Shown piece after piece: positions 1 to 64,000 of a stretch of 64,000 bases of DNA. Position numbers and translations under genes: made by a program. Under the pieces are notes generated by a model. It was not told the DNA's origin and ran no database searches. It saw only the letters and a list, made by a program, of their open reading frames with translations. This DNA comes from Acidovorax sp. (GTDB lineage: Bacteria; Pseudomonadota; Gammaproteobacteria; Burkholderiales; Burkholderiaceae_C): the NCBI GenBank assembly GCA_030692685.1, contig JAUXZO010000010.1, positions 1-64,000 on the forward strand, given 5' to 3'. Position 1 is the first letter of the stretch, and each line of letters opens with the position of its first letter.

Positions 1-113
1 GCAATTCAGGTTTTGTCCTACGGGCCCTGGGTGGGTGCCCCCGCTTTTGCCCTGTTACGTATGGCACAATCGTTTGAACGCTTTGGGTGATGGTCACTCC
101 AAGCGTCCTGATT

Positions 114-135
114 CGCAGCGAGGCTGCGGCTTTTT
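114..135 (+). promoter_or_regulatory. Leader hairpin before ompA-like gene
   Basis: A 6-bp perfect stem (CGCAGC/GCTGCG, loop GAG) followed by GCTTTTT lies just before the AGAGGAG ribosome binding site of the ompA-like gene. It could be the terminator of an upstream gene, an attenuator, or a stabilising 5' leader stem as in other ompA mRNAs. The sequence alone does not decide between these. Confidence 0.35.
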
Positions 136-151
136 CCCCAAGAGGAGAACC

Positions 152-799
152 ATGAAGAAACTGAACAAAGTGGCGATGTTGTTTGCCTCTGCAGCGCTCG
201 CAACCGCCGCAGGCGCACAAACCGTGGACAACTGGACGAACGCTTCTGGCGTGGTCTGGAAAAACGGTACCAACGAATACTGCTGGCGCAATGCCAACTG
301 GACGCCTGCAACGGCTGCTCCAGGCTGCGATGGCGCTATTGTCGCTGCACCAGCACCTGCTGCTGCTGCTCCAGCTCCCGGCGCTGCACCAGCACCTGCC
401 GCTGCGCCCGCACCCGCTGCTGCTCCAGCTCCCGCTGTGGCCACTAAGGTGACCTACGCTGCTGATGCATTCTTCGACTTCGACAAGTCGGTGCTCAAGG
501 CAGAAGGCAAGGCCAAGCTGGACGACCTGGTTTCCAAGGTCAAGGGCATCAACCTGGAAGTCATCATTGCCGTGGGTCACACTGACTCTGTGGGCTCCGA
601 TGCATACAACCAGAAGCTGTCGGTCCGTCGTTCCGAAGCCGTCAAGGCTTACTTGGTGTCCAAGGGCATCGAAAAGAACCGCGTCTACACTGAAGGCAAG
701 GGCGAGAAGCAACCAGTTGCAGACAACAAGACTGCAGAAGGTCGCGCCAAGAACCGTCGCGTTGAAATCGAAGTCGTCGGTACCCGCGCTTCCAAGTAA
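152..799 (+). CDS. ompA: OmpA family outer membrane / peptidoglycan-binding protein
   Basis: A 215-aa protein starting at the ATG behind AGAGGAG. Residues 1-22 are a Sec signal peptide (cut after AGA). About 45 residues with two cysteines follow, then an Ala-Pro-rich linker (roughly 68-98), then an OmpA-like peptidoglycan-binding domain to the end. The domain shows FFDFDKSVL, GHTDSVG, the LSVRRSEAVKAYL helix and GRAKNRRVEI. The N-terminal eight-strand barrel of enterobacterial OmpA is absent, which fits the short OmpA proteins of beta-proteobacteria. Its role is presumably to tether the outer membrane to peptidoglycan. The gene heads an ompA-ubiG-gph order, but a strong terminator separates it from ubiG. 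Confidence 0.9.
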   Translation: MKKLNKVAMLFASAALATAAGAQTVDNWTNASGVVWKNGTNEYCWRNANWTPATAAPGCDGAIVAAPAPAAAAPAPGAAPAPAAAPAPAAAPAPAVATKVTYAADAFFDFDKSVLKAEGKAKLDDLVSKVKGINLEVIIAVGHTDSVGSDAYNQKLSVRRSEAVKAYLVSKGIEKNRVYTEGKGEKQPVADNKTAEGRAKNRRVEIEVVGTRASK

Positions 800-815
800 T
801 TTTCGAATTACTTCA

Positions 816-844
816 CAAAAAAGCCCCGTCGCCGGGGCTTTTTT
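816..844 (+). terminator. Rho-independent terminator after ompA
   Basis: GC-rich stem AAGCCCCG with its complement CGGGGCTT, flanked by A-run and T-run (TTTTTT), 17 bases after the ompA stop. The symmetrical A/T flanks would let it work in either direction. Confidence 0.88.
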
Positions 845-893
845 GCGTCTGGTGCTGCTTGCCGATGCGCTTCCTTCGTGGACAATCATCACG

Positions 894-1604
894 ATGAGCG
901 ACATTGTTAATGCAGATCCGGCCGAATTGGCCAAGTTTTCAGCCCTGGCCCACCGCTGGTGGGACCCTGAGAGCGAATTTCGTCCGTTGCACCAAATCAA
1001 TCCGTTGCGATTGGACTGGATCAATGGGCTGAGCGGACTCCAAAACAAGCGAGTGCTGGATGTTGGTTGTGGCGGTGGCATCCTTGCCGATTCCATGGCG
1101 CGCAAGGGTGCCGATGTCTTGGGCATTGATTTGGCAACCAAGGCCCTGCGCGTTGCACAGCTGCATGCTTTGGAAGCGCAAACAAGTCATGTCGAGTACC
1201 GTGAAATCAGCGTCGAAGCCCTGGCTCAAGAGCAGCCTGCAAGCTTTGATGTTGTTACTTGCATGGAGATGCTAGAGCATGTGCCCGACCCGGCATCGGT
1301 AGTGCGAGCCTGTTCAGAGTTGGTCAAACCAGGCGGCTGGGTGTTTTTCTCCACCATTCACCGCAACGCCAAAGCGTTCATGTTGGCCATTGTGGGCGCC
1401 GAATATGTTCTGAATATGCTGCCCCGGGGCACGCATGAATACGCAAAAATGATCCGCCCCAGCGAGCTTGCCTCCCATTGTCGTGCGGCAAGGCTGGATG
1501 TTCAGCACACGCGCGGACTTGAGTACAACCCGCTGACTCGGCGCTACTGGCTCAGTGCGGACACCAGCGTGAACTACCTTTTCGCTACGCGCCGCGTTGC
1601 TTAG
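894..1604 (+). CDS. ubiG: Ubiquinone biosynthesis O-methyltransferase UbiG
   Basis: A 236-aa class I SAM-dependent methyltransferase. The SAM-binding motif I VLDVGCGGG is at residues 54-62, with motif II-type acidic residues after LGIDLA. CMEMLEHVPDP and the C-terminal LEYNPLTRRYWLS are characteristic of UbiG. The enzyme does both O-methylations of ubiquinone synthesis, on the 2-polyprenyl-6-hydroxyphenol and on 3-demethylubiquinol. The start ATG-AGC-GAC gives MSDIVNADPAEL, which matches the usual UbiG N-terminus; the frame is open further upstream but crosses the ompA terminator. It precedes gph with 25 bases between the stop and the chosen gph start. Confidence 0.95.
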   Translation: MSDIVNADPAELAKFSALAHRWWDPESEFRPLHQINPLRLDWINGLSGLQNKRVLDVGCGGGILADSMARKGADVLGIDLATKALRVAQLHALEAQTSHVEYREISVEALAQEQPASFDVVTCMEMLEHVPDPASVVRACSELVKPGGWVFFSTIHRNAKAFMLAIVGAEYVLNMLPRGTHEYAKMIRPSELASHCRAARLDVQHTRGLEYNPLTRRYWLSADTSVNYLFATRRVA

Positions 1605-1629
1605 GCTTACCGTCTTTCTGTATACCTAT

Positions 1630-2295
1630 ATGTTTAGCAATATTCGTGCGGTTCTGTTTGATCTTGACGGCACTCTTATAGACAGTGCCCCCGATTTGGG
1701 AGCTGCCGCAGACAAAATGCGAACGGATCGAGGCCTTCTTTCATTGCCGCTGGAGCGGTACCGCCCCATGGCGGGCGCCGGTGCCCGTGGGATGTTGGGA
1801 GAGGCATTCGGCATCACGCCCGATCACCCGGAGTTCGCCGCGATGCGGGAAGAGTTTTTTTTGAACTACGAGTCACAGATGACGACTCGCACGCTGGTGT
1901 TTGAAGGCGTGGCAGAACTGGTCGATCAAATATTGCAACGCAATATGGCTTGGGGTGTCGTTACCAACAAGGCGGCGCGGTTCACCGATCCGCTCACCCG
2001 CGCCATTCCGTTGTTTGTGAGTGCCGGGGCGGTTGTGAGTGGCGATACCACACCTCACGCAAAGCCGCATCCTGCGCCTTTGTTAGAAGCCGCGTCGCGC
2101 TTGAACATTGCGCCTGATCAATGCATTTACGTTGGTGACGACGAGCGCGACATCGTTGCCGGGCTTGCTGCAGGGATGGGTACTGTCGCTGCAACCTACG
2201 GATACTTGGGGGCTAAGACAAACCCGATGGAGTGGGGTGCACACGCCTCAATTAATTCTCCAAACGAGCTCTTGCAATTGCTTCGTAGCGCCTAA
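1630..2295 (+). CDS. gph: Phosphoglycolate phosphatase, HAD family
   Basis: A 221-aa HAD hydrolase. Motif I is DLDGTLIDS (nucleophile Asp11, general acid Asp13), motif II threonine is in GVVTNK, motif III lysine is in AKPHPAPL, and motif IV is YVGDDERDI. It removes phosphate from 2-phosphoglycolate, which arises from DNA repair and from RuBisCO oxygenation, and often sits beside ubiG in beta-proteobacteria. I chose ATG 1630 (MFSNIRAVLFDLDG). An in-frame start at 1597 would overlap the end of ubiG and add a hydrophobic stretch not typical of the family. The gene's 3' end contains the likely promoter of the tmRNA. Confidence 0.9.
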   Translation: MFSNIRAVLFDLDGTLIDSAPDLGAAADKMRTDRGLLSLPLERYRPMAGAGARGMLGEAFGITPDHPEFAAMREEFFLNYESQMTTRTLVFEGVAELVDQILQRNMAWGVVTNKAARFTDPLTRAIPLFVSAGAVVSGDTTPHAKPHPAPLLEAASRLNIAPDQCIYVGDDERDIVAGLAAGMGTVAATYGYLGAKTNPMEWGAHASINSPNELLQLLRSA

Positions 2296-2300
2296 AATAT
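2272..2300 (+). promoter_or_regulatory. Putative sigma-70 promoter of ssrA
   Basis: TTGCAA at 2272-2277 and an AT-rich -10 (TAAAAT 2293-2298 or AAATAT 2295-2300) lie at 15-17 base spacing, 8-13 bases before the first base of the tmRNA. The element is inside the 3' end of gph. Support is positional. Confidence 0.5.
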
Positions 2301-2307
2301 GAGGTCT

Positions 2308-2694
2308 GGGGCTGTCCTGGTTTCGACGTGGGTTCGGAATCGGTGTGGTGCATGTCGAGCTTGAGTCACGCTCGTAAATCTCGATTTAAAAAACTAACTG
2401 CAAACGACGAACGTTTCGCACTCGCTGCTTAATTGCCAGTGAGCCTTGCAACAGTTGGCCGATGGGCTGGGCAAGGGGGCTCTGAGTAATCAGTGCCTCC
2501 CGGCTGCAAGGATAATTACATGGGCTGGTCCTGATCCGGGTACCTTGGATTGGGGCAAGACAATAGGGTACTGGCGGCCGGTGTAGCGTGCGACTGCGCG
2601 GCAACGGTGGCGAGACTTAAATCAGACCGCTAAGCATGTAGATCTGCCCGATGAAGGCTTGCGGACGCGGGTTCAATTCCCGCCAGCTCCACCA
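2308..2694 (+). ncRNA. ssrA: tmRNA (transfer-messenger RNA)
   Basis: A 387-base tmRNA. The 5' GGGGCUG end pairs with CAGCUCC near the 3' end, followed by discriminator A and CCA at 2691-2694. The T-arm GGTTCAATTCCCGCC is at about 2669-2683. The tag reading frame begins at resume codon GCA (2400) and runs to TAA at 2430-2432, encoding ANDERFALAA, a tag of the beta-proteobacterial type. It rescues stalled ribosomes and marks their products for proteolysis. The segment between tag and 3' end holds the usual pseudoknot region. Confidence 0.97.
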
Positions 2695-2705
2695 CCATAA
2701 CGTCC

Positions 2706-2742
2706 AAGGGCGTTCGCTGACTTCCAGCGAACGCCCTTTTTC
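2706..2742 (+). terminator. Rho-independent terminator after ssrA
   Basis: Thirteen-bp stem AAGGGCGTTCGCT/AGCGAACGCCCTT with a short loop and a T-run, starting 12 bases after the CCA end of the tmRNA. Confidence 0.92.
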
Positions 2743-3409
2743 TTTGCAAAATCAACGGCTTACAGTGCAAGGACGTGCGCAATAGTCTGTGGGCGCTCAG
2801 GGAAAAGCGGGGGCAGATGGGGAAAACAGACTTGAAAGTCACGGCCTCGGGTCGTTTGGTCATTGGTTCATCGGGGGCGGTCGATCCTCCGCTTGCTGTC
2901 CGGCAGCCAGGATGTACCGCCATGTATCAATTCTTGAGCCTTCGGGCGTAGCGTCACACGATGCTCCCTTAACTAGCCCGAGGCCGCTATGCCAATGGAG
3001 TATTTCCAGGGTTTGGGGCGTGATTACCTTCCCCTGATCGAATGAGATGTACGCAACATCGACAAACTGCGCTGTTGCGCGCCGCATGGAAGTTGGAAGT
3101 TGGAAGTTGGAAGTTGGATGTTGGAAGTTCGATTGCCGCCAGTGGATGCGCAGCAACCGAAAGCGCATGTGCTTTACATCACCGGATTGGTTTGTGCCGC
3201 CCTTCAAGTCCATTGCGGGGGTCGGGTAACGCCTCGTTTGCAAATTCCATGCGACCTTGAGCCGACTGTGATGGATGTGCTGCATAAGTTGCGTGCGCCT
3301 GCGCGAATGCGTCCTACAAATTAATGCGCTGCACAAGAAGCGACAGTTCAACGCCTCAAAAATACGATAGGTCATCCGTATTACTGGCCTAGTCAGTTGA
3401 AAGGCGCAT
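2743..3409. other. Gene-poor region downstream of tmRNA
   Basis: No convincing gene. On the minus strand about 65 residues (roughly 3056 down to 2862) read like real protein (e.g. FVDVAYISFDQGKVITP and RIDTWRYILAAG), but the frame is joined to low-complexity sequence made by the heptamer repeat at 3087-3128. This may be a decayed gene fragment. The 3' end of ssrA is a classic integration site, so a relic of an integrated element is possible, but no integrase and no second copy of the tmRNA 3' end were seen. Confidence 0.4.
3087..3128 (+). repeat. Heptamer tandem repeat (TGGAAGT)6
   Basis: Six head-to-tail copies of TGGAAGT; the fifth carries an A-to-T change (TGGATGT). It is a length-variable simple repeat in non-coding sequence behind the tmRNA. 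Confidence 0.95.
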
Positions 3410-3718
3410 ATGAGCACTTGGTACAAATTAGAACTGGGTAATGATGAGCAGGCTTTCGAGCCAACGCTGCGCATTCAGCAGATGTTCATGTCAAAGTTTC
3501 TGATGTGCCCTCCCGGTTCGGGACGTGCTCTGTTCTCTTGTTATAACAAAGAGAAAGACAACCTTTGCTTGTATTTCTCTCCCGCAGCTGCGGACATTGC
3601 GCTGCGCGTGTATGCCGAGCCTTGTGATCCGCCCGCGGCTTTGGATTGCATAGGTCTCTTGGCGGGTGAGGGCGATGCCCTTGGGATCGAGCCCCGGGAG
3701 TTTGCCAAGGCGACTTGA
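3410..3718 (+). CDS. Hypothetical protein, 102 aa
   Basis: I do not recognise this protein. It has 102 residues, no signal peptide and no membrane segment. Its composition looks like real protein: an acidic N-terminal part (MSTWYKLELGNDEQAF), a central segment with CPPGSG and SCYNKEKDNLCLYFSP, and an acidic C-terminus. GAAAGG lies about seven bases before the ATG. It stands alone, with no operon partner on either side. It may be a small cargo gene left in the tmRNA-proximal region, or a chance ORF. Confidence 0.5.
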   Translation: MSTWYKLELGNDEQAFEPTLRIQQMFMSKFLMCPPGSGRALFSCYNKEKDNLCLYFSPAAADIALRVYAEPCDPPAALDCIGLLAGEGDALGIEPREFAKAT

Positions 3719-4590
3719 TGTTGGGTCGGCACGTGCCGCTGTTGCCCGTGGAGCCCGTGGAGTTGTGAGTTTCAGTCGCTGGAAAGCGCCTATCTAATAT
3801 TGAATTCTTCGGTCCGCGCACGCGCTCGTAGTATTCCTCCTACAAGCGCGCATTACAGAATCTGACCCGCACCGATTACAGCATGCGATCCAATGAATAC
3901 GACGCCTGCTCAGGTCAGGACTCACACTGCGAGGTCATAGCATGTATTCTTTTGAGAAAATATCGCACCACATAGAAGCTCTGACAGACGGGCCATCGTT
4001 GCAGATGGGGCAGAGAGCAGATCATGCAGAGCAGCGACAGCTGAGTGATCGCGTGGAGTTCTACCCAGGGGACAGCCATGGTGTAGACCGGGAGATTCAG
4101 TTTACAGACGGCGGTATCCCGCAAACGCAGGCGTTGGGGTGATGACGTCCGTAAATTGGATTTACCTGATCTGGCTAGGAGTCAGTTAGTGTTACTGACT
4201 CCGCGTATTCGCCACCAGGGGTCACACCCCTATTTGTCCAGGGTGTTTGACGGTCGAGAACTGGTGGGTGAGCCTACACACCACACCCGGATCGACGAAG
4301 CCATCGCCTCCTCCGAAGAGCGGGGAGCGCAGCGCTTCCCAAGGGGCGCGGCGTTATAAATCTGGCATGACGGGTGGGATGTCGGAGACATCCCACTTGA
4401 TCAAACGCGCACCGCTCCTCCTGCTCCGGCGAATCGCTTGGTGTGCTTTCAGCTCTTCTTCCTTAGTGCATTCGGGGTTGTTTAGCTGGATACAAAGCGA
4501 AATAAACCGAAACTGCGTCGAGAAGACGTCTGCCGGGCCACTCGGCACCATCAGGGTCATGTTCAACACCGTCCTCGAAAGGACTGCATC
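3719..4590. other. Non-coding region with two perfect hairpins
   Basis: About 870 bases without a supportable gene. It contains two perfect inverted repeats: GGAGTCAGT/ACTGACTCC at 4178-4202 (7-base loop) and GTGGGATGTC/GACATCCCAC at 4374-4396 (3-base loop). Neither is followed by a T-run, so they are not ordinary intrinsic terminators. Short open frames (for example 3942-4142) lack protein-like composition. The promoter of the downstream envelope-stress genes should lie in the last 200 bases. Confidence 0.5.
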
Positions 4591-5058
4591 ATGAAACCCT
4601 GGATCAAGAGAACCCTCATGGGCTTGTTTGGCGCCGCCATTGTGGCGGGTGGTTTGACGGCGTGTTCTAGCAGCCACCACCATCGTAGCCCCATGACGGC
4701 CGAGAAAATGTCCGAAGTGCGGGGCAAGGTGGTCGACCGGGTCAGCAGCAAGCTGGACCTGAACGACGCGCAAAAGCTAAAACTCAACGTCTTGGCAGAC
4801 AAGATGGAAGCGCAGCGCACGGCATTTGTGGGCAAAGCGGCAGACCCGCGGGCCGAGATGCAGGCGATTGTGTCGGGTGACAAGTTTGACCGAGTGCGTG
4901 CGCAGAGCTTGCTGGAAGAGAAAACCAGAGTTGTTCAAGCGAACAGCCCTGAAGTAATCACAGCGCTGGCGGATTTTTACGACAGCCTGAACGCTGAGCA
5001 ACAGCAAAAAGTGCGTGAGCTGATGCAGCGGCGCAAAGGCTGGATGGCACGCGGGTGA
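4591..5058 (+). CDS. Spy/CpxP-like periplasmic lipoprotein
   Basis: A 155-aa protein with a positively charged start, a hydrophobic core and the lipobox LTAC (Cys25), so probably lipid-anchored. After the Cys is a His-rich SSSHHHR stretch, then an all-alpha region ending in LNAEQQQKVRELMQRR, close to the LTxxQ motif of the Spy/CpxP/CnrX family. These periplasmic proteins act as chaperones or as inhibitors of sensor kinases in envelope or metal stress. A second Spy-like ORF and a CpxR/CpxA-type pair follow on the same strand, suggesting a self-regulating stress operon. GAAAGGA precedes the ATG. Confidence 0.75.
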   Translation: MKPWIKRTLMGLFGAAIVAGGLTACSSSHHHRSPMTAEKMSEVRGKVVDRVSSKLDLNDAQKLKLNVLADKMEAQRTAFVGKAADPRAEMQAIVSGDKFDRVRAQSLLEEKTRVVQANSPEVITALADFYDSLNAEQQQKVRELMQRRKGWMARG

Positions 5059-5075
5059 CGGCGATAGGTCGATCC

Positions 5076-5423
5076 ATGTCTCCCACCCTCGCACCCATTC
5101 ATCAGCTCGCGCAAGGTGTGCGGGCGCATGGCCCCGCCTTGCTGGCGGGCATGGACGAGCCCCATGACGAGCTCATGTCGCTGGTGTGGGGCCCGCGCTT
5201 TGATCGTGAACACGCGCTCGGTTTGCTGGCCCGGCAACCGCAGGCCGCAGCCCACACCTTGCCCGCGTTGCTTGCGGCAGCCGACCACTTTGACGCGCTT
5301 CATGCCCCAGCACAGGGCCGATTGCGCCGGCTGATCGTGCGTCACCGCGCATTGTGTGCGGCTGGCGCGCGCAGTGCAGTGGGCGGCGCGCCCTGCACAG
5401 CCACCGAGGTCGTTAGCGCCTGA
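5076..5423 (+). CDS. Spy-like small protein without signal peptide
   Basis: A 115-aa helical protein. The segment DELMSLVWGPRFDREHALGL through LRRLIVRHRAL resembles the metal-resistance/Spy-like helical fold and is similar in plan to the lipoprotein just upstream. It has no signal peptide or lipobox, so if it is Spy-like it would stay in the cytoplasm or the start is misread. Two starts are possible: GTG 5055, overlapping the upstream stop (GTGA), or ATG 5076 with TAGGT upstream; I chose the ATG. It sits between the lipoprotein and the response regulator in one transcription unit. Confidence 0.6.
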   Translation: MSPTLAPIHQLAQGVRAHGPALLAGMDEPHDELMSLVWGPRFDREHALGLLARQPQAAAHTLPALLAAADHFDALHAPAQGRLRRLIVRHRALCAAGARSAVGGAPCTATEVVSA

Positions 5424-5440
5424 AGGTGTAAGAATTGCTC

Positions 5441-6127
5441 ATGCACCGCATTTTGCTTATTGACGACGACGCACAGCTTGGGCCTCCACTCACTGTTTAC
5501 TTTCAGCGGTTTGAGCTGGAACTGGTTCATGCCCTCAAACCCAGTGACGGGCTGGCCCGGCTGGGGGCGGGTGGTTTTGACGCGGCCATTTTGGACGTGA
5601 TGCTGCCCGAGATGGACGGATTTGAACTGTGTCGCACCATTCGCAAGCAAGGAGATCTTCCCATCGTGATGCTCACGGCGCGTGGCGAAGTCATGGATCG
5701 CGTGGTGGGGCTGGAACTGGGCGCCGACGACTATCTGCCCAAGCCTTTTGAGCCGCGTGAGCTGGTGGCCCGGCTGCAGACCGTGCTGCGCCGCCGCCGT
5801 GCGCCAGGGCCGGGCGAGGCGCTGGCATCTCTGCACTTTGAAGGACTGGTGATTGACGCTGCGCGCCGCAGCGTGCAGCGGCAGGGCGTGGTGATAGAGC
5901 TGACGGGCACCGAGTTTGACCTGCTGCATTTGCTGGCACGAGAGCCGGGCAAGGTGTTCAGTCGCGACGACATCCTGAACCAACTTCGCGGCCATGAGGC
6001 CGAGCTTTACACCCGTGCGGTTGATATCGTGGTCAGCCGCCTGCGCAAAAAACTGGAGCCGCTGGACTGCATCAAGACGCTGCGAAACGCAGGCTACTCG
6101 CTGGCGTTGCGAAAGGCTGTGCCATGA
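5441..6127 (+). CDS. Two-component response regulator, OmpR/CpxR type
   Basis: A 228-aa protein with an N-terminal receiver domain (acid pocket DDD at 8-10, phospho-acceptor Asp52 in ILDVMLPEMDG, Thr in MLTARG, Lys in LPKPFEP) and a C-terminal winged-helix DNA-binding domain (ELTGTEFDLL, VSRLRKKLEP, TLRNAGYSL). It overlaps the kinase gene by ATGA, so the two are translationally coupled. With Spy/CpxP-like genes directly upstream, the pair is best read as CpxR/CpxA-like, controlling envelope stress genes including its own operon. The exact signal is unknown. Confidence 0.88.
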   Translation: MHRILLIDDDAQLGPPLTVYFQRFELELVHALKPSDGLARLGAGGFDAAILDVMLPEMDGFELCRTIRKQGDLPIVMLTARGEVMDRVVGLELGADDYLPKPFEPRELVARLQTVLRRRRAPGPGEALASLHFEGLVIDAARRSVQRQGVVIELTGTEFDLLHLLAREPGKVFSRDDILNQLRGHEAELYTRAVDIVVSRLRKKLEPLDCIKTLRNAGYSLALRKAVP

Positions 6128-7509
6128 GGTTTTGGCGCCTCCCACCGCACCGGCCTGCCGAACACGATTGCCCTTGGCACCTGCGTGCGCGCAATGCGGT
6201 GGGTTACTCGCTGCGCATTCGGTTGGTGCTGGTTTTTATGGCACTTGCGGTGACCGTTGCCGTCACTTTTATGGGCGGTGTGCAAAAGGCGGTATCTGTG
6301 GGCTGGCGCGAAGCAGCCCGCCCCCTGTTGATGGACTATGTCGACCGCCTCACGGCAGAGATTGGCAACCCACCCAGTGTCGAGCGTGCGCAGGCGGTTG
6401 CCAACCGTTTGCCCCTAACGCTGCGCATTCAAGGACCTCAGGTCAACTGGGCCTCTCACCCTGACCAACCCCAACCTGATTGGATGAGCGACAAGATCCG
6501 CAAGGACGATCACTGGATAGGAGACGAGAACGGTAAGCGGCTTTTGCAACGCACCACCGCTGACGGCCACACCATCGAGTTCGGACTCAACGCACTGTCG
6601 TGGGACAGACGCCCACGCATCGCATGGGGCACGCTCACAGTTTTGCTGCTGCTGACCGCGTTGGCATTTGTCTACGTGCGCCATCTGCTGCGCCCGCTGG
6701 ACGACATCCGCAGCGGTGCGCAGCGTTTTGGTAACGGCAACTTTGCGCAACCCATACCGGTGCGCCATCCGTGTCGGCCGGATGAACTGGGCCATCTGGC
6801 CGCCACCATCAACACCATGGGGAACGACATCCACCAGATGCTGGAGGCCAAGCGCGCCTTGCTGCTGGCCATGAGCCACGAGCTGCGCAGCCCCCTGACG
6901 CGTGCGCGGCTGAACACCGAGCTTCTGCCTGAAACCGCCGATGTGCAGACCCAACGCCTGGCCCTGATGCGCGACCTGGGCGAGATGGCGGGCCTCATCA
7001 CCGATTTGCTGGAGAGCGAGCGCTTGGCGGGCCGCCACGCCGCACTGCACCGCGAGCCCACTGACATTGCCGAGCTGGCGCGCGAGGTGATTGCAGACCT
7101 GCAATCGCGCCATGCAGGCGCTGCTTTGATAGCGGTGCATGTGGCGCAAGCGGTGCCTGCTGTCCGCCTGGACCGGTCCCGCCTGCGGCTGCTGCTGCGC
7201 AATCTGCTGGACAACAGCCTGCGCCACAGCGACCCCAGTGCACCGCCGCCGGAACTGCACTTGCGGCTGGTGGATGGAGCGATAGAAATCGAGGTGCGCG
7301 ACCATGGCCCTGGTGTGCCGCCCGAGCATCTGCCGCATCTGGCCCAGGCGTTTTACCGGCCAGATACGGCCCGCCAGCGTACCACCGGTGGTGTGGGGCT
7401 GGGTCTGTACCTGTGTCGCCTGGTGGCCCAGGCGCACGACGGGCAACTGAACATGCGCAACGCAGAACCCGGCCTTTCCGTCACAGTGCGCTTGCCGGTG
7501 ATCGAGTGA
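6124..7509 (+). CDS. Sensor histidine kinase, CpxA-like
   Basis: A 461-aa inner-membrane kinase. The first membrane segment is around 31-52 (VLVFMALAVTVAVTF), a periplasmic sensor loop spans about 53-165, and the second segment is around 168-185 (WGTLTVLLLLTALAFVYV). A HAMP linker follows, then the H-box LLAMSHELRSPLTR (His252), N-box (LLRNLLDNSLRHS), G1 (VRDHGPGVP) and G2 (GGVGLGLYL). It is the partner of the upstream regulator, sharing a 4-base overlap. A partial AGCGCT-repeat-like stretch near 7110-7135 was considered but is too weak to call. Confidence 0.88.
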   Translation: MRFWRLPPHRPAEHDCPWHLRARNAVGYSLRIRLVLVFMALAVTVAVTFMGGVQKAVSVGWREAARPLLMDYVDRLTAEIGNPPSVERAQAVANRLPLTLRIQGPQVNWASHPDQPQPDWMSDKIRKDDHWIGDENGKRLLQRTTADGHTIEFGLNALSWDRRPRIAWGTLTVLLLLTALAFVYVRHLLRPLDDIRSGAQRFGNGNFAQPIPVRHPCRPDELGHLAATINTMGNDIHQMLEAKRALLLAMSHELRSPLTRARLNTELLPETADVQTQRLALMRDLGEMAGLITDLLESERLAGRHAALHREPTDIAELAREVIADLQSRHAGAALIAVHVAQAVPAVRLDRSRLRLLLRNLLDNSLRHSDPSAPPPELHLRLVDGAIEIEVRDHGPGVPPEHLPHLAQAFYRPDTARQRTTGGVGLGLYLCRLVAQAHDGQLNMRNAEPGLSVTVRLPVIE

Positions 7510-7704
7510 ACGAAAGAGCGGACCAGGGCGCTTGACGACCACTGCAGCACCCGGATGAGCGTGCTTGAGCGGACTTTGGCGGTGCAATCGTGGCTATCGA
7601 CAAGTGCGGGTGCACACCCCCGCACCACTCTCACTGCCCCTGCATGGTGCAAGCGCCTCGTGCGAGGGTGGTGTCATTGACGAGTTATGGCGCAAGCACC
7701 GTTC

Positions 7705-7773
7705 GAAAATATGAGTCAAATTGGCGTCTAGCGCTTATCCATAAAGCGCTAGCAGCTATCAAATCGATAGTTT
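7705..7773 (+). repeat. AGCGCT hairpin repeat, copy 1
   Basis: Core inverted repeat CTAGCGCTT (7728-7736) and AAGCGCTAG (7744-7752) with a 7-base loop. Outer conserved parts are ATGAGTCAAATTGG on the left and AGCTATCAAA with ATAG on the right. The same plan recurs near 19.9, 56.9 and 60.5 kb and in degraded form inside genes. It is a REP/MITE-like element typical of this bacterial family. Confidence 0.9.
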
Positions 7774-7815
7774 TCATTCGAGCGCCGTTGCGCGCTGATT
7801 TGCTGGGTCCCCCCC

Positions 7816-7832
7816 TGGCACCGCTCTTGCTT
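7816..7832 (+). promoter_or_regulatory. Sigma-54 promoter of the hut cluster
   Basis: TGGCAC-N5-TTGC, an exact match to the -24/-12 consensus of sigma-54 (GG at 7817-7818, GC at 7829-7830), followed by TT. The expected start is near 7842, giving a leader of about 135 bases before the first gene. Sigma-54 promoters need an activator such as NtrC or CbrB, which would place histidine use under nitrogen control. A HutC operator lies just downstream. Confidence 0.75.
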
Positions 7833-7876
7833 AAAGAGTACACCTCGCCATGTGAATCGGTGATTTTGGTGTTTAC

Positions 7877-7890
7877 CCTGTATAGACAGG
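7877..7890 (+). promoter_or_regulatory. HutC-type operator upstream of first hut transporter
   Basis: CCTGTATAGACAGG is a near-palindrome (12 of 14 positions symmetric) close to the TGTATATACA core known for HutC. It lies about 35 bases downstream of the expected sigma-54 start, a position where a bound repressor would block transcription. A second, better site is at 11622-11635. Confidence 0.65.
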
Positions 7891-7978
7891 TATGCTTCAA
7901 CTGTCATCATGGCGGCCGGGATGCGGGTGTAGCCCGGCCGGGTGGGCCCAGGAACTTATCTTCAAACAGGAGCAGATG

Positions 7979-8944
7979 ATGACTCGATCGGTTGTGAAAT
8001 GGACGTCGCTGGCAGCGGCAGCAGCATGCATGTTGGCCTTGGCCGCACCGGCCCAGGCGCAGGACACCAAAATCGTGCTGGGCATGTCCGGCTGGACGGG
8101 TTTTGCCCCGCTCACGCTGGCCGACAAGGCGGGCATCTTCAAGAAGAACGGCCTGGATGTGGAGATCAAGATGATTCCCCAAAAGGACCGCCACCTGGCC
8201 CTGGCCTCCAAGTCCATCCAGTGCGCAGCCACCACCGTTGAAACGCACGTGGCCTGGAACGCCAACGGCGTGCCCATCGTGCAGATCTTCCAGATGGACA
8301 AGTCCTACGGCGCCGACGGCATTGCGGTGCGCGGCGGTATTAACAGCTTTGCCGACCTCAAGGGCAAGACGATTGGCGTGGACGCCCCCGGTACTGCCCC
8401 GTACTTCGGCTTGGCCTGGATGCTCAGCAAAAACGGCATGAGCCTCAAGGACGTGAAGACCACCACGCTGTCGCCCCAGGCGTCCGCACAGGCCTTTGTT
8501 GCGGGCCAGAACGACGCAGCCATGTCGTACGAGCCTTACCTGTCTACCGTGCGCGACAACCCCGCCGCGGGCAAGATTTTGGCCACCACGCTGGACTACC
8601 CCATGGTGATGGACACCGTCGGCTGCGACCCTACCTGGCTCAAGGCCAACCCCAAGGCTGCGCAAGCGCTGACCAATTCGTACTTCCAGGCGCTCGACAT
8701 GATCAAGGCCGACCCGACCAAGTCGAACGAGATCATGGGCGCGGCCGTCAAGCAGACGGGCGAGCAGTTCGCCAAGTCGTCGGCGTTTTTGCGCTGGCAA
8801 GACAAGGCGGCCAATCAGAAGTTTTTTGCGGGCGAGTTGCAGGCCTTCATGAAAGACGCCACAGCCATCTTGCTGGAGGCCGGCATCATCCGCAAGGCGA
8901 ATGAGGACCTGGCCGTGACGTTCGACGCGAGCTTCATCAAGTAA
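7979..8944 (+). CDS. ABC transporter substrate-binding protein, NMT1/SsuA-like
   Basis: A 321-aa periplasmic binding protein. Residues 1-28 are a signal peptide ending AAPAQAQ. Then comes IVLGMSGWTGFAPLTLADKAG, typical of the NMT1/THI5/SsuA class, with the conserved GKTIGVDAPGTA in the middle. It should capture a small solute for the permease and ATPase that follow. Its place behind a HutC operator and before hutC suggests histidine, urocanate or a related imidazole; this is inference. AGGAGC precedes two adjacent in-frame ATGs; 7979 has the better spacing. Confidence 0.85.
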   Translation: MTRSVVKWTSLAAAAACMLALAAPAQAQDTKIVLGMSGWTGFAPLTLADKAGIFKKNGLDVEIKMIPQKDRHLALASKSIQCAATTVETHVAWNANGVPIVQIFQMDKSYGADGIAVRGGINSFADLKGKTIGVDAPGTAPYFGLAWMLSKNGMSLKDVKTTTLSPQASAQAFVAGQNDAAMSYEPYLSTVRDNPAAGKILATTLDYPMVMDTVGCDPTWLKANPKAAQALTNSYFQALDMIKADPTKSNEIMGAAVKQTGEQFAKSSAFLRWQDKAANQKFFAGELQAFMKDATAILLEAGIIRKANEDLAVTFDASFIK

Positions 8945-8967
8945 AGAAACTGGAAGAAGAACGCTCC

Positions 8968-9804
8968 ATGTCTGCCGTCCAACCGCTTTCTGTGACTGAA
9001 CTCAAGACCCCTGCGCGCCGCCGCTCGCTTGCTCCGCTGGAGCCCGTAAGCGCCCGAGCCCGCTGGATGTTGGGCTTTGGTTTTTTTGTGTTGTTTGTGC
9101 TGGTGTGGGCGTTCTTCACGCTGGGCGGCTATGTGTCGCCCACGTTTTTGGCCAGCCCCGTCACCATGGCCAAGGAGGGCTGGCTGCTGTTTGCAGAATA
9201 TGGCTTTCACAAAGACATTGGCATGACGGTGTGGCGCGTGTTCGGCGGCTTCATCCTGGCCGCTGTGGTGGCCGTCCCGCTGGGCATTGCGATGGGTGCC
9301 TACAAGGGCATCGAGGCGTTCTTTGAGCCGTTTGTCTCGTTCTGCCGCTACCTCCCAGCTTCGGCCTTTATCCCGCTGCTCATCTTGTGGGCGGGCATTG
9401 GCGAGGCGCAGAAGATTCTGGTCATCTTCATCGGCTCGGTCTTTCAGATCACGCTGATGGTGGCCGTTACCGTGGGCAGCGCACGGCGCGACCTGGTGGA
9501 GGCTGCGTATACGCTGGGCGCGGGCCACAAGGGCATCGTCACGCGTGTGCTCATCCCCGGTGCCGCGCCTGACATTGCCGAAACCCTGCGCCTGGTGCTG
9601 GGCTGGGCCTGGACGTATGTGATCGTGGCCGAGCTGATCGGGTCATCCAGCGGCATCGGCCACATGATCACCGACAGCCAGTCGCTGCTCAACACCGGCC
9701 AGATCATCTTCGGCATCATCGTTATCGGCCTCATTGGGCTGGTGTCCGACTTCGCCTTCAAGGCGCTCAACCACCGTCTCTTTGCCTGGAGTTTTGTGCG
9801 ATGA
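8968..9804 (+). CDS. ABC transporter permease, SsuC-like
   Basis: A 278-aa inner-membrane permease of the BPD_transp_1 type with about six membrane helices. A cytoplasmic N-terminus of about 30 residues precedes the first helix (GFGFFVLFVLVWAFFTLGG). The EAA loop region reads EAAYTLGAGHKGIVTRVLIP. It pairs with the binding protein 23 bases upstream and overlaps the ATPase gene by ATGA, so the three form one importer. Confidence 0.88.
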   Translation: MSAVQPLSVTELKTPARRRSLAPLEPVSARARWMLGFGFFVLFVLVWAFFTLGGYVSPTFLASPVTMAKEGWLLFAEYGFHKDIGMTVWRVFGGFILAAVVAVPLGIAMGAYKGIEAFFEPFVSFCRYLPASAFIPLLILWAGIGEAQKILVIFIGSVFQITLMVAVTVGSARRDLVEAAYTLGAGHKGIVTRVLIPGAAPDIAETLRLVLGWAWTYVIVAELIGSSSGIGHMITDSQSLLNTGQIIFGIIVIGLIGLVSDFAFKALNHRLFAWSFVR

Positions 9805-10580
9805 GCCGCGTATCCATACAAGCCGTTTCGCGCGTTTTTGAATCCGCCAAGGGCCAGCGCACGCAAGCGCTGCAACCGGTCGATTTTGAAGTGCAGGACA
9901 ACGATTTCGTCACTATCCTCGGCCCCTCGGGCTGCGGTAAATCCACACTGCTGCGCATTGTGGCGGGGTTGGACCACGCCACAAGCGGTCGCGTACTGCT
10001 GGATGGCGCACCGGTCGAAGGCCCCGGCGCAGAGCGCGGCATGGTGTTCCAGAGCTACACGCTGTTCCCTTGGCTCACCATCGAACAGAACATCCGCTTT
10101 GGCCTGCGCGAGCGCGGCATGCCCGAGGCGCAGCAAAAAGAGCGTGCCGACTACTTCATCGCCAAAGTTGGGCTGCGCGGCTTCGAACAGCACTTCCCCA
10201 AACAGCTGTCCGGCGGCATGCAGCAGCGCACCGCCATTGCACGCGCGCTGGCCAACGACCCCAAAATTTTACTGATGGACGAGCCCTTTGGCGCTCTGGA
10301 CAACCAGACCCGCGTTCTGATGCAAGAGCTGCTTTTGGGCATCTGGGAGGCAGAGCGCAAGACCGTGCTTTTTGTCACCCACGATATTGACGAAGCCATC
10401 TTCATGGCCAACCGCGTGGCCGTGTTCAGCGCCCGGCCCGGTCGCATCAAGACCGAGCTGGCGGTGGACCTGCCCCACCCGCGCCATTACACGATCAAGA
10501 CCAGCCCCGAGTTCATGGATCTCAAGGCGCGCCTGACCGAAGAAATCCGCGCGGAGTCCATGGCGGCCGATCTGCATTGA
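9801..10580 (+). CDS. ABC transporter ATP-binding protein, SsuB/TauB-like
   Basis: A 259-aa ATPase with Walker A GPSGCGKST, Q-loop in MVFQSYTLFPW, signature LSGGMQQR, Walker B ILLMDEPFGALD and H-loop VTHDIDEA. The layout matches the nitrate/sulfonate/taurine class of importers. It completes the importer under the sigma-54/HutC control region and is followed 14 bases later by hutC. Confidence 0.9.
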   Translation: MSRVSIQAVSRVFESAKGQRTQALQPVDFEVQDNDFVTILGPSGCGKSTLLRIVAGLDHATSGRVLLDGAPVEGPGAERGMVFQSYTLFPWLTIEQNIRFGLRERGMPEAQQKERADYFIAKVGLRGFEQHFPKQLSGGMQQRTAIARALANDPKILLMDEPFGALDNQTRVLMQELLLGIWEAERKTVLFVTHDIDEAIFMANRVAVFSARPGRIKTELAVDLPHPRHYTIKTSPEFMDLKARLTEEIRAESMAADLH

Positions 10581-10594
10581 ACTGAGTTTTCGCC

Positions 10595-11416
10595 ATGAGC
10601 GCCCGTCCTTCCCGCCGTCCCGCCGCAGCTCCGCGCAGCGTCCGCCGTGGTGCAGCCCCCTCCAATGGCGTGGTGGCCGTGGCCGCGCCTGCGCAGGCCA
10701 TGGCGCTGTACGAGCAGGTCAAGGACCATATCTCGCGCAAGATCCAGGAAGGCATCTGGCGTGCGGGCGACCGCCTGCCGTCCGAAAACGAGCTGGTCAC
10801 CCAGTTCGGCATTTCGCGCATGACGGTGAACCGCGCACTGCGCGAGCTGGTGGAGCAGGGGCGCATCGTGCGCATGGCCGGTGTCGGCAGCTTTGTGGCC
10901 GAGGACAAGCCCCAGTCCACGCTGTTGCAGATCGCCAACCTGGCCAGCGAAATCCGCCAGCGCGGCCACGACTACCGCTGCGATGTGTTGGCGGTGGAGC
11001 GCATCTCGGCCACGCTCGACGTCGCCGCAGCGCTGGACCTGCGCACGGGTGAATCGGTGTTCCATTCGCTTTGTATTCACCGCGAAGACGGCCTGCCGGT
11101 GCAACTGGAAGACCGCCACGTCAACCCGCGCCAGGTGCCCCAGTTCGTGGCGCAGGATTTCACAAAGCTGCAACCCTCCGAATATTTGGTGCGCAACGTA
11201 CCGTTTGACCAGATCGAGCATGTGGTCGATGCCGTCATGCCCACTGCCGAGCAGGCGGCGCTGCTGGAGATGTCTCCGCAGGAGCCGTGCCTGCTGCTCA
11301 CCCGCCGCACCTGGTCGCGCGGCGTGCCGATCACCGTGGTGCGGTGTTTGCACCCCGCGACTCGTTACCGTTTGGGCAGCCGCTTCCGAGCGGACGGCAA
11401 TCCGGTGGCCGGATGA
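10595..11416 (+). CDS. hutC: Histidine utilisation repressor HutC
   Basis: A 273-aa GntR/HutC-family regulator. An Arg/Ala/Pro-rich N-terminal extension of about 35 residues is unusual. The GntR winged helix follows (YEQVKDHISRKIQEGIW, RLPSENELVTQFGISRMTVNRAL), then a UTRA ligand domain (about 110-265) with SEYLVRNVPFDQIEHVVDAV. HutC is released from DNA by urocanate. Two matching operators lie in this window (7877-7890, 11622-11635), in front of the importer operon that contains hutC and in front of hutH, so the repressor controls both units and itself. Confidence 0.9.
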   Translation: MSARPSRRPAAAPRSVRRGAAPSNGVVAVAAPAQAMALYEQVKDHISRKIQEGIWRAGDRLPSENELVTQFGISRMTVNRALRELVEQGRIVRMAGVGSFVAEDKPQSTLLQIANLASEIRQRGHDYRCDVLAVERISATLDVAAALDLRTGESVFHSLCIHREDGLPVQLEDRHVNPRQVPQFVAQDFTKLQPSEYLVRNVPFDQIEHVVDAVMPTAEQAALLEMSPQEPCLLLTRRTWSRGVPITVVRCLHPATRYRLGSRFRADGNPVAG

Positions 11417-11460
11417 ACATGATGCAGGCCATCCTTTGCCGTCGATCAACCCCGACTCCA

Positions 11461-11549
11461 TTCGTGCCGAGCCTGTCGAAGCTCGGGCACGCACGAAGCA
11501 GCCCTTCGATCCTTCGACAAGCTCGGGACAGGCGCTCAGGGCGAGCGGG
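11461..11549. repeat. CTTCGACAAGCTC-type repeat pair, copy 1
   Basis: Inverted arrangement of GAGCCTGTCGAAGCTCGG (from 11469) and CCTTCGACAAGCTCGG (from 11511), ending with CTCAGGGCGAGCGG. The element can form a long cruciform. A second copy is between hutH and hutU, so hutH is bracketed by two copies. Confidence 0.8.
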
Positions 11550-11621
11550 TAGCCGCCTCAGGGCGCACTGCTTTATCGGCTGACTAAAGTCCCGCAATCT
11601 CTTTTTTCTCGCTTGTGCCAA

Positions 11622-11635
11622 CTTGTATATACAGG
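11622..11635 (+). promoter_or_regulatory. HutC operator at hutH
   Basis: CTTGTATATACAGG contains the perfect 10-base palindrome TGTATATACA (11624-11633), the recognised HutC core. It ends nine bases before the chosen hutH start and overlaps the ribosome binding site AGGA, so it lies in the 5' leader or at the start of transcription. Bound HutC would block initiation or elongation into hutH-hutU. Confidence 0.8.
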
Positions 11636-11644
11636 ATGAACCTC

Positions 11645-13270
11645 ATGAACCCATCTTCCGCTTCCTCCCTGACGCTGCACCCTGGCCGCGTCACGCTGGC
11701 CGAGCTGCGCAGCATTCATGCTGCTCCCATCCAGCTGTCGCTGGACGCATCTGCGCGCGCCCTCATGCAGGCATCCCTGGCCACCGTGCAGCGCATCGTC
11801 GACGAAGACCAAGTGGTTTATGGCATCAACACCGGCTTCGGCAAGCTCGCCAGCACCAAGATTGCCCACGAGCGCCTGGCCGAGCTGCAGCGCAATCTGG
11901 TGCTGTCGCACAGCGTGGGCACGGGCGATGCGCTGGCGGACGATGTGGTGCGCCTCATCCTTGCCACCAAGGCCATCAGCCTGGCGCGCGGGCACTCCGG
12001 CATTCGCCCGGAAATCGTGGATGCGCTGCTGGCCATGGCCAATGCCAACGTGTTGCCGGTGATTCCGGCCAAAGGTTCGGTGGGGGCTTCTGGTGACTTG
12101 GCGCCTCTGGCGCACTTGGCCTGCGTGTTGATTGGCGAAGGGCACGCCAAAGTCAATGGAGTGGTGGTCCCGGGCGCCGACGCCATGCGCTCCATCGGTT
12201 TGCAGCCGTTCGTGCTGGGCCCCAAGGAAGGGTTGGCGCTGCTCAACGGCACGCAGGTGTCCACCTCGCTCGCGCTGGCCGGGCTGTTCGGTGCCGAGAG
12301 TGTGTTCGCCGCCGCGCTGGTCGCAGGTTGCCTGTCGCTCGAAGCCATCAAGGGTTCGGTCAAGCCCTTTGACGCACGCATCCACGAGGCGCGGGGACAG
12401 GCCGGGCAGATCGCAGTGGCCGCCGCTGTGCGCGCCTTGCTCGACGGTAGCGCCATCGACCCATCCCACCCCAACTGCGGCCGCGTGCAAGACCCGTACT
12501 CCATCCGCTGCGTGCCGCAGGTGATGGGCGCGTGTCTCGATAACCTGCACCACGCCGCGCGTGTGTTGACCATCGAAGCGAATGCAGCGTCCGACAACCC
12601 GCTCGTTTTCGACAACGGCGACGTGATCTCCGGCGGCAACTTCCACGCCGAGCCCGTGGCCTTTGTGGCCGACATCATCGCGCTGGCCGTGGCCGAGATC
12701 GGCGCCATCTCCGAGCGCCGCCTGTCCTTGCTCCTCGACCCGGGCCTGTCCGGCCTGCCCGCCTTCCTCATCCGCGACAGCGGCGTGAATTCGGGTTTCA
12801 TGATCGCCCAGGTCACGGCCGCAGCCCTGGCTGCCGAGAACCAGTGCCTGGCCAACCCCAGCAGCGTGACCAGCCTGCCCACGTCGGCCAACCAGGAAGA
12901 CCACGTTTCCATGGCCACCTACGGTGCGCGCCGCCTGGGCGACATGGTGCGCAATGCGGCCGTGATGGTCGGCATCGAAGCCATGGCTGCAGCCCAAGGC
13001 ATGGAATTCGACCGCAGGCCTGTGGCCCCCACGCTCGGCACTGGCGTGTCCTCGCTGCCCCCCGAGGGGGCGCAGCCAGCCTTGGGGCGGCCCGGCGGCT
13101 GGCTGACATCGTCTCCCCTCATCGAAGACCAGTTTGCTGCCATCCGGCAGCGCGTTGACTATCTGGAGCAAGACCGCTTCCTCGCCACGGACATCGAAGC
13201 CATGCGTGAATGGGCCATGCAGACGCCATGGCCTGCGCCGCTGCTGCAGTGCCTGCCCAGCCACGCTTGA
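11645..13270 (+). CDS. hutH: Histidine ammonia-lyase with C-terminal repeat insert
   Basis: A 541-aa lyase that converts L-histidine to urocanate and ammonia, the first step of the pathway. Ala148-Ser149-Gly150 in [14 protein letters not shown] forms the MIO electrophile; YGINTGFG (Tyr59) and the [15 protein letters not shown] block are also present. It is about 30 residues longer than usual. Roughly residues 469-491 ([17 protein letters not shown]) interrupt the normal sequence near the C-terminus and are encoded by a GC-rich repeat seen between genes elsewhere. I chose ATG 11645 (AGGA eight bases before); ATG 11636 is also in frame. Confidence 0.93.
13050..13113 (+). repeat. GC-rich repeat inserted in frame in hutH
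   Basis: TCGCTGCCCCCCGAGGGGGC forms a tight hairpin and is followed by CAGCC-TTGGGGCGGCCC-GGCGGCTG, similar to the GCGGGGCGGCCCTTGCGCGG part of the intergenic repeats at 45.2, 53.1 and 63.8 kb. It keeps the hutH frame open and adds about 20 residues between GTG and PLIEDQF. Confidence 0.6.
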
Positions 13271-13298
13271 CCCCCCCATGCTGCCATTCATCCACCCA

Positions 13299-13370
13299 CC
13301 GTTCGGGCTGGGCCTGTCGAAGCCGGGGCGCTGCCTGCCAACAGCCCTTCGACAAGCTCAGGGCGAACGG
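13299..13370. repeat. CTTCGACAAGCTC-type repeat pair, copy 2
   Basis: CCGTTCGGGCTG plus GCCTGTCGAAG at the left and CCCTTCGACAAGCTCAGGG plus CGAACGG at the right form an imperfect inverted pair between hutH and hutU. It matches the copy at 11461-11549. Confidence 0.85.
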
Positions 13371-13440
13371 TTTGGACGAGCAGCCCATTCCCACACCGAT
13401 TCAAGACCACCCGTTTCCACTCGACATCCAGGAGCCCACC

Positions 13441-15177
13441 ATGAACGCCAACGACGCCATCATTGCTGCCGCCGCCTCTACCCATCCCTCTAACGACCCG
13501 CGCCACGACGCCACCCGCGTGATCCGCGCCCCGCGTGGCACAGAGCTCACCTGCAAGAGCTGGCTCACCGAGGCCGCCTACCGCATGATCCAGAACAACC
13601 TGGACACCGAAGTGGCCGAGCGTCCGCAAGACCTGGTGGTCTACGGCGGCATTGGCCGCGCCGCGCGCAACTGGGAGTGCTATGACCAGATCCTTGCATC
13701 GCTCAAGGACCTGAACGACGACGAAACCTTGCTCATCCAGTCCGGCAAACCCGTGGGCGTGTTCAAGACCCACACCAACGCACCCCGCGTGCTGCTGGCC
13801 AACTCCAACCTGGTGCCCAAGTGGGCCAACTGGGAGCACTTCAGCGAGCTGGACCAAAAGGGCCTGTTCATGTACGGCCAAATGACGGCAGGCAGCTGGA
13901 TCTACATTGGCACGCAAGGCATCGTGCAAGGCACGTATGAAACCTTTGCCGAAGCGGGGCGCAAGCACTACGGTGGTTCGCTCGAAGGCAAGTGGATATT
14001 GACGGCAGGCCTGGGCGGCATGGGTGGCGCGCAGCCACTGGCCGCGACGTTTGCGGGTGCGGTGTCGCTCAACATCGAATGCCAGCAAAGCAGCATCGAC
14101 TTTCGCCTGCGCACGCGCTACGTGGACAAGCAGGCGCGCGACATTGACCACGCGTTTGAACTCATCCAGCAACACACGGCGGCCAAAGAGGCGGTGTCGA
14201 TCGCACTGCTGGGCAACGCGGCCGAGGTGCTGCCCGAACTCGTCAAGCGCGCCAAGGCTGGTGGCTTGAAGCCCGATCTGGTCACCGACCAAACCTCCGC
14301 TCACGACCTTGTCAACGGCTACCTGCCCACTGGGTGGACGGTCGCTCAGTGGCGCGCCGCGCAGCAGGACGTGGCGCAGCACGAAGCCCTGAGGAAAGCC
14401 GCAGCCCAATCGTGCGCCGTGCATGTGCAGGCCATGCTTGACTTCCAGTCCATGGGCATCCCTACGGTGGACTACGGCAACAACATCCGCCAGGTGGCGT
14501 TTGACGAAGGCGTGAAGAACGCATTCGACTTCCCCGGTTTTGTGCCCGCCTACATTCGCCCCCTGTTCTGCGAAGGCAAGGGCCCGTTCCGCTGGGTGGC
14601 GCTCTCGGGTGACCCCGAAGACATCCGCAAGACCGACGCCAAGATCAAGGAACTGTTCCCTGAGAACAAGCATGTGCACCGCTGGCTCGACATGGCGGGC
14701 GAGCGCATTGCCTTCCAGGGCCTGCCCGCACGCATCTGCTGGCTGGGCCTGGGCGAGCGCCACATCGCCGGACTGGCCTTTAACGCAATGGTGAAAAGCG
14801 GCGAGCTGAAGGCCCCCATCGTCATTGGCCGCGACCACCTCGACACCGGCAGCGTGGCCAGCCCCAACCGCGAAACCGAAGCCATGAAGGACGGCACTGA
14901 CGCCGTCAGCGACTGGCCGCTGCTCAACGCATTGCTCAACACCGCAGGTGGCGCCACCTGGGTCAGCCTGCACCACGGCGGTGGCGTGGGCATGGGCTAC
15001 TCGCAGCACTCGGGCATGGTCATCGTGGCAGACGGCACCGACGACGCGGCCGAACGCTTGGCACGGGTGCTGGTCAACGATTGCGGCAGCGGCGTGATGC
15101 GCCATGCCGACGCGGGTTATGAGTTGGCGGTGGAGACAGCCAAGAAGCAGGGCTTGAAGCTGCCCATGGTGAAGTAA
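13441..15177 (+). CDS. hutU: Urocanate hydratase
   Basis: A 578-aa NAD-dependent urocanase that converts urocanate to imidazolonepropionate. Family hallmarks are [59 protein letters not shown] (NAD site), [14 protein letters not shown] and [18 protein letters not shown] near the C-terminus. The start behind AGGAG gives an N-terminus about 20 residues longer than usual. It lies 170 bases after hutH, with a repeat pair in the gap, and probably shares its HutC-controlled transcript. Confidence 0.95.
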
Positions 15178-15191
15178 GACGACAGGAAGAT

Positions 15192-15249
15192 GACTCGTTC
15201 AAGGCGAGTTTAAAAAAGGGAACTGCATTCCCATTGGCTGGGAATGCAG
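15192..15249 (+). terminator. Two hairpins after hutU
   Basis: First a small stem ACTCG/CGAGT followed by TTTAAAAAA, then a perfect 11-bp stem CTGCATTCCCA/TGGGAATGCAG (15223-15249, 5-base loop). Neither has a clear T-run. Together they probably end the hutH-hutU transcript; the second may instead be an operator for the IclR gene 37 bases downstream. Confidence 0.45.
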
Positions 15250-15286
15250 CATTTGCAGGCACCCGCAATCCTTTGATACTGAGCTG

Positions 15287-16033
15287 ATGCCTATCCGTGG
15301 ACCGAACTCTGTTGCTGCCGCCGACCGTGTCCTGCACGTGCTGGCGGTATTGGCACAGCACGGTCAGCCGATGCCCGCTGCCGAATTGATGGAGAGCACG
15401 GGTCTGGCGCGCAGCACGTTGTACCGGCAGCTGGCGCGGCTCAAGCAGTGGGGCTTTGTGCTTGAGACCAACGGGCACTATGCTCCGGGCCCGCTCAGCC
15501 TTCAACTGGCTTTGGGTTTTGACATGGCGTCGCACCTGGTACACCAGGCGCGCCCAGACATGCAGGCGCTGGCCCGGCAGTCGCACGAAAGCGTGGGGCT
15601 GGTGGTGGCTGTGAACGACAGTGTGGTGTGTCTTGACATGGTGGACAGCACCCACGCCCTGCGTTGCTCGTTTGAAAAAGGACGCAGCGTGCCTTTGCGC
15701 TCCGGCGCTTCTGCCAAGTGCTTGCTCGCGCATGTGGCCCACGCCACGCGCGACGCCATTCTGGATTTGCATTACGGCGCAGGCACTGCAGAACGCCATA
15801 CGGCGCTGGCCGAACTGGATGACATTGCCAAAGCTGGCTACGCCGTCAGCTCCGGCGAAGTGGATGCCGGTGTCTGGGGTGTCAGCGTGCCCGTGTTTGG
15901 AGCTCCTCGCCACGCGGCTGGAGCCATCACCTTGATGGCCCCGATCTTGCGAGCCCAAGGGCAGGAGGCTGCACTGGTCAGCATGGCTGTCGTTGCCGCT
16001 GCGCGCATCTCCCGTCAACTCACCCATCCCTGA
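15287..16033 (+). CDS. IclR-family transcriptional regulator
   Basis: A 248-aa regulator. The N-terminal winged helix (AADRVLHVLAVLAQ, AELMESTGLARSTLYRQLARL, GHYAPGPLSL) is followed by an IclR effector domain with RSGASAKCLLAH and the late SSGEVDAGVWGVSVPVF segment. It sits directly before a polar amino acid importer and a PhyH oxygenase on the same strand, so it likely controls those genes in response to a small organic ligand. This is a second regulator in the hut region besides HutC. Confidence 0.85.
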   Translation: MPIRGPNSVAAADRVLHVLAVLAQHGQPMPAAELMESTGLARSTLYRQLARLKQWGFVLETNGHYAPGPLSLQLALGFDMASHLVHQARPDMQALARQSHESVGLVVAVNDSVVCLDMVDSTHALRCSFEKGRSVPLRSGASAKCLLAHVAHATRDAILDLHYGAGTAERHTALAELDDIAKAGYAVSSGEVDAGVWGVSVPVFGAPRHAAGAITLMAPILRAQGQEAALVSMAVVAAARISRQLTHP

Positions 16034-16058
16034 ATTCCTTTACTCCAGGAGCTTTCCC

Positions 16059-16808
16059 ATGAACCTTCGTCGCACCCTTCTTCTGTCCAGCCTGGCCGCA
16101 GCAGCTTTCATCACCACCGGCGTACACGCGCAAGACAACATCCTACGCGTGGGCACCGATGCCACCTTTCCGCCCATGGAGTTTGTCGACAACGGCAAAC
16201 GCACAGGCTTTGACATTGAGCTGGTGGAAGCAATTGCCAAGACGATGGGCAAGCAGGTGGAATGGGTGGACATCGACTTCAAGGGACTCATCCCGGGCTT
16301 GATGTCCAAGCGCTTTGACATGGCGGTATCGGCCATCTACATCACCGACGAGCGCAAGAAGGTGGTGGACTTCACCGACTCTTACTACGCCGGTGGCCTC
16401 GTGGTGATGGTGAAAGCAGACAACAAAACCATCAACAAGCTGGCGGATCTGGATGGCAAGAAAGTCAGCGTGCAGGTGGGCACCAAGTCCGTGAGTTACC
16501 TCACCGAAAAATTCCCCAAAGTTCAGCGTGTTGAGGTCGAAAAGAACCAGGAGATGTTCAACCTGGTGGACATCGGCCGCGCGGATGCTGCGGTAACCGG
16601 CAAGCCCGCCGCTTTCCAGTACGTGCGCACCCGTCCTGGAATGCGCGTGTTGGACGAACAGCTCACCACCGAGGAATACGGCATGGCCCTGCGCAAGGAC
16701 ACGCCAGAGCTGACGAAGGCCGTGAATGGCGCCATCGCCAAGCTGAAGGCTGACGGTTCGTACGAGGCCATTGTCAAGAAGTGGTTCAGCAACAGCGCTG
16801 CAAAGTAA
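16059..16808 (+). CDS. Polar amino acid ABC transporter substrate-binding protein
   Basis: A 249-aa family 3 extracellular solute-binding protein. A signal peptide (about 1-23, ending GVHAQ) precedes LRVGTDATFPPMEFVDNGKRTGFDIEL and GLIPGLMSKRFDMAVSAIYIT, the HisJ/GlnH class signature. It delivers an amino acid to the permease and ATPase that follow. Given the hut neighbourhood, histidine or a derivative is the most likely ligand (inference). CCAGGAG precedes the ATG. Confidence 0.88.
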   Translation: MNLRRTLLLSSLAAAAFITTGVHAQDNILRVGTDATFPPMEFVDNGKRTGFDIELVEAIAKTMGKQVEWVDIDFKGLIPGLMSKRFDMAVSAIYITDERKKVVDFTDSYYAGGLVVMVKADNKTINKLADLDGKKVSVQVGTKSVSYLTEKFPKVQRVEVEKNQEMFNLVDIGRADAAVTGKPAAFQYVRTRPGMRVLDEQLTTEEYGMALRKDTPELTKAVNGAIAKLKADGSYEAIVKKWFSNSAAK

Positions 16809-16828
16809 CTCGTTAGCAGGGCTGCGCG

Positions 16829-17497
16829 ATGGATCTCGATTTTTCTCCCGTGTGGGCGGGGATGCCCCAGTTGCTGGCGGGCGCGCTCGTCACCGTGGAA
16901 ATCACGGCTGTCTCGCTGCTGCTGGGCTGTGTGATGGGTTTGCTCGTCGGCATTGGGCGGTTGAACCCCAAGCGCCGCGTGATTTACGGCCTGTGCACGG
17001 CGTATGTGGCCGCGATCCGTGGCACACCGCTGCTGGTGCAACTGTTCATCTTGTTCTTTGGTCTGCCTCAATTCGGCATTCTGTTGCCTGCTTTTTTGTG
17101 CGGCGTGATCGGCCTGGGCGTTTACTCGGGTGCGTATGTGTCCGAAGTGGTGCGCGGCGCCATCCAGTCCATCGACAAGGGGCAAATGGAGGCGGCCCGT
17201 TCCATTGGCATGTCGTCGGGTCTGGCGATGCGAACCGTGGTGCTACCCCAGGCGGTCGTGCGCATGATTCCGCCGCTGGGCAATGAGTTCATCGCGCTGA
17301 TCAAAAATTCTGCGCTGGTGTCGCTGTTGACGATCCATGACGTGATGCACGAGGGGCAGAAGATCATCAGCGTGTCTTACCGCTCGCTGGAGGTTTACCT
17401 GGCCATCGCGGTGGTCTATTTCATCCTCACCGGCATCACCACTCTGGTGCTGCGCCGTATCGAGATGCGCCTACGCGCTGGGGGAATGGTGCAATGA
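16829..17497 (+). CDS. Polar amino acid ABC transporter permease
   Basis: A 222-aa permease of the HisM/GlnP class with about five membrane helices. [26 protein letters not shown] is followed by [13 protein letters not shown] and the EAA loop [21 protein letters not shown] single permease gene implies a homodimeric channel. It overlaps the ATPase gene by four bases. Confidence 0.9.
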
Positions 17498-18288
17498 AAA
17501 AGGCATCTGTGATGAGCGCGACAGATTCGCCCACCCAGGCCATGGTGCGGATTCGCGGTTTGCGTAAATCGTTTGGCAAGCACGTGGTGCTGAACGGCAT
17601 TGATTTTGATGTGCTGCCTTCGCAGGTGGTGGTGGTGATCGGGCCCAGCGGGTCGGGCAAGAGCACCTTTCTGCGCTGCTGCAATGGCTTGGAGCAGCCC
17701 GAAGGCGGCACGGTCGAGATCTGCGGGCGCACGCTGGTGCAGGACGGCCGCATGCTGCCCGACCCAGACCTCAACGCGCTGCGCGAAGAAGTGGGCATGG
17801 TGTTTCAGTCATTCAATTTGTTTCCGCACCTGTCGGTGCTCGACAACATCACGCTGGGCCCACGCAAACTGCGCGGCCTCTCGCGCAAGGAGGCCGAGGA
17901 CCGCGCCCAGGCGCTGTTGGCAAAGGTGGGCCTGGCGCACAAGGCAGAGGCCATGCCTGCCAGCCTGTCGGGCGGTCAAAAGCAGCGCGTAGCCATTGCC
18001 CGCGCGCTGGCGATGGAGCCGCGCGTGATGCTGTTCGACGAGCCCACTTCCGCGCTCGACCCGGAGCTGGTCGGCGAGGTACTGCAAGTCATGAAGCTGC
18101 TCGCCAGCGAGGGCATGACCATGATGGTGGTGACCCATGAGATGGACTTCGCGCGCGATGTGGGTGATGTCGTCGTCGTCATGGACGGCGGCGGAATCAT
18201 CGAGTCGGGTGCGCCCGTCACCATCTTCACCAATCCCACGCAAGAGCGCACGCGCTCCTTTCTGCAGGCGGTGCTCACACGCACCTGA
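17494..18288 (+). CDS. Polar amino acid ABC transporter ATP-binding protein
   Basis: A 264-aa ATPase of the GlnQ/HisP class: Walker [11 protein letters not shown]-loop [13 protein letters not shown], signature LSGGQKQR, Walker [17 protein letters not shown]-loop [11 protein letters not shown]. Overlap with the permease (ATGA) and the short gap to the PhyH gene suggest one operon running from 16059 to at least 19863. Confidence 0.92.
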
Positions 18289-18341
18289 CGCAAGCATCAA
18301 CCGCAAGCAAGCTTGCCGCCAAAACCGAGAAGAAAATCCGT

Positions 18342-19211
18342 ATGTCCCCTATCTCGCCCGTGTTGGCGCAGCGGCTGCAAGATCGACTCACCGAAGAAGA
18401 CATCGCCCGCTTTGACCGCGACGGCGCGCTGTGCATCAAGCAGCTCCTCACGCCCGATGAGGTGGCCCTGCTGCGCGGCGGCATCGACGCCAACCTGGCC
18501 GCGCCCAGCCCCCGTGCCAAGGTGGCCAGCCGCCCGGATGACCCGGGGCGCTTTTTCGAGGACTTCTGCAACTGGCAGGACATCCCGCAGTTTGGCCAGT
18601 TCGTGCACGAAACGCCGCTGGCCTTGGCTGCGCAGCGGCTGATGCAGTCGCTCACGGTGCGGCTGTACCACGACCATGTGCTGGTCAAGGAGCCAGGCAC
18701 GCGCCAGCGTACGCCCTGGCACCAGGACCAGCCCTACTACAACATCGACGGCAAGCAGAACATCAGCATGTGGATCCCGGTGGATCCGGTCTCCCGTGCC
18801 GCTACGCTCGAATTCGTGGCCGGTTCGCACAAGGGGCCGTGGCTCATGCCACGCACCTTCATGGACAACCAGGCGAAGTGGTTCCCTGAAGGCAGCCTGC
18901 AGGACTTGCCCAATGTCGAGGACGACCGCGACGCTTTTCCCATCGTGGGCTGGGAGATCGAGCCGGGGGATGTAGTGTGTTTTCACATGCTGACCCTGCA
19001 TGCGGCGGGCGGGGTGGAGGGGCTGAACCGCCGCCGCGTGTTCTCGGTGCGATTCCTCGGTGATGACATCCGCCATGCACCGCGCGCCTGGAGGACTTCG
19101 CCCGAGTTTCCGGGCCTGGCCGATGTGCTGCCCGCAGGCGCCGAGATGAACCACCCGCTGTTCCCGCTGCTGGTGAATGGTGAACCGATGGCGGGCGACC
19201 ATGCTGCATGA
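18342..19211 (+). CDS. Phytanoyl-CoA dioxygenase (PhyH) family Fe(II)/2-oxoglutarate oxygenase
   Basis: A 289-aa protein with the facial triad expected for this class: His127 and Asp129 in WHQDQPYYN and distal His220 in LHAAGG, with arginines in RRRVFSVRF that could bind 2-oxoglutarate. It probably hydroxylates or dealkylates a small molecule. The gene lies between an amino acid importer and hutD, so the substrate may be a modified histidine or another imidazole brought in by that importer and then fed to the hut pathway. That link is inferred from position. It overlaps hutD by 11 bases. Confidence 0.8.
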   Translation: MSPISPVLAQRLQDRLTEEDIARFDRDGALCIKQLLTPDEVALLRGGIDANLAAPSPRAKVASRPDDPGRFFEDFCNWQDIPQFGQFVHETPLALAAQRLMQSLTVRLYHDHVLVKEPGTRQRTPWHQDQPYYNIDGKQNISMWIPVDPVSRAATLEFVAGSHKGPWLMPRTFMDNQAKWFPEGSLQDLPNVEDDRDAFPIVGWEIEPGDVVCFHMLTLHAAGGVEGLNRRRVFSVRFLGDDIRHAPRAWRTSPEFPGLADVLPAGAEMNHPLFPLLVNGEPMAGDHAA

Positions 19212-19863
19212 GTGCCTGGGAATGCTGGAGTTTTTTGATCTGGCCGCGGCTCCCAGCGTGCCTTGGAAAAACGGTGGCGGCAGCACGCAGGAACTGGTCT
19301 GCTGGCCGCCCGGTGCGGGCATGGCGGGGTTTGAGTGGCGCGTGAGCGTGGCCACCATTGCCACGCCCGGGCCCTTCTCGGCGTTCCCGGGGGTGGACCG
19401 GCAGATCATGCTGCTGGGGGGCGACGGCGTACAACTGACGGGCAAGGCCGCTGGGTGGGAGCACACGCTCGACCAGGCTCGCGTGCCCTTTGCCTTTGCG
19501 GGCGAGGAGCCTGTGGACTGCCAAATGCTCGGCGGCACCTCGACCGACTTCAACCTGATGGTGCGCCGTGGCGCCTGGCGCGGTGCGCTGCAGGTGGTGC
19601 GCAGTGCGCAGTCGCTCTACGGGATGGGCGCTGGTCTGTGCATGGTGCTGCAAGGCACATGGCGCTGGAGCGATGGGGCATCTACCCGTACGCTGGCAGC
19701 GGGGCAGGGCGTGTGGTGGGTGAACGATGAGCACCACGGCGAGCACCACGAAGAGCACCAAGACGAGTGTCGCCGGGTGGAGCCTGTGGGCGCTGCCTTC
19801 AACACCGCAGACGGCGAGCAATCCACGACACTCGCGTGGATCGCCCTTGCGCCGACCCGTTGA
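19201..19863 (+). CDS. hutD: HutD family protein
   Basis: A 220-aa HutD/Ves-type cupin-like protein, recognised by VPWKNGGGSTQELVCWPP near the start, FEWRVSVATI and FSAFPGVDRQIMLL. HutD is found in hut operons and is thought to tune pathway flux, perhaps by binding formylglutamate; its exact role is unsettled. A Gly/His/Glu-rich stretch near residues 180-190 is unusual. Starts at 19177, 19201 and 19222 are all in frame; I chose 19201, which overlaps the PhyH stop. Confidence 0.85.
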   Translation: MLHECLGMLEFFDLAAAPSVPWKNGGGSTQELVCWPPGAGMAGFEWRVSVATIATPGPFSAFPGVDRQIMLLGGDGVQLTGKAAGWEHTLDQARVPFAFAGEEPVDCQMLGGTSTDFNLMVRRGAWRGALQVVRSAQSLYGMGAGLCMVLQGTWRWSDGASTRTLAAGQGVWWVNDEHHGEHHEEHQDECRRVEPVGAAFNTADGEQSTTLAWIALAPTR

Positions 19864-19886
19864 ATCTGCGGGACGGCCTCTTCCAT

Positions 19887-19952
19887 GAAAATATGAGTCA
19901 AATTGGCCTCTAGCGCTCTACCAATAAGCGCTAGTAGCTATTATTTGTATAG
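19887..19952 (+). repeat. AGCGCT hairpin repeat, copy 2
   Basis: Core CTAGCGCT and AAGCGCTAG at 19910-19934, with ATATGAGTCAAATTGGC on the left and GTAGCTATTA plus ATAG on the right, nearly identical to the copy at 7705-7773 and in the same orientation. It fills most of the hutD-hutI gap, so it may affect expression of hutIFG. Confidence 0.92.
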
Positions 19953-19972
19953 TAAATGAATCCATAAACACC

Positions 19973-21286
19973 ATGGCTGCCAACAAGATGCGTGACGAAC
20001 AACCCCGGTTTCTGTCGGCCCCCAGTGCGGACGGTGTGTGGGCTGGCCTGCGGCCGGTGGCTGCATTGATGGTGGCCGACGTGCCCGTGCCCACCGGCGA
20101 GCGGGTCTGCGTGGCGGTGCAAGACGGCACGATCCGCTGGGTGGGCCCGCAAGGGCGGTTGCCAAGCTCTTTTGATGGTGTGCCGCGCTTTGAAGCGCAG
20201 GGCGCGCTGGCCACCCCGGGTCTGGTGGATTGCCACACGCACCTGGTCTACGGCGGCCAGCGCGCCAACGAGTTTGCGATGCGCCTGGCTGGGGCCACGT
20301 ACGAAGAGGTGGCGAAAGCCGGGGGCGGCATCGTGTCGTCGGTGCGCGCCACGCGCGAGGCGACGGAAGACGAACTTTTCGCCCTGGCTGCGCCGCGCCT
20401 GCAAGCCCTGCTGGACGAGGGCGTGTGCGCCATCGAGATCAAATCGGGCTACGGGCTGGCGCTGGAGCACGAGCGCAAACAACTGCGTGTGGCCCGCCGC
20501 CTGGGGGATGCTTTTGGAGTGACAGTACGCACCACGTTTTTGGGCGCCCACGCGTTGCCGCCTGAATACACGGGTCGCAGCCAGGACTACATCGACCTCG
20601 TCTGCAACCAGATGCTGCCCGCACTGGCCGCCGAAGGGCTGGTGGATGCAGTGGATGTGTTCTGCGAACGCATCGGCTTCACCCTGGCCGAAACGGAGCA
20701 GGTGTTTGAGGCCGCGCAACGGCTGGGAATCCCTGCCAAGCTGCATGCCGAGCAGCTGTCGGACATGGGCGGATCGGCGCTGGCCGCGCGCTACGGTGCG
20801 CTGTCGTGCGACCACATCGAGCACCTTTCGGTCGATGGCATTGCCGCCATGCAGGCCGCTGGCACCGTGGCGGTGCTGTTGCCCGGCGCTTACTACACGC
20901 TGCGAGACACCCAACTGCCCCCCATTGCGCAACTGCGCGAGGCGGGTGTGCCCATGGCTGTGTCTACCGACCACAACCCCGGCACGTCGCCCGCGCTGAG
21001 CCTGCTGCTGATGGCCAACATGGCGTGCACGCTGTTTCGCCTGACGGTGCCCGAGGCACTGGCAGGTATCACCACCCACGCCGCGCGCGCGCTGGGGCTG
21101 CAAGATTCGCATGGCCTCATCGCATCCGGCAGGCCTGCCAATTTTGTGCTGTGGCCGATGGCCGAGGCCGCTGAGCTGGCGTACTGGTTTGGCCACAAGC
21201 CCGCGGCCACCATCGTGCGCCAGGGCCGTGTGGTGGCCGATGGCCTGGGCATCTGCGCAGCACAAGGAGAGCACCATGGCGTTTGA
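19973..21286 (+). CDS. hutI: Imidazolonepropionase
   Basis: A 437-aa amidohydrolase that opens the imidazolone ring to give N-formimino-L-glutamate. Metal and catalytic motifs are [30 protein letters not shown] and [15 protein letters not shown] and KSGYGL are also typical of HutI. It has about 30 extra residues at the N-terminus compared with most family members. Its end overlaps hutF by 11 bases, so the two are translationally coupled. Confidence 0.94.
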
Positions 21287-22694
21287 GCCCCCAACCGCTG
21301 CCCCAACCGCTAATCACAGCCTCTTTGCGGCAGATGCCCTGCTGCCCGACGGGTGGGCGCGCAACGTGTGGGTGCAGTGGAATGGGGCAGGGCGCATCAC
21401 CCACCTGGCAGCCAATTCCGTGGCGCCAGTGGGCGTAGCGGTAGCGAAAGGGCCGCTGCTGCCGGGCATGCCCAACCTGCATTCGCATGCGTTCCAGCGC
21501 GCTTTTGTGGGCCTCACAGAGTACCGCGGAGAAAGCCAGGACAGCTTCTGGAGCTGGCGCAATCTGATGTACCGCTTTGCGTCGCGCATCACGCCTGAAT
21601 CGCTGGAGGCGATTGCCACCTGGCTGTACGTGGAGATGCTGGAGGCAGGCTACACCTCGGTCTGCGAGTTTCACTACGTGCACCATGACCAGGGTGGCAC
21701 ACCCTATGCCGATGACGCCACCCTGTCGCTGGCGCTTCTGCGCGCGGCGCGCAATGCGGGCATCGGCATCACCTTGCTGCCCGTGCTTTACCAGACCAGC
21801 GGGTTCGGTGCCAAGCCGCCCCGCGCTGACCAGGCCCGGTTCATCCGCAGCACCGACAACATGCTCTCATTATTAGAGCGCCTTGCGCCCGCTGCACAAG
21901 CGCAAGGGGCTGTTTTGGGCCTTGCCCCGCACTCCCTGCGCGCCGTGCCGCCTGACAGCCTGGCGGCGGCAGTGCAGGGCCTCACCGCCCTGAATCCGCA
22001 GGCGCCCATCCACATCCACATCGCCGAGCAGACACAAGAGGTGGATGACTGCATCGCCTGGAGCGGCCAGCGCCCCGTGCAATGGCTGCTCGACCACGCC
22101 CCCGTGGATGCCCGCTGGTGCCTGGTGCATGCCACGCACATGACGCCCGATGAATACGCAGCAGCCGCCCGCACCGGGGCTGTGGCGGGCATCTGCCCCA
22201 CCACAGAAGCCAATTTGGGCGACGGCATTTTCGACATGCCTTTATGGCTGCAGCACGGCGGCCGCTGGGGCGTGGGGTCGGACAGCCACGCCTGCGTGAA
22301 CGCGGCCGAAGAGCTGCTGATGCTGGAATACAGCCAGCGCCTGTCGCGCCGCCAGCGCAACGTGCTGGCCAGTGCTGCGCAGGCCGAGGTGGCCACGGCC
22401 ATGATCCTGCAGGCCGTGGCGGGTGGGGCGCAAGCCGCCGGGCGCGCCATTGGCGGTTTGGCCGTGGGCCTGCAGGCCGACATGGTGGTGCTGGATGCGC
22501 ACCATGTGGCACTGCGTGATTTGCCCGCGCACAGCATGCTCTCAGCCCATGTGTTTGGCAGCCACCGCACCTCAGCCATCGACAGCTTGTGGGTGGCCGG
22601 TGCCCGCCGCGTGTCTGAGGGCCAGCACGTGTTGCACGGCGCAGCAGCCCAGGCCTTTGTGGCCGCACGTTCAGCCACCATTGCGCCGGATTGA
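21276..22694 (+). CDS. hutF: Formimidoylglutamate deiminase
   Basis: A 472-aa amidohydrolase that hydrolyses formiminoglutamate to N-formylglutamate and ammonia. It carries [21 protein letters not shown] and [15 protein letters not shown]. Its presence with hutG marks the five-step pathway rather than the four-step formiminoglutamase route. Start ATG 21276 follows AAGGAG, inside the end of hutI. Residues about 197-215 ([20 protein letters not shown]) are encoded by sequence resembling the AGCGCT hairpin repeat. Confidence 0.93.
21866..21920 (-). repeat. Degenerate AGCGCT-type repeat inside hutF
   Basis: The stretch TTGCGCCCGCTGCACAAGCG followed by CAAGGGGCTGTTTTGGGC aligns base for base at most positions with the intergenic copy at 56867-56926 (TAGCGCTTGCTGCATAAGCG, then CTAGAGGCACTTTAGGC). 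About three quarters of positions agree by eye. The frame stays open through it. Confidence 0.5.
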
Positions 22695-22726
22695 ACTTGT
22701 CTCTGTTTTGCCTTTCTGAACCCGCC

Positions 22727-23575
22727 ATGACCGATACCGACACCGACACCGATACCTCTGTGCCCCCGTTTCTTTTTCACCAAGGCACACAGCCCTTGCT
22801 GATTTCCATGCCCCATGCGGGCACCCATGTGCCGCCTGCATTGGCGGCCCGCTTTACCGAAGAAGCCCGCCACGTGCCCGACACCGACTGGCACATGGAA
22901 CGCCTGTACGGCTTTGCCAAAGACCTGGGTGCCTCCATCCTGGTGGCCACCCATTCGCGTTATGTGGTGGATCTGAACCGCCCGCCCGACGGCGCCAGCC
23001 TGTACCCCGGCCAGAGCGTCACGGGCCTGTGCCCGGTCGATACCTTTGCCGACACACCCATTTACGCCAACGGTGATGTGCCCGATGACGCAGAAGTGGC
23101 CGCACGGCGTGATGCGATGTGGGCGCCCTACCACGCGCAACTGAGCGCCGAGCTGGGCCGCATCCGCGCCCAGCATGGCGTGGCGGTGCTGTGGGACGCA
23201 CATTCGATCCGCTCGGTGCTGCCGCGCTTTTTTGAAGGCAAACTGCCCGACCTGAACCTGGGCACGGCCAACGGCGAAAGCTGCGCACCCGCGTTGGCGC
23301 AGCAGCTGCTGACCATCGCCCAGGGCGCCAGCGGCTACACGGCAGTGCTCAATGGCCGCTTCAAAGGGGGCCACATCACGCGCCAATACGGCCAGCCAGG
23401 GCAGGGCGTGCACGCTATTCAGCTCGAGATGACGCAGTGCAGCTACATGCAGGAGGCCCTTCCGTTTGATTACCTGCCCGAGGTGGCTGCACAGGTGCAA
23501 CCGCACCTGCAGCGCATGTTGCAAGCAGCACTGGGTTTTGCCGCCGCAGCAGCAGCAGCGGCAGCGGCTGCCTGA
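22727..23575 (+). CDS. hutG: N-formylglutamate deformylase
   Basis: A 282-aa N-formylglutamate amidohydrolase that releases formate and glutamate, the last step of the five-step pathway. Motifs are ISMPHAGTHVPP, DTDWHMERLY, DLNRPP and LWDAHSIRS, with GGHITRQYGQP toward the C-terminus. Both ends carry low complexity: (Asp-Thr)4 at residues 3-10 and a run of ten alanines before the last residues. ATG 22727 is chosen; an earlier in-frame ATG at 22691 overlaps the end of hutF. Confidence 0.92.
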   Translation: MTDTDTDTDTSVPPFLFHQGTQPLLISMPHAGTHVPPALAARFTEEARHVPDTDWHMERLYGFAKDLGASILVATHSRYVVDLNRPPDGASLYPGQSVTGLCPVDTFADTPIYANGDVPDDAEVAARRDAMWAPYHAQLSAELGRIRAQHGVAVLWDAHSIRSVLPRFFEGKLPDLNLGTANGESCAPALAQQLLTIAQGASGYTAVLNGRFKGGHITRQYGQPGQGVHAIQLEMTQCSYMQEALPFDYLPEVAAQVQPHLQRMLQAALGFAAAAAAAAAAA

Positions 23576-23708
23576 TTGGGCCACATTGTCATGGAGATGT
23601 AACCGGCCACCATCAGGGTGGCTTCGATGCTAGTATGGTCTTACAGTCTGTCACAGACTGCCGTGTGGGTCCGTGTTTGGCCCACTCTAGCGGAAGGAGC
23701 CGCAACGT

Positions 23709-23918
23709 ATGGATCCAACCGCCTATTACTACATGCCCCATTTCAAGCCCGGCGCTGCCGTGCGGTGGAACCAGCAAAGCGAAACGGTAAGCCACGTCGT
23801 CATCCGCCGCAATATGCTGATGGTCTATCTGGTCGGTAATGACACCCCGGTTTACCCCGAAGCCTTGCAATTGGCGCCCACCGCCTTCAAGCTGGCGCGC
23901 GTTACGCACGCGGATTGA
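23709..23918 (+). CDS. Hypothetical small protein, 69 aa
   Basis: I do not recognise this protein. AAGGAG sits at a good distance before the ATG. The sequence is protein-like (MDPTAYYYMPHFKPGAAV, VVIRRNMLMVYLVGN) with mixed polarity and no signal peptide or membrane helix. It follows hutG by about 130 bases on the same strand and is the last normal gene before the psd-flanked island. Confidence 0.55.
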   Translation: MDPTAYYYMPHFKPGAAVRWNQQSETVSHVVIRRNMLMVYLVGNDTPVYPEALQLAPTAFKLARVTHAD

Positions 23919-24019
23919 ATGCTTTTGCTGTGGAGCGCAGCTGGGCAATGCACAGGTGAATGGCTGACTTGCGCTTTGTCGATGCGCATGGGCACCCCGC
24001 GTGACCCCATCCCCTGTCC

Positions 24020-24212
24020 TGATTGCCGCGCGGCCATGGCTTTCCTCAGCCAGATCTGCCGGGCAGAGGCCCACTTCGGGTTAAAGCGCAGCGGCCCTTG
24101 TGGGAGCAGCATCACCACTGGGGAGCCCAGCAGGAAGTGGCCCCTTTCGTCTCCTTTCGTGCCCCTCCGTGTCCTTTCGTGCCCTGCTGCAGCCTGACCT
24201 TGCGGGGCACGC
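24020..24212 (-). pseudogene. Remnant of the psd 3' end
   Basis: Read on the minus strand this encodes FLLGSPVVMLLPQGPLRFNP, KWASARQIWLRKAMA, clearly matching the C-terminus of the intact Psd at 28603-29451 (FLLGSTVVMLFPQGPLRFNP, QWEPARSIRLGEAMA). A 24-base stretch (24077-24100) is identical to 28663-28686. The cleavage-site Ser is kept but the next Thr is Pro. A 10-base repeat has expanded inside it and shifts the frame. Only about the last 55 codons are present. Together with intact psd it brackets the 24.2-28.6 kb island. Confidence 0.85.
24143..24182 (+). repeat. 10-base tandem repeat in the psd remnant
   Basis: Four units: CCTTTCGTCT, CCTTTCGTGC, CCCTCCGTGT, CCTTTCGTGC. The intact psd has only one unit-equivalent here (CATTTCGTCA), so about 30 bases were added by slippage after the fragment lost function. 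Confidence 0.9.
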
Positions 24213-24432
24213 AGCCCTCTGCCGCATGCAGCGCTAGCCGCAAACGGCAACGGTTTTGCCGTTCTTGCTTGGCCCGGCACCGTGCATTGGCCTCAGCGGG
24301 GACAGTTTTGGCCGGATTCTCAGCGCTCACGTACCGCTTGATTCGTGAATAGGGTCCCTGGTGGATCGGGTAACTGCTCTTGTAAACGGCAGAACGAGCA
24401 AGTAAAAGGCGCCGCCAGCGTGTAAGGTCGTC

Positions 24433-25059
24433 ATGCTTGATTTGCATCACGCAAGTGTAAAAAATCGCGGACACTTGCCCGAACAAACGGGGTTTGCAGT
24501 GAAGAACGTGGGCATAACTGGCTTTAATGTCATTGAAGAGTGCGGAATCATCCGCTGGGGCCGTGAGTTTTTTCCCGACATCTGCGTGAACCTGGTTCGC
24601 GAAGATTCAGTTGTCCCAGTCCTGGATGGACTCGTCATCAGTGAGCGCGTGTTTTACTCCTGGCGTCCTGGCTTCAAGCCCGACTGTCCCACCCTTTTGC
24701 TCACGCACTTCCAAAACAAACACAAGCTGCGTATGGGTGTGGTTTCAATAGACATCATGGGGCCAAGGACTGTTGTGGAAGGCGGCATCGCCCAGTGGCT
24801 CAGCGGCCTTCACGGGGTAGGCGTGAGGCGCAGCAAAGTCAGCGCACCACAACTGGGCCCGCGCGAGGCAGAGGTCATCCAGTTACTTCAAAAAGGCTTC
24901 GCCAACGAAGCCATTGCTCGCGAACTGGGCCTCCAGTTAACTACGGTCAAGACGTACCTTCAGCGCATCTACGTAAAGCTTGGCGCTGTGAACAGGGCGC
25001 ATGCAGTCGCCATTTTTCTGGCGCTCGCCGAATGGCCAGAATCATCCCAGGTCAGCTGA
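24433..25059 (+). CDS. LuxR-type (GerE) transcriptional regulator, orphan
   Basis: A 208-aa protein. The C-terminal 60 residues form a LuxR/GerE helix-turn-helix (LGPREAEVIQLLQKGFANEAIARELGLQ, TTVKTYLQRIYVKLGAVNRAHAV). The N-terminal 140 residues are neither a receiver nor a recognisable autoinducer domain; I cannot assign them. No kinase or synthase is nearby. TAAGG lies six bases before the ATG; a GTG at 24499 is an alternative start. It lies inside the psd-flanked island ahead of the 688-aa lipoprotein gene and may regulate it. Confidence 0.8.
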   Translation: MLDLHHASVKNRGHLPEQTGFAVKNVGITGFNVIEECGIIRWGREFFPDICVNLVREDSVVPVLDGLVISERVFYSWRPGFKPDCPTLLLTHFQNKHKLRMGVVSIDIMGPRTVVEGGIAQWLSGLHGVGVRRSKVSAPQLGPREAEVIQLLQKGFANEAIARELGLQLTTVKTYLQRIYVKLGAVNRAHAVAIFLALAEWPESSQVS

Positions 25060-25060
25060 G

Positions 25061-25209
25061 TCAACTCACCAAAACCCTCGCGTGAATGCGCTGCTGCCAA
25101 TCGGGGTAAGGCGCAAAGCTGTCCGGCTGAATGCTGCGGCTTTTTAGGGTCACGCGCTCCACAGCCTGGTAGGTCGGCACCTTCCGTGGTGGGTACAGGT
25201 ACCGCGTGG
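25061..25209 (-). pseudogene. C-terminal fragment of an unidentified protein
   Basis: Read on the minus strand, 25209 down to the TGA at 25061-25063 gives about 48 residues with real-protein character (RYLYPPRKVPTYQAVERVTL, KSRSIQPDSFAPYPDWQQRI). A stop lies just upstream in this frame and there is no start. It begins two bases after the LuxR stop. It is probably the end of a gene truncated when the island formed; I do not recognise the parent. Confidence 0.4.
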
Positions 25210-25845
25210 CTATTCATTTTTGGTGCAATTGCGCCGCCTGAAGCCGACGCTGGCGGCTACACGGGCCACCCGGTGTCCTTGTTCCGTGCTCTGCTTGGCC
25301 GCTTTGATCGCCAAACCTTGGGGATATGGCCGATTTGTCATGTCATCACCTGCCGGGCCCAAGGTTTTAGTGTGGACGGTGCCCACTTCAGCCGCGACCA
25401 TCAAGTCACGATTTGTAACGGCTGGGATGTTTTTTTGCTTGATGCACCCGGCGCATTGGCTGCGGTGTGCGGGCTTCAACCCACCGGGAACTGATTCAAC
25501 CCGCCGTTTTCCCTCCTCCGGTACTCCTGCACTCCGGGACTGCAATCAATACAGCACAGCACAGCGCAGCGCAGCGCAGCCTTGCCGCACCACAGATGGA
25601 GCATCGCAGTACCGATGCCCACTTTCCGACACGCCATCTCGGGGCTGGGGGTCGTCTCAGTTAGCTTGCCTGAAAACGCCAAGTATCCATTTGGATGACA
25701 GCCGTTCGCCTGATTGCGAGAAATGATCTGAAGTCGGACCATCTGCTCCGGCAATCCGAGAAGCGATGCATCTCGGGGCACCAACCGCGACTACCAGGTT
25801 GGGCTGGCCGACTGCAGCATCAAATGACCATTATCAGGAGCAAAC
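25210..25845. other. Non-coding or decayed sequence in island
   Basis: About 640 bases with no supportable gene. Open frames on both strands (25186-25494 plus, 25210-25545 minus) have mixed composition and no clear start signal. It includes the 5-base tandem repeat at 25552-25581. The last 40 bases carry the ribosome binding site (CAGGAGC) of the lipoprotein gene. Confidence 0.5.
25552..25581 (+). repeat. 5-base tandem repeat (CAGCR)6
   Basis: Six adjacent units: CAGCA twice, CAGCG three times, CAGCC once. Simple slippage repeat in non-coding island DNA. Confidence 0.9.
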
Positions 25846-27912
25846 ATGGACCGTCGATTATTCGTCAATTTCAGCAGCCTTTTCGCTGCCACTACGCTCG
25901 CCGGATGCGGCGGCGGAGATAGTTCGCAATTCACCTCGGAATTTACCCCGGAAACGCTGGAGGAGTTTGACGCGAGTGGGCCGGAAATCAAGAGGGAAGA
26001 TCTTACGGACGTTCAGCCTAAGAACACCTGGCAACTTCCGTTGGTGCCACCTAATTCCGTGTATCAGGTAGAGGTCACATACATGACCACTTTGAAAGTC
26101 AAAATTTTATTTCCCAATTTAGGCTTGGAATTGGGGAGCAAAGAGTTAACCGGCGGTACCAATAACGTTATGGGATTTGCGCTGCTGAAAACAGGGCAGT
26201 CTTCCCTGCCGCAATGTATTGCATTGTTTAATAATGGAACAGTGGGCCGTTTAGTTACAGTCGACAATATGTCGAATAATGTGCGATACCGCACAGTGGA
26301 CGGCGAGGGCATCCCCTGTACAGAGTATGCAATTTATGATCCTTTTATGGGTTCTAGCAGTACTTCCGTAGCTGTTTACATCAGGTTTTACGAGATTCCA
26401 GCCAACGAGCGTCCTGTGATGGACGCGTCATTCATATGTAAGGTGATTCAAAATAATGCCAAGCACCAAAGCGGCGCGGGTCTTACTGCAATGTCTCTAA
26501 GTATGAGGCCTACTTCTAAAAGTGTGCCTGGCTACCACGCGTTAAATATCAGGTCAACAACTGGTGATAATCATGATACCGTGATGCTCCCAAGCAGTCC
26601 ATTAAATCATTATAATCACTACGTTTTAGTCCCTACTTTGATGGGTGCCAGTGACGAATTGAAACCGTATCTTGCACGTCGCATGGCGCGGCATGGTTTC
26701 AATTTGGGCAAGGCCTCTGCCGCGGTTCACGGCCCGCTTGATCACCCCACGGACGACGCGCCACAGTTTGACATGCTAATGAATGATAAAATGCGAATGG
26801 TGTGGGGGACAGGCGGAATAATTTACATTAATAACATGCAAGGTCAGATTTCCACTGCCATGCGAAACGAGCCAGCCGATTACACTGTTGGTCGCGATGT
26901 TACGGATTTTATTAAGACATTTATTGGGTCTTATAGCACCGATGCGTTGCAGCAGTCGTTGCTGGATTCGGTGAATAACTCCATGAAAAGTGACAATGCT
27001 GGGGGGGCAATCAGTGCAGCTGTGTCACTTCAGGCGGGCGCGTCATGGCAAAGTGACACAGTGAAAAGGCTCTGGCGTATACCAGTAGTTCCTGGCGGTG
27101 GTGGGAGATTTTCTGTCGCTCTTGGCCGTGCCGGCGCCGGTTTTGGTGGTGCCCAGGCAGGGCATAATTTTTATTATTTTATGAAAGATGGGCAAATTAA
27201 ATTAACGTTTGTTTTGATAATAAAGCTATTTAATTCCGCCGCCCTAAAAGTAGCCGGCTATACATTTGATACTGAAGTTAGCTTTGCCGTGACGATCGAC
27301 ACGAGAACTAATGAGGTACGGTACGACTCGGTTACTATAGAGCCTGTTATTGATTATGATAAGAAAACATTTTTAGGCTGGATTCTGAATGGTTTGATGC
27401 AGGGCGTAGCGTGGGTTGGGCGCCTCAGAGTTCCAAGTACTAACCGTATTCAGCCAGTGATTACCTCTGCTGCCGGGGTGGAGATGGCTGTTATAACGAG
27501 GGGGCTTTCTGAAACTTTAGCAGCTCTTCCGGCATTAACAGGAACCGTTCGGGCTATGCCAAGTTTCGGCGGCGACGCATTGGATCCTGTCCAGATTGTG
27601 CAACAGACGGCACAAGCTGCGAGCGGTCCATTCAGCTTAAGTCCGTGGATGCTAGGAGAATTATCTATGAAGTTTGTGATAGTCAATACAAGCATCGCGT
27701 CTGGTACTTTCCAAAAGGGTTGGTCGGCGGGGCATGCCTTCGGTTTCGAAGTCAGTTGGAAAGATCTTTTCGGCTACGGTTTGAAGTTCACCCAGCCTTT
27801 TGGTCCAGGGAATGCCGGTGCATTCGTGCGGGTCATGGCGGCTGTTGAAGCGCATGTTGCCGTTGGGAGTCCTACGTATATGGCGTCTACGCAGTATCAA
27901 ATTACTATATAG
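25846..27912 (+). CDS. Large secreted lipoprotein of unknown function, 688 aa
   Basis: I do not recognise this protein. The N-terminus MDRRLFVNFSSLFAATTLAG-C has a lipobox (LAGC, Cys21) and an Arg-Arg pair followed by LFV that resembles a Tat signal, so a Tat-exported lipoprotein is possible. Gly at +2 favours the outer membrane. No known domain is evident. The N-terminal third is beta-rich; residues about 230-330 include LARRMARHGFNLGKASAAVH and HPTDDAPQFDMLM; near 420-450 is a Gly-rich stretch (VPGGGGRFSVALGRAGAGFG); the C-terminus ends in alternating beta-like segments. Base composition is much more AT-rich than the neighbours, a sign of transfer. CAGGAGC precedes the ATG. Confidence 0.75.
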   Translation: MDRRLFVNFSSLFAATTLAGCGGGDSSQFTSEFTPETLEEFDASGPEIKREDLTDVQPKNTWQLPLVPPNSVYQVEVTYMTTLKVKILFPNLGLELGSKELTGGTNNVMGFALLKTGQSSLPQCIALFNNGTVGRLVTVDNMSNNVRYRTVDGEGIPCTEYAIYDPFMGSSSTSVAVYIRFYEIPANERPVMDASFICKVIQNNAKHQSGAGLTAMSLSMRPTSKSVPGYHALNIRSTTGDNHDTVMLPSSPLNHYNHYVLVPTLMGASDELKPYLARRMARHGFNLGKASAAVHGPLDHPTDDAPQFDMLMNDKMRMVWGTGGIIYINNMQGQISTAMRNEPADYTVGRDVTDFIKTFIGSYSTDALQQSLLDSVNNSMKSDNAGGAISAAVSLQAGASWQSDTVKRLWRIPVVPGGGGRFSVALGRAGAGFGGAQAGHNFYYFMKDGQIKLTFVLIIKLFNSAALKVAGYTFDTEVSFAVTIDTRTNEVRYDSVTIEPVIDYDKKTFLGWILNGLMQGVAWVGRLRVPSTNRIQPVITSAAGVEMAVITRGLSETLAALPALTGTVRAMPSFGGDALDPVQIVQQTAQAASGPFSLSPWMLGELSMKFVIVNTSIASGTFQKGWSAGHAFGFEVSWKDLFGYGLKFTQPFGPGNAGAFVRVMAAVEAHVAVGSPTYMASTQYQITI

Positions 27913-28602
27913 ATGGATATTTTTTATTTTCGTCTGACTGGCGCTGTCGGTTTGGCTGGACATCGGTGGGGAGGGTGGTCGGCATCCAATCATCCGAGAG
28001 CGGCGTCTACTGCTGAAAGGGCTGGATTGCTGCACGCCGGGTGCTCTTTCTAGCGATGGATTGACCGCGATGGCCACGGGTGAACCACCCACCCGTGGCT
28101 TGAAAGCGCAAGCAACTGCACGCCCTGACAAAACCGCGCCCCCCCCAACCGCGACTGCTCAGTGTGTAGGCGTGGCGCACTGTGGGCAGGGGTAGTGCGG
28201 ACAAAAATGCCCGTGCCTCCCAAAGTAAAGTGCCGGAGGGCCGGGCTTCGCACTTCACCTCACGGGGGGCGCGACCTCTAGCGGCGCCGAAGCAAATGGA
28301 CCGGGTTCTGCCTGATCCAGGCGAATTACGCCGCGACCCGGTACGGCGTACAGGTGCTACGCCGACCAGTGTGATGGCTTGTTTCCCTACGTCTCTAACG
28401 GCAGGCTAGTTCGCATGGCTGTGGCCGCCGCAAGCGGGCGTCGCAGCGTTGGAGCTTGTGCTGAGCAAGCAAGGCGCGCGAGGCGCCGGGCAATGTAGTT
28501 GTTGAGCGCTGCCTTGCTGTCTGCCGCCCGCAGATGCAACTCTTATGATCGGTTTGAGGCTACCCCGCAGCCGGGGGAGCGCTATTACCGTTGGTCCGAC
28601 GG
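27913..28602. other. Non-coding right part of the island
   Basis: About 690 bases between the lipoprotein gene and the 3' end of psd. Base composition returns from AT-rich to GC-rich at about 27.95 kb. A T-rich run follows the lipoprotein stop but without a clear hairpin. No integrase, transposase or inverted repeat end could be identified. Confidence 0.5.
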
Positions 28603-29451
28603 TTAATCTCGCAACAAAGCCATCGCCTCGCCCAGACGAATCGACCGGGCCGGCTCCCACTGCGGGTTAAAGCGCAGCGGCCCTTGCGGGAATAGCATCA
28701 CCACGGTAGAGCCCAGCAAAAAACGCCCCATTTCGTCACCCTGTTGCAGGCTGACCTGGCCGGGCGCGTAGTCCCATTGCCGCTGCCGGCCGGTGCGCGG
28801 CGGGTTTACCAGGCCGTGCCACACCGTGGCCATGCTGCCCACGATGGTGGCACCCACCAGCACGAGTACAAACGGGCCATGCGCGCTGTCAAACGCACAC
28901 ACCACGCGCTCGTTGCGGGCAAACAGCCCAGGCACGCCGCGGGCGGTGAGCGGGTTGACCGAAAACAGGTCGCCCGGCACGTGCACCATGCGCGTCAGCG
29001 TGCCTGCGCAGGGCATGTGGATGCGGTGATAGTCGCGTGGGCTCAGGTACAGCGTGGCAAAGTGCCCGTTCTCAAACTGCGCGGCCAGCGCTGCATCGCC
29101 ACCCACCAGTGCGGTGGTGGAATAGGTATGGCCCTTTGCCTGGAAGACCTGGTCCTTGTCGATAGGGCCGAACTGGCTGATGGCGCCGTCGACCGGGCAG
29201 ATCAGGTCCGCCGCTTCCAGCGGGCGTGCGCCGGGCTTCAAGGCGCGGGTGAAGAAATCGTTGAATGAGGTGTACGCGCCAATGTCGGGCTGTGCCGCCT
29301 CGTCCATATTGACGTTGTAGCGCGCCACAAAGCGGCGGATAGCGGCGGTGGTCAGGCCGCCCAGCCGGGCCGATGCCAGCTTGCCAGCTAGCACGGTCAT
29401 CGCCTTCTTGGGCATCAGGTATTGCGGCAGAACTGCCAGACGATCAGACAA
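28603..29451 (-). CDS. psd: Phosphatidylserine decarboxylase proenzyme
   Basis: A 282-aa enzyme that makes phosphatidylethanolamine at the inner membrane. The self-cleavage site is LGST (Ser248 becomes the pyruvoyl group); DYHRIHMP and VNPLTARGVPGLFARNERVV hold catalytic and conserved residues. A TTG start at 29451 (MSDRLAVLPQYL) preceded by GAGAGG fits the family N-terminus; the frame stays open further upstream but without family-like sequence. A second, broken copy of its 3' end lies 4.6 kb away at 24020-24212 on the same strand. Confidence 0.92.
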   Translation of the reverse strand: MSDRLAVLPQYLMPKKAMTVLAGKLASARLGGLTTAAIRRFVARYNVNMDEAAQPDIGAYTSFNDFFTRALKPGARPLEAADLICPVDGAISQFGPIDKDQVFQAKGHTYSTTALVGGDAALAAQFENGHFATLYLSPRDYHRIHMPCAGTLTRMVHVPGDLFSVNPLTARGVPGLFARNERVVCAFDSAHGPFVLVLVGATIVGSMATVWHGLVNPPRTGRQRQWDYAPGQVSLQQGDEMGRFLLGSTVVMLFPQGPLRFNPQWEPARSIRLGEAMALLRD

Positions 29452-29533
29452 GGGCAACCTCTCGGGGACGAAAGCGGTGGATTCTATCGGTGGGCAGCGC
29501 AGGCGCCGTGCGGGAGCGCGCCGCAGTGCGCTG

Positions 29534-30250
29534 TCAGACGCCCAGGTGCTGTTCGAGCAGGCCGGGCTCGTCCTGCAGCGCCTGCGAGCTGCCTTCAAAG
29601 ACGACCTGGCCCTTGACCAGGATGACGTTGCGGTCGGTGATCTGGGTGACGTGTTTCCAGTTCTTGTCCACGATCACGCTGCTGATGCCGCTCTCCTTGA
29701 TCAGGCTGCAGATGCGCCAGATTTCGCGCGCGATCAGCGGCGCCAGGCCTTCGGTGGCTTCGTCCAGAATGAGCACGTCGGGGTTGGTCATCAGCGCCCG
29801 GCCGATGGTCAGCATCTGCTGCTCGCCACCGCTCAGTTGCTGGCCGCCATGGCCCAGCCGTTCCTTGAGGCGCGGAAAGGTCTCCAGCACGCGGTCATAC
29901 GTCCAGTCGCGCTGGCCCCGTGTGCCAGCACGTGCCGCCATCTGCAGGTTTTCGACCACGCTGAGGTTGCCGAAGATGCCACGGCCTTCGGGCACATACG
30001 CAATGCCAAGCCGAGCCACCTCATAGGGCGGTTTGCCAGTCATGTCACGGCCCGACATGCTGATGCTGCCGGAGCGTGGCTTGACCAGCCCCATCAGTGA
30101 TTTGAGCAAGGTGCTTTTGCCCATGCCGTTGCGGCCCATCAGGCCGATGGTTTCACCCTGACCTACGGTGAAGTCCACCCCGTGCAGGATGTGGCTGGCG
30201 CCGTAGTAGGTGTGGAGGCCCCGGGCATCGATCCAAGGTGTGTCGTTCAT
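29534..30250 (-). CDS. livF: Branched-chain amino acid-type ABC transporter ATPase LivF
   Basis: A 238-aa ATPase: Walker A GRNGMGKST, Q-loop/YVPEGRGIF, signature LSGGEQQM, Walker B VLILDEATEGLAP. It is the last gene of a minus-strand livK-(lysE)-livHMGF set; the stop of livG is one base upstream of its start. In the late part VIVDKN replaces the usual VEQN. The ligand is a hydrophobic amino acid or another small organic acid; the class does not fix it. Confidence 0.9.
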   Translation of the reverse strand: MNDTPWIDARGLHTYYGASHILHGVDFTVGQGETIGLMGRNGMGKSTLLKSLMGLVKPRSGSISMSGRDMTGKPPYEVARLGIAYVPEGRGIFGNLSVVENLQMAARAGTRGQRDWTYDRVLETFPRLKERLGHGGQQLSGGEQQMLTIGRALMTNPDVLILDEATEGLAPLIAREIWRICSLIKESGISSVIVDKNWKHVTQITDRNVILVKGQVVFEGSSQALQDEPGLLEQHLGV

Positions 30251-30251
30251 C

Positions 30252-31025
30252 TCAGTGGTCCTCGCCCAGGTACGCGGCTTGCACCGTGGCATCGGCACGT
30301 ACCTCGGGGGGCGTGCCATGGGCAATGACCTCGCCATTGACCATCACGGTAAGGTGATCGGCCAGCGCGAACACGGCGTCCATGTCGTGCTCGACCAGCA
30401 TGATGGCGTGGGCGGGTTTGAGGCGTTGCAGCAGCTCGACCATGCGTTCTGCCTCGGCCACGCCCATGCCGGCCAGGGGCTCGTCGAGCAGCAGCACCTG
30501 GGGCTCTGTCGCCAGGGTCATCGCGATCTCCAGCTGGCGCTGTTCGCCATGGCTCATGGCGCCCGCAATGGAGTTGCGTCGGTTTTTTAAGCCAGAAAGC
30601 TCGATAGCGCTTTCCAGGCGGGCGCTGGTAGCTCTGTTTTTGATAGTGTTTTTGCGCGTGTCCAGCCACCACCGCAGCGGGTTCCAGGGTTGCTGCGCAT
30701 CTCCCGACTGGGCCGCCAGGCGAACGTTTTCATGCACGGTGAGCGGCAGGAAGATGTTGGTCTTCTGGTAGCTGCGCCCCAGGCCCTGGCGCGAGATGCG
30801 CTCGGGCGCCCAGCCTGTGACGTTGGTGCTGCCCACGTGTACCTGGCCCGAGGTGGGCACCAAGTCGCCAGAGAGCAGGTTGGTCAACGTCGACTTGCCT
30901 GCGCCGTTGGGCCCGATCACGGCATGGATGCGGCCACGCCACAGGTCCACCGATACACCATTGACGGCAGCCAGGCCACCAAAGCGCTTGGTCAGTTGCT
31001 GGGCCGAAAGCAGTACGTCAGCCAT
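30252..31025 (-). CDS. livG: Branched-chain amino acid-type ABC transporter ATPase LivG
   Basis: A 257-aa ATPase with Walker A GPNGAGKST, the YQKTNIF Q-loop, signature MSHGEQRQ and Walker B VLLLDEPLAGM. The region between Q-loop and signature contains TIKNRATSARLESAIELSGL, which is encoded by a copy of the AGCGCT hairpin repeat at 30581-30652. The normal family has a charged helix here, so the repeat has supplied the linker without breaking the frame. It overlaps livM by eight bases. Confidence 0.92.
   Translation of the reverse strand: MADVLLSAQQLTKRFGGLAAVNGVSVDLWRGRIHAVIGPNGAGKSTLTNLLSGDLVPTSGQVHVGSTNVTGWAPERISRQGLGRSYQKTNIFLPLTVHENVRLAAQSGDAQQPWNPLRWWLDTRKNTIKNRATSARLESAIELSGLKNRRNSIAGAMSHGEQRQLEIAMTLATEPQVLLLDEPLAGMGVAEAERMVELLQRLKPAHAIMLVEHDMDAVFALADHLTVMVNGEVIAHGTPPEVRADATVQAAYLGEDH
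30581..30652 (-). repeat. AGCGCT-type repeat inside livG
   Basis: On the minus strand: CACTATCAAAA, AGAGCTACCAGCGC, an 8-base loop region, AAAGCGCTATCGAGC, then TCTGGCTTAAAAAA. Every block matches the intergenic copy at 60487-60557 read on the same strand (ACTATTAAA, ATAGCTACTAGCGC, AAGCGCTAGAGGC, TTTGGCTTAAAA). This is the clearest in-frame copy. Confidence 0.8.
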
Positions 31026-32016
31026 GGGGCGTGTCCTCCTGCACGTTGCGGGCGGTGCGTTGCCCCAGCATGCCCAGCAGCCCGCGCGGCGCAGCCACCA
31101 CCACCAGCACAATGAACCCACCCATCAGCAACTGCCAGTGTTTGGTGACGTCTTTGAACACATGGAGCAGGTATTCAAACGCGAACGCGCCCACGATGGC
31201 GCCCGCAAAGTTGCCCATGCCGCCCAGGATGACCATCATGATGGCGTGTGCGCTCATGTGAAAACCCATCAGCTCCGGGTTCACATAGCCGGTTTGTGCA
31301 CCCCATAGATAGCCTGCCAAGCCTGCGAGCGCACCCGCCACCGTAAAGGCCGTGAGCTTGTAGCCGCGGGTTCCAAAGCCCATGGCACGCATGCGGTGCT
31401 CGTTGATGCGGATGCCTGCCAGCGCACGGCCCAGGGGGCTCCATAGCAAGCGACGCAGCAACATGTAGACCAACACCACCAGGGCCAGTGTGAAGTAGTA
31501 GAAGGTTTTGCGGCCTTCCAGGTCGAACGGCAGCCAGCCGAACACCGAGGCATCGGGCCGGAAGTTGATGTACAGCCCATCCGATCCGCCCAGTATTTTG
31601 TTGTCAAAGAACAGATAGAACACCATCTGCGCGAACGCCATGGTGACCATGATGAAGTAGATGCCGTGGGTGCGAACAACGAAGAACCCGATGATCAAGG
31701 CCACCAACCCCGAACCCGCCACGGCCAGGGGCAGTGACCACCACAGGCTCACTGGCGAATCGGCCGGCGTGAAAAAGGCCAGCGCATAGCCCGCTACGCC
31801 AAAGTAGGCGGCGTGGCCCAGGGACACCAGGCCGGTCACGCCCTGCAGCAGGTCCAGGCTCATCGCAAAGATGGCCATGATCATCATGCGGGTGACCATC
31901 TGCACGTAAAAATCGCTGCCCACAACGGGGAACAGCAGCAGCGCGGCCATCCCCAGTGCAAGGGCAAACTGCACGCTGCGCGGCAGCACTTCGATATTGG
32001 CGCGGGGTGTGCTCAT
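31018..32016 (-). CDS. livM: Branched-chain amino acid-type ABC transporter permease LivM
   Basis: A 332-aa inner-membrane permease with about nine hydrophobic segments. LSLDLLQGVTGLVSLGHAAYFGVAGYA and ALAGIRINEHRMRAMGF are typical of LivM, the latter being the coupling region. It overlaps livG. It pairs with LivH to form the channel. Confidence 0.92.
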   Translation of the reverse strand: MSTPRANIEVLPRSVQFALALGMAALLLFPVVGSDFYVQMVTRMMIMAIFAMSLDLLQGVTGLVSLGHAAYFGVAGYALAFFTPADSPVSLWWSLPLAVAGSGLVALIIGFFVVRTHGIYFIMVTMAFAQMVFYLFFDNKILGGSDGLYINFRPDASVFGWLPFDLEGRKTFYYFTLALVVLVYMLLRRLLWSPLGRALAGIRINEHRMRAMGFGTRGYKLTAFTVAGALAGLAGYLWGAQTGYVNPELMGFHMSAHAIMMVILGGMGNFAGAIVGAFAFEYLLHVFKDVTKHWQLLMGGFIVLVVVAAPRGLLGMLGQRTARNVQEDTPHG

Positions 32017-32098
32017 GAGCTGCTGCCGGTCTGCCCCAAGGCAGAGAACACCCGTTTGGGGGGCAGCGAAGTACGCGAAGCGACGAGCATGGGGGCAG

Positions 32099-32962
32099 TC
32101 ATTGTTTAAAGAGACCTTCAGGTTTCCACAGCAGCACGGCCGCCATCAGCATGTACACCAGCATGCCGGACACCGATGGCAGCAGCACTTTGCCAAAGGT
32201 GTCCACCAAGCCCACCAGCAGCGCTGCAATGAGCGCGCCGCGAACGGACCCAATGCCGCCAATCACCACCACGACAAAACACATGATCAGCACCGAGGAC
32301 CCCATGTTGGGGTAGACGCTGGACACAGGTGCTGCCACCATGCCCGCGACGGCTGCCAGGCCCACGCCGAGCGCAAACACGGTGGCGTGGATCAACTTGA
32401 TGTTTACGCCCAGCGATTCCGCCATGTCCCGGTTGAAAGCGCCAGCGCGGATCTTCATGCCCAGGCGGGTCTTGGAGATCAGCAAGTACAGGCCAATCGC
32501 CAACGCTATACAGACGGCCGAGATGAACAACCGGTATGCGGGGTAGGAGAGGTTGTCTGTGAGGGGGATGGACCATTCCAGCAGGGGCGGAATCGCGACG
32601 CCGTGCACGTCGTCTCCCCACAGAATGGAGCGCAGCTCTTCAAAGATGTAGATCAGACCGAAGGTCAGCAGCACCTGGTCGAGGTGATCGCGGTGATAAA
32701 AATGGCGAAACAGCAGCCATTCGAGTGCCAGGCCAAACACTACGGCGATGGCGGCCCCCCCGAGAATGGCCAGTGTGAGACTGCCGAAGTACGCGGACAG
32801 CGAATAGGCCAGATAAGCACCCAGCATGTAAAAGCTGCCGTGCGCTAAGTTCACCACCCCCATGATCCCAAAGATCAGGGTCAGGCCAGCCGCCAGCATG
32901 AACAGCAGCAAGCCGTACTGCACACTGTTGAGCAGCTGGATCAGGAAGGTAGCGAAGTCCAT
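32099..32962 (-). CDS. livH: Branched-chain amino acid-type ABC transporter permease LivH
   Basis: A 287-aa inner-membrane permease. LLFMLAAGLTLIFGIMGVVNLAHGSFYMLGAYLAYSL at the start and the IRAGAFNRDMAESLGVN coupling segment identify LivH. It lies 82 bases before livM and 18 bases after the lysE-type gene in transcription order. Confidence 0.92.
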   Translation of the reverse strand: MDFATFLIQLLNSVQYGLLLFMLAAGLTLIFGIMGVVNLAHGSFYMLGAYLAYSLSAYFGSLTLAILGGAAIAVVFGLALEWLLFRHFYHRDHLDQVLLTFGLIYIFEELRSILWGDDVHGVAIPPLLEWSIPLTDNLSYPAYRLFISAVCIALAIGLYLLISKTRLGMKIRAGAFNRDMAESLGVNIKLIHATVFALGVGLAAVAGMVAAPVSSVYPNMGSSVLIMCFVVVVIGGIGSVRGALIAALLVGLVDTFGKVLLPSVSGMLVYMLMAAVLLWKPEGLFKQ

Positions 32963-32980
32963 GGAAGTTGGTTGGAAAGT

Positions 32981-33649
32981 TTATGCGGCGCGGCGCGTGG
33001 CGAGAAGCAAGGTGCCCATCAGCGTGAACAGCCCACCGCAAACACGGTTGAACCACCGCATGCGGGTGCCGGAGCGCAGCACCGGTGCCAGACGCGCCAC
33101 ACCCAGCGCACACAGCGTGAGCACCGTGAATTCAAATGCTACGAAGGTGCTGGCCAACACGGCAAACTGAGGCGCCCAGGCGGCGGCAGGGTCCAGAAAC
33201 TGCGGAAAGAACGCAGTGAAAAACAGGAGTGCTTTGGGGTTGCTTCCACCCACGATCAGCCCTTGCACAAACAGCTTGTGTGCAGGAGCGGTTGCCAGCG
33301 CTGTCGCGCCTTTCGCGTCTTTGGCGCCCTTGTCATTTTGCGCAGGCAACTCGTCGAACACGGTGGCACGGCTGCGAAAGGTCTTGATGCCCAGCCATAT
33401 CAGGTAGGCGGCGCCTGCAGCCTTGAGTACCCAGAAAGCCGCTTCGGAGGCCGCCAGTAGTGCTCCCAGGCCCAATGCGGACAGCAGCATGGTGCCGAGA
33501 ACGGCAGTCACACTGCCAGCAGCCGCTGCGAGCGCCTTGCGAGGGCCATGCTGCAGGGAATACGTCATGCACATGAGCATGGTGGGGCCCGGGGATAAAA
33601 CCAGCAGGGCCACTGCGGCAAGGTAAAGCAGGTAGGTACTGAGTGACAT
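32981..33649 (-). CDS. LysE/RhtB-family amino acid exporter
   Basis: A 222-aa membrane protein with six predicted helices. The signature LSPGPTMLMCMTYSLQHGPRKAL is near the N-terminus, and GGSNPKALLFFTAFFPQF is in the middle. These proteins export amino acids or homoserine lactones. It sits between the binding protein and permease genes of an import cassette, so a matched export valve or an insertion into the cassette is possible. The start at 33649 (MSLSTYLLYLAAVALLVLSPG) fits the family. Confidence 0.88.
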   Translation of the reverse strand: MSLSTYLLYLAAVALLVLSPGPTMLMCMTYSLQHGPRKALAAAAGSVTAVLGTMLLSALGLGALLAASEAAFWVLKAAGAAYLIWLGIKTFRSRATVFDELPAQNDKGAKDAKGATALATAPAHKLFVQGLIVGGSNPKALLFFTAFFPQFLDPAAAWAPQFAVLASTFVAFEFTVLTLCALGVARLAPVLRSGTRMRWFNRVCGGLFTLMGTLLLATRRAA

Positions 33650-33812
33650 GGGGTGTGTAAAGAGGGAATGAATGGCCGCAGCGCGCGGGCGCACGATGTG
33701 GCCGCCCGCCAATATGGCAGACGACTCGTCCATTGTGTCAAAACCTGCTGCGTGCCAAAGGCACTCGGACGGTGCCGATGCCTGATGGCAGCCTAGCCTG
33801 CGCTGCGGTGTA

Positions 33813-35000
33813 TCAGCCCATGCGGCAACCGGCGCCGCTGTCGGCCAGGGCCTTGGCGGCCACGCCGATAACCTTGTTTTCCTTGTTTGCAACCTGCCGC
33901 AGGTAAATGTCCTGAACCGGGTTGTGTGCCTTGCTCATCGTCCATTTGCCGCGGGGGCTGTCGATGACGGCACTTTCCAGCGCCTTGTAAAGCGCGGGCT
34001 TGGACGACATGTCGCCTTTGACCGCGTTGGCGCCTTGCACCAGCAGCAAGCCCGTGTCGTAGCCTTGCACCGCGTACACGTCGGGCTGGCTGCGGAACGC
34101 CTTGGCGTATTCGAGGCGGAATTGCTTGTTGCGCGGCGTGTCCAGCGAATCGCTGTAGTGCATCGTGGTAATGATGCCGTCTGCGGCAGGGCCAGCGGCG
34201 TCCAGCACGCCTTCAGTGAGAAAGCCCGAGCCGTACAGCGGAATTTTGTCCTTGAGGCCAGCTGCTGCGTAGTCGCGGATGAATTTTGCGGCACCGCCAC
34301 CAGCAAAGAAGCAGGCTACAGCGTCGGGCTTGAGCGCCGCGATCTCGGTGAGCAGCGCCTGGAACTCGACGTTGGGGAAGGGCAGCCCCAGCTCTTTGAC
34401 GATGGTGCCACCTGCGGCGGTGTAGCTTTGCTTGAAACCTTCAAAGGCTTCGTCGCCAGCGGCGTACTTCCAGGTGATCCACACGGCTTTTTTGTGGCCT
34501 CTGTCGACCATCGCCTTGCCCAGCGCCAGGGTGGGTTGGGAGTTGCTGAACGATGTGCGGAACACATTGGGCGCGCAGAGTGCGCGGGTTGCCGCATGTA
34601 CGCCCGCGTTGGGAATCAGGCTGAGCACCCCGGTATCGCGCGCCACCTTCTGGATCCCCATCTGAACACCGGAGTGCACTGTGCCAATCAGCACATCGAC
34701 TTTATCGCGCTGGACCAGCTTGCTAGCGTTCTCGACGCCTTTGCTGGGCTCCGATTCGTCGTCCACCTTGAACCACTCGATCTCGCGTCCACCCAACTTG
34801 CCACCCTGCTGGTCAATTGCCAGTCGCACCCCGTTTTCAATCGCAACGCCCAACTGAGCAAAGGTGCCGGTGTAAGGCAGCATGAAACCCACGCGCACTT
34901 TGCCGCTTTGCGCACGCACGATGGAGGGCAACAACAGGCCCGTGGAAGCGGCGCCTACGAGGGCGGCACTGCGGCTGATGACGAGGCGGCGTGTGGTCAT
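33813..35000 (-). CDS. livK: ABC transporter substrate-binding protein, LivK type
   Basis: A 395-aa type I periplasmic binding protein. The signal peptide ends near residue 31 (SIVRAQ) and has an Arg-Arg start (MTTRRLVISR). Family segments are VRVGFMLPYTGTFAQLG, DAVACFFAGGGAAKFI and YDTGLLLVQG. It is the first gene of the minus-strand import cassette; the gap to lysE is about 160 bases. Confidence 0.9.
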   Translation of the reverse strand: MTTRRLVISRSAALVGAASTGLLLPSIVRAQSGKVRVGFMLPYTGTFAQLGVAIENGVRLAIDQQGGKLGGREIEWFKVDDESEPSKGVENASKLVQRDKVDVLIGTVHSGVQMGIQKVARDTGVLSLIPNAGVHAATRALCAPNVFRTSFSNSQPTLALGKAMVDRGHKKAVWITWKYAAGDEAFEGFKQSYTAAGGTIVKELGLPFPNVEFQALLTEIAALKPDAVACFFAGGGAAKFIRDYAAAGLKDKIPLYGSGFLTEGVLDAAGPAADGIITTMHYSDSLDTPRNKQFRLEYAKAFRSQPDVYAVQGYDTGLLLVQGANAVKGDMSSKPALYKALESAVIDSPRGKWTMSKAHNPVQDIYLRQVANKENKVIGVAAKALADSGAGCRMG

Positions 35001-35497
35001 GGGAAGGGACTCCTTTGTTTAGGCTTAAAGTAATTTACTCCAAGCCTTCGGTGGTGAAAACCTATGGCTTACCCGTACCGATGGCATGGGTGGCACGTGA
35101 GACCGCATTCCTGAGTCGGTCATATTTCGATGAATACGCCCAGCAAACCAAGTCTGTGGTTTGTCGGGCTTGTCGACCTTGTTGGGCTTGTAGGAACTGA
35201 ATGCCATTAAACATGAATTAAAATGCATATATTTTAGTTTGATGCAGTATAGATCATGAATTTGGCGTGATGGAGGACTCTTCGGTGCAGACGCATAGGT
35301 AGTTTCCAGAGTCAGCAGTTCAGAGCGATCAATACATCGATCGCCACCCTGTTGATAGTCTGTCAGAGGGCGGTATCAAGATCCCCATGCAAAATGGTCG
35401 TTCCTGGGGTAACGCGTTATCAGCCCCCTGTCTGCCCTGAGTTTTGGATTTCGTCATGTTTTAGGGTGTACACGTCGCTGCACACCTCGAATCTCCC
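35001..35497. other. Divergent promoter region
   Basis: About 500 bases between livK (minus) and the HPP-CBS gene (plus). An AT-rich block at 35205-35270 probably contains promoters. Short dyads such as CATCGATCG near 35335 are present. No gene is supported here. Confidence 0.5.
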
Positions 35498-36733
35498 ATG
35501 CCCTTTTCATCGCCGCCCTCGTCATCGTCGTCCCCTTCAGCGTCGCTTTACGGGAGGCTGGTGCGGTGGTTGCGGCATTTCTGGCCCGCTCCACTGGGCA
35601 TCGATGGTAGAGAGCGGCTTCGCTTCATCGTGGGCGCCGTTGTAGGGGTGCTGTTGACCGCCTTGCTCAGCCGATGGTGGGCGGGTGACAGTGGAACTGG
35701 CCCGTGGATGGTGGCGTCGCTTGGAGCCAGCGCGGTGCTTGTTTTTGGTATGCCTTCCAGTCCGTTGGCACAACCCTGGCCCGTGCTGGGTGGCAGTACC
35801 CTGTCGGCGCTGGTCGGTGCCGGCTGCGCGGCCCTAGTGCCAGATGTGGCATTGGCGGGCGCCCTGGCGGTGGGACTGGCCATCGCGCTCATGGTGCCAT
35901 TGCGCTGTCTGCATCCGCCGGGCGGGGCGATGGCGCTCTACGTGGTGCTGGGCGCTGGCGATGGGTGGCGTCTGGCGGCATTCCCTATTCTGTTCAATGT
36001 GCTGATTCTGCTTGTGACTGCCGTGGTCTACAACACCCTCACTGGCCGCCGGTATCCGCATCCGCAGCGTGCTCAGGTCACTGGCGAAATCGCCGCGGGA
36101 GCGTTCACGTCCTCGGATGTGGATGCCGCGCTTTCGCATTACAACCAGGTTCTGGATGTGAGCCGGGCCGACCTGGAGGGTCTTTTGCATCTGGCGGGGC
36201 GCGCTGCGTTCCAGCGGACGTTGGGGGATTTGCGCTGCGCTGACATCATGTCGAAACCGCCCTTTGCCGTGGAGGCGGGAGTCTCTCTCAAAGACGCGTG
36301 GACGTTGATGCGTGCCGAACAGATCAAGGCGCTGCCCGTGGTCGATGCGCAGCGCCTTGTCCTCGGCATTGTTACTGTTGCTGACTTCATGCGCTTGGCT
36401 AACCTTGACCTGCACGAAGGGCTGGGACAGCGATTGCGCACGCTGGTCATGGGCCGCAGCGGTCAACCCGCAACGGTCGGCGAGATCATGTCGCACCCCG
36501 TGCAAACAGCCCATGTGGCGCAGCACGCCATGGACTTGGTCCCCTTGTTTTCGCATGGGGGGCACCACCATATTCCGATTGTTGATCCTGAGGCGCGGTT
36601 GGTCGGGGTGATTACGCAGACCGACTTGGTACGCACCCTGGCAATCACAGTCCAGGGTCGTGATGATGATGTTTCGCCTGGGGGTTCCAAGCGGCAAATC
36701 GCACCTGTGGTAGCTCCAAAAGCCGGGCCATAG
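35498..36733 (+). CDS. HPP family membrane protein with CBS domains
   Basis: A 411-aa protein. After a Ser/Pro-rich start, four hydrophobic segments (about 45-185) carry the HPP-family marks: LGASAVLVFGMPSSPLAQPWPVLGG and LRCLHPPGGAMAL. The C-terminal half holds two CBS motifs (IMSKPPFAVEAGVSLKDAW with VVDAQRLVLGIVTVADF, and IMSHPVQTAHV with IVDPEARLVGVITQTDL). Some HPP proteins are nitrite transporters; the CBS pair suggests control by adenosine nucleotides. It is not in an obvious operon. Confidence 0.85.
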   Translation: MPFSSPPSSSSSPSASLYGRLVRWLRHFWPAPLGIDGRERLRFIVGAVVGVLLTALLSRWWAGDSGTGPWMVASLGASAVLVFGMPSSPLAQPWPVLGGSTLSALVGAGCAALVPDVALAGALAVGLAIALMVPLRCLHPPGGAMALYVVLGAGDGWRLAAFPILFNVLILLVTAVVYNTLTGRRYPHPQRAQVTGEIAAGAFTSSDVDAALSHYNQVLDVSRADLEGLLHLAGRAAFQRTLGDLRCADIMSKPPFAVEAGVSLKDAWTLMRAEQIKALPVVDAQRLVLGIVTVADFMRLANLDLHEGLGQRLRTLVMGRSGQPATVGEIMSHPVQTAHVAQHAMDLVPLFSHGGHHHIPIVDPEARLVGVITQTDLVRTLAITVQGRDDDVSPGGSKRQIAPVVAPKAGP

Positions 36734-36754
36734 TCAAAAACAAGTACATCGCGC

Positions 36755-36965
36755 TACAATCGACAGGCTATGCACAGCGCTTTAGCCTGTCCATTGAAGC
36801 CGTCTCCCCGGCCTTCTGCCTGATCTGCGCCCCGGGTGCAGCGACTCCCACCGCCCGCAACGCACCGTGTGTCGAGCCCGACCACGCTGCATCGGCCGTG
36901 GTGGATACCCCCAGCGTTCAGGCGCCGATCATCAGATTTTTTGATTTTTGAAAAGACAAGAGAAC
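36755..36965 (+). promoter_or_regulatory. Structured leader of infA
   Basis: A TACAAT box (36755-36760) is followed by about 200 untranslated bases before infA. A perfect 9-bp stem GACAGGCTA/TAGCCTGTC lies at 36762-36791, with further GC-rich stems to about 36925. Such a long leader before a small cold-shock-like OB-fold gene suggests thermal or translational control. The exact start of transcription is uncertain. Confidence 0.4.
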
Positions 36966-37214
36966 ATGGCCAAAGAAGAATTGATTGAAATGCAAGGCTC
37001 CGTGACCGAAGTGTTGCCCGACTCGCGCTTTCGCGTGACGCTCGACAACGGTCACCAGCTGATTGCCTACACGGGCGGCAAGATGCGCAAGCATCACATC
37101 CGCATCCTGGCCGGAGACAAAGTGTCTTTGGAAATGTCTCCTTATGATCTCTCCAAGGGCCGCATTACCTTCCGCCATCTGGCAGGTCGGGGCCCAGGTC
37201 CGTCGAGCCGTTAA
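36966..37214 (+). CDS. infA: Translation initiation factor IF-1 (extended paralog type)
   Basis: An 82-aa OB-fold protein: [54 protein letters not shown]. It is about ten residues longer than the standard 72-aa IF-1, ending [10 protein letters not shown]. It stands alone, away from the ribosomal protein operon where the standard infA of this lineage is expected, so it is probably a second IF-1 gene. The start at 36966 gives the family N-terminus. Confidence 0.9.
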
Positions 37215-37357
37215 TTGACGTTGAGTGTTCAGCCAGCCGCGCTGAACCGTTTTTGTAGTCTTTCTGTTCCCGTGGTTTGTTGAGTCACTTTAAAAAATTT
37301 CAAAAAGTGATCCTCGAGCCAAAAAACACAAAATTAACGGGTTAGAATACGAGCTGT

Positions 37358-37434
37358 CGGAGCGTAGCGCAGCCTGGTAGCGCATCTGCTTTGGGAGCAG
37401 AGGGTCGCGAGTTCGAATCCCGCCGCTCCGACCA
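37358..37434 (+). tRNA. tRNA-Pro (TGG)
   Basis: A 77-base tRNA. Acceptor stem CGGAGCG/CGCTCCG, D-arm AGCGCAGCCTGGTAGCGC, anticodon stem TCTGC/GCAGA with loop TTTGGGA (anticodon TGG), T-arm GCGAGTTCGAATCCCGC, discriminator A and encoded CCA (37432-37434). Confidence 0.97.
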
Positions 37435-37441
37435 ATGTTTG

Positions 37442-37475
37442 AAGGCCTTGCAGCAAATGCTGCAAGGCCTTTTTT
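37442..37475 (+). terminator. Terminator after tRNA-Pro
   Basis: Long perfect stem AAGGCCTTGCAGCA/TGCTGCAAGGCCTT followed by a T-run, eight bases after the tRNA. Confidence 0.92.
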
Positions 37476-37581
37476 CTTGTCCGCAGGCGATCTGCGCGCC
37501 CGAGAGATCGCTAAAACTTTCGTACGATGCGTCTGTTGCTTCGGGCCAAAAAAACCGATGCTCGTTCTTGCTGGTCCGTCC

Positions 37582-38382
37582 ATGAGCGCCCCATCGTTTA
37601 CTCCATCTCCCGTGCCGTCCGTGCCGTCTGTAGGGTTCAACCGCTCGGGCCGCTATGACTCGGTGGACACATTGCGTGGGTTGGCCATGGTGTGGATGAC
37701 CGTTTTCCATTTCTGCTTTGACCTCAGCCACTTTGGCTTCTGGCCCCAGAATTTTCGCGTGGATCCGTTCTGGACCATGCAGCGGACGGTCATCGTCAGT
37801 CTGTTTCTGTTTTGTGCGGGCCTGGGGCAGGCGATTGCCTTGCACCAGGGGCAGGGCTGGCACCGATTTGGTCGACGGTGGGCGCAGATTGTGGGCTGCG
37901 CCTTGCTGGTCAGTGCAGGCTCGTTCGCCATGTTTCCGCAGAGTTTTATTCACTTTGGGGTACTGCACGGCATGGCGGTCATGCTGCTCATCGCAAGGTG
38001 TACCGCCGGTTGGGGTAGCTGGCTGTGGTTGGCGGGGCTGCTTGCCTTGGCTCTGCCGCCCCTGGCGCAGCATCTTTTATCGGCAGCCTGGGCAGACGCC
38101 GCGCCCCTGTTCAATAGCCGCGCGCTCAACTGGCTGGGGTTGGTGTCACGCAAACCTTTCACTGAAGACTATGTGCCTGTGCTGCCATGGCTGGGCGTGT
38201 TGTGGTGGGGGCTGGCGTTGGGGCAATGGACGCTATCCCATCGCAACCATTGGATGTCGGTTTCCGTGCCGCGGATGTTGAAGCCACTGGCCATGCTGGG
38301 CCGCTGGAGCCTGAGCTACTACATGCTCCACCAGCCGGCCATGATTGGACTGCTGATGTTGGTTGCCTGGGTAGTGCGCTGA
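37582..38382 (+). CDS. DUF1624 / heparan-alpha-glucosaminide N-acetyltransferase-like membrane protein
   Basis: A 266-aa inner-membrane protein with about seven hydrophobic segments. YDSVDTLRGLAMVWMTVFHFCFDLSHFG near the start, FGVLHGMAVMLL in the middle and GRWSLSYYMLHQPAMIG near the end identify the DUF1624 family, whose members are related to acyltransferases acting across the membrane. The substrate is unknown. ATG 37582 was chosen; ATG 37558 is also in frame and neither has a strong ribosome binding site. Confidence 0.8.
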   Translation: MSAPSFTPSPVPSVPSVGFNRSGRYDSVDTLRGLAMVWMTVFHFCFDLSHFGFWPQNFRVDPFWTMQRTVIVSLFLFCAGLGQAIALHQGQGWHRFGRRWAQIVGCALLVSAGSFAMFPQSFIHFGVLHGMAVMLLIARCTAGWGSWLWLAGLLALALPPLAQHLLSAAWADAAPLFNSRALNWLGLVSRKPFTEDYVPVLPWLGVLWWGLALGQWTLSHRNHWMSVSVPRMLKPLAMLGRWSLSYYMLHQPAMIGLLMLVAWVVR

Positions 38383-38465
38383 TGGTGCGTTGATAGTGCG
38401 CTAATGGTGGCTGAGGCGCGATTGAACAGGCTGCGGATGGTGACAACGGAGCGGGCGCAGCCCCA

Positions 38466-38496
38466 TAAAAAAACGCGGCCAAGGCCGCGTTTTACG
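38466..38496. terminator. Bidirectional terminator
   Basis: AACGCGGCC/GGCCGCGTT with A-run on the left and T-run on the right, between the convergent DUF1624 gene (plus) and ppiC (minus); it can serve both. Confidence 0.88.
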
Positions 38497-38530
38497 TTTG
38501 ACCTCACATTGAGGCCTTGGTCAGACTGAC

Positions 38531-39316
38531 TTATTGGATCTTCGCTTTGGCGCGCAGATTTTCCTGGAACTTCACCAGCTTTTGTTGCTGCAGTTGCTCT
38601 GCCACTTGCGGCTTGACGTCGTCCAGCTTGGGCAACTCTGCCTGGCGCATGTCGTCAAGGCGGATGATGTGCCAACCGAACTGGCTCTTTACCGGGGTTT
38701 CGGTCATCTTGCCTTTTTCGAGCTTCACCATGGCTTCGGAGAATTCGCTCACGTAGTTGGCTGGGGCTGCCCAGTCCAGATCACCACCCTTGGCGCCGGA
38801 GCCTGGGTCTTTCGACTGCTTCTTGGCGATGTCTTCGAACTTGGCACCCTTGCTGATGGACGCGATGATGGCCTTGGCCTCGTCTTCGCCTTCCACCAGG
38901 ATGTGGCTGGCCTTGTATTCTTTGCCGCCATTGGCTGCCGCAAACTTGTCGTATTCGGCCTTGATCTCGGCGTCTGTGACGGGATTCTTCTTTTGGTAGT
39001 CGGCGAAGAGTTCGCGGATCAGAATGGTCTGGCGGGCCAGTTCCATCTGGGCCTTGTAATCGGGCGAGGCTTCCAGGCCGCGCTTCTGGGCTTCCTGCAT
39101 GAAGACTTCACGGGCGATGACTTCGTCTTTGATCTGACCTTCGATTTCAGGGGTCACCGGACGGCCTGAGCGTTCCACTTGCTTCTTGAGCACTTCAACG
39201 CGCTCTTTGGGCACGGCCTTGCCGTTCACGATGGCGATGTTCTGGGCGGAAACGGGGAGGGCCATCGTTCCCAGCACGGCGGCGGCCACGAGGCCGGACA
39301 GGAGCTGTTTCTTCAT
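38531..39316 (-). CDS. Periplasmic peptidyl-prolyl isomerase, parvulin (PpiC) type
   Basis: A 261-aa protein. The signal peptide ends near residue 24 (LPVSAQ). A SurA/PrsA-like N-terminal helical region contains VPKERVEVLKKQVERSGRPV, and the PpiC rotamase domain spans about 132-225 (YKASHILVEGEDEAKAI, SKDPGSGAKGGDLDW, VKSQFGWHIIRL). It probably helps fold exported proteins. It is the last gene of a minus-strand group with bolA, yciB, msrB and selO. Confidence 0.92.
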   Translation of the reverse strand: MKKQLLSGLVAAAVLGTMALPVSAQNIAIVNGKAVPKERVEVLKKQVERSGRPVTPEIEGQIKDEVIAREVFMQEAQKRGLEASPDYKAQMELARQTILIRELFADYQKKNPVTDAEIKAEYDKFAAANGGKEYKASHILVEGEDEAKAIIASISKGAKFEDIAKKQSKDPGSGAKGGDLDWAAPANYVSEFSEAMVKLEKGKMTETPVKSQFGWHIIRLDDMRQAELPKLDDVKPQVAEQLQQQKLVKFQENLRAKAKIQ

Positions 39317-39383
39317 GCGAAATCCAAAAAATGAGGGGGTTGGTGCCAGCTAAGATCCGGCAGAGACCCACATGGGGGCCGGT

Positions 39384-39659
39384 TTAGAGAACTTCAATGG
39401 CGAGGGCGTGGACGCCTTGGTCAATAAATTCTTGCAGCGCATCATACACAAGGCGATGTCGTGCGACCCTAGATTGGCCGGTAAACAAAGGTGACGAAAT
39501 GCGTACCCGGAAATGGGTGCCAAAGCCAGTGCCGTTCGCGCCAACGTGGCCCGCATGGGCAGCACTTTCATCCAGCACCTCGACGTGGCTGGGATTGAGC
39601 CGCGTGCTCAACGTGTCGTGCATGCGCTGTACAAGATCGGTCATGGGCAGCCCGTTCAT
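39384..39659 (-). CDS. BolA family protein
   Basis: A 91-aa BolA/IbaG-type protein: [50 protein letters not shown]. BolA proteins work with monothiol glutaredoxins in iron-sulfur cluster transfer. Its start overlaps the yciB stop (ATGA at 39656-39659); Met6 is an alternative start. Confidence 0.92.
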
Positions 39660-40195
39660 GTGGCAGGCTCGTCACTTTTGAGGTGTGGCGCTATGTAGAA
39701 CCCCTGGGCAACCAGGAACACCAGAGGGAACGCATAACCCCAGAGCTTGAAATCCACCCAGGCCTCGGTGCTGAAGTTCAGGACGACATAGGCGTTGAGC
39801 ACGGACATGAAAGCACAATATGCAATCCACGCCACGTTCAAGCGCAGCCACACAGCGTCCGGGAGCTCCAGTTGGCTACCGAGCAGCATCTTTAGGAAGT
39901 TTTTCTTCATCGCCCAAAGCGCCACCGCCAGTGCCACTGACATTGCACCGTACAACACCGTTGGCTTCCACTTGATGAATCGGTCATCCTGCAGCACCAG
40001 GGTGAGCGTGCCAAATAGCAGGATCAGCACCAGCGTGACTTTGTGCATCGTCTGCAGTCGCCGGTCGATGGCGTAGATGAGGCCCATCTGCACCACTGTG
40101 GCGGCCATGAGCACTGCCGTGCCCAAGTAGATGCCGTAAAACTTGTACGCCCCAAAGAACAGCAGGATGGGGAAGAAATCGATCAGAATTTTCAT
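39656..40195 (-). CDS. yciB: Inner membrane septation protein YciB/IspZ
   Basis: A 179-aa membrane protein with five predicted helices. [45 protein letters not shown] and [12 protein letters not shown] are family signatures. It is linked to cell-envelope synthesis and septation. It is coupled to bolA, and msrB lies just upstream. Confidence 0.94.
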
Positions 40196-40219
40196 GGATT
40201 GAGAAAAGAGTCCCGGCTT

Positions 40220-40633
40220 TCAGTTTGCATCGGACTCGAAGTCCAGTGATGCCGAGTTCATGCAGTAGCGAAGGCCGGTGGGCGTGGGGCCGTCTTCAAA
40301 GACATGACCCAGATGAGCCCCGCATTGTGCACACACCGTCTCGGTGCGGACCATGCCATGGCTGCGGTCCACGATGTCGGTGATGGCGCCGGGGATGGCT
40401 TCAGAGAAACTGGGCCACCCGCAGCCCGCATCAAATTTGGTAAATGAATCAAACAATTTGGCCCCGCAGCAGACGCAGTGGTAACTGCCGTCGGCCCAGT
40501 GGGCTTCTAATTTGCCGGTGAAGGGTCGCTCGGTGGCTGCATGGCGGGTGACCTGAAGGGCCACCGGCTCAGCGCCTTTTTCACGCAGGATGGCTTGCCA
40601 TTCGGCATCGGTCTTCTGGACAGGGTAGGTCAT
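40220..40633 (-). CDS. msrB: Peptide-methionine (R)-S-oxide reductase MsrB
   Basis: A 137-aa enzyme repairing methionine-R-sulfoxide. Two zinc CxxC pairs (CVCC, CAQC), GCGWPSF, and the active-site Cys in [12 protein letters not shown] are present. It overlaps selO by four bases, a pairing that fits a redox repair operon. Confidence 0.95.
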
Positions 40634-42114
40634 GATGAACAGCTGATCTCGATGGAAGAAGCCCAGTCGGGCGGGAAGGCTGCGTAGGCGTCGTGCCCCG
40701 GGTGCTCGTCAAAGGGTTGCTCCAGCAGCCGCTGAAGGGTTTGGAGTTCGCTGAAGTCGCCAAGTTTCGCTGCCTGGATGGCCTGCTCGCCCAGATGATT
40801 GCGTAAAACGAATTTGGGGTTGGTTTTTAGCATCAAATTGGCCGCTAGCGCTTGATCATCAAGCGGTAATAGCTCTGAATATGATAGCAACCACTGGTCA
40901 AAGCCTGCGCGGTCGGCAAAGAGGTCGCGCACCGGCTCGAAGTGGGCGTTCTGCACAGCCTGCGAAAGGCGGCGCCAGAAGATGGTGTAGTCCACACCGT
41001 TCTTGGCCAGCAACAGCAAGATGCCGTCGATCAAGTCTGCGTCTTCGGCGCGCGACTGGAGCAGCCCCAGTTTGCTGCGCATGCGGGCCATGAAAGCCGC
41101 TGGGAACACGGTCTTGTAGGACTCCAGGGCTTCCTTGGCAATCTCCTGGTCTTCTATCAGCGGCAACAAGGCCTGGGCCAGGCAGAACAGGTTCCAGTAC
41201 GCCACATTGGGTTGGCGGTTGTAGGCGTATCGGCCCTGGGTGTCGCTGTGGTTGCACACGTGGCCGGGTACAAAGGCATCGAGAAACTGAAAGGGGCCGT
41301 AGTCAATCGTGAGGCCCAGAATACTCATGTTGTCTGTATTCATCACGCCGTGGCAAAAGCCCACCGCCTGCCACTGGGCCATCAGGTTGGCTGTTCGCTC
41401 GCTCACGGCCTGCAACAGCGCGGCGTAGGGGTTGCCGCCCAAGGTGCTGGCAGACCTGCACTCCGGGTAGTAGCGGTCGATGACGTAATCAGCCAGCGCC
41501 TGCAGTTGTGGTTCTTGGTCGTTGGCAGAAAAGTGTTCGAAGTGACCAAAGCGCACAAAGCTGGGTGCGACCCGGGTGACTACGGCGGCGGTCTCGATGG
41601 TTTCGCGCCGCACATGCGCGGGTGAGCCGGTGATGCACAGCGCACGCGATGTCGAAATGCCCAGCCCATGCATGGCCTCGCTGCACAAAAATTCGCGGAT
41701 GCTAGAGCGCAGCACCGCGCGTCCGTCGCCGCCCCGGGAATAGGGCGTGCGACCAGCCCCCTTGAGTTGAATCTCCAAGCCCCCCGCAGTTTCGCCAAGG
41801 AGGATGGCCCGCCCATCGCCCAACTGGCCCGCCCACACGCCAAACTGGTGCCCGCTGTAGACGCTGGCCAGCGGACGAGAGCCTGGAAGCAACGTGTTTC
41901 CGGTAAACGCCTGCAGCGCCTCGTCACTGCGCAACCAGGTTTCGGCCAGACCCAACAGCTTTGCTACGTCGCTGCTTGTGCCCACCCAATGCGGAGACGG
42001 CAGCGGGGTCGGGCGCAGTTCGGTAAAGAAATCAGGGCCCAGGGCGGCAAATTCGTGGCTCCAGGCCAAGCCGACGTGGCCGGTGGTGGTGTCGCTTTCG
42101 GCGGGCAAATTCAT
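40630..42114 (-). CDS. selO: Protein adenylyltransferase SelO
   Basis: A 494-aa pseudokinase-fold AMPylase. Marks are [74 protein letters not shown] and [10 protein letters not shown]. It transfers AMP to proteins under oxidative stress. Near the C-terminus [20 protein letters not shown] is encoded by an AGCGCT-type repeat (40824-40890) and replaces the usual charged segment. The start ATG 42114 fits the family; the frame is open further upstream. Confidence 0.93.
40824..40890 (+). repeat. AGCGCT-type repeat inside selO
   Basis: TAGCATCAAATTGGCCGCTA, GCGCTTGATCATCAAGCGGT, AATAGCTCTGAATATGATAG: block by block this matches the intergenic copy at 19887-19952 (GAGTCAAATTGGCCTCTA, GCGCTCTACCAATAAGCGCT, AGTAGCTATTATTTGTATAG). 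It keeps the selO frame open. Confidence 0.8.
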
Positions 42115-42179
42115 GGGCCGGATTGTCTCGCACCGTGGATGTCCCGGCGTATGCAGGGCCTTGGGAGGGGGTGCGCGAC

Positions 42180-43241
42180 CTAAGCCACGTGAGCCAACGC
42201 CTTGTGGACCGCCTCGGGCTGCAGCAGCCGCGCGCGGTATTGGCCGGGAGGCATGCCAAACCAGCGCTTGCACGCGCGAAACATGTTGCTTTGGTCAGCG
42301 AAGCCCAGCAGGTCAGCCACTTCGGTCAGGTTGCGGCGCGGATCTGAAAGGTATTGGCGAGCCAGCTCGCAGCGCGTGTCATCCAGGAGTTGCTGGTAGG
42401 TCGTCGATTCGGCCAGCAGCCGGCGTTGCAGCGTTCGATCTGTCATGTGCAGGCGTTCTGCAATGTCGTCGCGGCGTGGTTCGCCTTTGTTCAAGATGCG
42501 CGCAACTTCGTTGCGCACGCGCGTGCTGGTCAGCGCTTGGCCCAGGTGGACGAGTTCGGTTTCGACCAGGCGCTCATGCAGGGCCCAAAGGCTGGGGTTG
42601 TGCGTGGGAATGTCTGCCAGTACATCGCTTTCGGCCAGTAAAAAGCGGTTGGTGGGTTGGTCAAAGCGGGGCAGCAAGCCAAACGCCGCTTGGTATCGCG
42701 CATCGTTGTTGCCTGACGGCTGCGGCGTGATCAGCTCCACCGCCAGGGGCTGCAACTCGCGCCGTGTGAGCCAACAGCACAGCGTGAAGAGGGTGAGCAG
42801 GGCGTATTCCACGCGTTGTCGTGGGATGGGTCGGGTCGCGCCAATGTGGGCGATCGACAGCCAGTAGCCCCGTGCATCGCGCTCCAGGTCGAACGTGGTG
42901 CAGTCCGATATCAGCGCCATGTGGCGCACAAGATGCTGAAAGCCCACCAGAAGATTGGGGCCCGAAGCCAGCGCGTAGCCCACGAGGTCCACATTGCCAA
43001 AGCGGGCCGTGAGTTGCGGGCACAGTCCCAAGTCGACTTTGCCCGAGCGTTCCACGGCCAACTCCCACAGACGGCTGACCCGATCAACCTCGACGCGGGC
43101 TTGCGGGTGCTGTAGCTCTGCCAGATCGATTCCTGCCTCATTGCAGAGTTCAGCCGCGGGCAATCCTTCAGCGGCCAGCATGTCGGCGATGCCGCGCACC
43201 CAGGCGGCAGAACTCGTGCGGGGATTTGTGGGGGCTGTCAT
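42180..43241 (-). CDS. AraC-family transcriptional regulator (OruR/ArgR-like arrangement)
   Basis: A 353-aa regulator. The N-terminal 'arabinose-binding' type domain ([23 protein letters not shown] onward) is followed by a C-terminal AraC HTH ([52 protein letters not shown]). It is divergent from the carboxylesterase gene at 43433 with about 190 bases between, so that gene is a likely target. ATG 43241 chosen. Confidence 0.88.
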
Positions 43242-43432
43242 GCGATCAGGGTTTACGCCAAAGGGTGATCTGAAGTCAGTGTTTTGGCAAGGTTGCGATA
43301 GTAGCCAAAGCGCCGTCCGTTCACACAATCGGTCCCGAGGTTGCGCCCTGACTTCTTTCTGCGTTGTGTGACCACAGTGTGAAGCAAGACAGAGGCGTGA
43401 CCCATTCCTGAAAACCCCCAAGGAGACAAGAA

Positions 43433-45139
43433 ATGATCGATTCGCGCTGGCGTTTGCAATGGTTGGGAGCGGCGGTTTCCGTGCTGGCAATAGCGGGCTG
43501 TGGCGGAGGTTCTGGCTTGGTGCCTGAAGTGCGCGAGACCTCGTACGGCATCGTGCGCGGCGTGGACGACAGCACCGTTACCGGCACCTACGCCTGGAAG
43601 GGCATTCCCTTTGCCCGGCCTCCCGTAGGTGAACTGCGCTGGCAGCCACCCGTGGCACCCGTGGCCTGGTCTGGCGAGCGCGACGCTACACGCTTTGGCA
43701 ATGCTTGTTTGCAGATGGGGCGCTTGTACGGACCCGGCGCCAACAACCGCTTTGACAACACCATTGGCGAAACGTTGGGTACGCCGGTGGGCAATGAGGA
43801 TTGCCTGACGCTCAACATCTGGCGCCCTGCGAACACGCAGGACAACCTGCCCGTGTTGTTGTTCTTGCACGGCGGCAGCGCCATCTCGGGTTATACGGCC
43901 GATCCGGTGTATGACGGCGCCGCGCTGGCGCGCGCAGCCAATGCTGTGGTGGTGACCGCCAACTACAGGCTGGACGTCCTGGGTTTTCTGCAGATGCCGC
44001 AGTTGCACATCGGAAAAGACGCCTACACCGGCAACTATGCGCTGCTGGACAATGTGCAGGCGCTGCACTTCATCAACCGCAACATCGGCAAGTTCGGCGG
44101 CAATGCGGGCAACGTGACGCTGATGGGGCAGTCCGCAGGCGCCATCAATGCGCTGGCGTTGCTCACTGCGCCACAGGCTGCCGGGCTGTTCCACAAAATT
44201 CTGCCCATCAGCGGTGGCATATCTCTGCCGAGCAACCTGCCGACTGGCACCATTCCCACGCTCAACCCGGCGTCCAAATACGCAGCCCAGTCGGGCGCGT
44301 TGCTGGCGGCGTTGGCACTCGCGGATGGGCTCGCGCCAGACGCTGCCGCGGCCGCAGCTTTGGTGGCAGGCTGGACGCCGGTCCAGACGGCGACCTATCT
44401 GCGCGGCAAAGATGCGCGCGTGGTGTTGCAGACGGTGCTGCAAAAAGGTCTCACAGGCTCGGGGCCCATTCCAGACGGAGTGGTGGTGCCTGCCAATCCG
44501 GTGAATGAGATCGCGGCCGGCCGCTACCACAAGGTCCCCGTGCTTTCTGGCTACACAGCCGACGAGGCCAAGCTGTTTGCGCCCTTCCTGGCGCTGCTGG
44601 GTGGCAAGCCCGGGATGAAGGTCACCGATGCAGCGCGTTTTGCGATGACGCAAAGCTTCAATCCCGACGCGCCCGCATCGCTCACGGTGGCTGACATTCT
44701 GGACCCTTCATACTTGCCGGTCACCACCCCCGTCACGGGCTACAACGCCCGTATGAAGCTATTGGGAAGTTTGTTCATCGACCCGAGCCGCGACAACTTG
44801 CTGGGCACGTTGCGCACGCAGCAGTCCAATGTATGGAGCTACCAGTTCGAATGGGCCCAGCAGCCCGCACCCTGGGCCGATGTGTATGGCGCAGCACATG
44901 GTTTTGATTTGCCCTTTGTATTTGGCAACTTTGGCGCGTCACTGCTGGCCAAAGCGGCCAACAGCACCACCAATCAGCCGGGGCGACTGGCACTGTCGGG
45001 CGCAATGATGAACAGCGTGCGTGCATTCGTGCACACCGGCAATCCGAACCACGCCGGGCTGGGCCAGGAATGGCAACCCTGGCCGCGCAGGTTCATCTTC
45101 GATGCCGACCTCAAGGCCGCGCGCTTGAGTGTTCAGTGA
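43433..45139 (+). CDS. Type B carboxylesterase, lipoprotein
   Basis: A 568-aa alpha/beta hydrolase. Lipobox IAGC near residue 23 implies an envelope lipoprotein. YAWKGIPFARPPVGELRW, GNEDCLTLNIWRP and LFLHGGS are class hallmarks; nucleophile Ser234 in GQSAG, acidic residue in YTADEAKLF and His in GAAHGFDLPFVFGN complete the triad. It probably hydrolyses esters outside the cytoplasm. AAGGAG precedes the ATG, and the divergent AraC-type gene may control it. Confidence 0.88.
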   Translation: MIDSRWRLQWLGAAVSVLAIAGCGGGSGLVPEVRETSYGIVRGVDDSTVTGTYAWKGIPFARPPVGELRWQPPVAPVAWSGERDATRFGNACLQMGRLYGPGANNRFDNTIGETLGTPVGNEDCLTLNIWRPANTQDNLPVLLFLHGGSAISGYTADPVYDGAALARAANAVVVTANYRLDVLGFLQMPQLHIGKDAYTGNYALLDNVQALHFINRNIGKFGGNAGNVTLMGQSAGAINALALLTAPQAAGLFHKILPISGGISLPSNLPTGTIPTLNPASKYAAQSGALLAALALADGLAPDAAAAAALVAGWTPVQTATYLRGKDARVVLQTVLQKGLTGSGPIPDGVVVPANPVNEIAAGRYHKVPVLSGYTADEAKLFAPFLALLGGKPGMKVTDAARFAMTQSFNPDAPASLTVADILDPSYLPVTTPVTGYNARMKLLGSLFIDPSRDNLLGTLRTQQSNVWSYQFEWAQQPAPWADVYGAAHGFDLPFVFGNFGASLLAKAANSTTNQPGRLALSGAMMNSVRAFVHTGNPNHAGLGQEWQPWPRRFIFDADLKAARLSVQ

Positions 45140-45232
45140 ATACCTGCGCGCTTATGCCGTTTCCGCTTTCCATTGCGCATGAGCTACCCGCAACGCATGA
45201 AACTGGCGTGACCGAAGCAAGCGCCCCCGTTC

Positions 45233-45330
45233 AAGGGCCGCCCCGCCGCACTGGGGGCATCCCCCTCCCCGCATTGCGCGGCAATGCGAGAGAGAGGGGG
45301 AAGGCGCGAATCGCCTCAAGGGGCGCTTCA
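45233..45330 (-). repeat. Long GC-rich intergenic repeat, copy 1
   Basis: On the minus strand: CGCGCCTTCCCCCTCTCTC, an ATTGC/GCAAT hairpin, GGGGAGGGGGATG, then GTGCGGCGGGGCGGCCCTTG. The same blocks in the same order occur at 53113-53235 and 63820-63915. It separates the esterase from the convergent Crp-type gene. Confidence 0.8.
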
Positions 45331-45332
45331 TT

Positions 45333-46025
45333 TCATGCCGCCGTGGCGATGAGGTACGCGTTCAGCGCCTCATCGTCCACGATGGCGACACGACCAAAGT
45401 CGAGCGACACGATGCCGATGCCTTCAAGTGCGCGCAGCACCTTGTTCACGGTTTGGCGCGAAAGCCCTACCAGCTGGCCCAATTCATCCTGCGTGAGGTT
45501 GAGCCGGCGCGTGCTGCGCCAGAACAACCGGCTCAGGTACAGCGCCACGCGGTGCTCGGGCGATTGTGTGCGGCCCGCTTCGATAATGGTCATGGCCTGG
45601 CCCAAACGCATGTTCAGGTGCAGGACCAAAAACTGGTTGAAAGCCATGCTGGTTTCGCGCAGCGTCGCAAACAGGGGCAATGGCAAGCACAGCAGTGTGG
45701 TGGGGCGCAGTGCTACGACGTTGTACCGACGCGGTTCGGTTTTCAAGGCCGACCCCTCGCCAAACCAGTCGCCGTCCGGCACGCCTATGAAGGCTGATGA
45801 CCGCCGGAGGCTGGTTGGGCTTTGCAGCATGACGAGGCCCGACAACACCGCATACCAGCCGTCCACCGCGCTGCCTGCGGGCAGCATCACGTCACTTTTT
45901 TCGCCTTGCACCGCTAACACCTCAGCGCGCAGGCGTTCCTGCATCGTTGCGGAGACGCTGGCGAACCACGGTTGTGCGGCAATGAATCGCGAAGCGGAGG
46001 GGGCGGAGTCGAGCATGCGGCCCAT
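45333..46025 (-). CDS. Crp/Fnr-family transcriptional regulator
   Basis: A 230-aa regulator with an N-terminal cyclic-nucleotide-binding-like fold (VMLPAGSAVDGWYAVLSGLV, GDWFGEGSALKTEPRRYNVVAL) and a C-terminal winged helix (LNLTQDELGQLVGLSRQTVNKVLRALEGIGIV). No cysteine cluster for an iron-sulfur centre is seen. It is divergent from the acyl-CoA ligase gene and may control the transporter and beta-oxidation genes. The start is uncertain: 46076, 46025 and 46016 are in frame. Confidence 0.85.
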   Translation of the reverse strand: MGRMLDSAPSASRFIAAQPWFASVSATMQERLRAEVLAVQGEKSDVMLPAGSAVDGWYAVLSGLVMLQSPTSLRRSSAFIGVPDGDWFGEGSALKTEPRRYNVVALRPTTLLCLPLPLFATLRETSMAFNQFLVLHLNMRLGQAMTIIEAGRTQSPEHRVALYLSRLFWRSTRRLNLTQDELGQLVGLSRQTVNKVLRALEGIGIVSLDFGRVAIVDDEALNAYLIATAA

Positions 46026-46231
46026 TGTCGCTGCGCCTTTGTGGCCTGTGCAGGGTATTCCCTTGGCTTTTGTCAATCGGACGACATGTGTTGGCAGTCA
46101 TGATGGCCAGGCTCACACTTGTGCCCTGTTGGTAGGGCTTGCGGCAGATTTGCGTGACCCCGGAGACAGTTCAACCCGATGTCCCGCGCTACGATGATCA
46201 ATCCATTTACTACAACATCCAAGGAGCACAC

Positions 46232-47875
46232 ATGCTGGGCCTGATGCAGAGCCAACCGTTGCTGATCTCGTCGCTGATCGAATTCGCCGAGCGCCACCAT
46301 GGCGACGCCGAAATTGTTTCGCGCAGGGTCGAGGGCGACATCCACCGCTACACCTACCGTGACCTGGGGGCGCGTGCACGTCGCCTGGCCAACGCGCTGG
46401 ATGAGCTCAAGCTGCAATTCAGCGAACGCGTGGCCACGCTGGCCTGGAACGGCTACCGACACATGGAGATGTATTTTGGGGTGAGCGGATCGGGTCGTGT
46501 ACTGCACACCGTCAACCCGCGTCTGCACCCCGACCAGATCGCCTGGATCATGAACCACGCCGAAGACCAGGTGCTGTGTTTTGACCTGACCTTTTTGCCG
46601 CTGGTGCAGGCAGTGCACGCCAAGTGCCCCACGGTGAAAAAGTGGGTGGCGCTGTGCGATGCTGACAAGCTGCCTGCCGATTCCGGCATTCCGGGCCTCG
46701 CCAGCTACGAAGCCTGGATTGGTGCGCAATCGCCTGACTACGCCTGGCCCGAGTTTGACGAAAACTCGGCATCGAGCATGTGCTACACCAGCGGTACCAC
46801 GGGCAACCCCAAGGCCGCGCTTTACAGCCACCGCTCCACGACTTTGCACGCTTATGCCGCTGCACTGCCGGATGTGATGTGCCTCTCGGCCCGCGACTCG
46901 GTGCTCCCCGTGGTGCCCATGTTCCACGTCAACGCCTGGGGCATTCCTTACTCGGCGGCACTCACAGGCTGCAAGCTCGTGTTCCCCGGCCCGGCCATGG
47001 ACGGCAAGTCGATCTACGAACTCATCGAATCCGAGAAGGTTACTTATGCCGCCGGCGTGCCCACCGTGTGGCAGATGATGCTGGGCCACATGAAGCCCAC
47101 GGGCCTCAAGTTCTCCACCTTGCGCCGCACTGTCATTGGCGGCTCGGCCTGCCCGCCCGCCATGATTCATGCGTTCAAGGAAGACTATGGCGTCGAAGTG
47201 CTCCACGCCTGGGGCATGACGGAGATGAGCCCACTGGGCACACTGTGCACGTTGAAGAACAAGCACCTAACCCTGCCCAAGGACGAGCAGATGAAGGTGC
47301 TGCAAAAGCAGGGCCGAGCGATCTACGGGGTGGACATGAAGATAGTTGGCGGCGACGGCAACGAGCTGCCCTGGGACGGCAAGACCTACGGCGACCTGCT
47401 GGTCAAGGGTCCGTGGATTGTGGACAGCTACTTCAAGGGTGAAGGCGGCCATCCTCTGGTCAAAGATGGACAAGGCCGCGGCTGGTTCCCCACGGGCGAC
47501 GTGGCCACCATCGACGCCGACGGTTTCATGCAGATCACTGACCGCAGCAAGGACGTGATCAAGTCCGGAGGCGAGTGGATCAGCTCCATCGACATCGAGA
47601 ACATCGCCATGGCGCACCCCTCGATTGCCATGGCCGCCTGTGTGGGCATGCCCCACCCCAAGTGGGACGAACGTCCCATCGTGGCGGTGGTCAAGCGCCC
47701 GGGCACCGAGGTCACGCGCGAGGAATTGCTGGCCTTTTACGAGGGCAAAACTGCCAAGTGGCAGATTCCGGACGATGTGGTTTTCCTAGATGCCATTCCG
47801 CTGGGAGCCACCGGAAAGATGCTCAAGACCAAACTGCGCGAACAGCTCAAGGATTACAAGCTTCCGGGTCTTTAA
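46232..47875 (+). CDS. Medium/long-chain acyl-CoA ligase (AMP-forming)
   Basis: A 547-aa ANL-family ligase. The P-loop-like motif is [22 protein letters not shown], with [53 protein letters not shown] and the C-terminal catalytic Lys in [13 protein letters not shown]. It is closest in pattern to AlkK/DmdB-type ligases for medium-chain or methylthio-propionate substrates. AAGGAG lies before ATG 46232. It is upstream of a liv-type importer, suggesting activation of the imported acid. Confidence 0.9.
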
Positions 47876-48013
47876 ACCGGGAAATGCACCGTGGTGGTGC
47901 TCGGGGGAGCACCGCCGCAGTCACGTGGGCGACGCTGCTAGGGGCAATCCCTGAGCATCGCTTTGTTGCAACGCGGTACGCTGCGTTGTGTCGATTTACA
48001 AGGAGACAAGACC

Positions 48014-49246
48014 ATGAAATTCGCTATTAAGGCTATAGCAGCCTCGGTACTGTTGGCAGGCGCTAGCGGAGCGTTCGCTCAAAAGGGCGAGACCGTGAAG
48101 ATCGCCTGGCTCGACCCCCTTTCGGGCCTCATGGCCGCGGTGGGAACGAACCAGCTCAAGAGCTTCCAGTTCATCGCGGAAGAGTTCAACAAAAAGAACT
48201 CCGCAGGCGTCAAGTTCGAGATCATCGGCATCGACAACAAACTCAGCCCCCAAGAGACCACCAGCGCCCTGCGCTCGGCCATGGACCAAGGCGCGCGTTA
48301 TGTTGTGCAGGGCAATGGATCAGGTCCTGCGCTCGCCATCATGGATGCGCTGGAAAAGCACAACTCCCGCAACCCCGGCAAAGAAGTCCTGTTCCTGAAC
48401 TACGCTGCGGTGGACCCAGACCTGACCAACAGCAAATGCAGCTACTGGCACTTCCGTCTGGACGCGGACACCTCCATGAAGATGGAAGCGCTGACGACCT
48501 ACATGAAGGACGTGCCTGAAGTCAAAAAGGTCTACCTGATTAACCAGAACTATTCGCACGGCCACCAGGTCTCCAAGTTCGCCAAGGAGATGCTGCAGCG
48601 CAAGCGCCCAGATATCCAAATCGTGGGTGACGATCTGTCACCGCTCGCCCAGGTTCGCGACTTCTCTCCGTACATTGCAAAGATCAAGCAATCTGGCGCT
48701 GACACCGTGATTACGGGCAACTGGGGTTCTGATCTGGCGCTGCTGATCAAGGCGGCCAACGATGCCGGCCTGAATAACGTCAACTTCTACACTTACTACG
48801 GCTCCGTCACCGGCAGCCCCACCGCCATGGGCGCGGCCGCCGCAGGCCGCGTGTACATGGTGGCCTACGCTCACATGAACCTGCCTGGCCCTCTGAACCA
48901 GATCGTCGTGGACTACAAGAAGAAGTTCAACGACGACATGTACACCGGCGCTGTCTACCACGCGTTCACCATGCTGTCGGATGGCTTCGTCAAGGCTAAG
49001 TCGACCGACCCTGTGAAGGTGGCTGCCGCATTTGAGGGCATGAAGTTCAAGAGCTTCAACGGCGAGGTCGAAATGCGCAAGACCGATCACCAATTGCAGC
49101 AAGGCCTGTTCATCTCGAAGTGGGAAAAGGCCAGTGCCAAATACCCGCTCGACTCTGAAAGCACCGGCTACACCTTTGTACCCGTGAAGTACTACGAGCC
49201 CTATGTCGCCAGCACGCCCACTTCGTGCCAGATGAAGCGTCCGTAA
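48014..49246 (+). CDS. livK: ABC transporter substrate-binding protein, LivK type
   Basis: A 410-aa type I periplasmic binding protein with a signal peptide ending near residue 23 (GAFAQ). ETVKIAWLDPLSGLMAAVG and KVYLINQNYSHGHQVSKFAKEM are class features; the C-terminus CQMKRP with a Cys pair possibility (SKCSYW, TSCQMK) is typical of the type. GGAGAC precedes the ATG. It has its own terminator, so expression can exceed that of the membrane genes downstream. Confidence 0.9.
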   Translation: MKFAIKAIAASVLLAGASGAFAQKGETVKIAWLDPLSGLMAAVGTNQLKSFQFIAEEFNKKNSAGVKFEIIGIDNKLSPQETTSALRSAMDQGARYVVQGNGSGPALAIMDALEKHNSRNPGKEVLFLNYAAVDPDLTNSKCSYWHFRLDADTSMKMEALTTYMKDVPEVKKVYLINQNYSHGHQVSKFAKEMLQRKRPDIQIVGDDLSPLAQVRDFSPYIAKIKQSGADTVITGNWGSDLALLIKAANDAGLNNVNFYTYYGSVTGSPTAMGAAAAGRVYMVAYAHMNLPGPLNQIVVDYKKKFNDDMYTGAVYHAFTMLSDGFVKAKSTDPVKVAAAFEGMKFKSFNGEVEMRKTDHQLQQGLFISKWEKASAKYPLDSESTGYTFVPVKYYEPYVASTPTSCQMKRP

Positions 49247-49280
49247 ATCCAGTCCTGGTGCTGTTGGCACCAGAACTTCG

Positions 49281-49309
49281 AGGCCCGACCTACTCGGGCC
49301 TTTTTTTTA
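49281..49309 (+). terminator. Terminator after livK
   Basis: AGGCCCGA/TCGGGCCT stem with an eight-T run, between livK and livH; probably a partial terminator that raises binding protein over permease. Confidence 0.88.
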
Positions 49310-49329
49310 CCCAGTAATGAAAAATTCCA

Positions 49330-50283
49330 ATGAATCCTGAGTTTTTCGTGATCTCTTTGCTGAACGGCGTGAGCTACGGGCTCCTGCTGTTCATGCTGAG
49401 CTCCGGCCTCACGCTGATCTTCAGCATGATGGGCGTGCTCAACTTTGCACACACCAGCTTTTACATGCTGGGTGCCTATTTGGCGTTCACCATCTCCGGG
49501 GTGGTGGGCTTTTGGGCGGCGCTGGTGCTGGCCCCCCTGGCGGTGTTTGCGCTGGGGGCCGCGTTCGAGCGCTATTGCCTGCGCCGGGTTCACAAGTTTG
49601 GCCACGTGCCTGAACTTCTGGTGACTTTCGGCCTGTCCTACCTCATCCTTGAATTGGTGCAACTCGTGTGGGGGCGCTCTACGGTGCCTTATGGCTTGCC
49701 CGAGCAACTGCAAGGCCCGCTCTTCTCGCTGTACGGCACGCAGTTTCCCAAGTCGCGCTCGTTCGTAATGCTGGTGGCCATGGTGATGCTGGTGTCGGTG
49801 TGGTTGCTGCTCACACGCACCCGCATCGGTCTGGTGATCCAGGCGGCGCTCAAGTATCCCGAAATGGTCCAGGCACTGGGCCACAACGTGCCGCGTGTGT
49901 TCATGCTGGTGTTTGGCGGTGGCGCTGCCCTTGCCGGGCTGGCTGGCGTCATTGGCGGCAACACCTACATCACCGAACCGGCCATGGCCGCTTCGGTGGG
50001 CTCCATCATCTTTGTGGTGGTGGTGGTGGGCGGCATGGGATCGCTGGCGGGGGCTTTTCTTGCATCGCTGCTCATCGGTCTGGTGCAAACCTTTGCCGTG
50101 GCACTGGACTACTCGCTCATCCATGTCTTCAAGGCAGTGGGTGTGGCAGTGACCGACCAGACCTTCGGCTATCCGTTGCTCAAACTCACGATCTCCCAGG
50201 TGGCGCCCATCTTGCCTTACCTGTTCCTCGTGCTGATCCTGATCTTCCGCCCCAAGGGCCTTCTGGGCACGCGGGAGGACTGA
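49330..50283 (+). CDS. livH: Branched-chain amino acid-type ABC transporter permease LivH
   Basis: A 317-aa permease: LLFMLSSGLTLIFSMMGVLNFAHTSFYMLGAYLAFTI, then the coupling segment IQAALKYPEMVQALGHN, then GGMGSLAGAFLASLLIG. About eight membrane segments. First of a tight livHMGF run. Confidence 0.92.
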   Translation: MNPEFFVISLLNGVSYGLLLFMLSSGLTLIFSMMGVLNFAHTSFYMLGAYLAFTISGVVGFWAALVLAPLAVFALGAAFERYCLRRVHKFGHVPELLVTFGLSYLILELVQLVWGRSTVPYGLPEQLQGPLFSLYGTQFPKSRSFVMLVAMVMLVSVWLLLTRTRIGLVIQAALKYPEMVQALGHNVPRVFMLVFGGGAALAGLAGVIGGNTYITEPAMAASVGSIIFVVVVVGGMGSLAGAFLASLLIGLVQTFAVALDYSLIHVFKAVGVAVTDQTFGYPLLKLTISQVAPILPYLFLVLILIFRPKGLLGTRED

Positions 50284-50287
50284 TGCC

Positions 50288-51619
50288 ATGAATTCCACTA
50301 CAACAACCACCATGGCCGATTCGGGCGCTACGTCCTATTACCGCTTCAAGCCCTTCAATGTGGGCCGGGTCATCATCTGGACGCTGTTCGCCGCCATGCT
50401 CATCGTTGCACCCATGGTGTTTCGCAGCAGCTTGGCGCTGACGATGCTCTCGCAGATCGGCTACCTCATCATCATCTGCCTGTCCTACAACATCCTGCTG
50501 GGACAGGGCGGCATGCTGAGCTTTGGGCATGCTGTGTACACCGGCCTGGGCTCCTTCATCGCAATCCACGCAATGAACATGGCCACGAAGGGGACGGTTC
50601 CGATTCCGCTGGTATTGATTCCGCTGGTCGGGGGCCTGGCTGGAGCGTTCTTCGCCATCTTGCTCGGCTTTGTCACCACCAAAAAATCCGGCACCACGTT
50701 CGCCATGATCACGCTAGGTATTGGTGAACTGGTCGCGTCCATGGCGCTGATGTTTCCCGAGTTCTTCGGCGGCGAGGGCGGTATCACCACAGACCGTGTT
50801 TACGGAAGCGCGTTTTTCGGCATGAGTTTTGGCCCGGCCATTCAGGTGTACTACCTGATCGCGGTGTACTGCTTTGTCTGCACAGCCGCGATGTTTGCCT
50901 TTACGGGCACACCTCTGGGGCGCATTCTCAACGCTGTGCGCGACAACCCGGAGCGCGTGGAATTCATCGGCTACAACACGCAGCGCGTTCGGTACTTCGC
51001 TTTCATCATTGCAGGCTTTTTTGCTGGCATTGGCGGCGGGCTGGCCACGATCAACTTCGAGATCGTCACTGGCGCTGATAGCCTGAGCGTGATCCGTTCG
51101 GGCGGCTACCTGCTGTTCACCTTCCTGGGGGGGGCCACGTTCTTCTTTGGGCCCATCATTGGTGCGGTGTTGCTGGTGCTGGCGTCGGTGCTGTTGTCTG
51201 AGCTGTCGATGGCCTGGCTGCTGTATCTGGGCCTCGTGTTCCTGTTCATGGTTATGTATGCGCCCGGCGGCATTGCCAGCCTGATCATGATGAACCTGCG
51301 CCTGGCCAAGTACGGCAAGCTGCGCCCGCTTTGGGGCTCGTACCTGGCTCTGGGTGGCTCCGCCCTGGTGGGCGTGATGGGCGCGGCCTGCATGATCGAG
51401 ATGACCTACCACCTGCAGCTCAACGCGGCCCTCGGGTCTGAATTGAAGTTTCTGGGGGCCACGCTCAATGCCAAGGGCTTTACCAGCTGGTTTGGCGCCA
51501 TCTTTGTGATGGTGACGGGCTTTGCCTTGTTCGAGCTCTGCCGCCGCCAATTCTTGCGTCAGTGGAGCACGATCCAGGAAGAGATTGAACATGAAATCAA
51601 GCGTGGGGAGGTGCTGTAA
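50288..51619 (+). CDS. livM: Branched-chain amino acid-type ABC transporter permease LivM
   Basis: A 443-aa permease, longer than usual because of about 100 extra C-terminal residues with two further hydrophobic segments (LGGSALVGVMGAACMIEM and WFGAIFVMVTGFALFEL). The core shows LIIICLSYNILLGQGGMLSFGHAVYTGLGSFIAIH and NAVRDNPERVEFIGYN. The C-terminal extension is the odd feature. Confidence 0.9.
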   Translation: MNSTTTTTMADSGATSYYRFKPFNVGRVIIWTLFAAMLIVAPMVFRSSLALTMLSQIGYLIIICLSYNILLGQGGMLSFGHAVYTGLGSFIAIHAMNMATKGTVPIPLVLIPLVGGLAGAFFAILLGFVTTKKSGTTFAMITLGIGELVASMALMFPEFFGGEGGITTDRVYGSAFFGMSFGPAIQVYYLIAVYCFVCTAAMFAFTGTPLGRILNAVRDNPERVEFIGYNTQRVRYFAFIIAGFFAGIGGGLATINFEIVTGADSLSVIRSGGYLLFTFLGGATFFFGPIIGAVLLVLASVLLSELSMAWLLYLGLVFLFMVMYAPGGIASLIMMNLRLAKYGKLRPLWGSYLALGGSALVGVMGAACMIEMTYHLQLNAALGSELKFLGATLNAKGFTSWFGAIFVMVTGFALFELCRRQFLRQWSTIQEEIEHEIKRGEVL

Positions 51620-51621
51620 AA

Positions 51622-52407
51622 ATGGCGGCTGACAACGCAACCTATGCCCTCGAACTGCGTGATCTACGCAAGAGTTTTGGCAAGACAGAAATCATCCGGG
51701 GAGCCAACCTGGTGGTGGCACCCGGCGAACGTGTGGCCATCATCGGGCCCAATGGGGCAGGCAAATCTACGCTGTTCAATCTGATCAGCGGGCGCTTTGC
51801 GCCCACCAGTGGCGATGTGATCCTGAACGGCCAGCGCATCAACGGCCTCGCTCCGTATGAGATCAATCGCAAGGGGCTATCGCGCAGTTTCCAGATCACC
51901 AACATCTTTCCCAAGCTGTCTGTGTTTGAGAACCTGCGCTGCGGTGTGCTGTGGAGCATGGGCTACAAGTACACGTTCCTGCGGTTCCTGTCGAACCTGC
52001 ACGACGCCAATAATCGCGCGAAAGAGCTGATGGAAATGATCAAGCTCGACAAGAAACGGGACACGCTGGCGATGAACCTCACCTATGCCGAACAGCGGGC
52101 GCTGGAAATCGGCATCACCATTGCAGGTGGCGCCAACGTGATCTTGCTGGACGAGCCCACCGCGGGCATGAGCAAGAGCGAAACAACGCGCTTCATTGGC
52201 CTCATCAAAGAGGTGACGGAAGGCCGCACGCTGCTCACCGTCGAACACGACATGGGCGTGGTGTTTGGCCTGGCCGACAAGATCGCCGTGGTGGTGTATG
52301 GCGAGGTGATCGCTTTTGATACCCCGGACAAGGTGCGTGCCAATGCGCGTGTGCAGGAGGCCTATCTGGGATCGGCAGTGGCCGACGAACAGAGCGGGGG
52401 ACACTGA
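51622..52407 (+). CDS. livG: Branched-chain amino acid-type ABC transporter ATPase LivG
   Basis: A 261-aa ATPase: Walker A GPNGAGKST, Q-loop SFQITNIFPKL, signature-equivalent LTYAEQRALEIG, Walker B VILLDEPTAGMSKSE, H-loop VEHDMGVVFGLADKI. The signature LTYAEQ departs from LSGGQ but is common in this subfamily. Confidence 0.92.
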   Translation: MAADNATYALELRDLRKSFGKTEIIRGANLVVAPGERVAIIGPNGAGKSTLFNLISGRFAPTSGDVILNGQRINGLAPYEINRKGLSRSFQITNIFPKLSVFENLRCGVLWSMGYKYTFLRFLSNLHDANNRAKELMEMIKLDKKRDTLAMNLTYAEQRALEIGITIAGGANVILLDEPTAGMSKSETTRFIGLIKEVTEGRTLLTVEHDMGVVFGLADKIAVVVYGEVIAFDTPDKVRANARVQEAYLGSAVADEQSGGH

Positions 52408-52410
52408 CTT

Positions 52411-53106
52411 ATGCTGAAAATCGAAAACCTACACGCCTACTACGGCAAGAGCCATGTGCTGCATGGCGTCACGTTCGACATTCAGCCGGGCGAAATTGTG
52501 GCCTTGCTGGGCCGCAACGGTTCGGGCCGCTCCACCACCGCCAAAGCCATCATGGGGCTGGTGGACTGGGAGGGCACCGTGCAATGGAAAGGGCAAGAAC
52601 TCAGCGGCAAAAAAGCCTATGAAATTGCCCACCTGGGCCTTGGCTACGTGCCAGAAAGCCGCGACATCTTCCCCAACCTGACGGTGCACCAGAATTTGCT
52701 GCTGGGCCAAAAGGGCAATGGCAAAGGCAGCCGCTGGACGTTTGACGACATGTACGAGCTGTTTCCGCGCCTCAAGGAGCGCCAGCACACCGAGGCGGGC
52801 GTGATGTCTGGCGGCGAGCAGCAGATGCTGACCCTGTGTCGCACGCTGATGGGCGACCCGGATCTCATCATCATCGACGAGCCCACCGAAGGCCTGGCGC
52901 CCAAGATTGTGGAGCTGGTGGGCCAGTATCTGCAGACCATCAAGGGTCGTGGTATCTCGGTGTTGCTGATCGAGCAAAAGCTCACCATCGCCATGAAGAT
53001 CTCTGACCGCGCGCTGGTCATGGGGCACGGTGCCATCGTGTTCCAGGGCACGCCTGACAGCCTGCGGGCCGACAACTACATCCGCAAGGAGTGGCTGGAG
53101 GTATAG
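52411..53106 (+). CDS. livF: Branched-chain amino acid-type ABC transporter ATPase LivF, Walker A variant
   Basis: A 231-aa ATPase. The Walker A reads GRNGSGRST, with Arg40 where nearly all ATPases have the catalytic Lys. Other motifs are intact: YVPESRDIFPNLT, signature MSGGEQQM, Walker B LIIIDEPTEGLAP, IEQKLTIAM. The change probably lowers or removes hydrolysis at one of the two nucleotide sites, so the transporter may be an asymmetric ATPase with LivG as the active partner. Confidence 0.9.
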   Translation: MLKIENLHAYYGKSHVLHGVTFDIQPGEIVALLGRNGSGRSTTAKAIMGLVDWEGTVQWKGQELSGKKAYEIAHLGLGYVPESRDIFPNLTVHQNLLLGQKGNGKGSRWTFDDMYELFPRLKERQHTEAGVMSGGEQQMLTLCRTLMGDPDLIIIDEPTEGLAPKIVELVGQYLQTIKGRGISVLLIEQKLTIAMKISDRALVMGHGAIVFQGTPDSLRADNYIRKEWLEV

Positions 53107-53112
53107 CAGGGC

Positions 53113-53235
53113 GATCCCCCTGAGGCGCTGCGCGCCTTCCCCCTTCTCTCGAATCGCTGCGCGATTCGGGAAGGGGGACGCAGTCAGCGCGGCGGGGCGG
53201 CCCTTGCGCGGCTGCCCTGGCCCTGGCCGCGCCAG
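53113..53235 (+). repeat. Long GC-rich intergenic repeat, copy 2
   Basis: CCCCCTGAGGCGCTGCGCGC, CTTCCCCCTTCTCTCG, an AATCGC/GCGATT hairpin, GGGAAGGGGGACGC, and GCGCGGCGGGGCGGCCCTTG. It ends near a run of gene-like sequence without a supportable frame. It follows livF directly. Confidence 0.8.
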
Positions 53236-53387
53236 TTTCGCAAGCCGCGCGTTTGGCAGAGGCCTCAAAACCTCGCTTCAGCGGCGGTTCATAGAGGAGC
53301 CTCGAACTACTGCAGCGCCTTGATTTGCTTGGCGGATCGCCGTCTAAAAGGGGCTGTGTCAAACCCCCTTGTCCCGCCCGGGACAAA

Positions 53388-53437
53388 TTGACACGCCAAA
53401 CGGGTTTGAAGTCTCTACAATAAAAACGCACGATCGT
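53388..53437 (+). promoter_or_regulatory. Putative promoter and operator of the hydratase/dehydrogenase gene
   Basis: TTGACA (53388-53393) and TACAAT (53416-53421) are good hexamers but 22 bases apart, longer than normal. The palindrome ACGATCGT (53430-53437), flanked by AACGC and TCTTTT, lies just downstream of the TACAAT, where a TetR-type fatty-acid repressor could bind. Support is by eye only. Confidence 0.4.
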
Positions 53438-53468
53438 TCTTTTTCACTTTCCAAGGAACAACAGCACC

Positions 53469-55568
53469 ATGACCGCTGAATACAAAGTCCACGGCTCCGT
53501 TGCCGTGATCACCATGGCCAACCCTCCTGTCAATGGACTTGGCTTGGCGACCCGCCAAGGCATCGTGGACGGCCTCGGCCGTGCCAATGCCGATGCAGCG
53601 GTCACTTCCATCGTCATCACCGGAGCGGGCGGTGCGTTTTCCGGCGGGGCCGACATCAAGGAGTTCGGCACCGACAAGTCGTTGCAAGAGCCCAACCTGC
53701 TGTCGGTGATCGCCGCCATCGAGAACTCTGCCAAGCCCGTCGTGGCTGCCATGCACAGTGTCGCCATGGGCGGTGGGCTGGAGCTTGCCCTGGGCTGCCA
53801 TTACCGCATTGCGGCGCCCGGTTGCTCGATTGCACTGCCGGAAGTCAAGCTGGGCCTGATCCCCGGCGCCGGTGGCACGCAACGCCTGCCCCGCGTGATT
53901 GGCGTTGAAGCTGCACTGAACCTCATCGTGAGCGGCGAGTCCGTCAAGAGCGAAATGATCGGCGCCGTGCCCGGCCAGAAGCTGTTCGACAAGATGGCTG
54001 CATCGGCTGAGTCGCTGGCTACCGAAGCCCTGGCGTTTGCCCAGAGCGTGGCCGACGCCCGTCCGCTGCCCCTGGTGCGCAACTTCCCTTGCAAGCACCC
54101 CGAAGGCGACGCGTACTTCCAGTTCGCGCGCAACATGGTCAAAGGCATGGCCAAGAACTTCCCTGCGCCCGCCAAGTGCGTGGACGCCGTGGAGGCCGCC
54201 ACCAAGAAGAAGTTTGCCGAAGGCATGCTGGTCGAGCGCGAGATTTTCATCAACCTGATGTGGACCGCTGAGTCGCGCGCACTGCGCCATCTGTTCATGG
54301 CAGAGCGCGCCGCCTCCAAGATTCCGGATGTGCCGTCCGATACCCCCAAGCGCGACATCAAGCAAGTCGGCGTGATCGGTGCCGGCACCATGGGCGGCGG
54401 CATCTCGATGAACTTCCTGAACGCGGGTATCCCCGTCAAGATTCTGGAAATGAAGCAAGAAGCCCTGGACCGCGGCATCGCCACGATCAAGAAGAACTAC
54501 GAAGCCCAGGTCAAAAAGGGCAAGCTCAAGCAGGACAAGTATGACCAACGCATGGCCCTGCTGACCACGACGCTGAGCTATGACGACTTCAAGGACTGCG
54601 ACCTCATCATCGAGGCCGTGTTTGAAGAAATGGGCGTCAAGGAAGCCGTCTTCAAACAACTGGATGCCGTGGCAAAGCCCGGCGCCATCCTGGCGTCCAA
54701 CACCTCCACGCTCGACGTAGACAAGATCGCTGCCTTCACCAAGCGTCCGCAGGATGTGGTCGGCATGCACTTCTTCAGCCCCGCCAACGTGATGAAGCTG
54801 CTCGAAGTGGTGCGCGGCAAGGACACCGCCAAGGACGTGCTGGCCACCGTGATGGCCATTGGCAAGAAGATCAAGAAGACCTCGGTGGTCTCAGGTGTGT
54901 GCGATGGCTTCATCGGCAACCGCATGATCGAGCAGTACAGCCGCCAGGCGGGCTTTTTGCTGGACGAAGGCTGCACGCCCCAGCAGGTGGACCGCGCCGT
55001 CGAGAAGTTCGGCTTTGCCATGGGCCCATTCCGTATGGGCGATTTGGCTGGCAACGACATTGGCTGGGCCATCCGCAAGCGCCGCGCCACCGAGCGTGCC
55101 GACATGAAGTACAGCCGCACCGCCGACAAGCTGTGCGAGCTGGGCCGCTTTGGCCAGAAGACCGGTGCAGGCTGGTACGACTACCAGGCCGGCAAGCGCG
55201 ACGCGATCCCGAGCGATCTGGTCAACAAGATGATCGAAGACCACCGCAAGGAGCTGGGCATCACGCCGCGCAAGATTTCTGACGAAGAGATCGTGCAGCG
55301 CCTGGTGTTCTCGCTGGTCAACGAAGGCGCGCACATTCTGGAAGACGGTATCGCCAGCAAGTCCGGCGATATCGACATGGTGTACCTCACGGGTTATGGC
55401 TTCCCCATTCACCGTGGTGGCCCCATGCACTACGCCAGCGAGGTGGGACTGTTCAACGTGGTGCAGGCCATGGACCGCTTTGCCAAGAACCCGCTGGATG
55501 ACGCCGAGTTCTGGAAGCCCGCTCCGCTGCTGGCCAAGCTGGCCGCTGAAGGCAAGTCCTTCCAATAA
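53469..55568 (+). CDS. Bifunctional enoyl-CoA hydratase / 3-hydroxyacyl-CoA dehydrogenase
   Basis: A 699-aa FadB/FadJ-type enzyme performing two steps of beta-oxidation. The N-terminal crotonase domain (oxyanion glycines in [12 protein letters not shown] and [10 protein letters not shown], catalytic Glu region [19 protein letters not shown]) is followed by an NAD-binding domain ([15 protein letters not shown]) and dehydrogenase domains (catalytic His in [17 protein letters not shown], then GFIGNRM). It is 41 bases before the thiolase gene, in one operon. AAGGAAC precedes the ATG. Confidence 0.92.
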
Positions 55569-55609
55569 GCCGCAAGCGCGCACCTATCTACCGAATACAA
55601 GGAATTCAC

Positions 55610-56785
55610 ATGACCTCCGCAGTGATTGTTTCCACCGCCCGCACCCCGCTTGCCAAGAGCTGGAAGGGTTCCTTCAACATGACGCACGGCGCCACCCTGG
55701 GCGGCCATGCCGTGCAGCACGCTGTGCAGCGCGCGGGCATTGACGGCGCTGACGTGGACGACGTCATCATGGGCTGCGCCACGCCCGAAGGCGCCACCGG
55801 CAGCAACATCGCGCGCCAGATCGCGCTGAAAGCGGGCCTGCCCATCACGGCATCCGGCGTCACCGTCAACCGCTTTTGCTCGTCCGGTCTGCAGACCATT
55901 GCCATGGCTGCCCAGCGCATCATCGCGGGCGAAGCCGATGTGTATGTGGCGGGTGGTGTCGAAAGCATCTCGTGCGTGCAGCAAGAGATGAACCTGCACA
56001 TGATCCAGGACCTGGCCCTGGCCAAGCAAAAGCCCGAGATCTATTGGAGCATGCTGCAGACCGCCGAACAAGTGGCCAAGCGCTACAACATTGGCCGCGA
56101 CGCCATGGACGAATACGGCGCTGCCAGCCAGCAAAAGGCCTGCGCCGCGCAAGCGGCTGGCTTGTTCGATGCTGAAATCGCACCCATCACCGTGACAGCC
56201 GGTATTGCTGACAAGACGCTGGGTTTGATCACCAAACAAGTCACGGTGAGCAAGGACGAAGGCACGCGCGAAGGCACCACGGTAGAAGCCATCAGCGGCT
56301 TGCGCTCTGCACTGCCCGGTGGTTTGATCTCTGCCGGCAACGCCAGCCAGTTCTCCGACGGCGCCGGTGCCTGCGTGGTGGTGAGCGAAGAGTACGCCAG
56401 CAAGAAGGGCTTGAAGCCCCTGGGCCGTTTCCTCGGTTTTGCCGTGGCGGGCTGCGAGCCTGACGAAATGGGCATTGGCCCCGTGTTTGCCGTGCCCAAG
56501 GTGCTGAAGAAGCTCGGCCTCACCGTGCAGGACATCGACCTGTGGGAGCTGAACGAAGCTTTTGCCGTGCAGGTGCTGTACTGCCGCGACAAGCTGGGCA
56601 TCCCGGCTGATCGCCTGAACGTGAACGGCGGCGCCATCGCTGTGGGCCACCCCTACGGTGTGTCTGGCCAGCGCCTCACAGGCCATGCGCTGATCGAAGG
56701 CAAGCGCCGCGGTGCCAAAAAGGTGTGCGTGACGATGTGCATTGGCGGCGGCATGGGCGCTGCGGGCATTTTCGAAGTGTTCTAA
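55610..56785 (+). CDS. Acetyl-CoA C-acyltransferase (thiolase)
   Basis: A 391-aa thiolase that cleaves 3-ketoacyl-CoA in the last beta-oxidation step. Active-site Cys90 is in [11 protein letters not shown], with [25 protein letters not shown] (His) and the second Cys in [19 protein letters not shown]. It is cotranscribed with the upstream hydratase/dehydrogenase. Confidence 0.95.
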
Positions 56786-56817
56786 GCCTTGAACCAAAGA
56801 TCGTGAACACGTTCTGA

Positions 56818-56856
56818 AAGCCTCGACGGCGCGAACCGCTGTCGGGGCTTTTTTTG
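56818..56856 (+). terminator. Terminator after thiolase
   Basis: Stem AAGCC-CGAC-GGC and GC-TGTCG-GGGCTT (imperfect, with wobble) followed by a seven-T run, 32 bases after the stop. Confidence 0.82.
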
Positions 56857-56866
56857 TGGACTCCTG

Positions 56867-56926
56867 TTTCAATAGCTGCTAGCGCTTGCTGCATAAGCGC
56901 TAGAGGCACTTTAGGCTTGTAATTTT
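56867..56926 (-). repeat. AGCGCT hairpin repeat, copy 3
   Basis: CAATAGCTG-CTAGCGCTT-GCTGCAT-AAGCGCTAG-AGGC, then TTAGGCTTG. The orientation is opposite to copies 1, 2 and 4. It runs to the base before the acyl-CoA dehydrogenase start, so it forms the whole 5' region of that gene and leaves no ordinary ribosome binding site. Confidence 0.9.
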
Positions 56927-58786
56927 ATGAACCTGCGCCCCACCGTTGATTTTTTGCTGTACCAATGGCTGCATGCCGACAAGCTGCAAGACCGCACTCG
57001 CTTTGCCGATCACTCGCGCGAAACTTTTGATGCCGTGATCGACACCTGCGAGCGCATTGCGCGCGAGAAATACGCACCTTTCAATCGCACGGTCGATACG
57101 CAAGAGCCGCACTTTGACGGCGAGAAGGTGACGCTGCCGCAGTGCACGCACGACGCGCAAAAGGCGTATGCGGCCTCCGGCATGCTCAGCGCCGCGCAGG
57201 ACTACGACATCGGCGGTATGCAACTGCCTTACACGGTCGAGGCGGCGGCCAACAGTTTTTTTGCGGTAGCGTCGATCAGCATGGGCTCGGGCCTGCTCAC
57301 GGTGGGCAACGCCAACCTCTTGATGGTGCACGGCACAGAGGCGCAGCAGAAGGTGTTTGCGCTCAACGAATTTTCGGGCCGCTTCTCCGGCACCATGTGC
57401 CTGTCGGAGCCGCAGGCAGGCTCGTCGCTCAGCGATGTGGCCACGCGCGCTGTGCCCGACGGCGAGGGGTTTGAAAATGACCCGCTCGGCCCGCGCTACC
57501 GCCTCAAGGGCAACAAAATGTGGATCTCGGCCGGTGAGCATGAATTGACCGAGAACATCATCCACCTGGTGCTGGCAAAGATTCCCGGCCCCGACGGCAA
57601 GCTGGTGCCGGGCACCAAAGGCATCTCGCTGTTCATCGTGCCCAAGAAGATGGTGGACACCGAGGGCCAACTGACCGGCGTGCGCAACGACGTGGCGCTG
57701 GCGGGTCTTAACCACAAGCTCGGCTGGCGCGGCACCACCAACACGCTGCTCAACTTCGGCGAAGGCAAGTACCCGGTGGACGGTCAGGCGGGCGCCGTGG
57801 GCTACCTCGTGGGCCAGGCCGGCAAGGGCCTGCACTGCATGTTCCACATGATGAACGAGGCGCGCATCGGTATTGGCATGGCGGCGACCATGCTGGGCTT
57901 GGCGGGCTACTACGCCAGCCTGGACTACGCCAAGAACCGCCCCCAGGGCCGCCCGGTGCAAGGCCCCAAGGACAAGGACGCCGCTGCCGCCGTGGTCAAG
58001 GACGTGGCCCAACCACAGGTGCGCATCATTGAGCACACCGACGTCAAGCGCATGCTGCTGGCCCAAAAATCGTATGGTGAGGGCGCGCTGGCGCTCAACC
58101 TGTTCTGCGCGCGCCTGGTGGACGAGCAGGCCACGGGCGATGCAGCCGCTGCGGATGAAGCCCGCTTGCTGCTGGAGGTGCTGACGCCCATCGCCAAGAG
58201 CTGGCCCAGCGAATGGTGCCTGGAGGCCAACAGCCTGGCCATCCAGATCCACGGCGGCTATGGCTACACGCGTGACTTCCCGGTGGAGCAGTACTGGCGC
58301 GACAACCGCCTGAACATGATTCACGAGGGCACGCATGGCATCCAGGCCATGGATCTGCTGGGCCGCAAAGTGTTGATGGAAGGTGGGCGCGGTCTGCAAT
58401 TGCTGGCCGGGCGCATCAACGCCACCATCGAACGCGCCATCCAGGTGCCCGAACTGGCCGCGCATGCCAACGCATTGGGCAGCGCGCTGCAGCAGGTGGG
58501 TGCTGCCACCAAGGCCGCCTGGGCCACCGGCCAGCCTGCCGATGCACTGGCCAACGCCGTGCCCTACATGCAGGCCTTTGGCCACATGGTGCTGGCGTGG
58601 GTGTGGCTGGACGTGGCGCTGGCCACGCTGCACGCCGATGCACCGATGGCCCAACCCGCCAGCGTCGGGCGTATGGGCGCCATGCGCTTTTTCTTCCACT
58701 ACGAGTTGCCCAAGATCGGCGCCTGGCTGCAGGTGGTGAGCGCCCGCGATGCCACGTGCGCAGCTTTCCCTGAAGAGGCGTTTTGA
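56927..58786 (+). CDS. Acyl-CoA dehydrogenase, long form with C-terminal extension
   Basis: A 619-aa FAD enzyme. Core motifs: TMCLSEPQAGSSLSDVATRA (FAD/substrate loop), KMWISAGEH, FHMMNEARIGIGMAATMLG, IHGGYGYTRDFPVEQYWRDNRLNMIHEGTHGIQA (with the catalytic Glu region). The C-terminal 110 residues form the ACAD-C extension seen in long family members. The gene starts right after an AGCGCT hairpin. It is the dehydrogenation step that complements the upstream beta-oxidation genes. Confidence 0.92.
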   Translation: MNLRPTVDFLLYQWLHADKLQDRTRFADHSRETFDAVIDTCERIAREKYAPFNRTVDTQEPHFDGEKVTLPQCTHDAQKAYAASGMLSAAQDYDIGGMQLPYTVEAAANSFFAVASISMGSGLLTVGNANLLMVHGTEAQQKVFALNEFSGRFSGTMCLSEPQAGSSLSDVATRAVPDGEGFENDPLGPRYRLKGNKMWISAGEHELTENIIHLVLAKIPGPDGKLVPGTKGISLFIVPKKMVDTEGQLTGVRNDVALAGLNHKLGWRGTTNTLLNFGEGKYPVDGQAGAVGYLVGQAGKGLHCMFHMMNEARIGIGMAATMLGLAGYYASLDYAKNRPQGRPVQGPKDKDAAAAVVKDVAQPQVRIIEHTDVKRMLLAQKSYGEGALALNLFCARLVDEQATGDAAAADEARLLLEVLTPIAKSWPSEWCLEANSLAIQIHGGYGYTRDFPVEQYWRDNRLNMIHEGTHGIQAMDLLGRKVLMEGGRGLQLLAGRINATIERAIQVPELAAHANALGSALQQVGAATKAAWATGQPADALANAVPYMQAFGHMVLAWVWLDVALATLHADAPMAQPASVGRMGAMRFFFHYELPKIGAWLQVVSARDATCAAFPEEAF

Positions 58787-58995
58787 TGACGACCGCACAA
58801 AAGCTGCAGCGCATGCACAAACTCATCTGGGTGCTGATTTATGGCGGCTTGCTGGCGCTGGTGCTGGGCATCGCGACGGCGCGCACCGATGAGGCCATCG
58901 GCTGGAGCCTGATGGTGGTGGGCGGCATTGTGGCTGCCGCAGGCGTGGTGTTGATTGGCGTGCGGGCACGCCTGAAGCCCGACACCGGCAACTGA
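58786..58995 (+). CDS. Small two-helix membrane protein, 69 aa
   Basis: Begins with ATG overlapping the upstream stop by one base (TGATG). Two hydrophobic segments (LIWVLIYGGLLALVLGIATA and GWSLMVVGGIVAAAGVVLIG) suggest a membrane hairpin. I do not recognise the family. It is translationally coupled to the acyl-CoA dehydrogenase, suggesting a membrane-linked function for that locus. Confidence 0.7.
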   Translation: MTTAQKLQRMHKLIWVLIYGGLLALVLGIATARTDEAIGWSLMVVGGIVAAAGVVLIGVRARLKPDTGN

Positions 58996-59068
58996 TCCGC
59001 TGCACCGGCGCATCGACCGACGCGGCGGCGACACAATGGCTCCGCGTTGCGTCGCACAATGATCCATT

Positions 59069-59114
59069 GATAGGTCGATAGGTCGATAGGTCGATTAGGT
59101 GGATAGGTTGATTG
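59069..59114 (+). repeat. 8-base tandem repeat (GATAGGTC)
   Basis: Three perfect GATAGGTC units (59069-59092) followed by diverged units (GATTAGGTG, GATAGGTT, GATTG). A short slippage repeat upstream of the SDR gene. Confidence 0.9.
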
Positions 59115-59187
59115 ACCGGGTGCGGGTTTCTGCATCCGCCGAACCGGCCATCCATTCCCGCCATAAATTCTGAAGGAGACACAAACC

Positions 59188-59979
59188 ATGACACGCACCA
59201 TCCAACAACTGTTTGACCTGACGGGCAAGACCGCCCTGGTGACTGGCGGCTCGCGCGGCCTGGGCCTGCAACTGGCGCATGCGCTGGGCGAGGCGGGCGC
59301 CAAAATCGTGCTGAGTTCGCGCAAGGCGTCTGACCTGGAAGAGGCCACTGCCGACCTGCAGGCCGCTGGCATCGATGCGCGCTGGATCGCCGCCGACTGC
59401 TCCAATGAGGCCGACATCCGCCGCCTGGCCGACGAAACGCTCGAGCGCTTGGGCCACGTGGACATTCTGGTGAACAACGCAGGCGCAGCCTGGGGCGCCC
59501 CGGCCGAGGACCACCCCGTGGAAGCCTGGGACAAGGTGATGAACCTTAATGTGCGCGGCTACTTCATCTTGAGCCAGCACATCGCCAAACACAGCATGAT
59601 TGCTCGGCGCAGCGGCAGCATCATCAACGTGGCGTCCATCGCCGGCCTGGGCGGCAACCCCAAGGGCATGAACACCATTGCTTACAACACCTCCAAGGGC
59701 GCGGTGATCACCTTCACCCGCGCGCTGGCGGCTGAATGGGGCGCATACAACATCCGTGTCAACGCGATTTGCCCGGGCTTTTTCCCCAGCCGCATGACAG
59801 TCGGCACGTTGAAGGCCATGGGCGAAGAAGCACTGGCCGCACATGCGCCGCTGGGCCGCCTTGGCGACGACGAAGATTTGAAGGGCTTGTGCGCGCTGTA
59901 TGCGTCGGACGCGGGCAAGCACATCACCGGCCAGTGGCTGGCTGTTGATGGCGGTGTGAGCATAGTCACCGGCGGCTAG
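59188..59979 (+). CDS. Short-chain dehydrogenase/reductase (SDR)
   Basis: A 263-aa classical SDR: cofactor motif TGGSRGLG, NNAG, catalytic Ser in INVASIAG, YNTSK (Tyr and Lys), and NAICPGFFPS. It probably acts on hydroxyacyl or keto compounds; the C-terminal GDDEDLKGLCALYASDAGKHITGQ resembles gluconate 5-dehydrogenase and FabG relatives. AAGGAG precedes the ATG. Confidence 0.88.
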   Translation: MTRTIQQLFDLTGKTALVTGGSRGLGLQLAHALGEAGAKIVLSSRKASDLEEATADLQAAGIDARWIAADCSNEADIRRLADETLERLGHVDILVNNAGAAWGAPAEDHPVEAWDKVMNLNVRGYFILSQHIAKHSMIARRSGSIINVASIAGLGGNPKGMNTIAYNTSKGAVITFTRALAAEWGAYNIRVNAICPGFFPSRMTVGTLKAMGEEALAAHAPLGRLGDDEDLKGLCALYASDAGKHITGQWLAVDGGVSIVTGG

Positions 59980-60049
59980 ACAACAGCGGCGTCAGGGGCG
60001 GGCTGCGTTAGCTATGCTCGCCTTTTTGTTTTGAATACCGGAGTTGCCC

Positions 60050-60481
60050 TTGCTGAAATTTGGCGTCGAGATCCCCTTTGTCAGCCACCTTGGCTTCACG
60101 CTGCACCGCATGGAAGGCGGTGAGTCTGAGTTGCGCTACGAAGCCAAGCCCGAGCACCTGAACTCGTTTGACGTGACCCACGGCGGCGCGACCATGACGC
60201 TGCTGGACGTGACCATGGCCACGGCCGCGCGCAGCGACACGCCGGACATGGGTGTGGTCACCATCGAGATGAAGACCAGCTTCATGCAGGCATCGCGCGG
60301 GCCGCTGGTGGCCAAGGGGCGGCTGATCCACCGCACGGCCACGATGGCATTTACCGAAGGCACGGTGTTCGACGCGCAGGGCAAGGTGTGCAGCCACGCC
60401 ACCGGCACATTCAAGTACGTGCGGCGCCTGCCGGTCGATGGGCGCAATGTGAATGACCTCAAGGTCATCTCTACCGATTGA
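60050..60481 (+). CDS. PaaI-type hotdog thioesterase
   Basis: A 143-aa thioesterase of the PaaI/YdiI group: LNSFDVTHGGATMTLLDVTMATAA holds the HGG motif, followed by VTIEMKTSFMQASRG. It likely hydrolyses acyl- or aryl-CoA. The start is a TTG; TTG 60050 has CCGGAG six bases before it, and TTG 60044 is an alternative. Confidence 0.85.
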   Translation: MLKFGVEIPFVSHLGFTLHRMEGGESELRYEAKPEHLNSFDVTHGGATMTLLDVTMATAARSDTPDMGVVTIEMKTSFMQASRGPLVAKGRLIHRTATMAFTEGTVFDAQGKVCSHATGTFKYVRRLPVDGRNVNDLKVISTD

Positions 60482-60486
60482 GCCTA

Positions 60487-60557
60487 AGTTTTAAGCCAAA
60501 TGGGCCTCTAGCGCTTGATTTATAAGCGCTAGTAGCTATTAATTTAATAGTAACTAT
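60487..60557 (+). repeat. AGCGCT hairpin repeat, copy 4
   Basis: AGTTTTAAGCCAAATGGGC, CTAGCGCTT-GATTTAT-AAGCGCTAG, TAGCTATTAATTTAATAG. It lies between the thioesterase and the MDR oxidoreductase and ends 18 bases before the latter's start. Confidence 0.92.
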
Positions 60558-60574
60558 TTTTGAAGGAGCCTCCC

Positions 60575-61591
60575 ATGCCACGCAATCAACAGATCGTCCT
60601 CGACAACCGCCCTCAGGGCGAAGCCGTTGCCAGCAACTTCAAGCTGGTGGCTGTGGACACCCCCGCGCTCAAGGACGGCGAGGTGCTGGTGCGCCACCAC
60701 TTTCTCAGTCTCGACCCCTACATGCGCGGCCGCATGAACGAGAGCAAGAGCTACGCCGCATCGCAAGGGCTGGGCGAAGTCATGATCGGCGGCACCGTGG
60801 GCGAGGTGGCCGAGAGTAGCCATCCCAAATACGCCGTGGGCGACAAGGTAGTGGGTATGGGCGGCTGGCAGGAATACAGCGTGGTCGACGGCAACGCCGT
60901 CGGCGCTCTGCGCAAGGTGGACACCACCCACGTGCCGCTGTCGCACTACCTGGGCGCCGTGGGCATGCCCGGCGTGACGGCCTGGTATGGGCTGGTCAAG
61001 ATCATCAACCCCAAAGAGGGCGAGACCGTGGTGGTCAGCGCCGCCACTGGCGCTGTGGGCAGCGCGTTTGCCGCGTTGGCCAAGGCGCGCGGCTGCCGCG
61101 TGGTCGGCATTGCAGGTGGCCCGGACAAGTGCAAATACGCAGTCGAAGAACTGGGCTTTGACGTGTGCATCGACCACCGTGCGCATGGCGACCTCAAGTC
61201 CATGTCCAAGGCGCTCAAGGAAGCGTGCCCTAACGGCATCGACGGCTACTTTGAAAACGTGGGTGGCTACATCCTGGATGCCGTGCTGCTGCGCTCCAAC
61301 GCCTTTGCGCGCATCGCCGTCTGCGGAATGATCGCGGGCTACGACGGCCAGCCACTGCCATTGCAGAACCCTGCGCTCATTCTCGTCAACCGCATGAAGG
61401 TCGAAGGCTTCATCGTCAGCGAACACATGGAAGTGTGGCCCGAGGCGCTGAAGGAACTGGGCACGCTCGTGGGCACCGGCAAGCTGCGCCCCCGCGAGAC
61501 CGTGGCTGAGGGCATCGCCGCCGCGCCGGAAGCGTTTTTGGGCCTGCTGAAGGGCAAAAACTTCGGCAAGCAGCTCGTCAAGCTGATCTGA
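60575..61591 (+). CDS. NADP-dependent oxidoreductase, medium-chain (MDR/CurA-like)
   Basis: A 338-aa zinc-independent MDR enzyme: FLSLDPYMRGRMNESKSYA, GWQEYSVVDG, AVGMPGVTAWYGL, VVVSAATGAVGSAFAALAKARG (cofactor site), FENVGGYILDAVLLRSNAFARIAVCGMIAGYDG. It likely reduces enones or curcumin-like ketones. AAGGAGCC precedes ATG 60575. Confidence 0.9.
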   Translation: MPRNQQIVLDNRPQGEAVASNFKLVAVDTPALKDGEVLVRHHFLSLDPYMRGRMNESKSYAASQGLGEVMIGGTVGEVAESSHPKYAVGDKVVGMGGWQEYSVVDGNAVGALRKVDTTHVPLSHYLGAVGMPGVTAWYGLVKIINPKEGETVVVSAATGAVGSAFAALAKARGCRVVGIAGGPDKCKYAVEELGFDVCIDHRAHGDLKSMSKALKEACPNGIDGYFENVGGYILDAVLLRSNAFARIAVCGMIAGYDGQPLPLQNPALILVNRMKVEGFIVSEHMEVWPEALKELGTLVGTGKLRPRETVAEGIAAAPEAFLGLLKGKNFGKQLVKLI

Positions 61592-61593
61592 CC

Positions 61594-62061
61594 ATGAGCG
61601 TTGTGCCACCCACGCTGCGCTGGACCTGGGCCCGGTTCGACGACCTGGGTGTGCACGCGCTGCACGACGCGCTGGCGCTGCGCTGCAAGGTCTTCATCCT
61701 GGAGCAGGGCCCGTACCAGGACCCGGACGGGGCCGACAAACAATCGCACCACTTGCTGGGTTATGACGAGGCGGGTATTGCACAAGCCTGCCTGCGCGTG
61801 GCGGACCCGGGTGTGAACTACCCCGAGCCCTCCATCGGCCGTGTGGTCACCGCCAAAGAGGCGCGCGGCAACGGCACGGGCCGGGCGCTGATGCAGGAAG
61901 GCATTGCCCGCTGCCAGCAGGTGTGGCCCGGCCGCAGCATTCGCATCAGCGCGCAGGCCCATCTGCAGGCCTTTTACGGCAGCCTGGGATTTGTGGCCGT
62001 GTCGGACGAGTACCTCGAAGACGACATTCCCCATATCGAAATGTTGTGGAGTGCACCATGA
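61594..62061 (+). CDS. GNAT acetyltransferase, ElaA type
   Basis: A 155-aa acetyltransferase: FILEQGPYQDPDGADKQSHHLL near the start and IGRVVTAKEARGNGTGRALM (acetyl-CoA binding) with AHLQAFYGSLGFVAVSDEYLEDDIPHIEM identify ElaA. It overlaps the next gene by four bases. Confidence 0.92.
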   Translation: MSVVPPTLRWTWARFDDLGVHALHDALALRCKVFILEQGPYQDPDGADKQSHHLLGYDEAGIAQACLRVADPGVNYPEPSIGRVVTAKEARGNGTGRALMQEGIARCQQVWPGRSIRISAQAHLQAFYGSLGFVAVSDEYLEDDIPHIEMLWSAP

Positions 62062-63728
62062 CCCTCGCCAGCCCTGCCGCTACGCATGACGTGTTCAACC
62101 AGAGCACACCGTGGGCAGATGTAAACCTGTTCACCACCAACCAGCCGCTGCAGGACGCGCTGCGCCTGCACGCCCCCAGCCTGCCTTTGGCGGGCCTGAC
62201 GGCACTGGGCGCCGAGATGGGATCAGCCGAAATGTTGACCCATGCGCGCCTGGCCAACACCCACCCACCGCAATTGCGCACGCACGACCGTTTTGGCCAC
62301 CGCACGGATGTGGTGGAGTTCCACCCCAGCTACCACGCGCTGCTCGGCGCCGCGCTGCGCCACGGTCTGCACGCCACGCCCTGGTCGCGCAAGGACGCCG
62401 CCCATGCACACATCGAGCGCGCCGCAGGCTTCATGCTGTTCACCGAAGCCGAGCCGTCGGTGCTGTGCCCCGTGTCGATGAGCTATGCCGTGACCCCGGC
62501 ATTGCGAGGCAATTTGGCTGTGTGTGCGGACTGGAGCAAGGGTTTAGCCAGCACGCAGTACGACCCGCGCCTGGCGCTGTTCTCGCAAAAATCCGCGCTC
62601 ACCATGGGCATGGGCATGACCGAGAAGCAGGGTGGATCGGACGTGCGCGCCAACACCACGCAAGCCGTCGCCGACGGTGAAGACGCCTGGGGCCCCCGCT
62701 ACCGCATCACCGGCCACAAGTGGTTCTTCTCGGCGCCCATGTGCGATGCCTTTTTGATCCTGGCGCAGACACCCGGCGGTCTTACCTGTTTCTTTCTGCC
62801 GCGTGTGTTGCCTGACGACCGGAACGGCGTACTCAACAGCATTCACATCCAGCGTCTCAAGGACAAGCTGGGCAACCACGCCAACGCCAGTTCCGAGGTC
62901 GAGTTCATCGATGCCACGGCTTGGCGTGTGGGCGAAGAGGGCCGGGGCGTAGCGCAGATTCTGGAGATGGGCACCATGACGCGGCTGGACTGCGCCCTGG
63001 GCACCAGTGGCCTCATGCGCCAGGCGCTGAGCATCGCGCTGCACCACACGCGCCAGCGATCGGCCTTTGGCAAGAAACTCATCGACCAGCCGCTGATGCG
63101 CAATGTGCTGGCCGATCTTGCTCTTGAAAGTGAAGCGGCTACCGCTTTATCCATAAGGCTTGCAAGCTCTTTTGACCACAAAGACAAAAGCGAGCACGAG
63201 GCCATGATGGCCCGCCTGCTCACGCCCGTGGCCAAGTTCTGGGTGTGCAAACGCGGCAGCATGTTTGCGCAAGAGGCCATGGAATGCCTGGGCGGCAATG
63301 GCTATGTGGAAGAGGGCGGTGAGGGCGTGATGGCCCGCATCTACCGCGAGATGCCGCTCAACTCCATCTGGGAAGGCGCGGGCAACATCATGGCGTTGGA
63401 CTTGATGCGCGCCGTGCGCCGGGCCGACACGGCTGCTGCGCTGGCTGCGGAATTGGCCCCGGCACGCGGCGCCCACCCTGCGCTTGACCGTCTGGCCGGT
63501 ACGCTGCCCCTGCGCGTGGACGCCATGACCACCGAGGCCGAGGCCCGGCGTCTGGCGCAGGACGTGGCCCTGGCCGTGCAGGCGGCGCTGCTTCTGCGCA
63601 GTGCGCCCGGCGCCGTGTTTCGGGCCTTTTGCGATTCGCGCTTGGGCGGTGACTGGGGTTACGCTTTCGGCACGCTGGGCGCCGGGGTCAACCTGGATGT
63701 GCTGCTGGCCCGCGCCCTGCCGACATGA
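62058..63728 (+). CDS. AidB-like acyl-CoA dehydrogenase
   Basis: A 556-aa flavoprotein. HDVFNQSTPWADVNLFTTNQPLQDAL at the start, FHPSYHALLGAALRHGLHA, GMTEKQGGSDVRANTT and EAMECLGGNGYVEEGGEGVMARIYREMPLNSIWEGAGNIMALD are AidB-type marks (DNA alkylation response protein). The region LESEAATALSIRLASSFD is encoded by a degenerate AGCGCT-type repeat at 63120-63175. ATG 62058 overlaps the ElaA stop. Confidence 0.9.
   Translation: MTLASPAATHDVFNQSTPWADVNLFTTNQPLQDALRLHAPSLPLAGLTALGAEMGSAEMLTHARLANTHPPQLRTHDRFGHRTDVVEFHPSYHALLGAALRHGLHATPWSRKDAAHAHIERAAGFMLFTEAEPSVLCPVSMSYAVTPALRGNLAVCADWSKGLASTQYDPRLALFSQKSALTMGMGMTEKQGGSDVRANTTQAVADGEDAWGPRYRITGHKWFFSAPMCDAFLILAQTPGGLTCFFLPRVLPDDRNGVLNSIHIQRLKDKLGNHANASSEVEFIDATAWRVGEEGRGVAQILEMGTMTRLDCALGTSGLMRQALSIALHHTRQRSAFGKKLIDQPLMRNVLADLALESEAATALSIRLASSFDHKDKSEHEAMMARLLTPVAKFWVCKRGSMFAQEAMECLGGNGYVEEGGEGVMARIYREMPLNSIWEGAGNIMALDLMRAVRRADTAAALAAELAPARGAHPALDRLAGTLPLRVDAMTTEAEARRLAQDVALAVQAALLLRSAPGAVFRAFCDSRLGGDWGYAFGTLGAGVNLDVLLARALPT
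63120..63175 (+). repeat. Degenerate AGCGCT-type repeat inside the AidB-like gene
   Basis: GAAGCGGCTACCGCTTTATC, CATAAGGCTTGCAAGCTCTT: the same order as the intergenic copy at 7705-7773 (GGCGTCTAGCGCTTATC, CATAAAGCGCTAGCAGCTAT). The hairpin is eroded but the plan is recognisable. Confidence 0.4.
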
Positions 63729-63915
63729 AGCTCCCCCTGAGTCGCTTCGCGCCTCCGTGCGCCCACCAGAGGCAGCCGCTCTTCGTTGCCGTCCAGGCCT
63801 GCGCAGGCAGGCCCGGAGCCGCGGCACTCAGCCCCTCTCTCGACTCGCTGCGCGAATCGGGAGGGGGACGCCCCCAGCGCGGCGGGGCGGCCCTTGCGCG
63901 GGGGCGCTGGCCTCG
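63727..63915 (+). repeat. Long GC-rich intergenic repeat, copy 3
   Basis: CTCCCCCTGAGTCGCTTCGC at the left, then about 70 bases of other sequence, then CCCCTCTCTCGACTCGCTGC, GCGAATCGGGAGGGGGACGC and GCGGCGGGGCGGCCCTTGCG. It contains the same blocks as copies 1 and 2, split by an insert. Confidence 0.75.
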
Positions 63916-63988
63916 GCTGCGACATTTTCGTACGCTGTCGCCGATGCCAATCCCTGCGGACAACTGATACATCTTCGAGGAGAAACCC

Positions 63989-64000
63989 ATGTCCCACCTT
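63989..64000 (+). CDS. Start of a gene cut by the window edge
   Basis: GAGGAGAAACCC precedes ATG-TCC-CAC-CTT (Met-Ser-His-Leu). Only four codons are inside the window, so the product cannot be assigned. Confidence 0.6.

Follow-up and report, generated by a model that had tools for sequence, protein, structure and literature searches.

The window analysed here is a stretch of 64,000 nt on contig C108 of a draft genome (G000; 229 contigs, 89.3% complete, 7.1% contamination), and it carries an accessory block between the hut and liv genes, next to the gene for phosphatidylserine decarboxylase (psd). On the left lies a gene for a 69-aa protein (23709-23918, plus strand), which precedes psd in relatives and is without a match in Pfam and NCBIfam. 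After a spacer (23919-24019) follow a relic of the 3' end of psd that corresponds to its ~55 last codons (24033-24225, minus strand) and one copy of a 48-nt repeat that is dispersed in the genus and was recognised by alignments to relatives (24312-24360, plus strand). The block further comprises a gene for an orphan LuxR-type regulator with a GerE HTH domain (24433-25059, plus strand; PF00196, E 7.1e-14), the N-terminal remnant of an IS3-family OrfA (25230-25394, minus strand) and an orphan gene for a lipoprotein of 688 aa (25685-27912, plus strand; the ORF spans 25846-27912, and ~160 nt upstream, from where the alignment with its paralog starts, are common to both). Intact psd (28603-29451, minus strand; PF02666, 3.7e-62; C-terminus AMALLRD) closes the block and is followed by a gene for a branched-chain amino-acid ABC ATPase which we take to be livF (29534-30250, minus strand).

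The LuxR-type regulator has relatives in 0 of 46 same-genus genomes at E<=1e-15, its paralog within the own genome shares 31%, and plasmids and genome_contigs yielded just HTH-level or weak relatives. The IS3 remnant is 72-75% identical at the DNA level to copies in G009 and G006, and in L062 an OrfA frame adjoins an OrfB with an rve domain. Inspected by eye, the lipoprotein carries what we take to be twin arginines and a lipobox, and with a GC content of 48% its gene differs from psd (65%). Its sole relative among the 399 family genomes searched is encoded by the same genome (contig C154, 41% amino acid identity over its length), while the 398 other genomes hold none. Neither the PDB nor plasmids or phages provided a sequence relative, and two-peptide pattern scans of genome_contigs and viral_contigs found nothing. 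Pfam, NCBIfam, PHROGs and PADLOC were uninformative about its function, a few weak matches below the cut-offs being set aside, and a structure prediction based on a two-row alignment reached a pLDDT of 30.8 and a pTM of 0.25. The segment 27913-28604 has no DNA match among plasmids, and Rfam gave 0 matches at E<=1 across 23500-29600. In the first-pass annotation, the block had been read as an accessory island with a LuxR regulator, a gene fragment and an AT-rich lipoprotein gene, yet with no visible integrase. All three are present, the 'gene fragment' being the OrfA remnant, and a Pfam scan of 10 frames of the island found no integrase.

Among the matches listed, at least five copies of the 48-nt repeat occur in each of the relatives G022 and G024, at least one in each of G018, G029 and G039, and one other copy was observed in the own genome. 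This concentration in G022 and G024 among the matches listed would fit an origin of the left part of the island from their type. Elsewhere in the window, short tandem arrays are found at 59069-59113 and 3087-3129 (periods 8/17 and 7), and the GC content dips locally to 48% at 35000-35499 in a neighbourhood of ~62%.

Affinities of the locus in related genomes

To compare the locus with its counterparts, 46 same-genus relatives were searched, 44 of which gave a match, and the psd loci of 40 were fetched (20 + 20; G004, G007, G025, G033, G040 and G042 lie outside this set). In 39 of the 40 loci psd adjoins the 69-aa gene or hutG without any insert, the greatest distance being 772 nt; the exception is G013, where neither neighbour was found near psd. 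From match coordinates alone, psd of G004 also lies ~100 nt from the 69-aa gene. Apart from a stray 38-nt match in G010, none of the 40 loci has a second site similar to the psd 3' end, whereas the window, which served as positive control, delivered both psd ends. Such an empty site is expected of an integrase-type genomic island at the 3' end of a gene. It was also the comparison proposed by the first-pass annotation, according to which the island model would fail if close relatives lacking the lipoprotein gene had the psd fragment, or if the full interval, with normal composition, were common to all relatives; with 39 of 40 loci free of the insert, the island survives.

The genes on both sides of the island point to a single relative. 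Among 20 loci, G036 is closest for hutI, hutF, hutG, the 69-aa gene, livG, livM and livH (90-94%), and the window groups with G036 in the hutG tree and in the livFG tree (both 100/100), although the latter comprises 25 rows without G022 and G024, whose matches were too short for the cut-off. In contrast, intact psd is 79.3% identical to G036 and 89.4% and 87.7% identical to G022 and G024, while all others of the 40 stay at or below 82.9%. The psd tree unites the window with G022 and G024 (100/99), and an AU test rejects a grouping of the window with G036 (p 4.8e-8). Since psd of G036 groups with that of G027 (98/92), G036 does not appear to be the obvious odd one in this comparison. Because psd is G022/G024-like while its hut and liv flanks are G036-like, and because the foreign affinity continues into livF, we regard psd, judged by sequence affinity, as the newcomer, a gene of foreign type in a G036-type backbone. 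A scan against five genomes in 1-kb bins (42 bins with >300 G036 positions, over a stretch of up to 50 kb) is in line with this: two psd bins are closer to G022 than to G036, by 11 and 5 points, and 4 of the 42 bins are more than 2 points closer to another genome. The other two, 13001-14000 and 15001-16000, favour G011 over G036 by ~3 points, possibly as a trace of older recombination.

The G022/G024-type affinity extends through the spacer between psd and livF into livF itself, which is a mosaic of a donor-like 3' part and a native 5' part. Between 29534 and 29820, livF is 92.3% identical to G022 and G024 and 87.5% to G036, whereas from 29830 to 30250 the identity is 94.3% to G036 and 76.5% to G022. 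We mapped the switch on 216 sites at which G022 and G024 agree, G036 differs and the window matches one of both. It falls between 29822 and 29828, with a ratio of donor to native sites of 134:25 on the left and 7:50 on the right, and 0 of 10000 permutations were as strong. The left edge is less sharp. The 69-aa gene is 91.7% identical to G036 across its first 180 nt; in blocks of 40 positions, 35-38 are identical up to 23859, then 31 and then 19. The spacer 23919-24019 has no match in 20 relatives, and G022 and G024 show no visible alignment even with each other in the spacer after their 69-aa genes. We infer a left crossover at ~23.88 kb, in the last part of the 69-aa gene or the spacer behind it, and a putative imported, xenologous tract of ~5.9 kb (23880-29825) whose left edge is bracketed by ~23860-24225.

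The psd relic

The relic was delimited by alignment of the repeat and by a tandem-repeat scan. Its main part (24033-24154) matches 28619-28740 of the window over 122 nt with 77% identity, on the same strand and at a spacing of 4586 nt. A second aligned part (24182-24225; 45 nt, 80% identity) is separated from it by the expansion of a 10-bp tandem repeat (24143-24185). The main alignment has a local score of 66. By comparison, 300 shuffles gave a mean of 12.1 with an sd of 1.5 and never exceeded 19, and the highest score among 57 other 1-kb slices of the plus strand was 16. The broken 5' side of the relic faces the island, one minus-strand frame is open across the matched part, and what we take to be the LGST motif of psd reads LGSP there. 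A decayed copy of the last ~55 codons, on the same strand as the intact gene, had been claimed beforehand, and this is confirmed.

The 24 bases at 24077-24100 that had been noted as identical to 28663-28686 are indeed the longest identical stretch of the repeat. As a mark of integration they fail, since the same 24 bases occur in G024; they therefore mark common psd ancestry, and neither an attachment core nor a duplication of recent date is indicated. The identical direct-repeat core that an integrase island should have is thus not seen in the repeat, which extends over 122 nt at 77% with identical runs of at most 24 nt, a state that erosion over time might also produce.

The relic is most similar to G024 (104 of 125 columns), followed by G022 (99/125) and intact psd of the window (95/125). 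The group of G022, G024 and window psd is set apart from the majority of the 38 others at 14 diagnostic columns, and the relic carries the base of the group in 10; four of these ten bases are present in only 0 to 4 of the 38 others, and G036 has 3 of the ten. The minority base of G036 was found in 7 of 20 columns of the relic, compared to 63/102 for native hutG and 24/116 for foreign psd as controls. In the tree, the relic joins window psd and G024 (96/82), and a direct count of columns in favour of G024 and G036 gave 17:7 (p 0.064). Forcing the relic to G036 is worse by 13.4 lnL units, but the AU test on these 125 columns does not reject it (p 0.166). Taken together, the relic is probably of the donor type (G022/G024) and not the old end of the resident psd; if so, the arrangement of relic, island and psd would predate the transfer.

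The second lipoprotein copy and lpd

The only other copy of the lipoprotein gene that we found lies on contig C154 (~96515-99544; L064:3516-6545) and is followed by a 3' fragment of lpd of ~730 nt. C154 has stretches that are 90% and 94% identical to G036. A gene ~5 kb past the fragment, which we take to be aspartokinase-like, adjoins lpd in G024 and lies 1.5 kb from it in G011, and so the fragment lies in the lpd neighbourhood; the ~3.5 kb adjoining it have no match in five relatives. Intact lpd is located on C58 (L110:1719-3596), beside genes that we read as aceF and aceE, with an IS1595-type transposase directly downstream. The aceE part of C58 is 93% identical to G036 and equally similar to G009, G037 and G038. 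Intact lpd, in turn, is unusually divergent, on average ~81% identical to G036 (73-90% per 150-nt slice), although G036 and G024 share 92% in lpd. A tree built on the part that both copies have in common pairs the fragment with intact lpd (100/100), both on long branches, and a grouping of the fragment with G036 is rejected (p 0.012). The tree of whole lpd places the gene with G027 (99/98). Since its grouping with G036 is not rejected (p 0.355), however, a foreign origin of intact lpd is only suggestive. Because C58 and C154 are separate contigs, the parallel between psd and lpd is one that we infer. The orientation of the lipoprotein gene relative to the host gene is opposite at the two loci.

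A 13-mer at the junction of island and psd (28609-28621, plus strand) recurs on C154, with the lipoprotein paralog on one side of it and the lpd fragment on the other. It was first spotted by eye, and the statistics were obtained afterwards: the genome of 5.26 Mb contains exactly 2 copies (reversed control 0), and it is the longest word common to both loci outside the lipoprotein (opposite-sense control, maximum 12). We did not accept it as proof of an element end and treat it as a lead only, given a control within one base and its discovery by eye. Hairpins are predicted just before the 13-mer at both loci (z -2.0 and -5.1), but ordinary terminators would also give them. One end of C154 has a stretch that is 96% like the end of C57. 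One-ended transposition, of a kind we presume to be IS91-like, was rejected as source of the lpd fragment, as the frame on C57 has no Pfam match; for such an element, the lipoprotein gene is also apparently on the wrong side of it.

One might speculate that the orphan lipoprotein gene forms the centre of an integrase-free mobile unit which repeatedly enters the 3' ends of core genes such as psd and lpd. Each entry would leave a 3' fragment of the gene at one border and, at the other, an intact copy of atypical and apparently foreign character. The unit would spread via captured core-gene sequence and have the 13-mer as its lipoprotein-side end. We consider this idea unlikely. The lpd parallel, involving the sole other copy found of the lipoprotein family, is the part of our observations that possibly goes beyond the ordinary.

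Origin of the arrangement

The explanation we favour, at a probability of roughly 70%, is that homologous recombination at core genes brought in ~5.9 kb, and that the donor of this DNA possessed the partial psd duplication beforehand. This donor, related to G022 and G024, would have had the order 69-aa gene, psd relic, LuxR-type regulator, IS3 remnant, lipoprotein gene, intact psd and livF; no genome with this arrangement was found among those searched. Its DNA would have entered an ancestor of the present strain, where homologous recombination by the host replaced the resident psd locus, presumably in a single event, with the right crossover at the switch seen in livF and the left one close to where the 69-aa gene ends, or within the adjoining spacer. 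The new intact psd presumably supplies the psd function, and relic and island would have been carried along. The partial duplication itself would have been made in the donor lineage before the transfer. Single-crossover integration, an illegitimate join on one side or an integrase that has since been lost may each have produced it. An intact gene, an island and a 3' stub are a geometry that is equally expected from integrase-free recombination, for example from single-crossover integration of a circle carrying a gene end.

Alternatively, one step within this lineage could have produced the locus: donor DNA made up of the island, psd and the end of livF would have undergone homologous recombination in livF, its other end being joined illegitimately to an internal site of the resident psd, so that the relic is what was left un-replaced of the native gene. 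A single event would then cover the relic, the island, the foreign psd and the fact that only one crossover is sharp, the relic sits at its native place after the 69-aa gene, and the AU test (p 0.166) is compatible with it. However, the diagnostic columns (10/14 of G022/G024 type), the minority bases of G036 (7/20) and the lower likelihood with G036 speak against a native relic, and we regard this course of events as improbable.

Somewhat less credible still is that a site-specific element, integrase- or prophage-like, inserted at the 3' end of psd, made the gene complete again and was subsequently deprived of its integrase, although this might be true of the donor lineage. A partial 3' duplication flanks an AT-richer block, and the second lipoprotein copy adjoins a 3' fragment of lpd, both as such an element would have it. 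Against it stand the lack of an integrase in the island frames scanned, the shortness of the identical stretch, the opposite orientation of the lipoprotein gene at psd and lpd, and the foreign affinity within livF, which integration at psd leaves unexplained. The first-pass annotation had proposed precisely that the element restored psd and displaced its old end. With a foreign intact psd, an affinity that reaches livF and a relic that leans to the donor type, this part is not supported, while the accessory block, the partial psd duplication and the empty sites hold.

That the locus is a chimera of two species from a mixed sample, produced by assembly or binning, appears very improbable to us. 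The genome is a draft in many contigs with some contamination, as stated above, but the affinity runs from native to foreign and back to native with synteny kept on both sides, and the island is found in neither G036 nor G022. In addition, the longest exact run between G036 and G022 across 28619-30190 is at most 34 nt, whereas C57 and C58 share an exact end of 141 nt, suggesting an assembly word of that length. A donor-type relic would likewise result from two successive imports, in which a G022/G024-type psd came first and the island, together with another psd of this type, came later; this course of events is less simple. Insertion of an IS or transposon was rejected, as neither a bounding transposase nor terminal inverted repeats were found, only the internal IS3 OrfA remnant; the inverted repeats in the region, such as one of 31 nt at 71% and another of 16 nt at 94%, are either short or weak.

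If the import from a donor of the G022/G024 type is accepted, a partial gene duplication next to an island need not imply an integrase, and the gene that one would take for the native copy would here be the import. With one crossover mapped to a few bases, the locus offers a clean example of core-gene-mediated transfer of an island between species. Integrase islands in protein genes have a partial gene copy at their border. A limited literature search found no report of psd as integration site. Like the islands associated with dusA (PMC4482086), the present one is located at a core gene; those islands lie at the 5' end of dusA, and here no integrase was found while the intact gene and the DNA beyond it are foreign. 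Homology-facilitated illegitimate recombination, as outlined in PMC3240628, combines one homologous with one illegitimate end and would give the present geometry, but it requires a native relic, which our base comparison disfavours. Closest are the hotspots without mobile elements described in PMC5635113, for whose changes double recombination in the core genes on either side has been proposed. In contrast to these hotspots, the flanking psd is wholly replaced here, a second partial psd lies at the far border, and there is no sign of a hotspot, given that 39 of 40 relatives are insert-free. They share with the psd locus the presence of accessory genes while no mobile element is recognisable, an incongruent flanking core gene and a crossover within a core gene. 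Double recombination at flanking core genes would be the best fit among the systems compared; as a way of transferring islands the process is of a known kind, and what is unusual is one feature that recurs.
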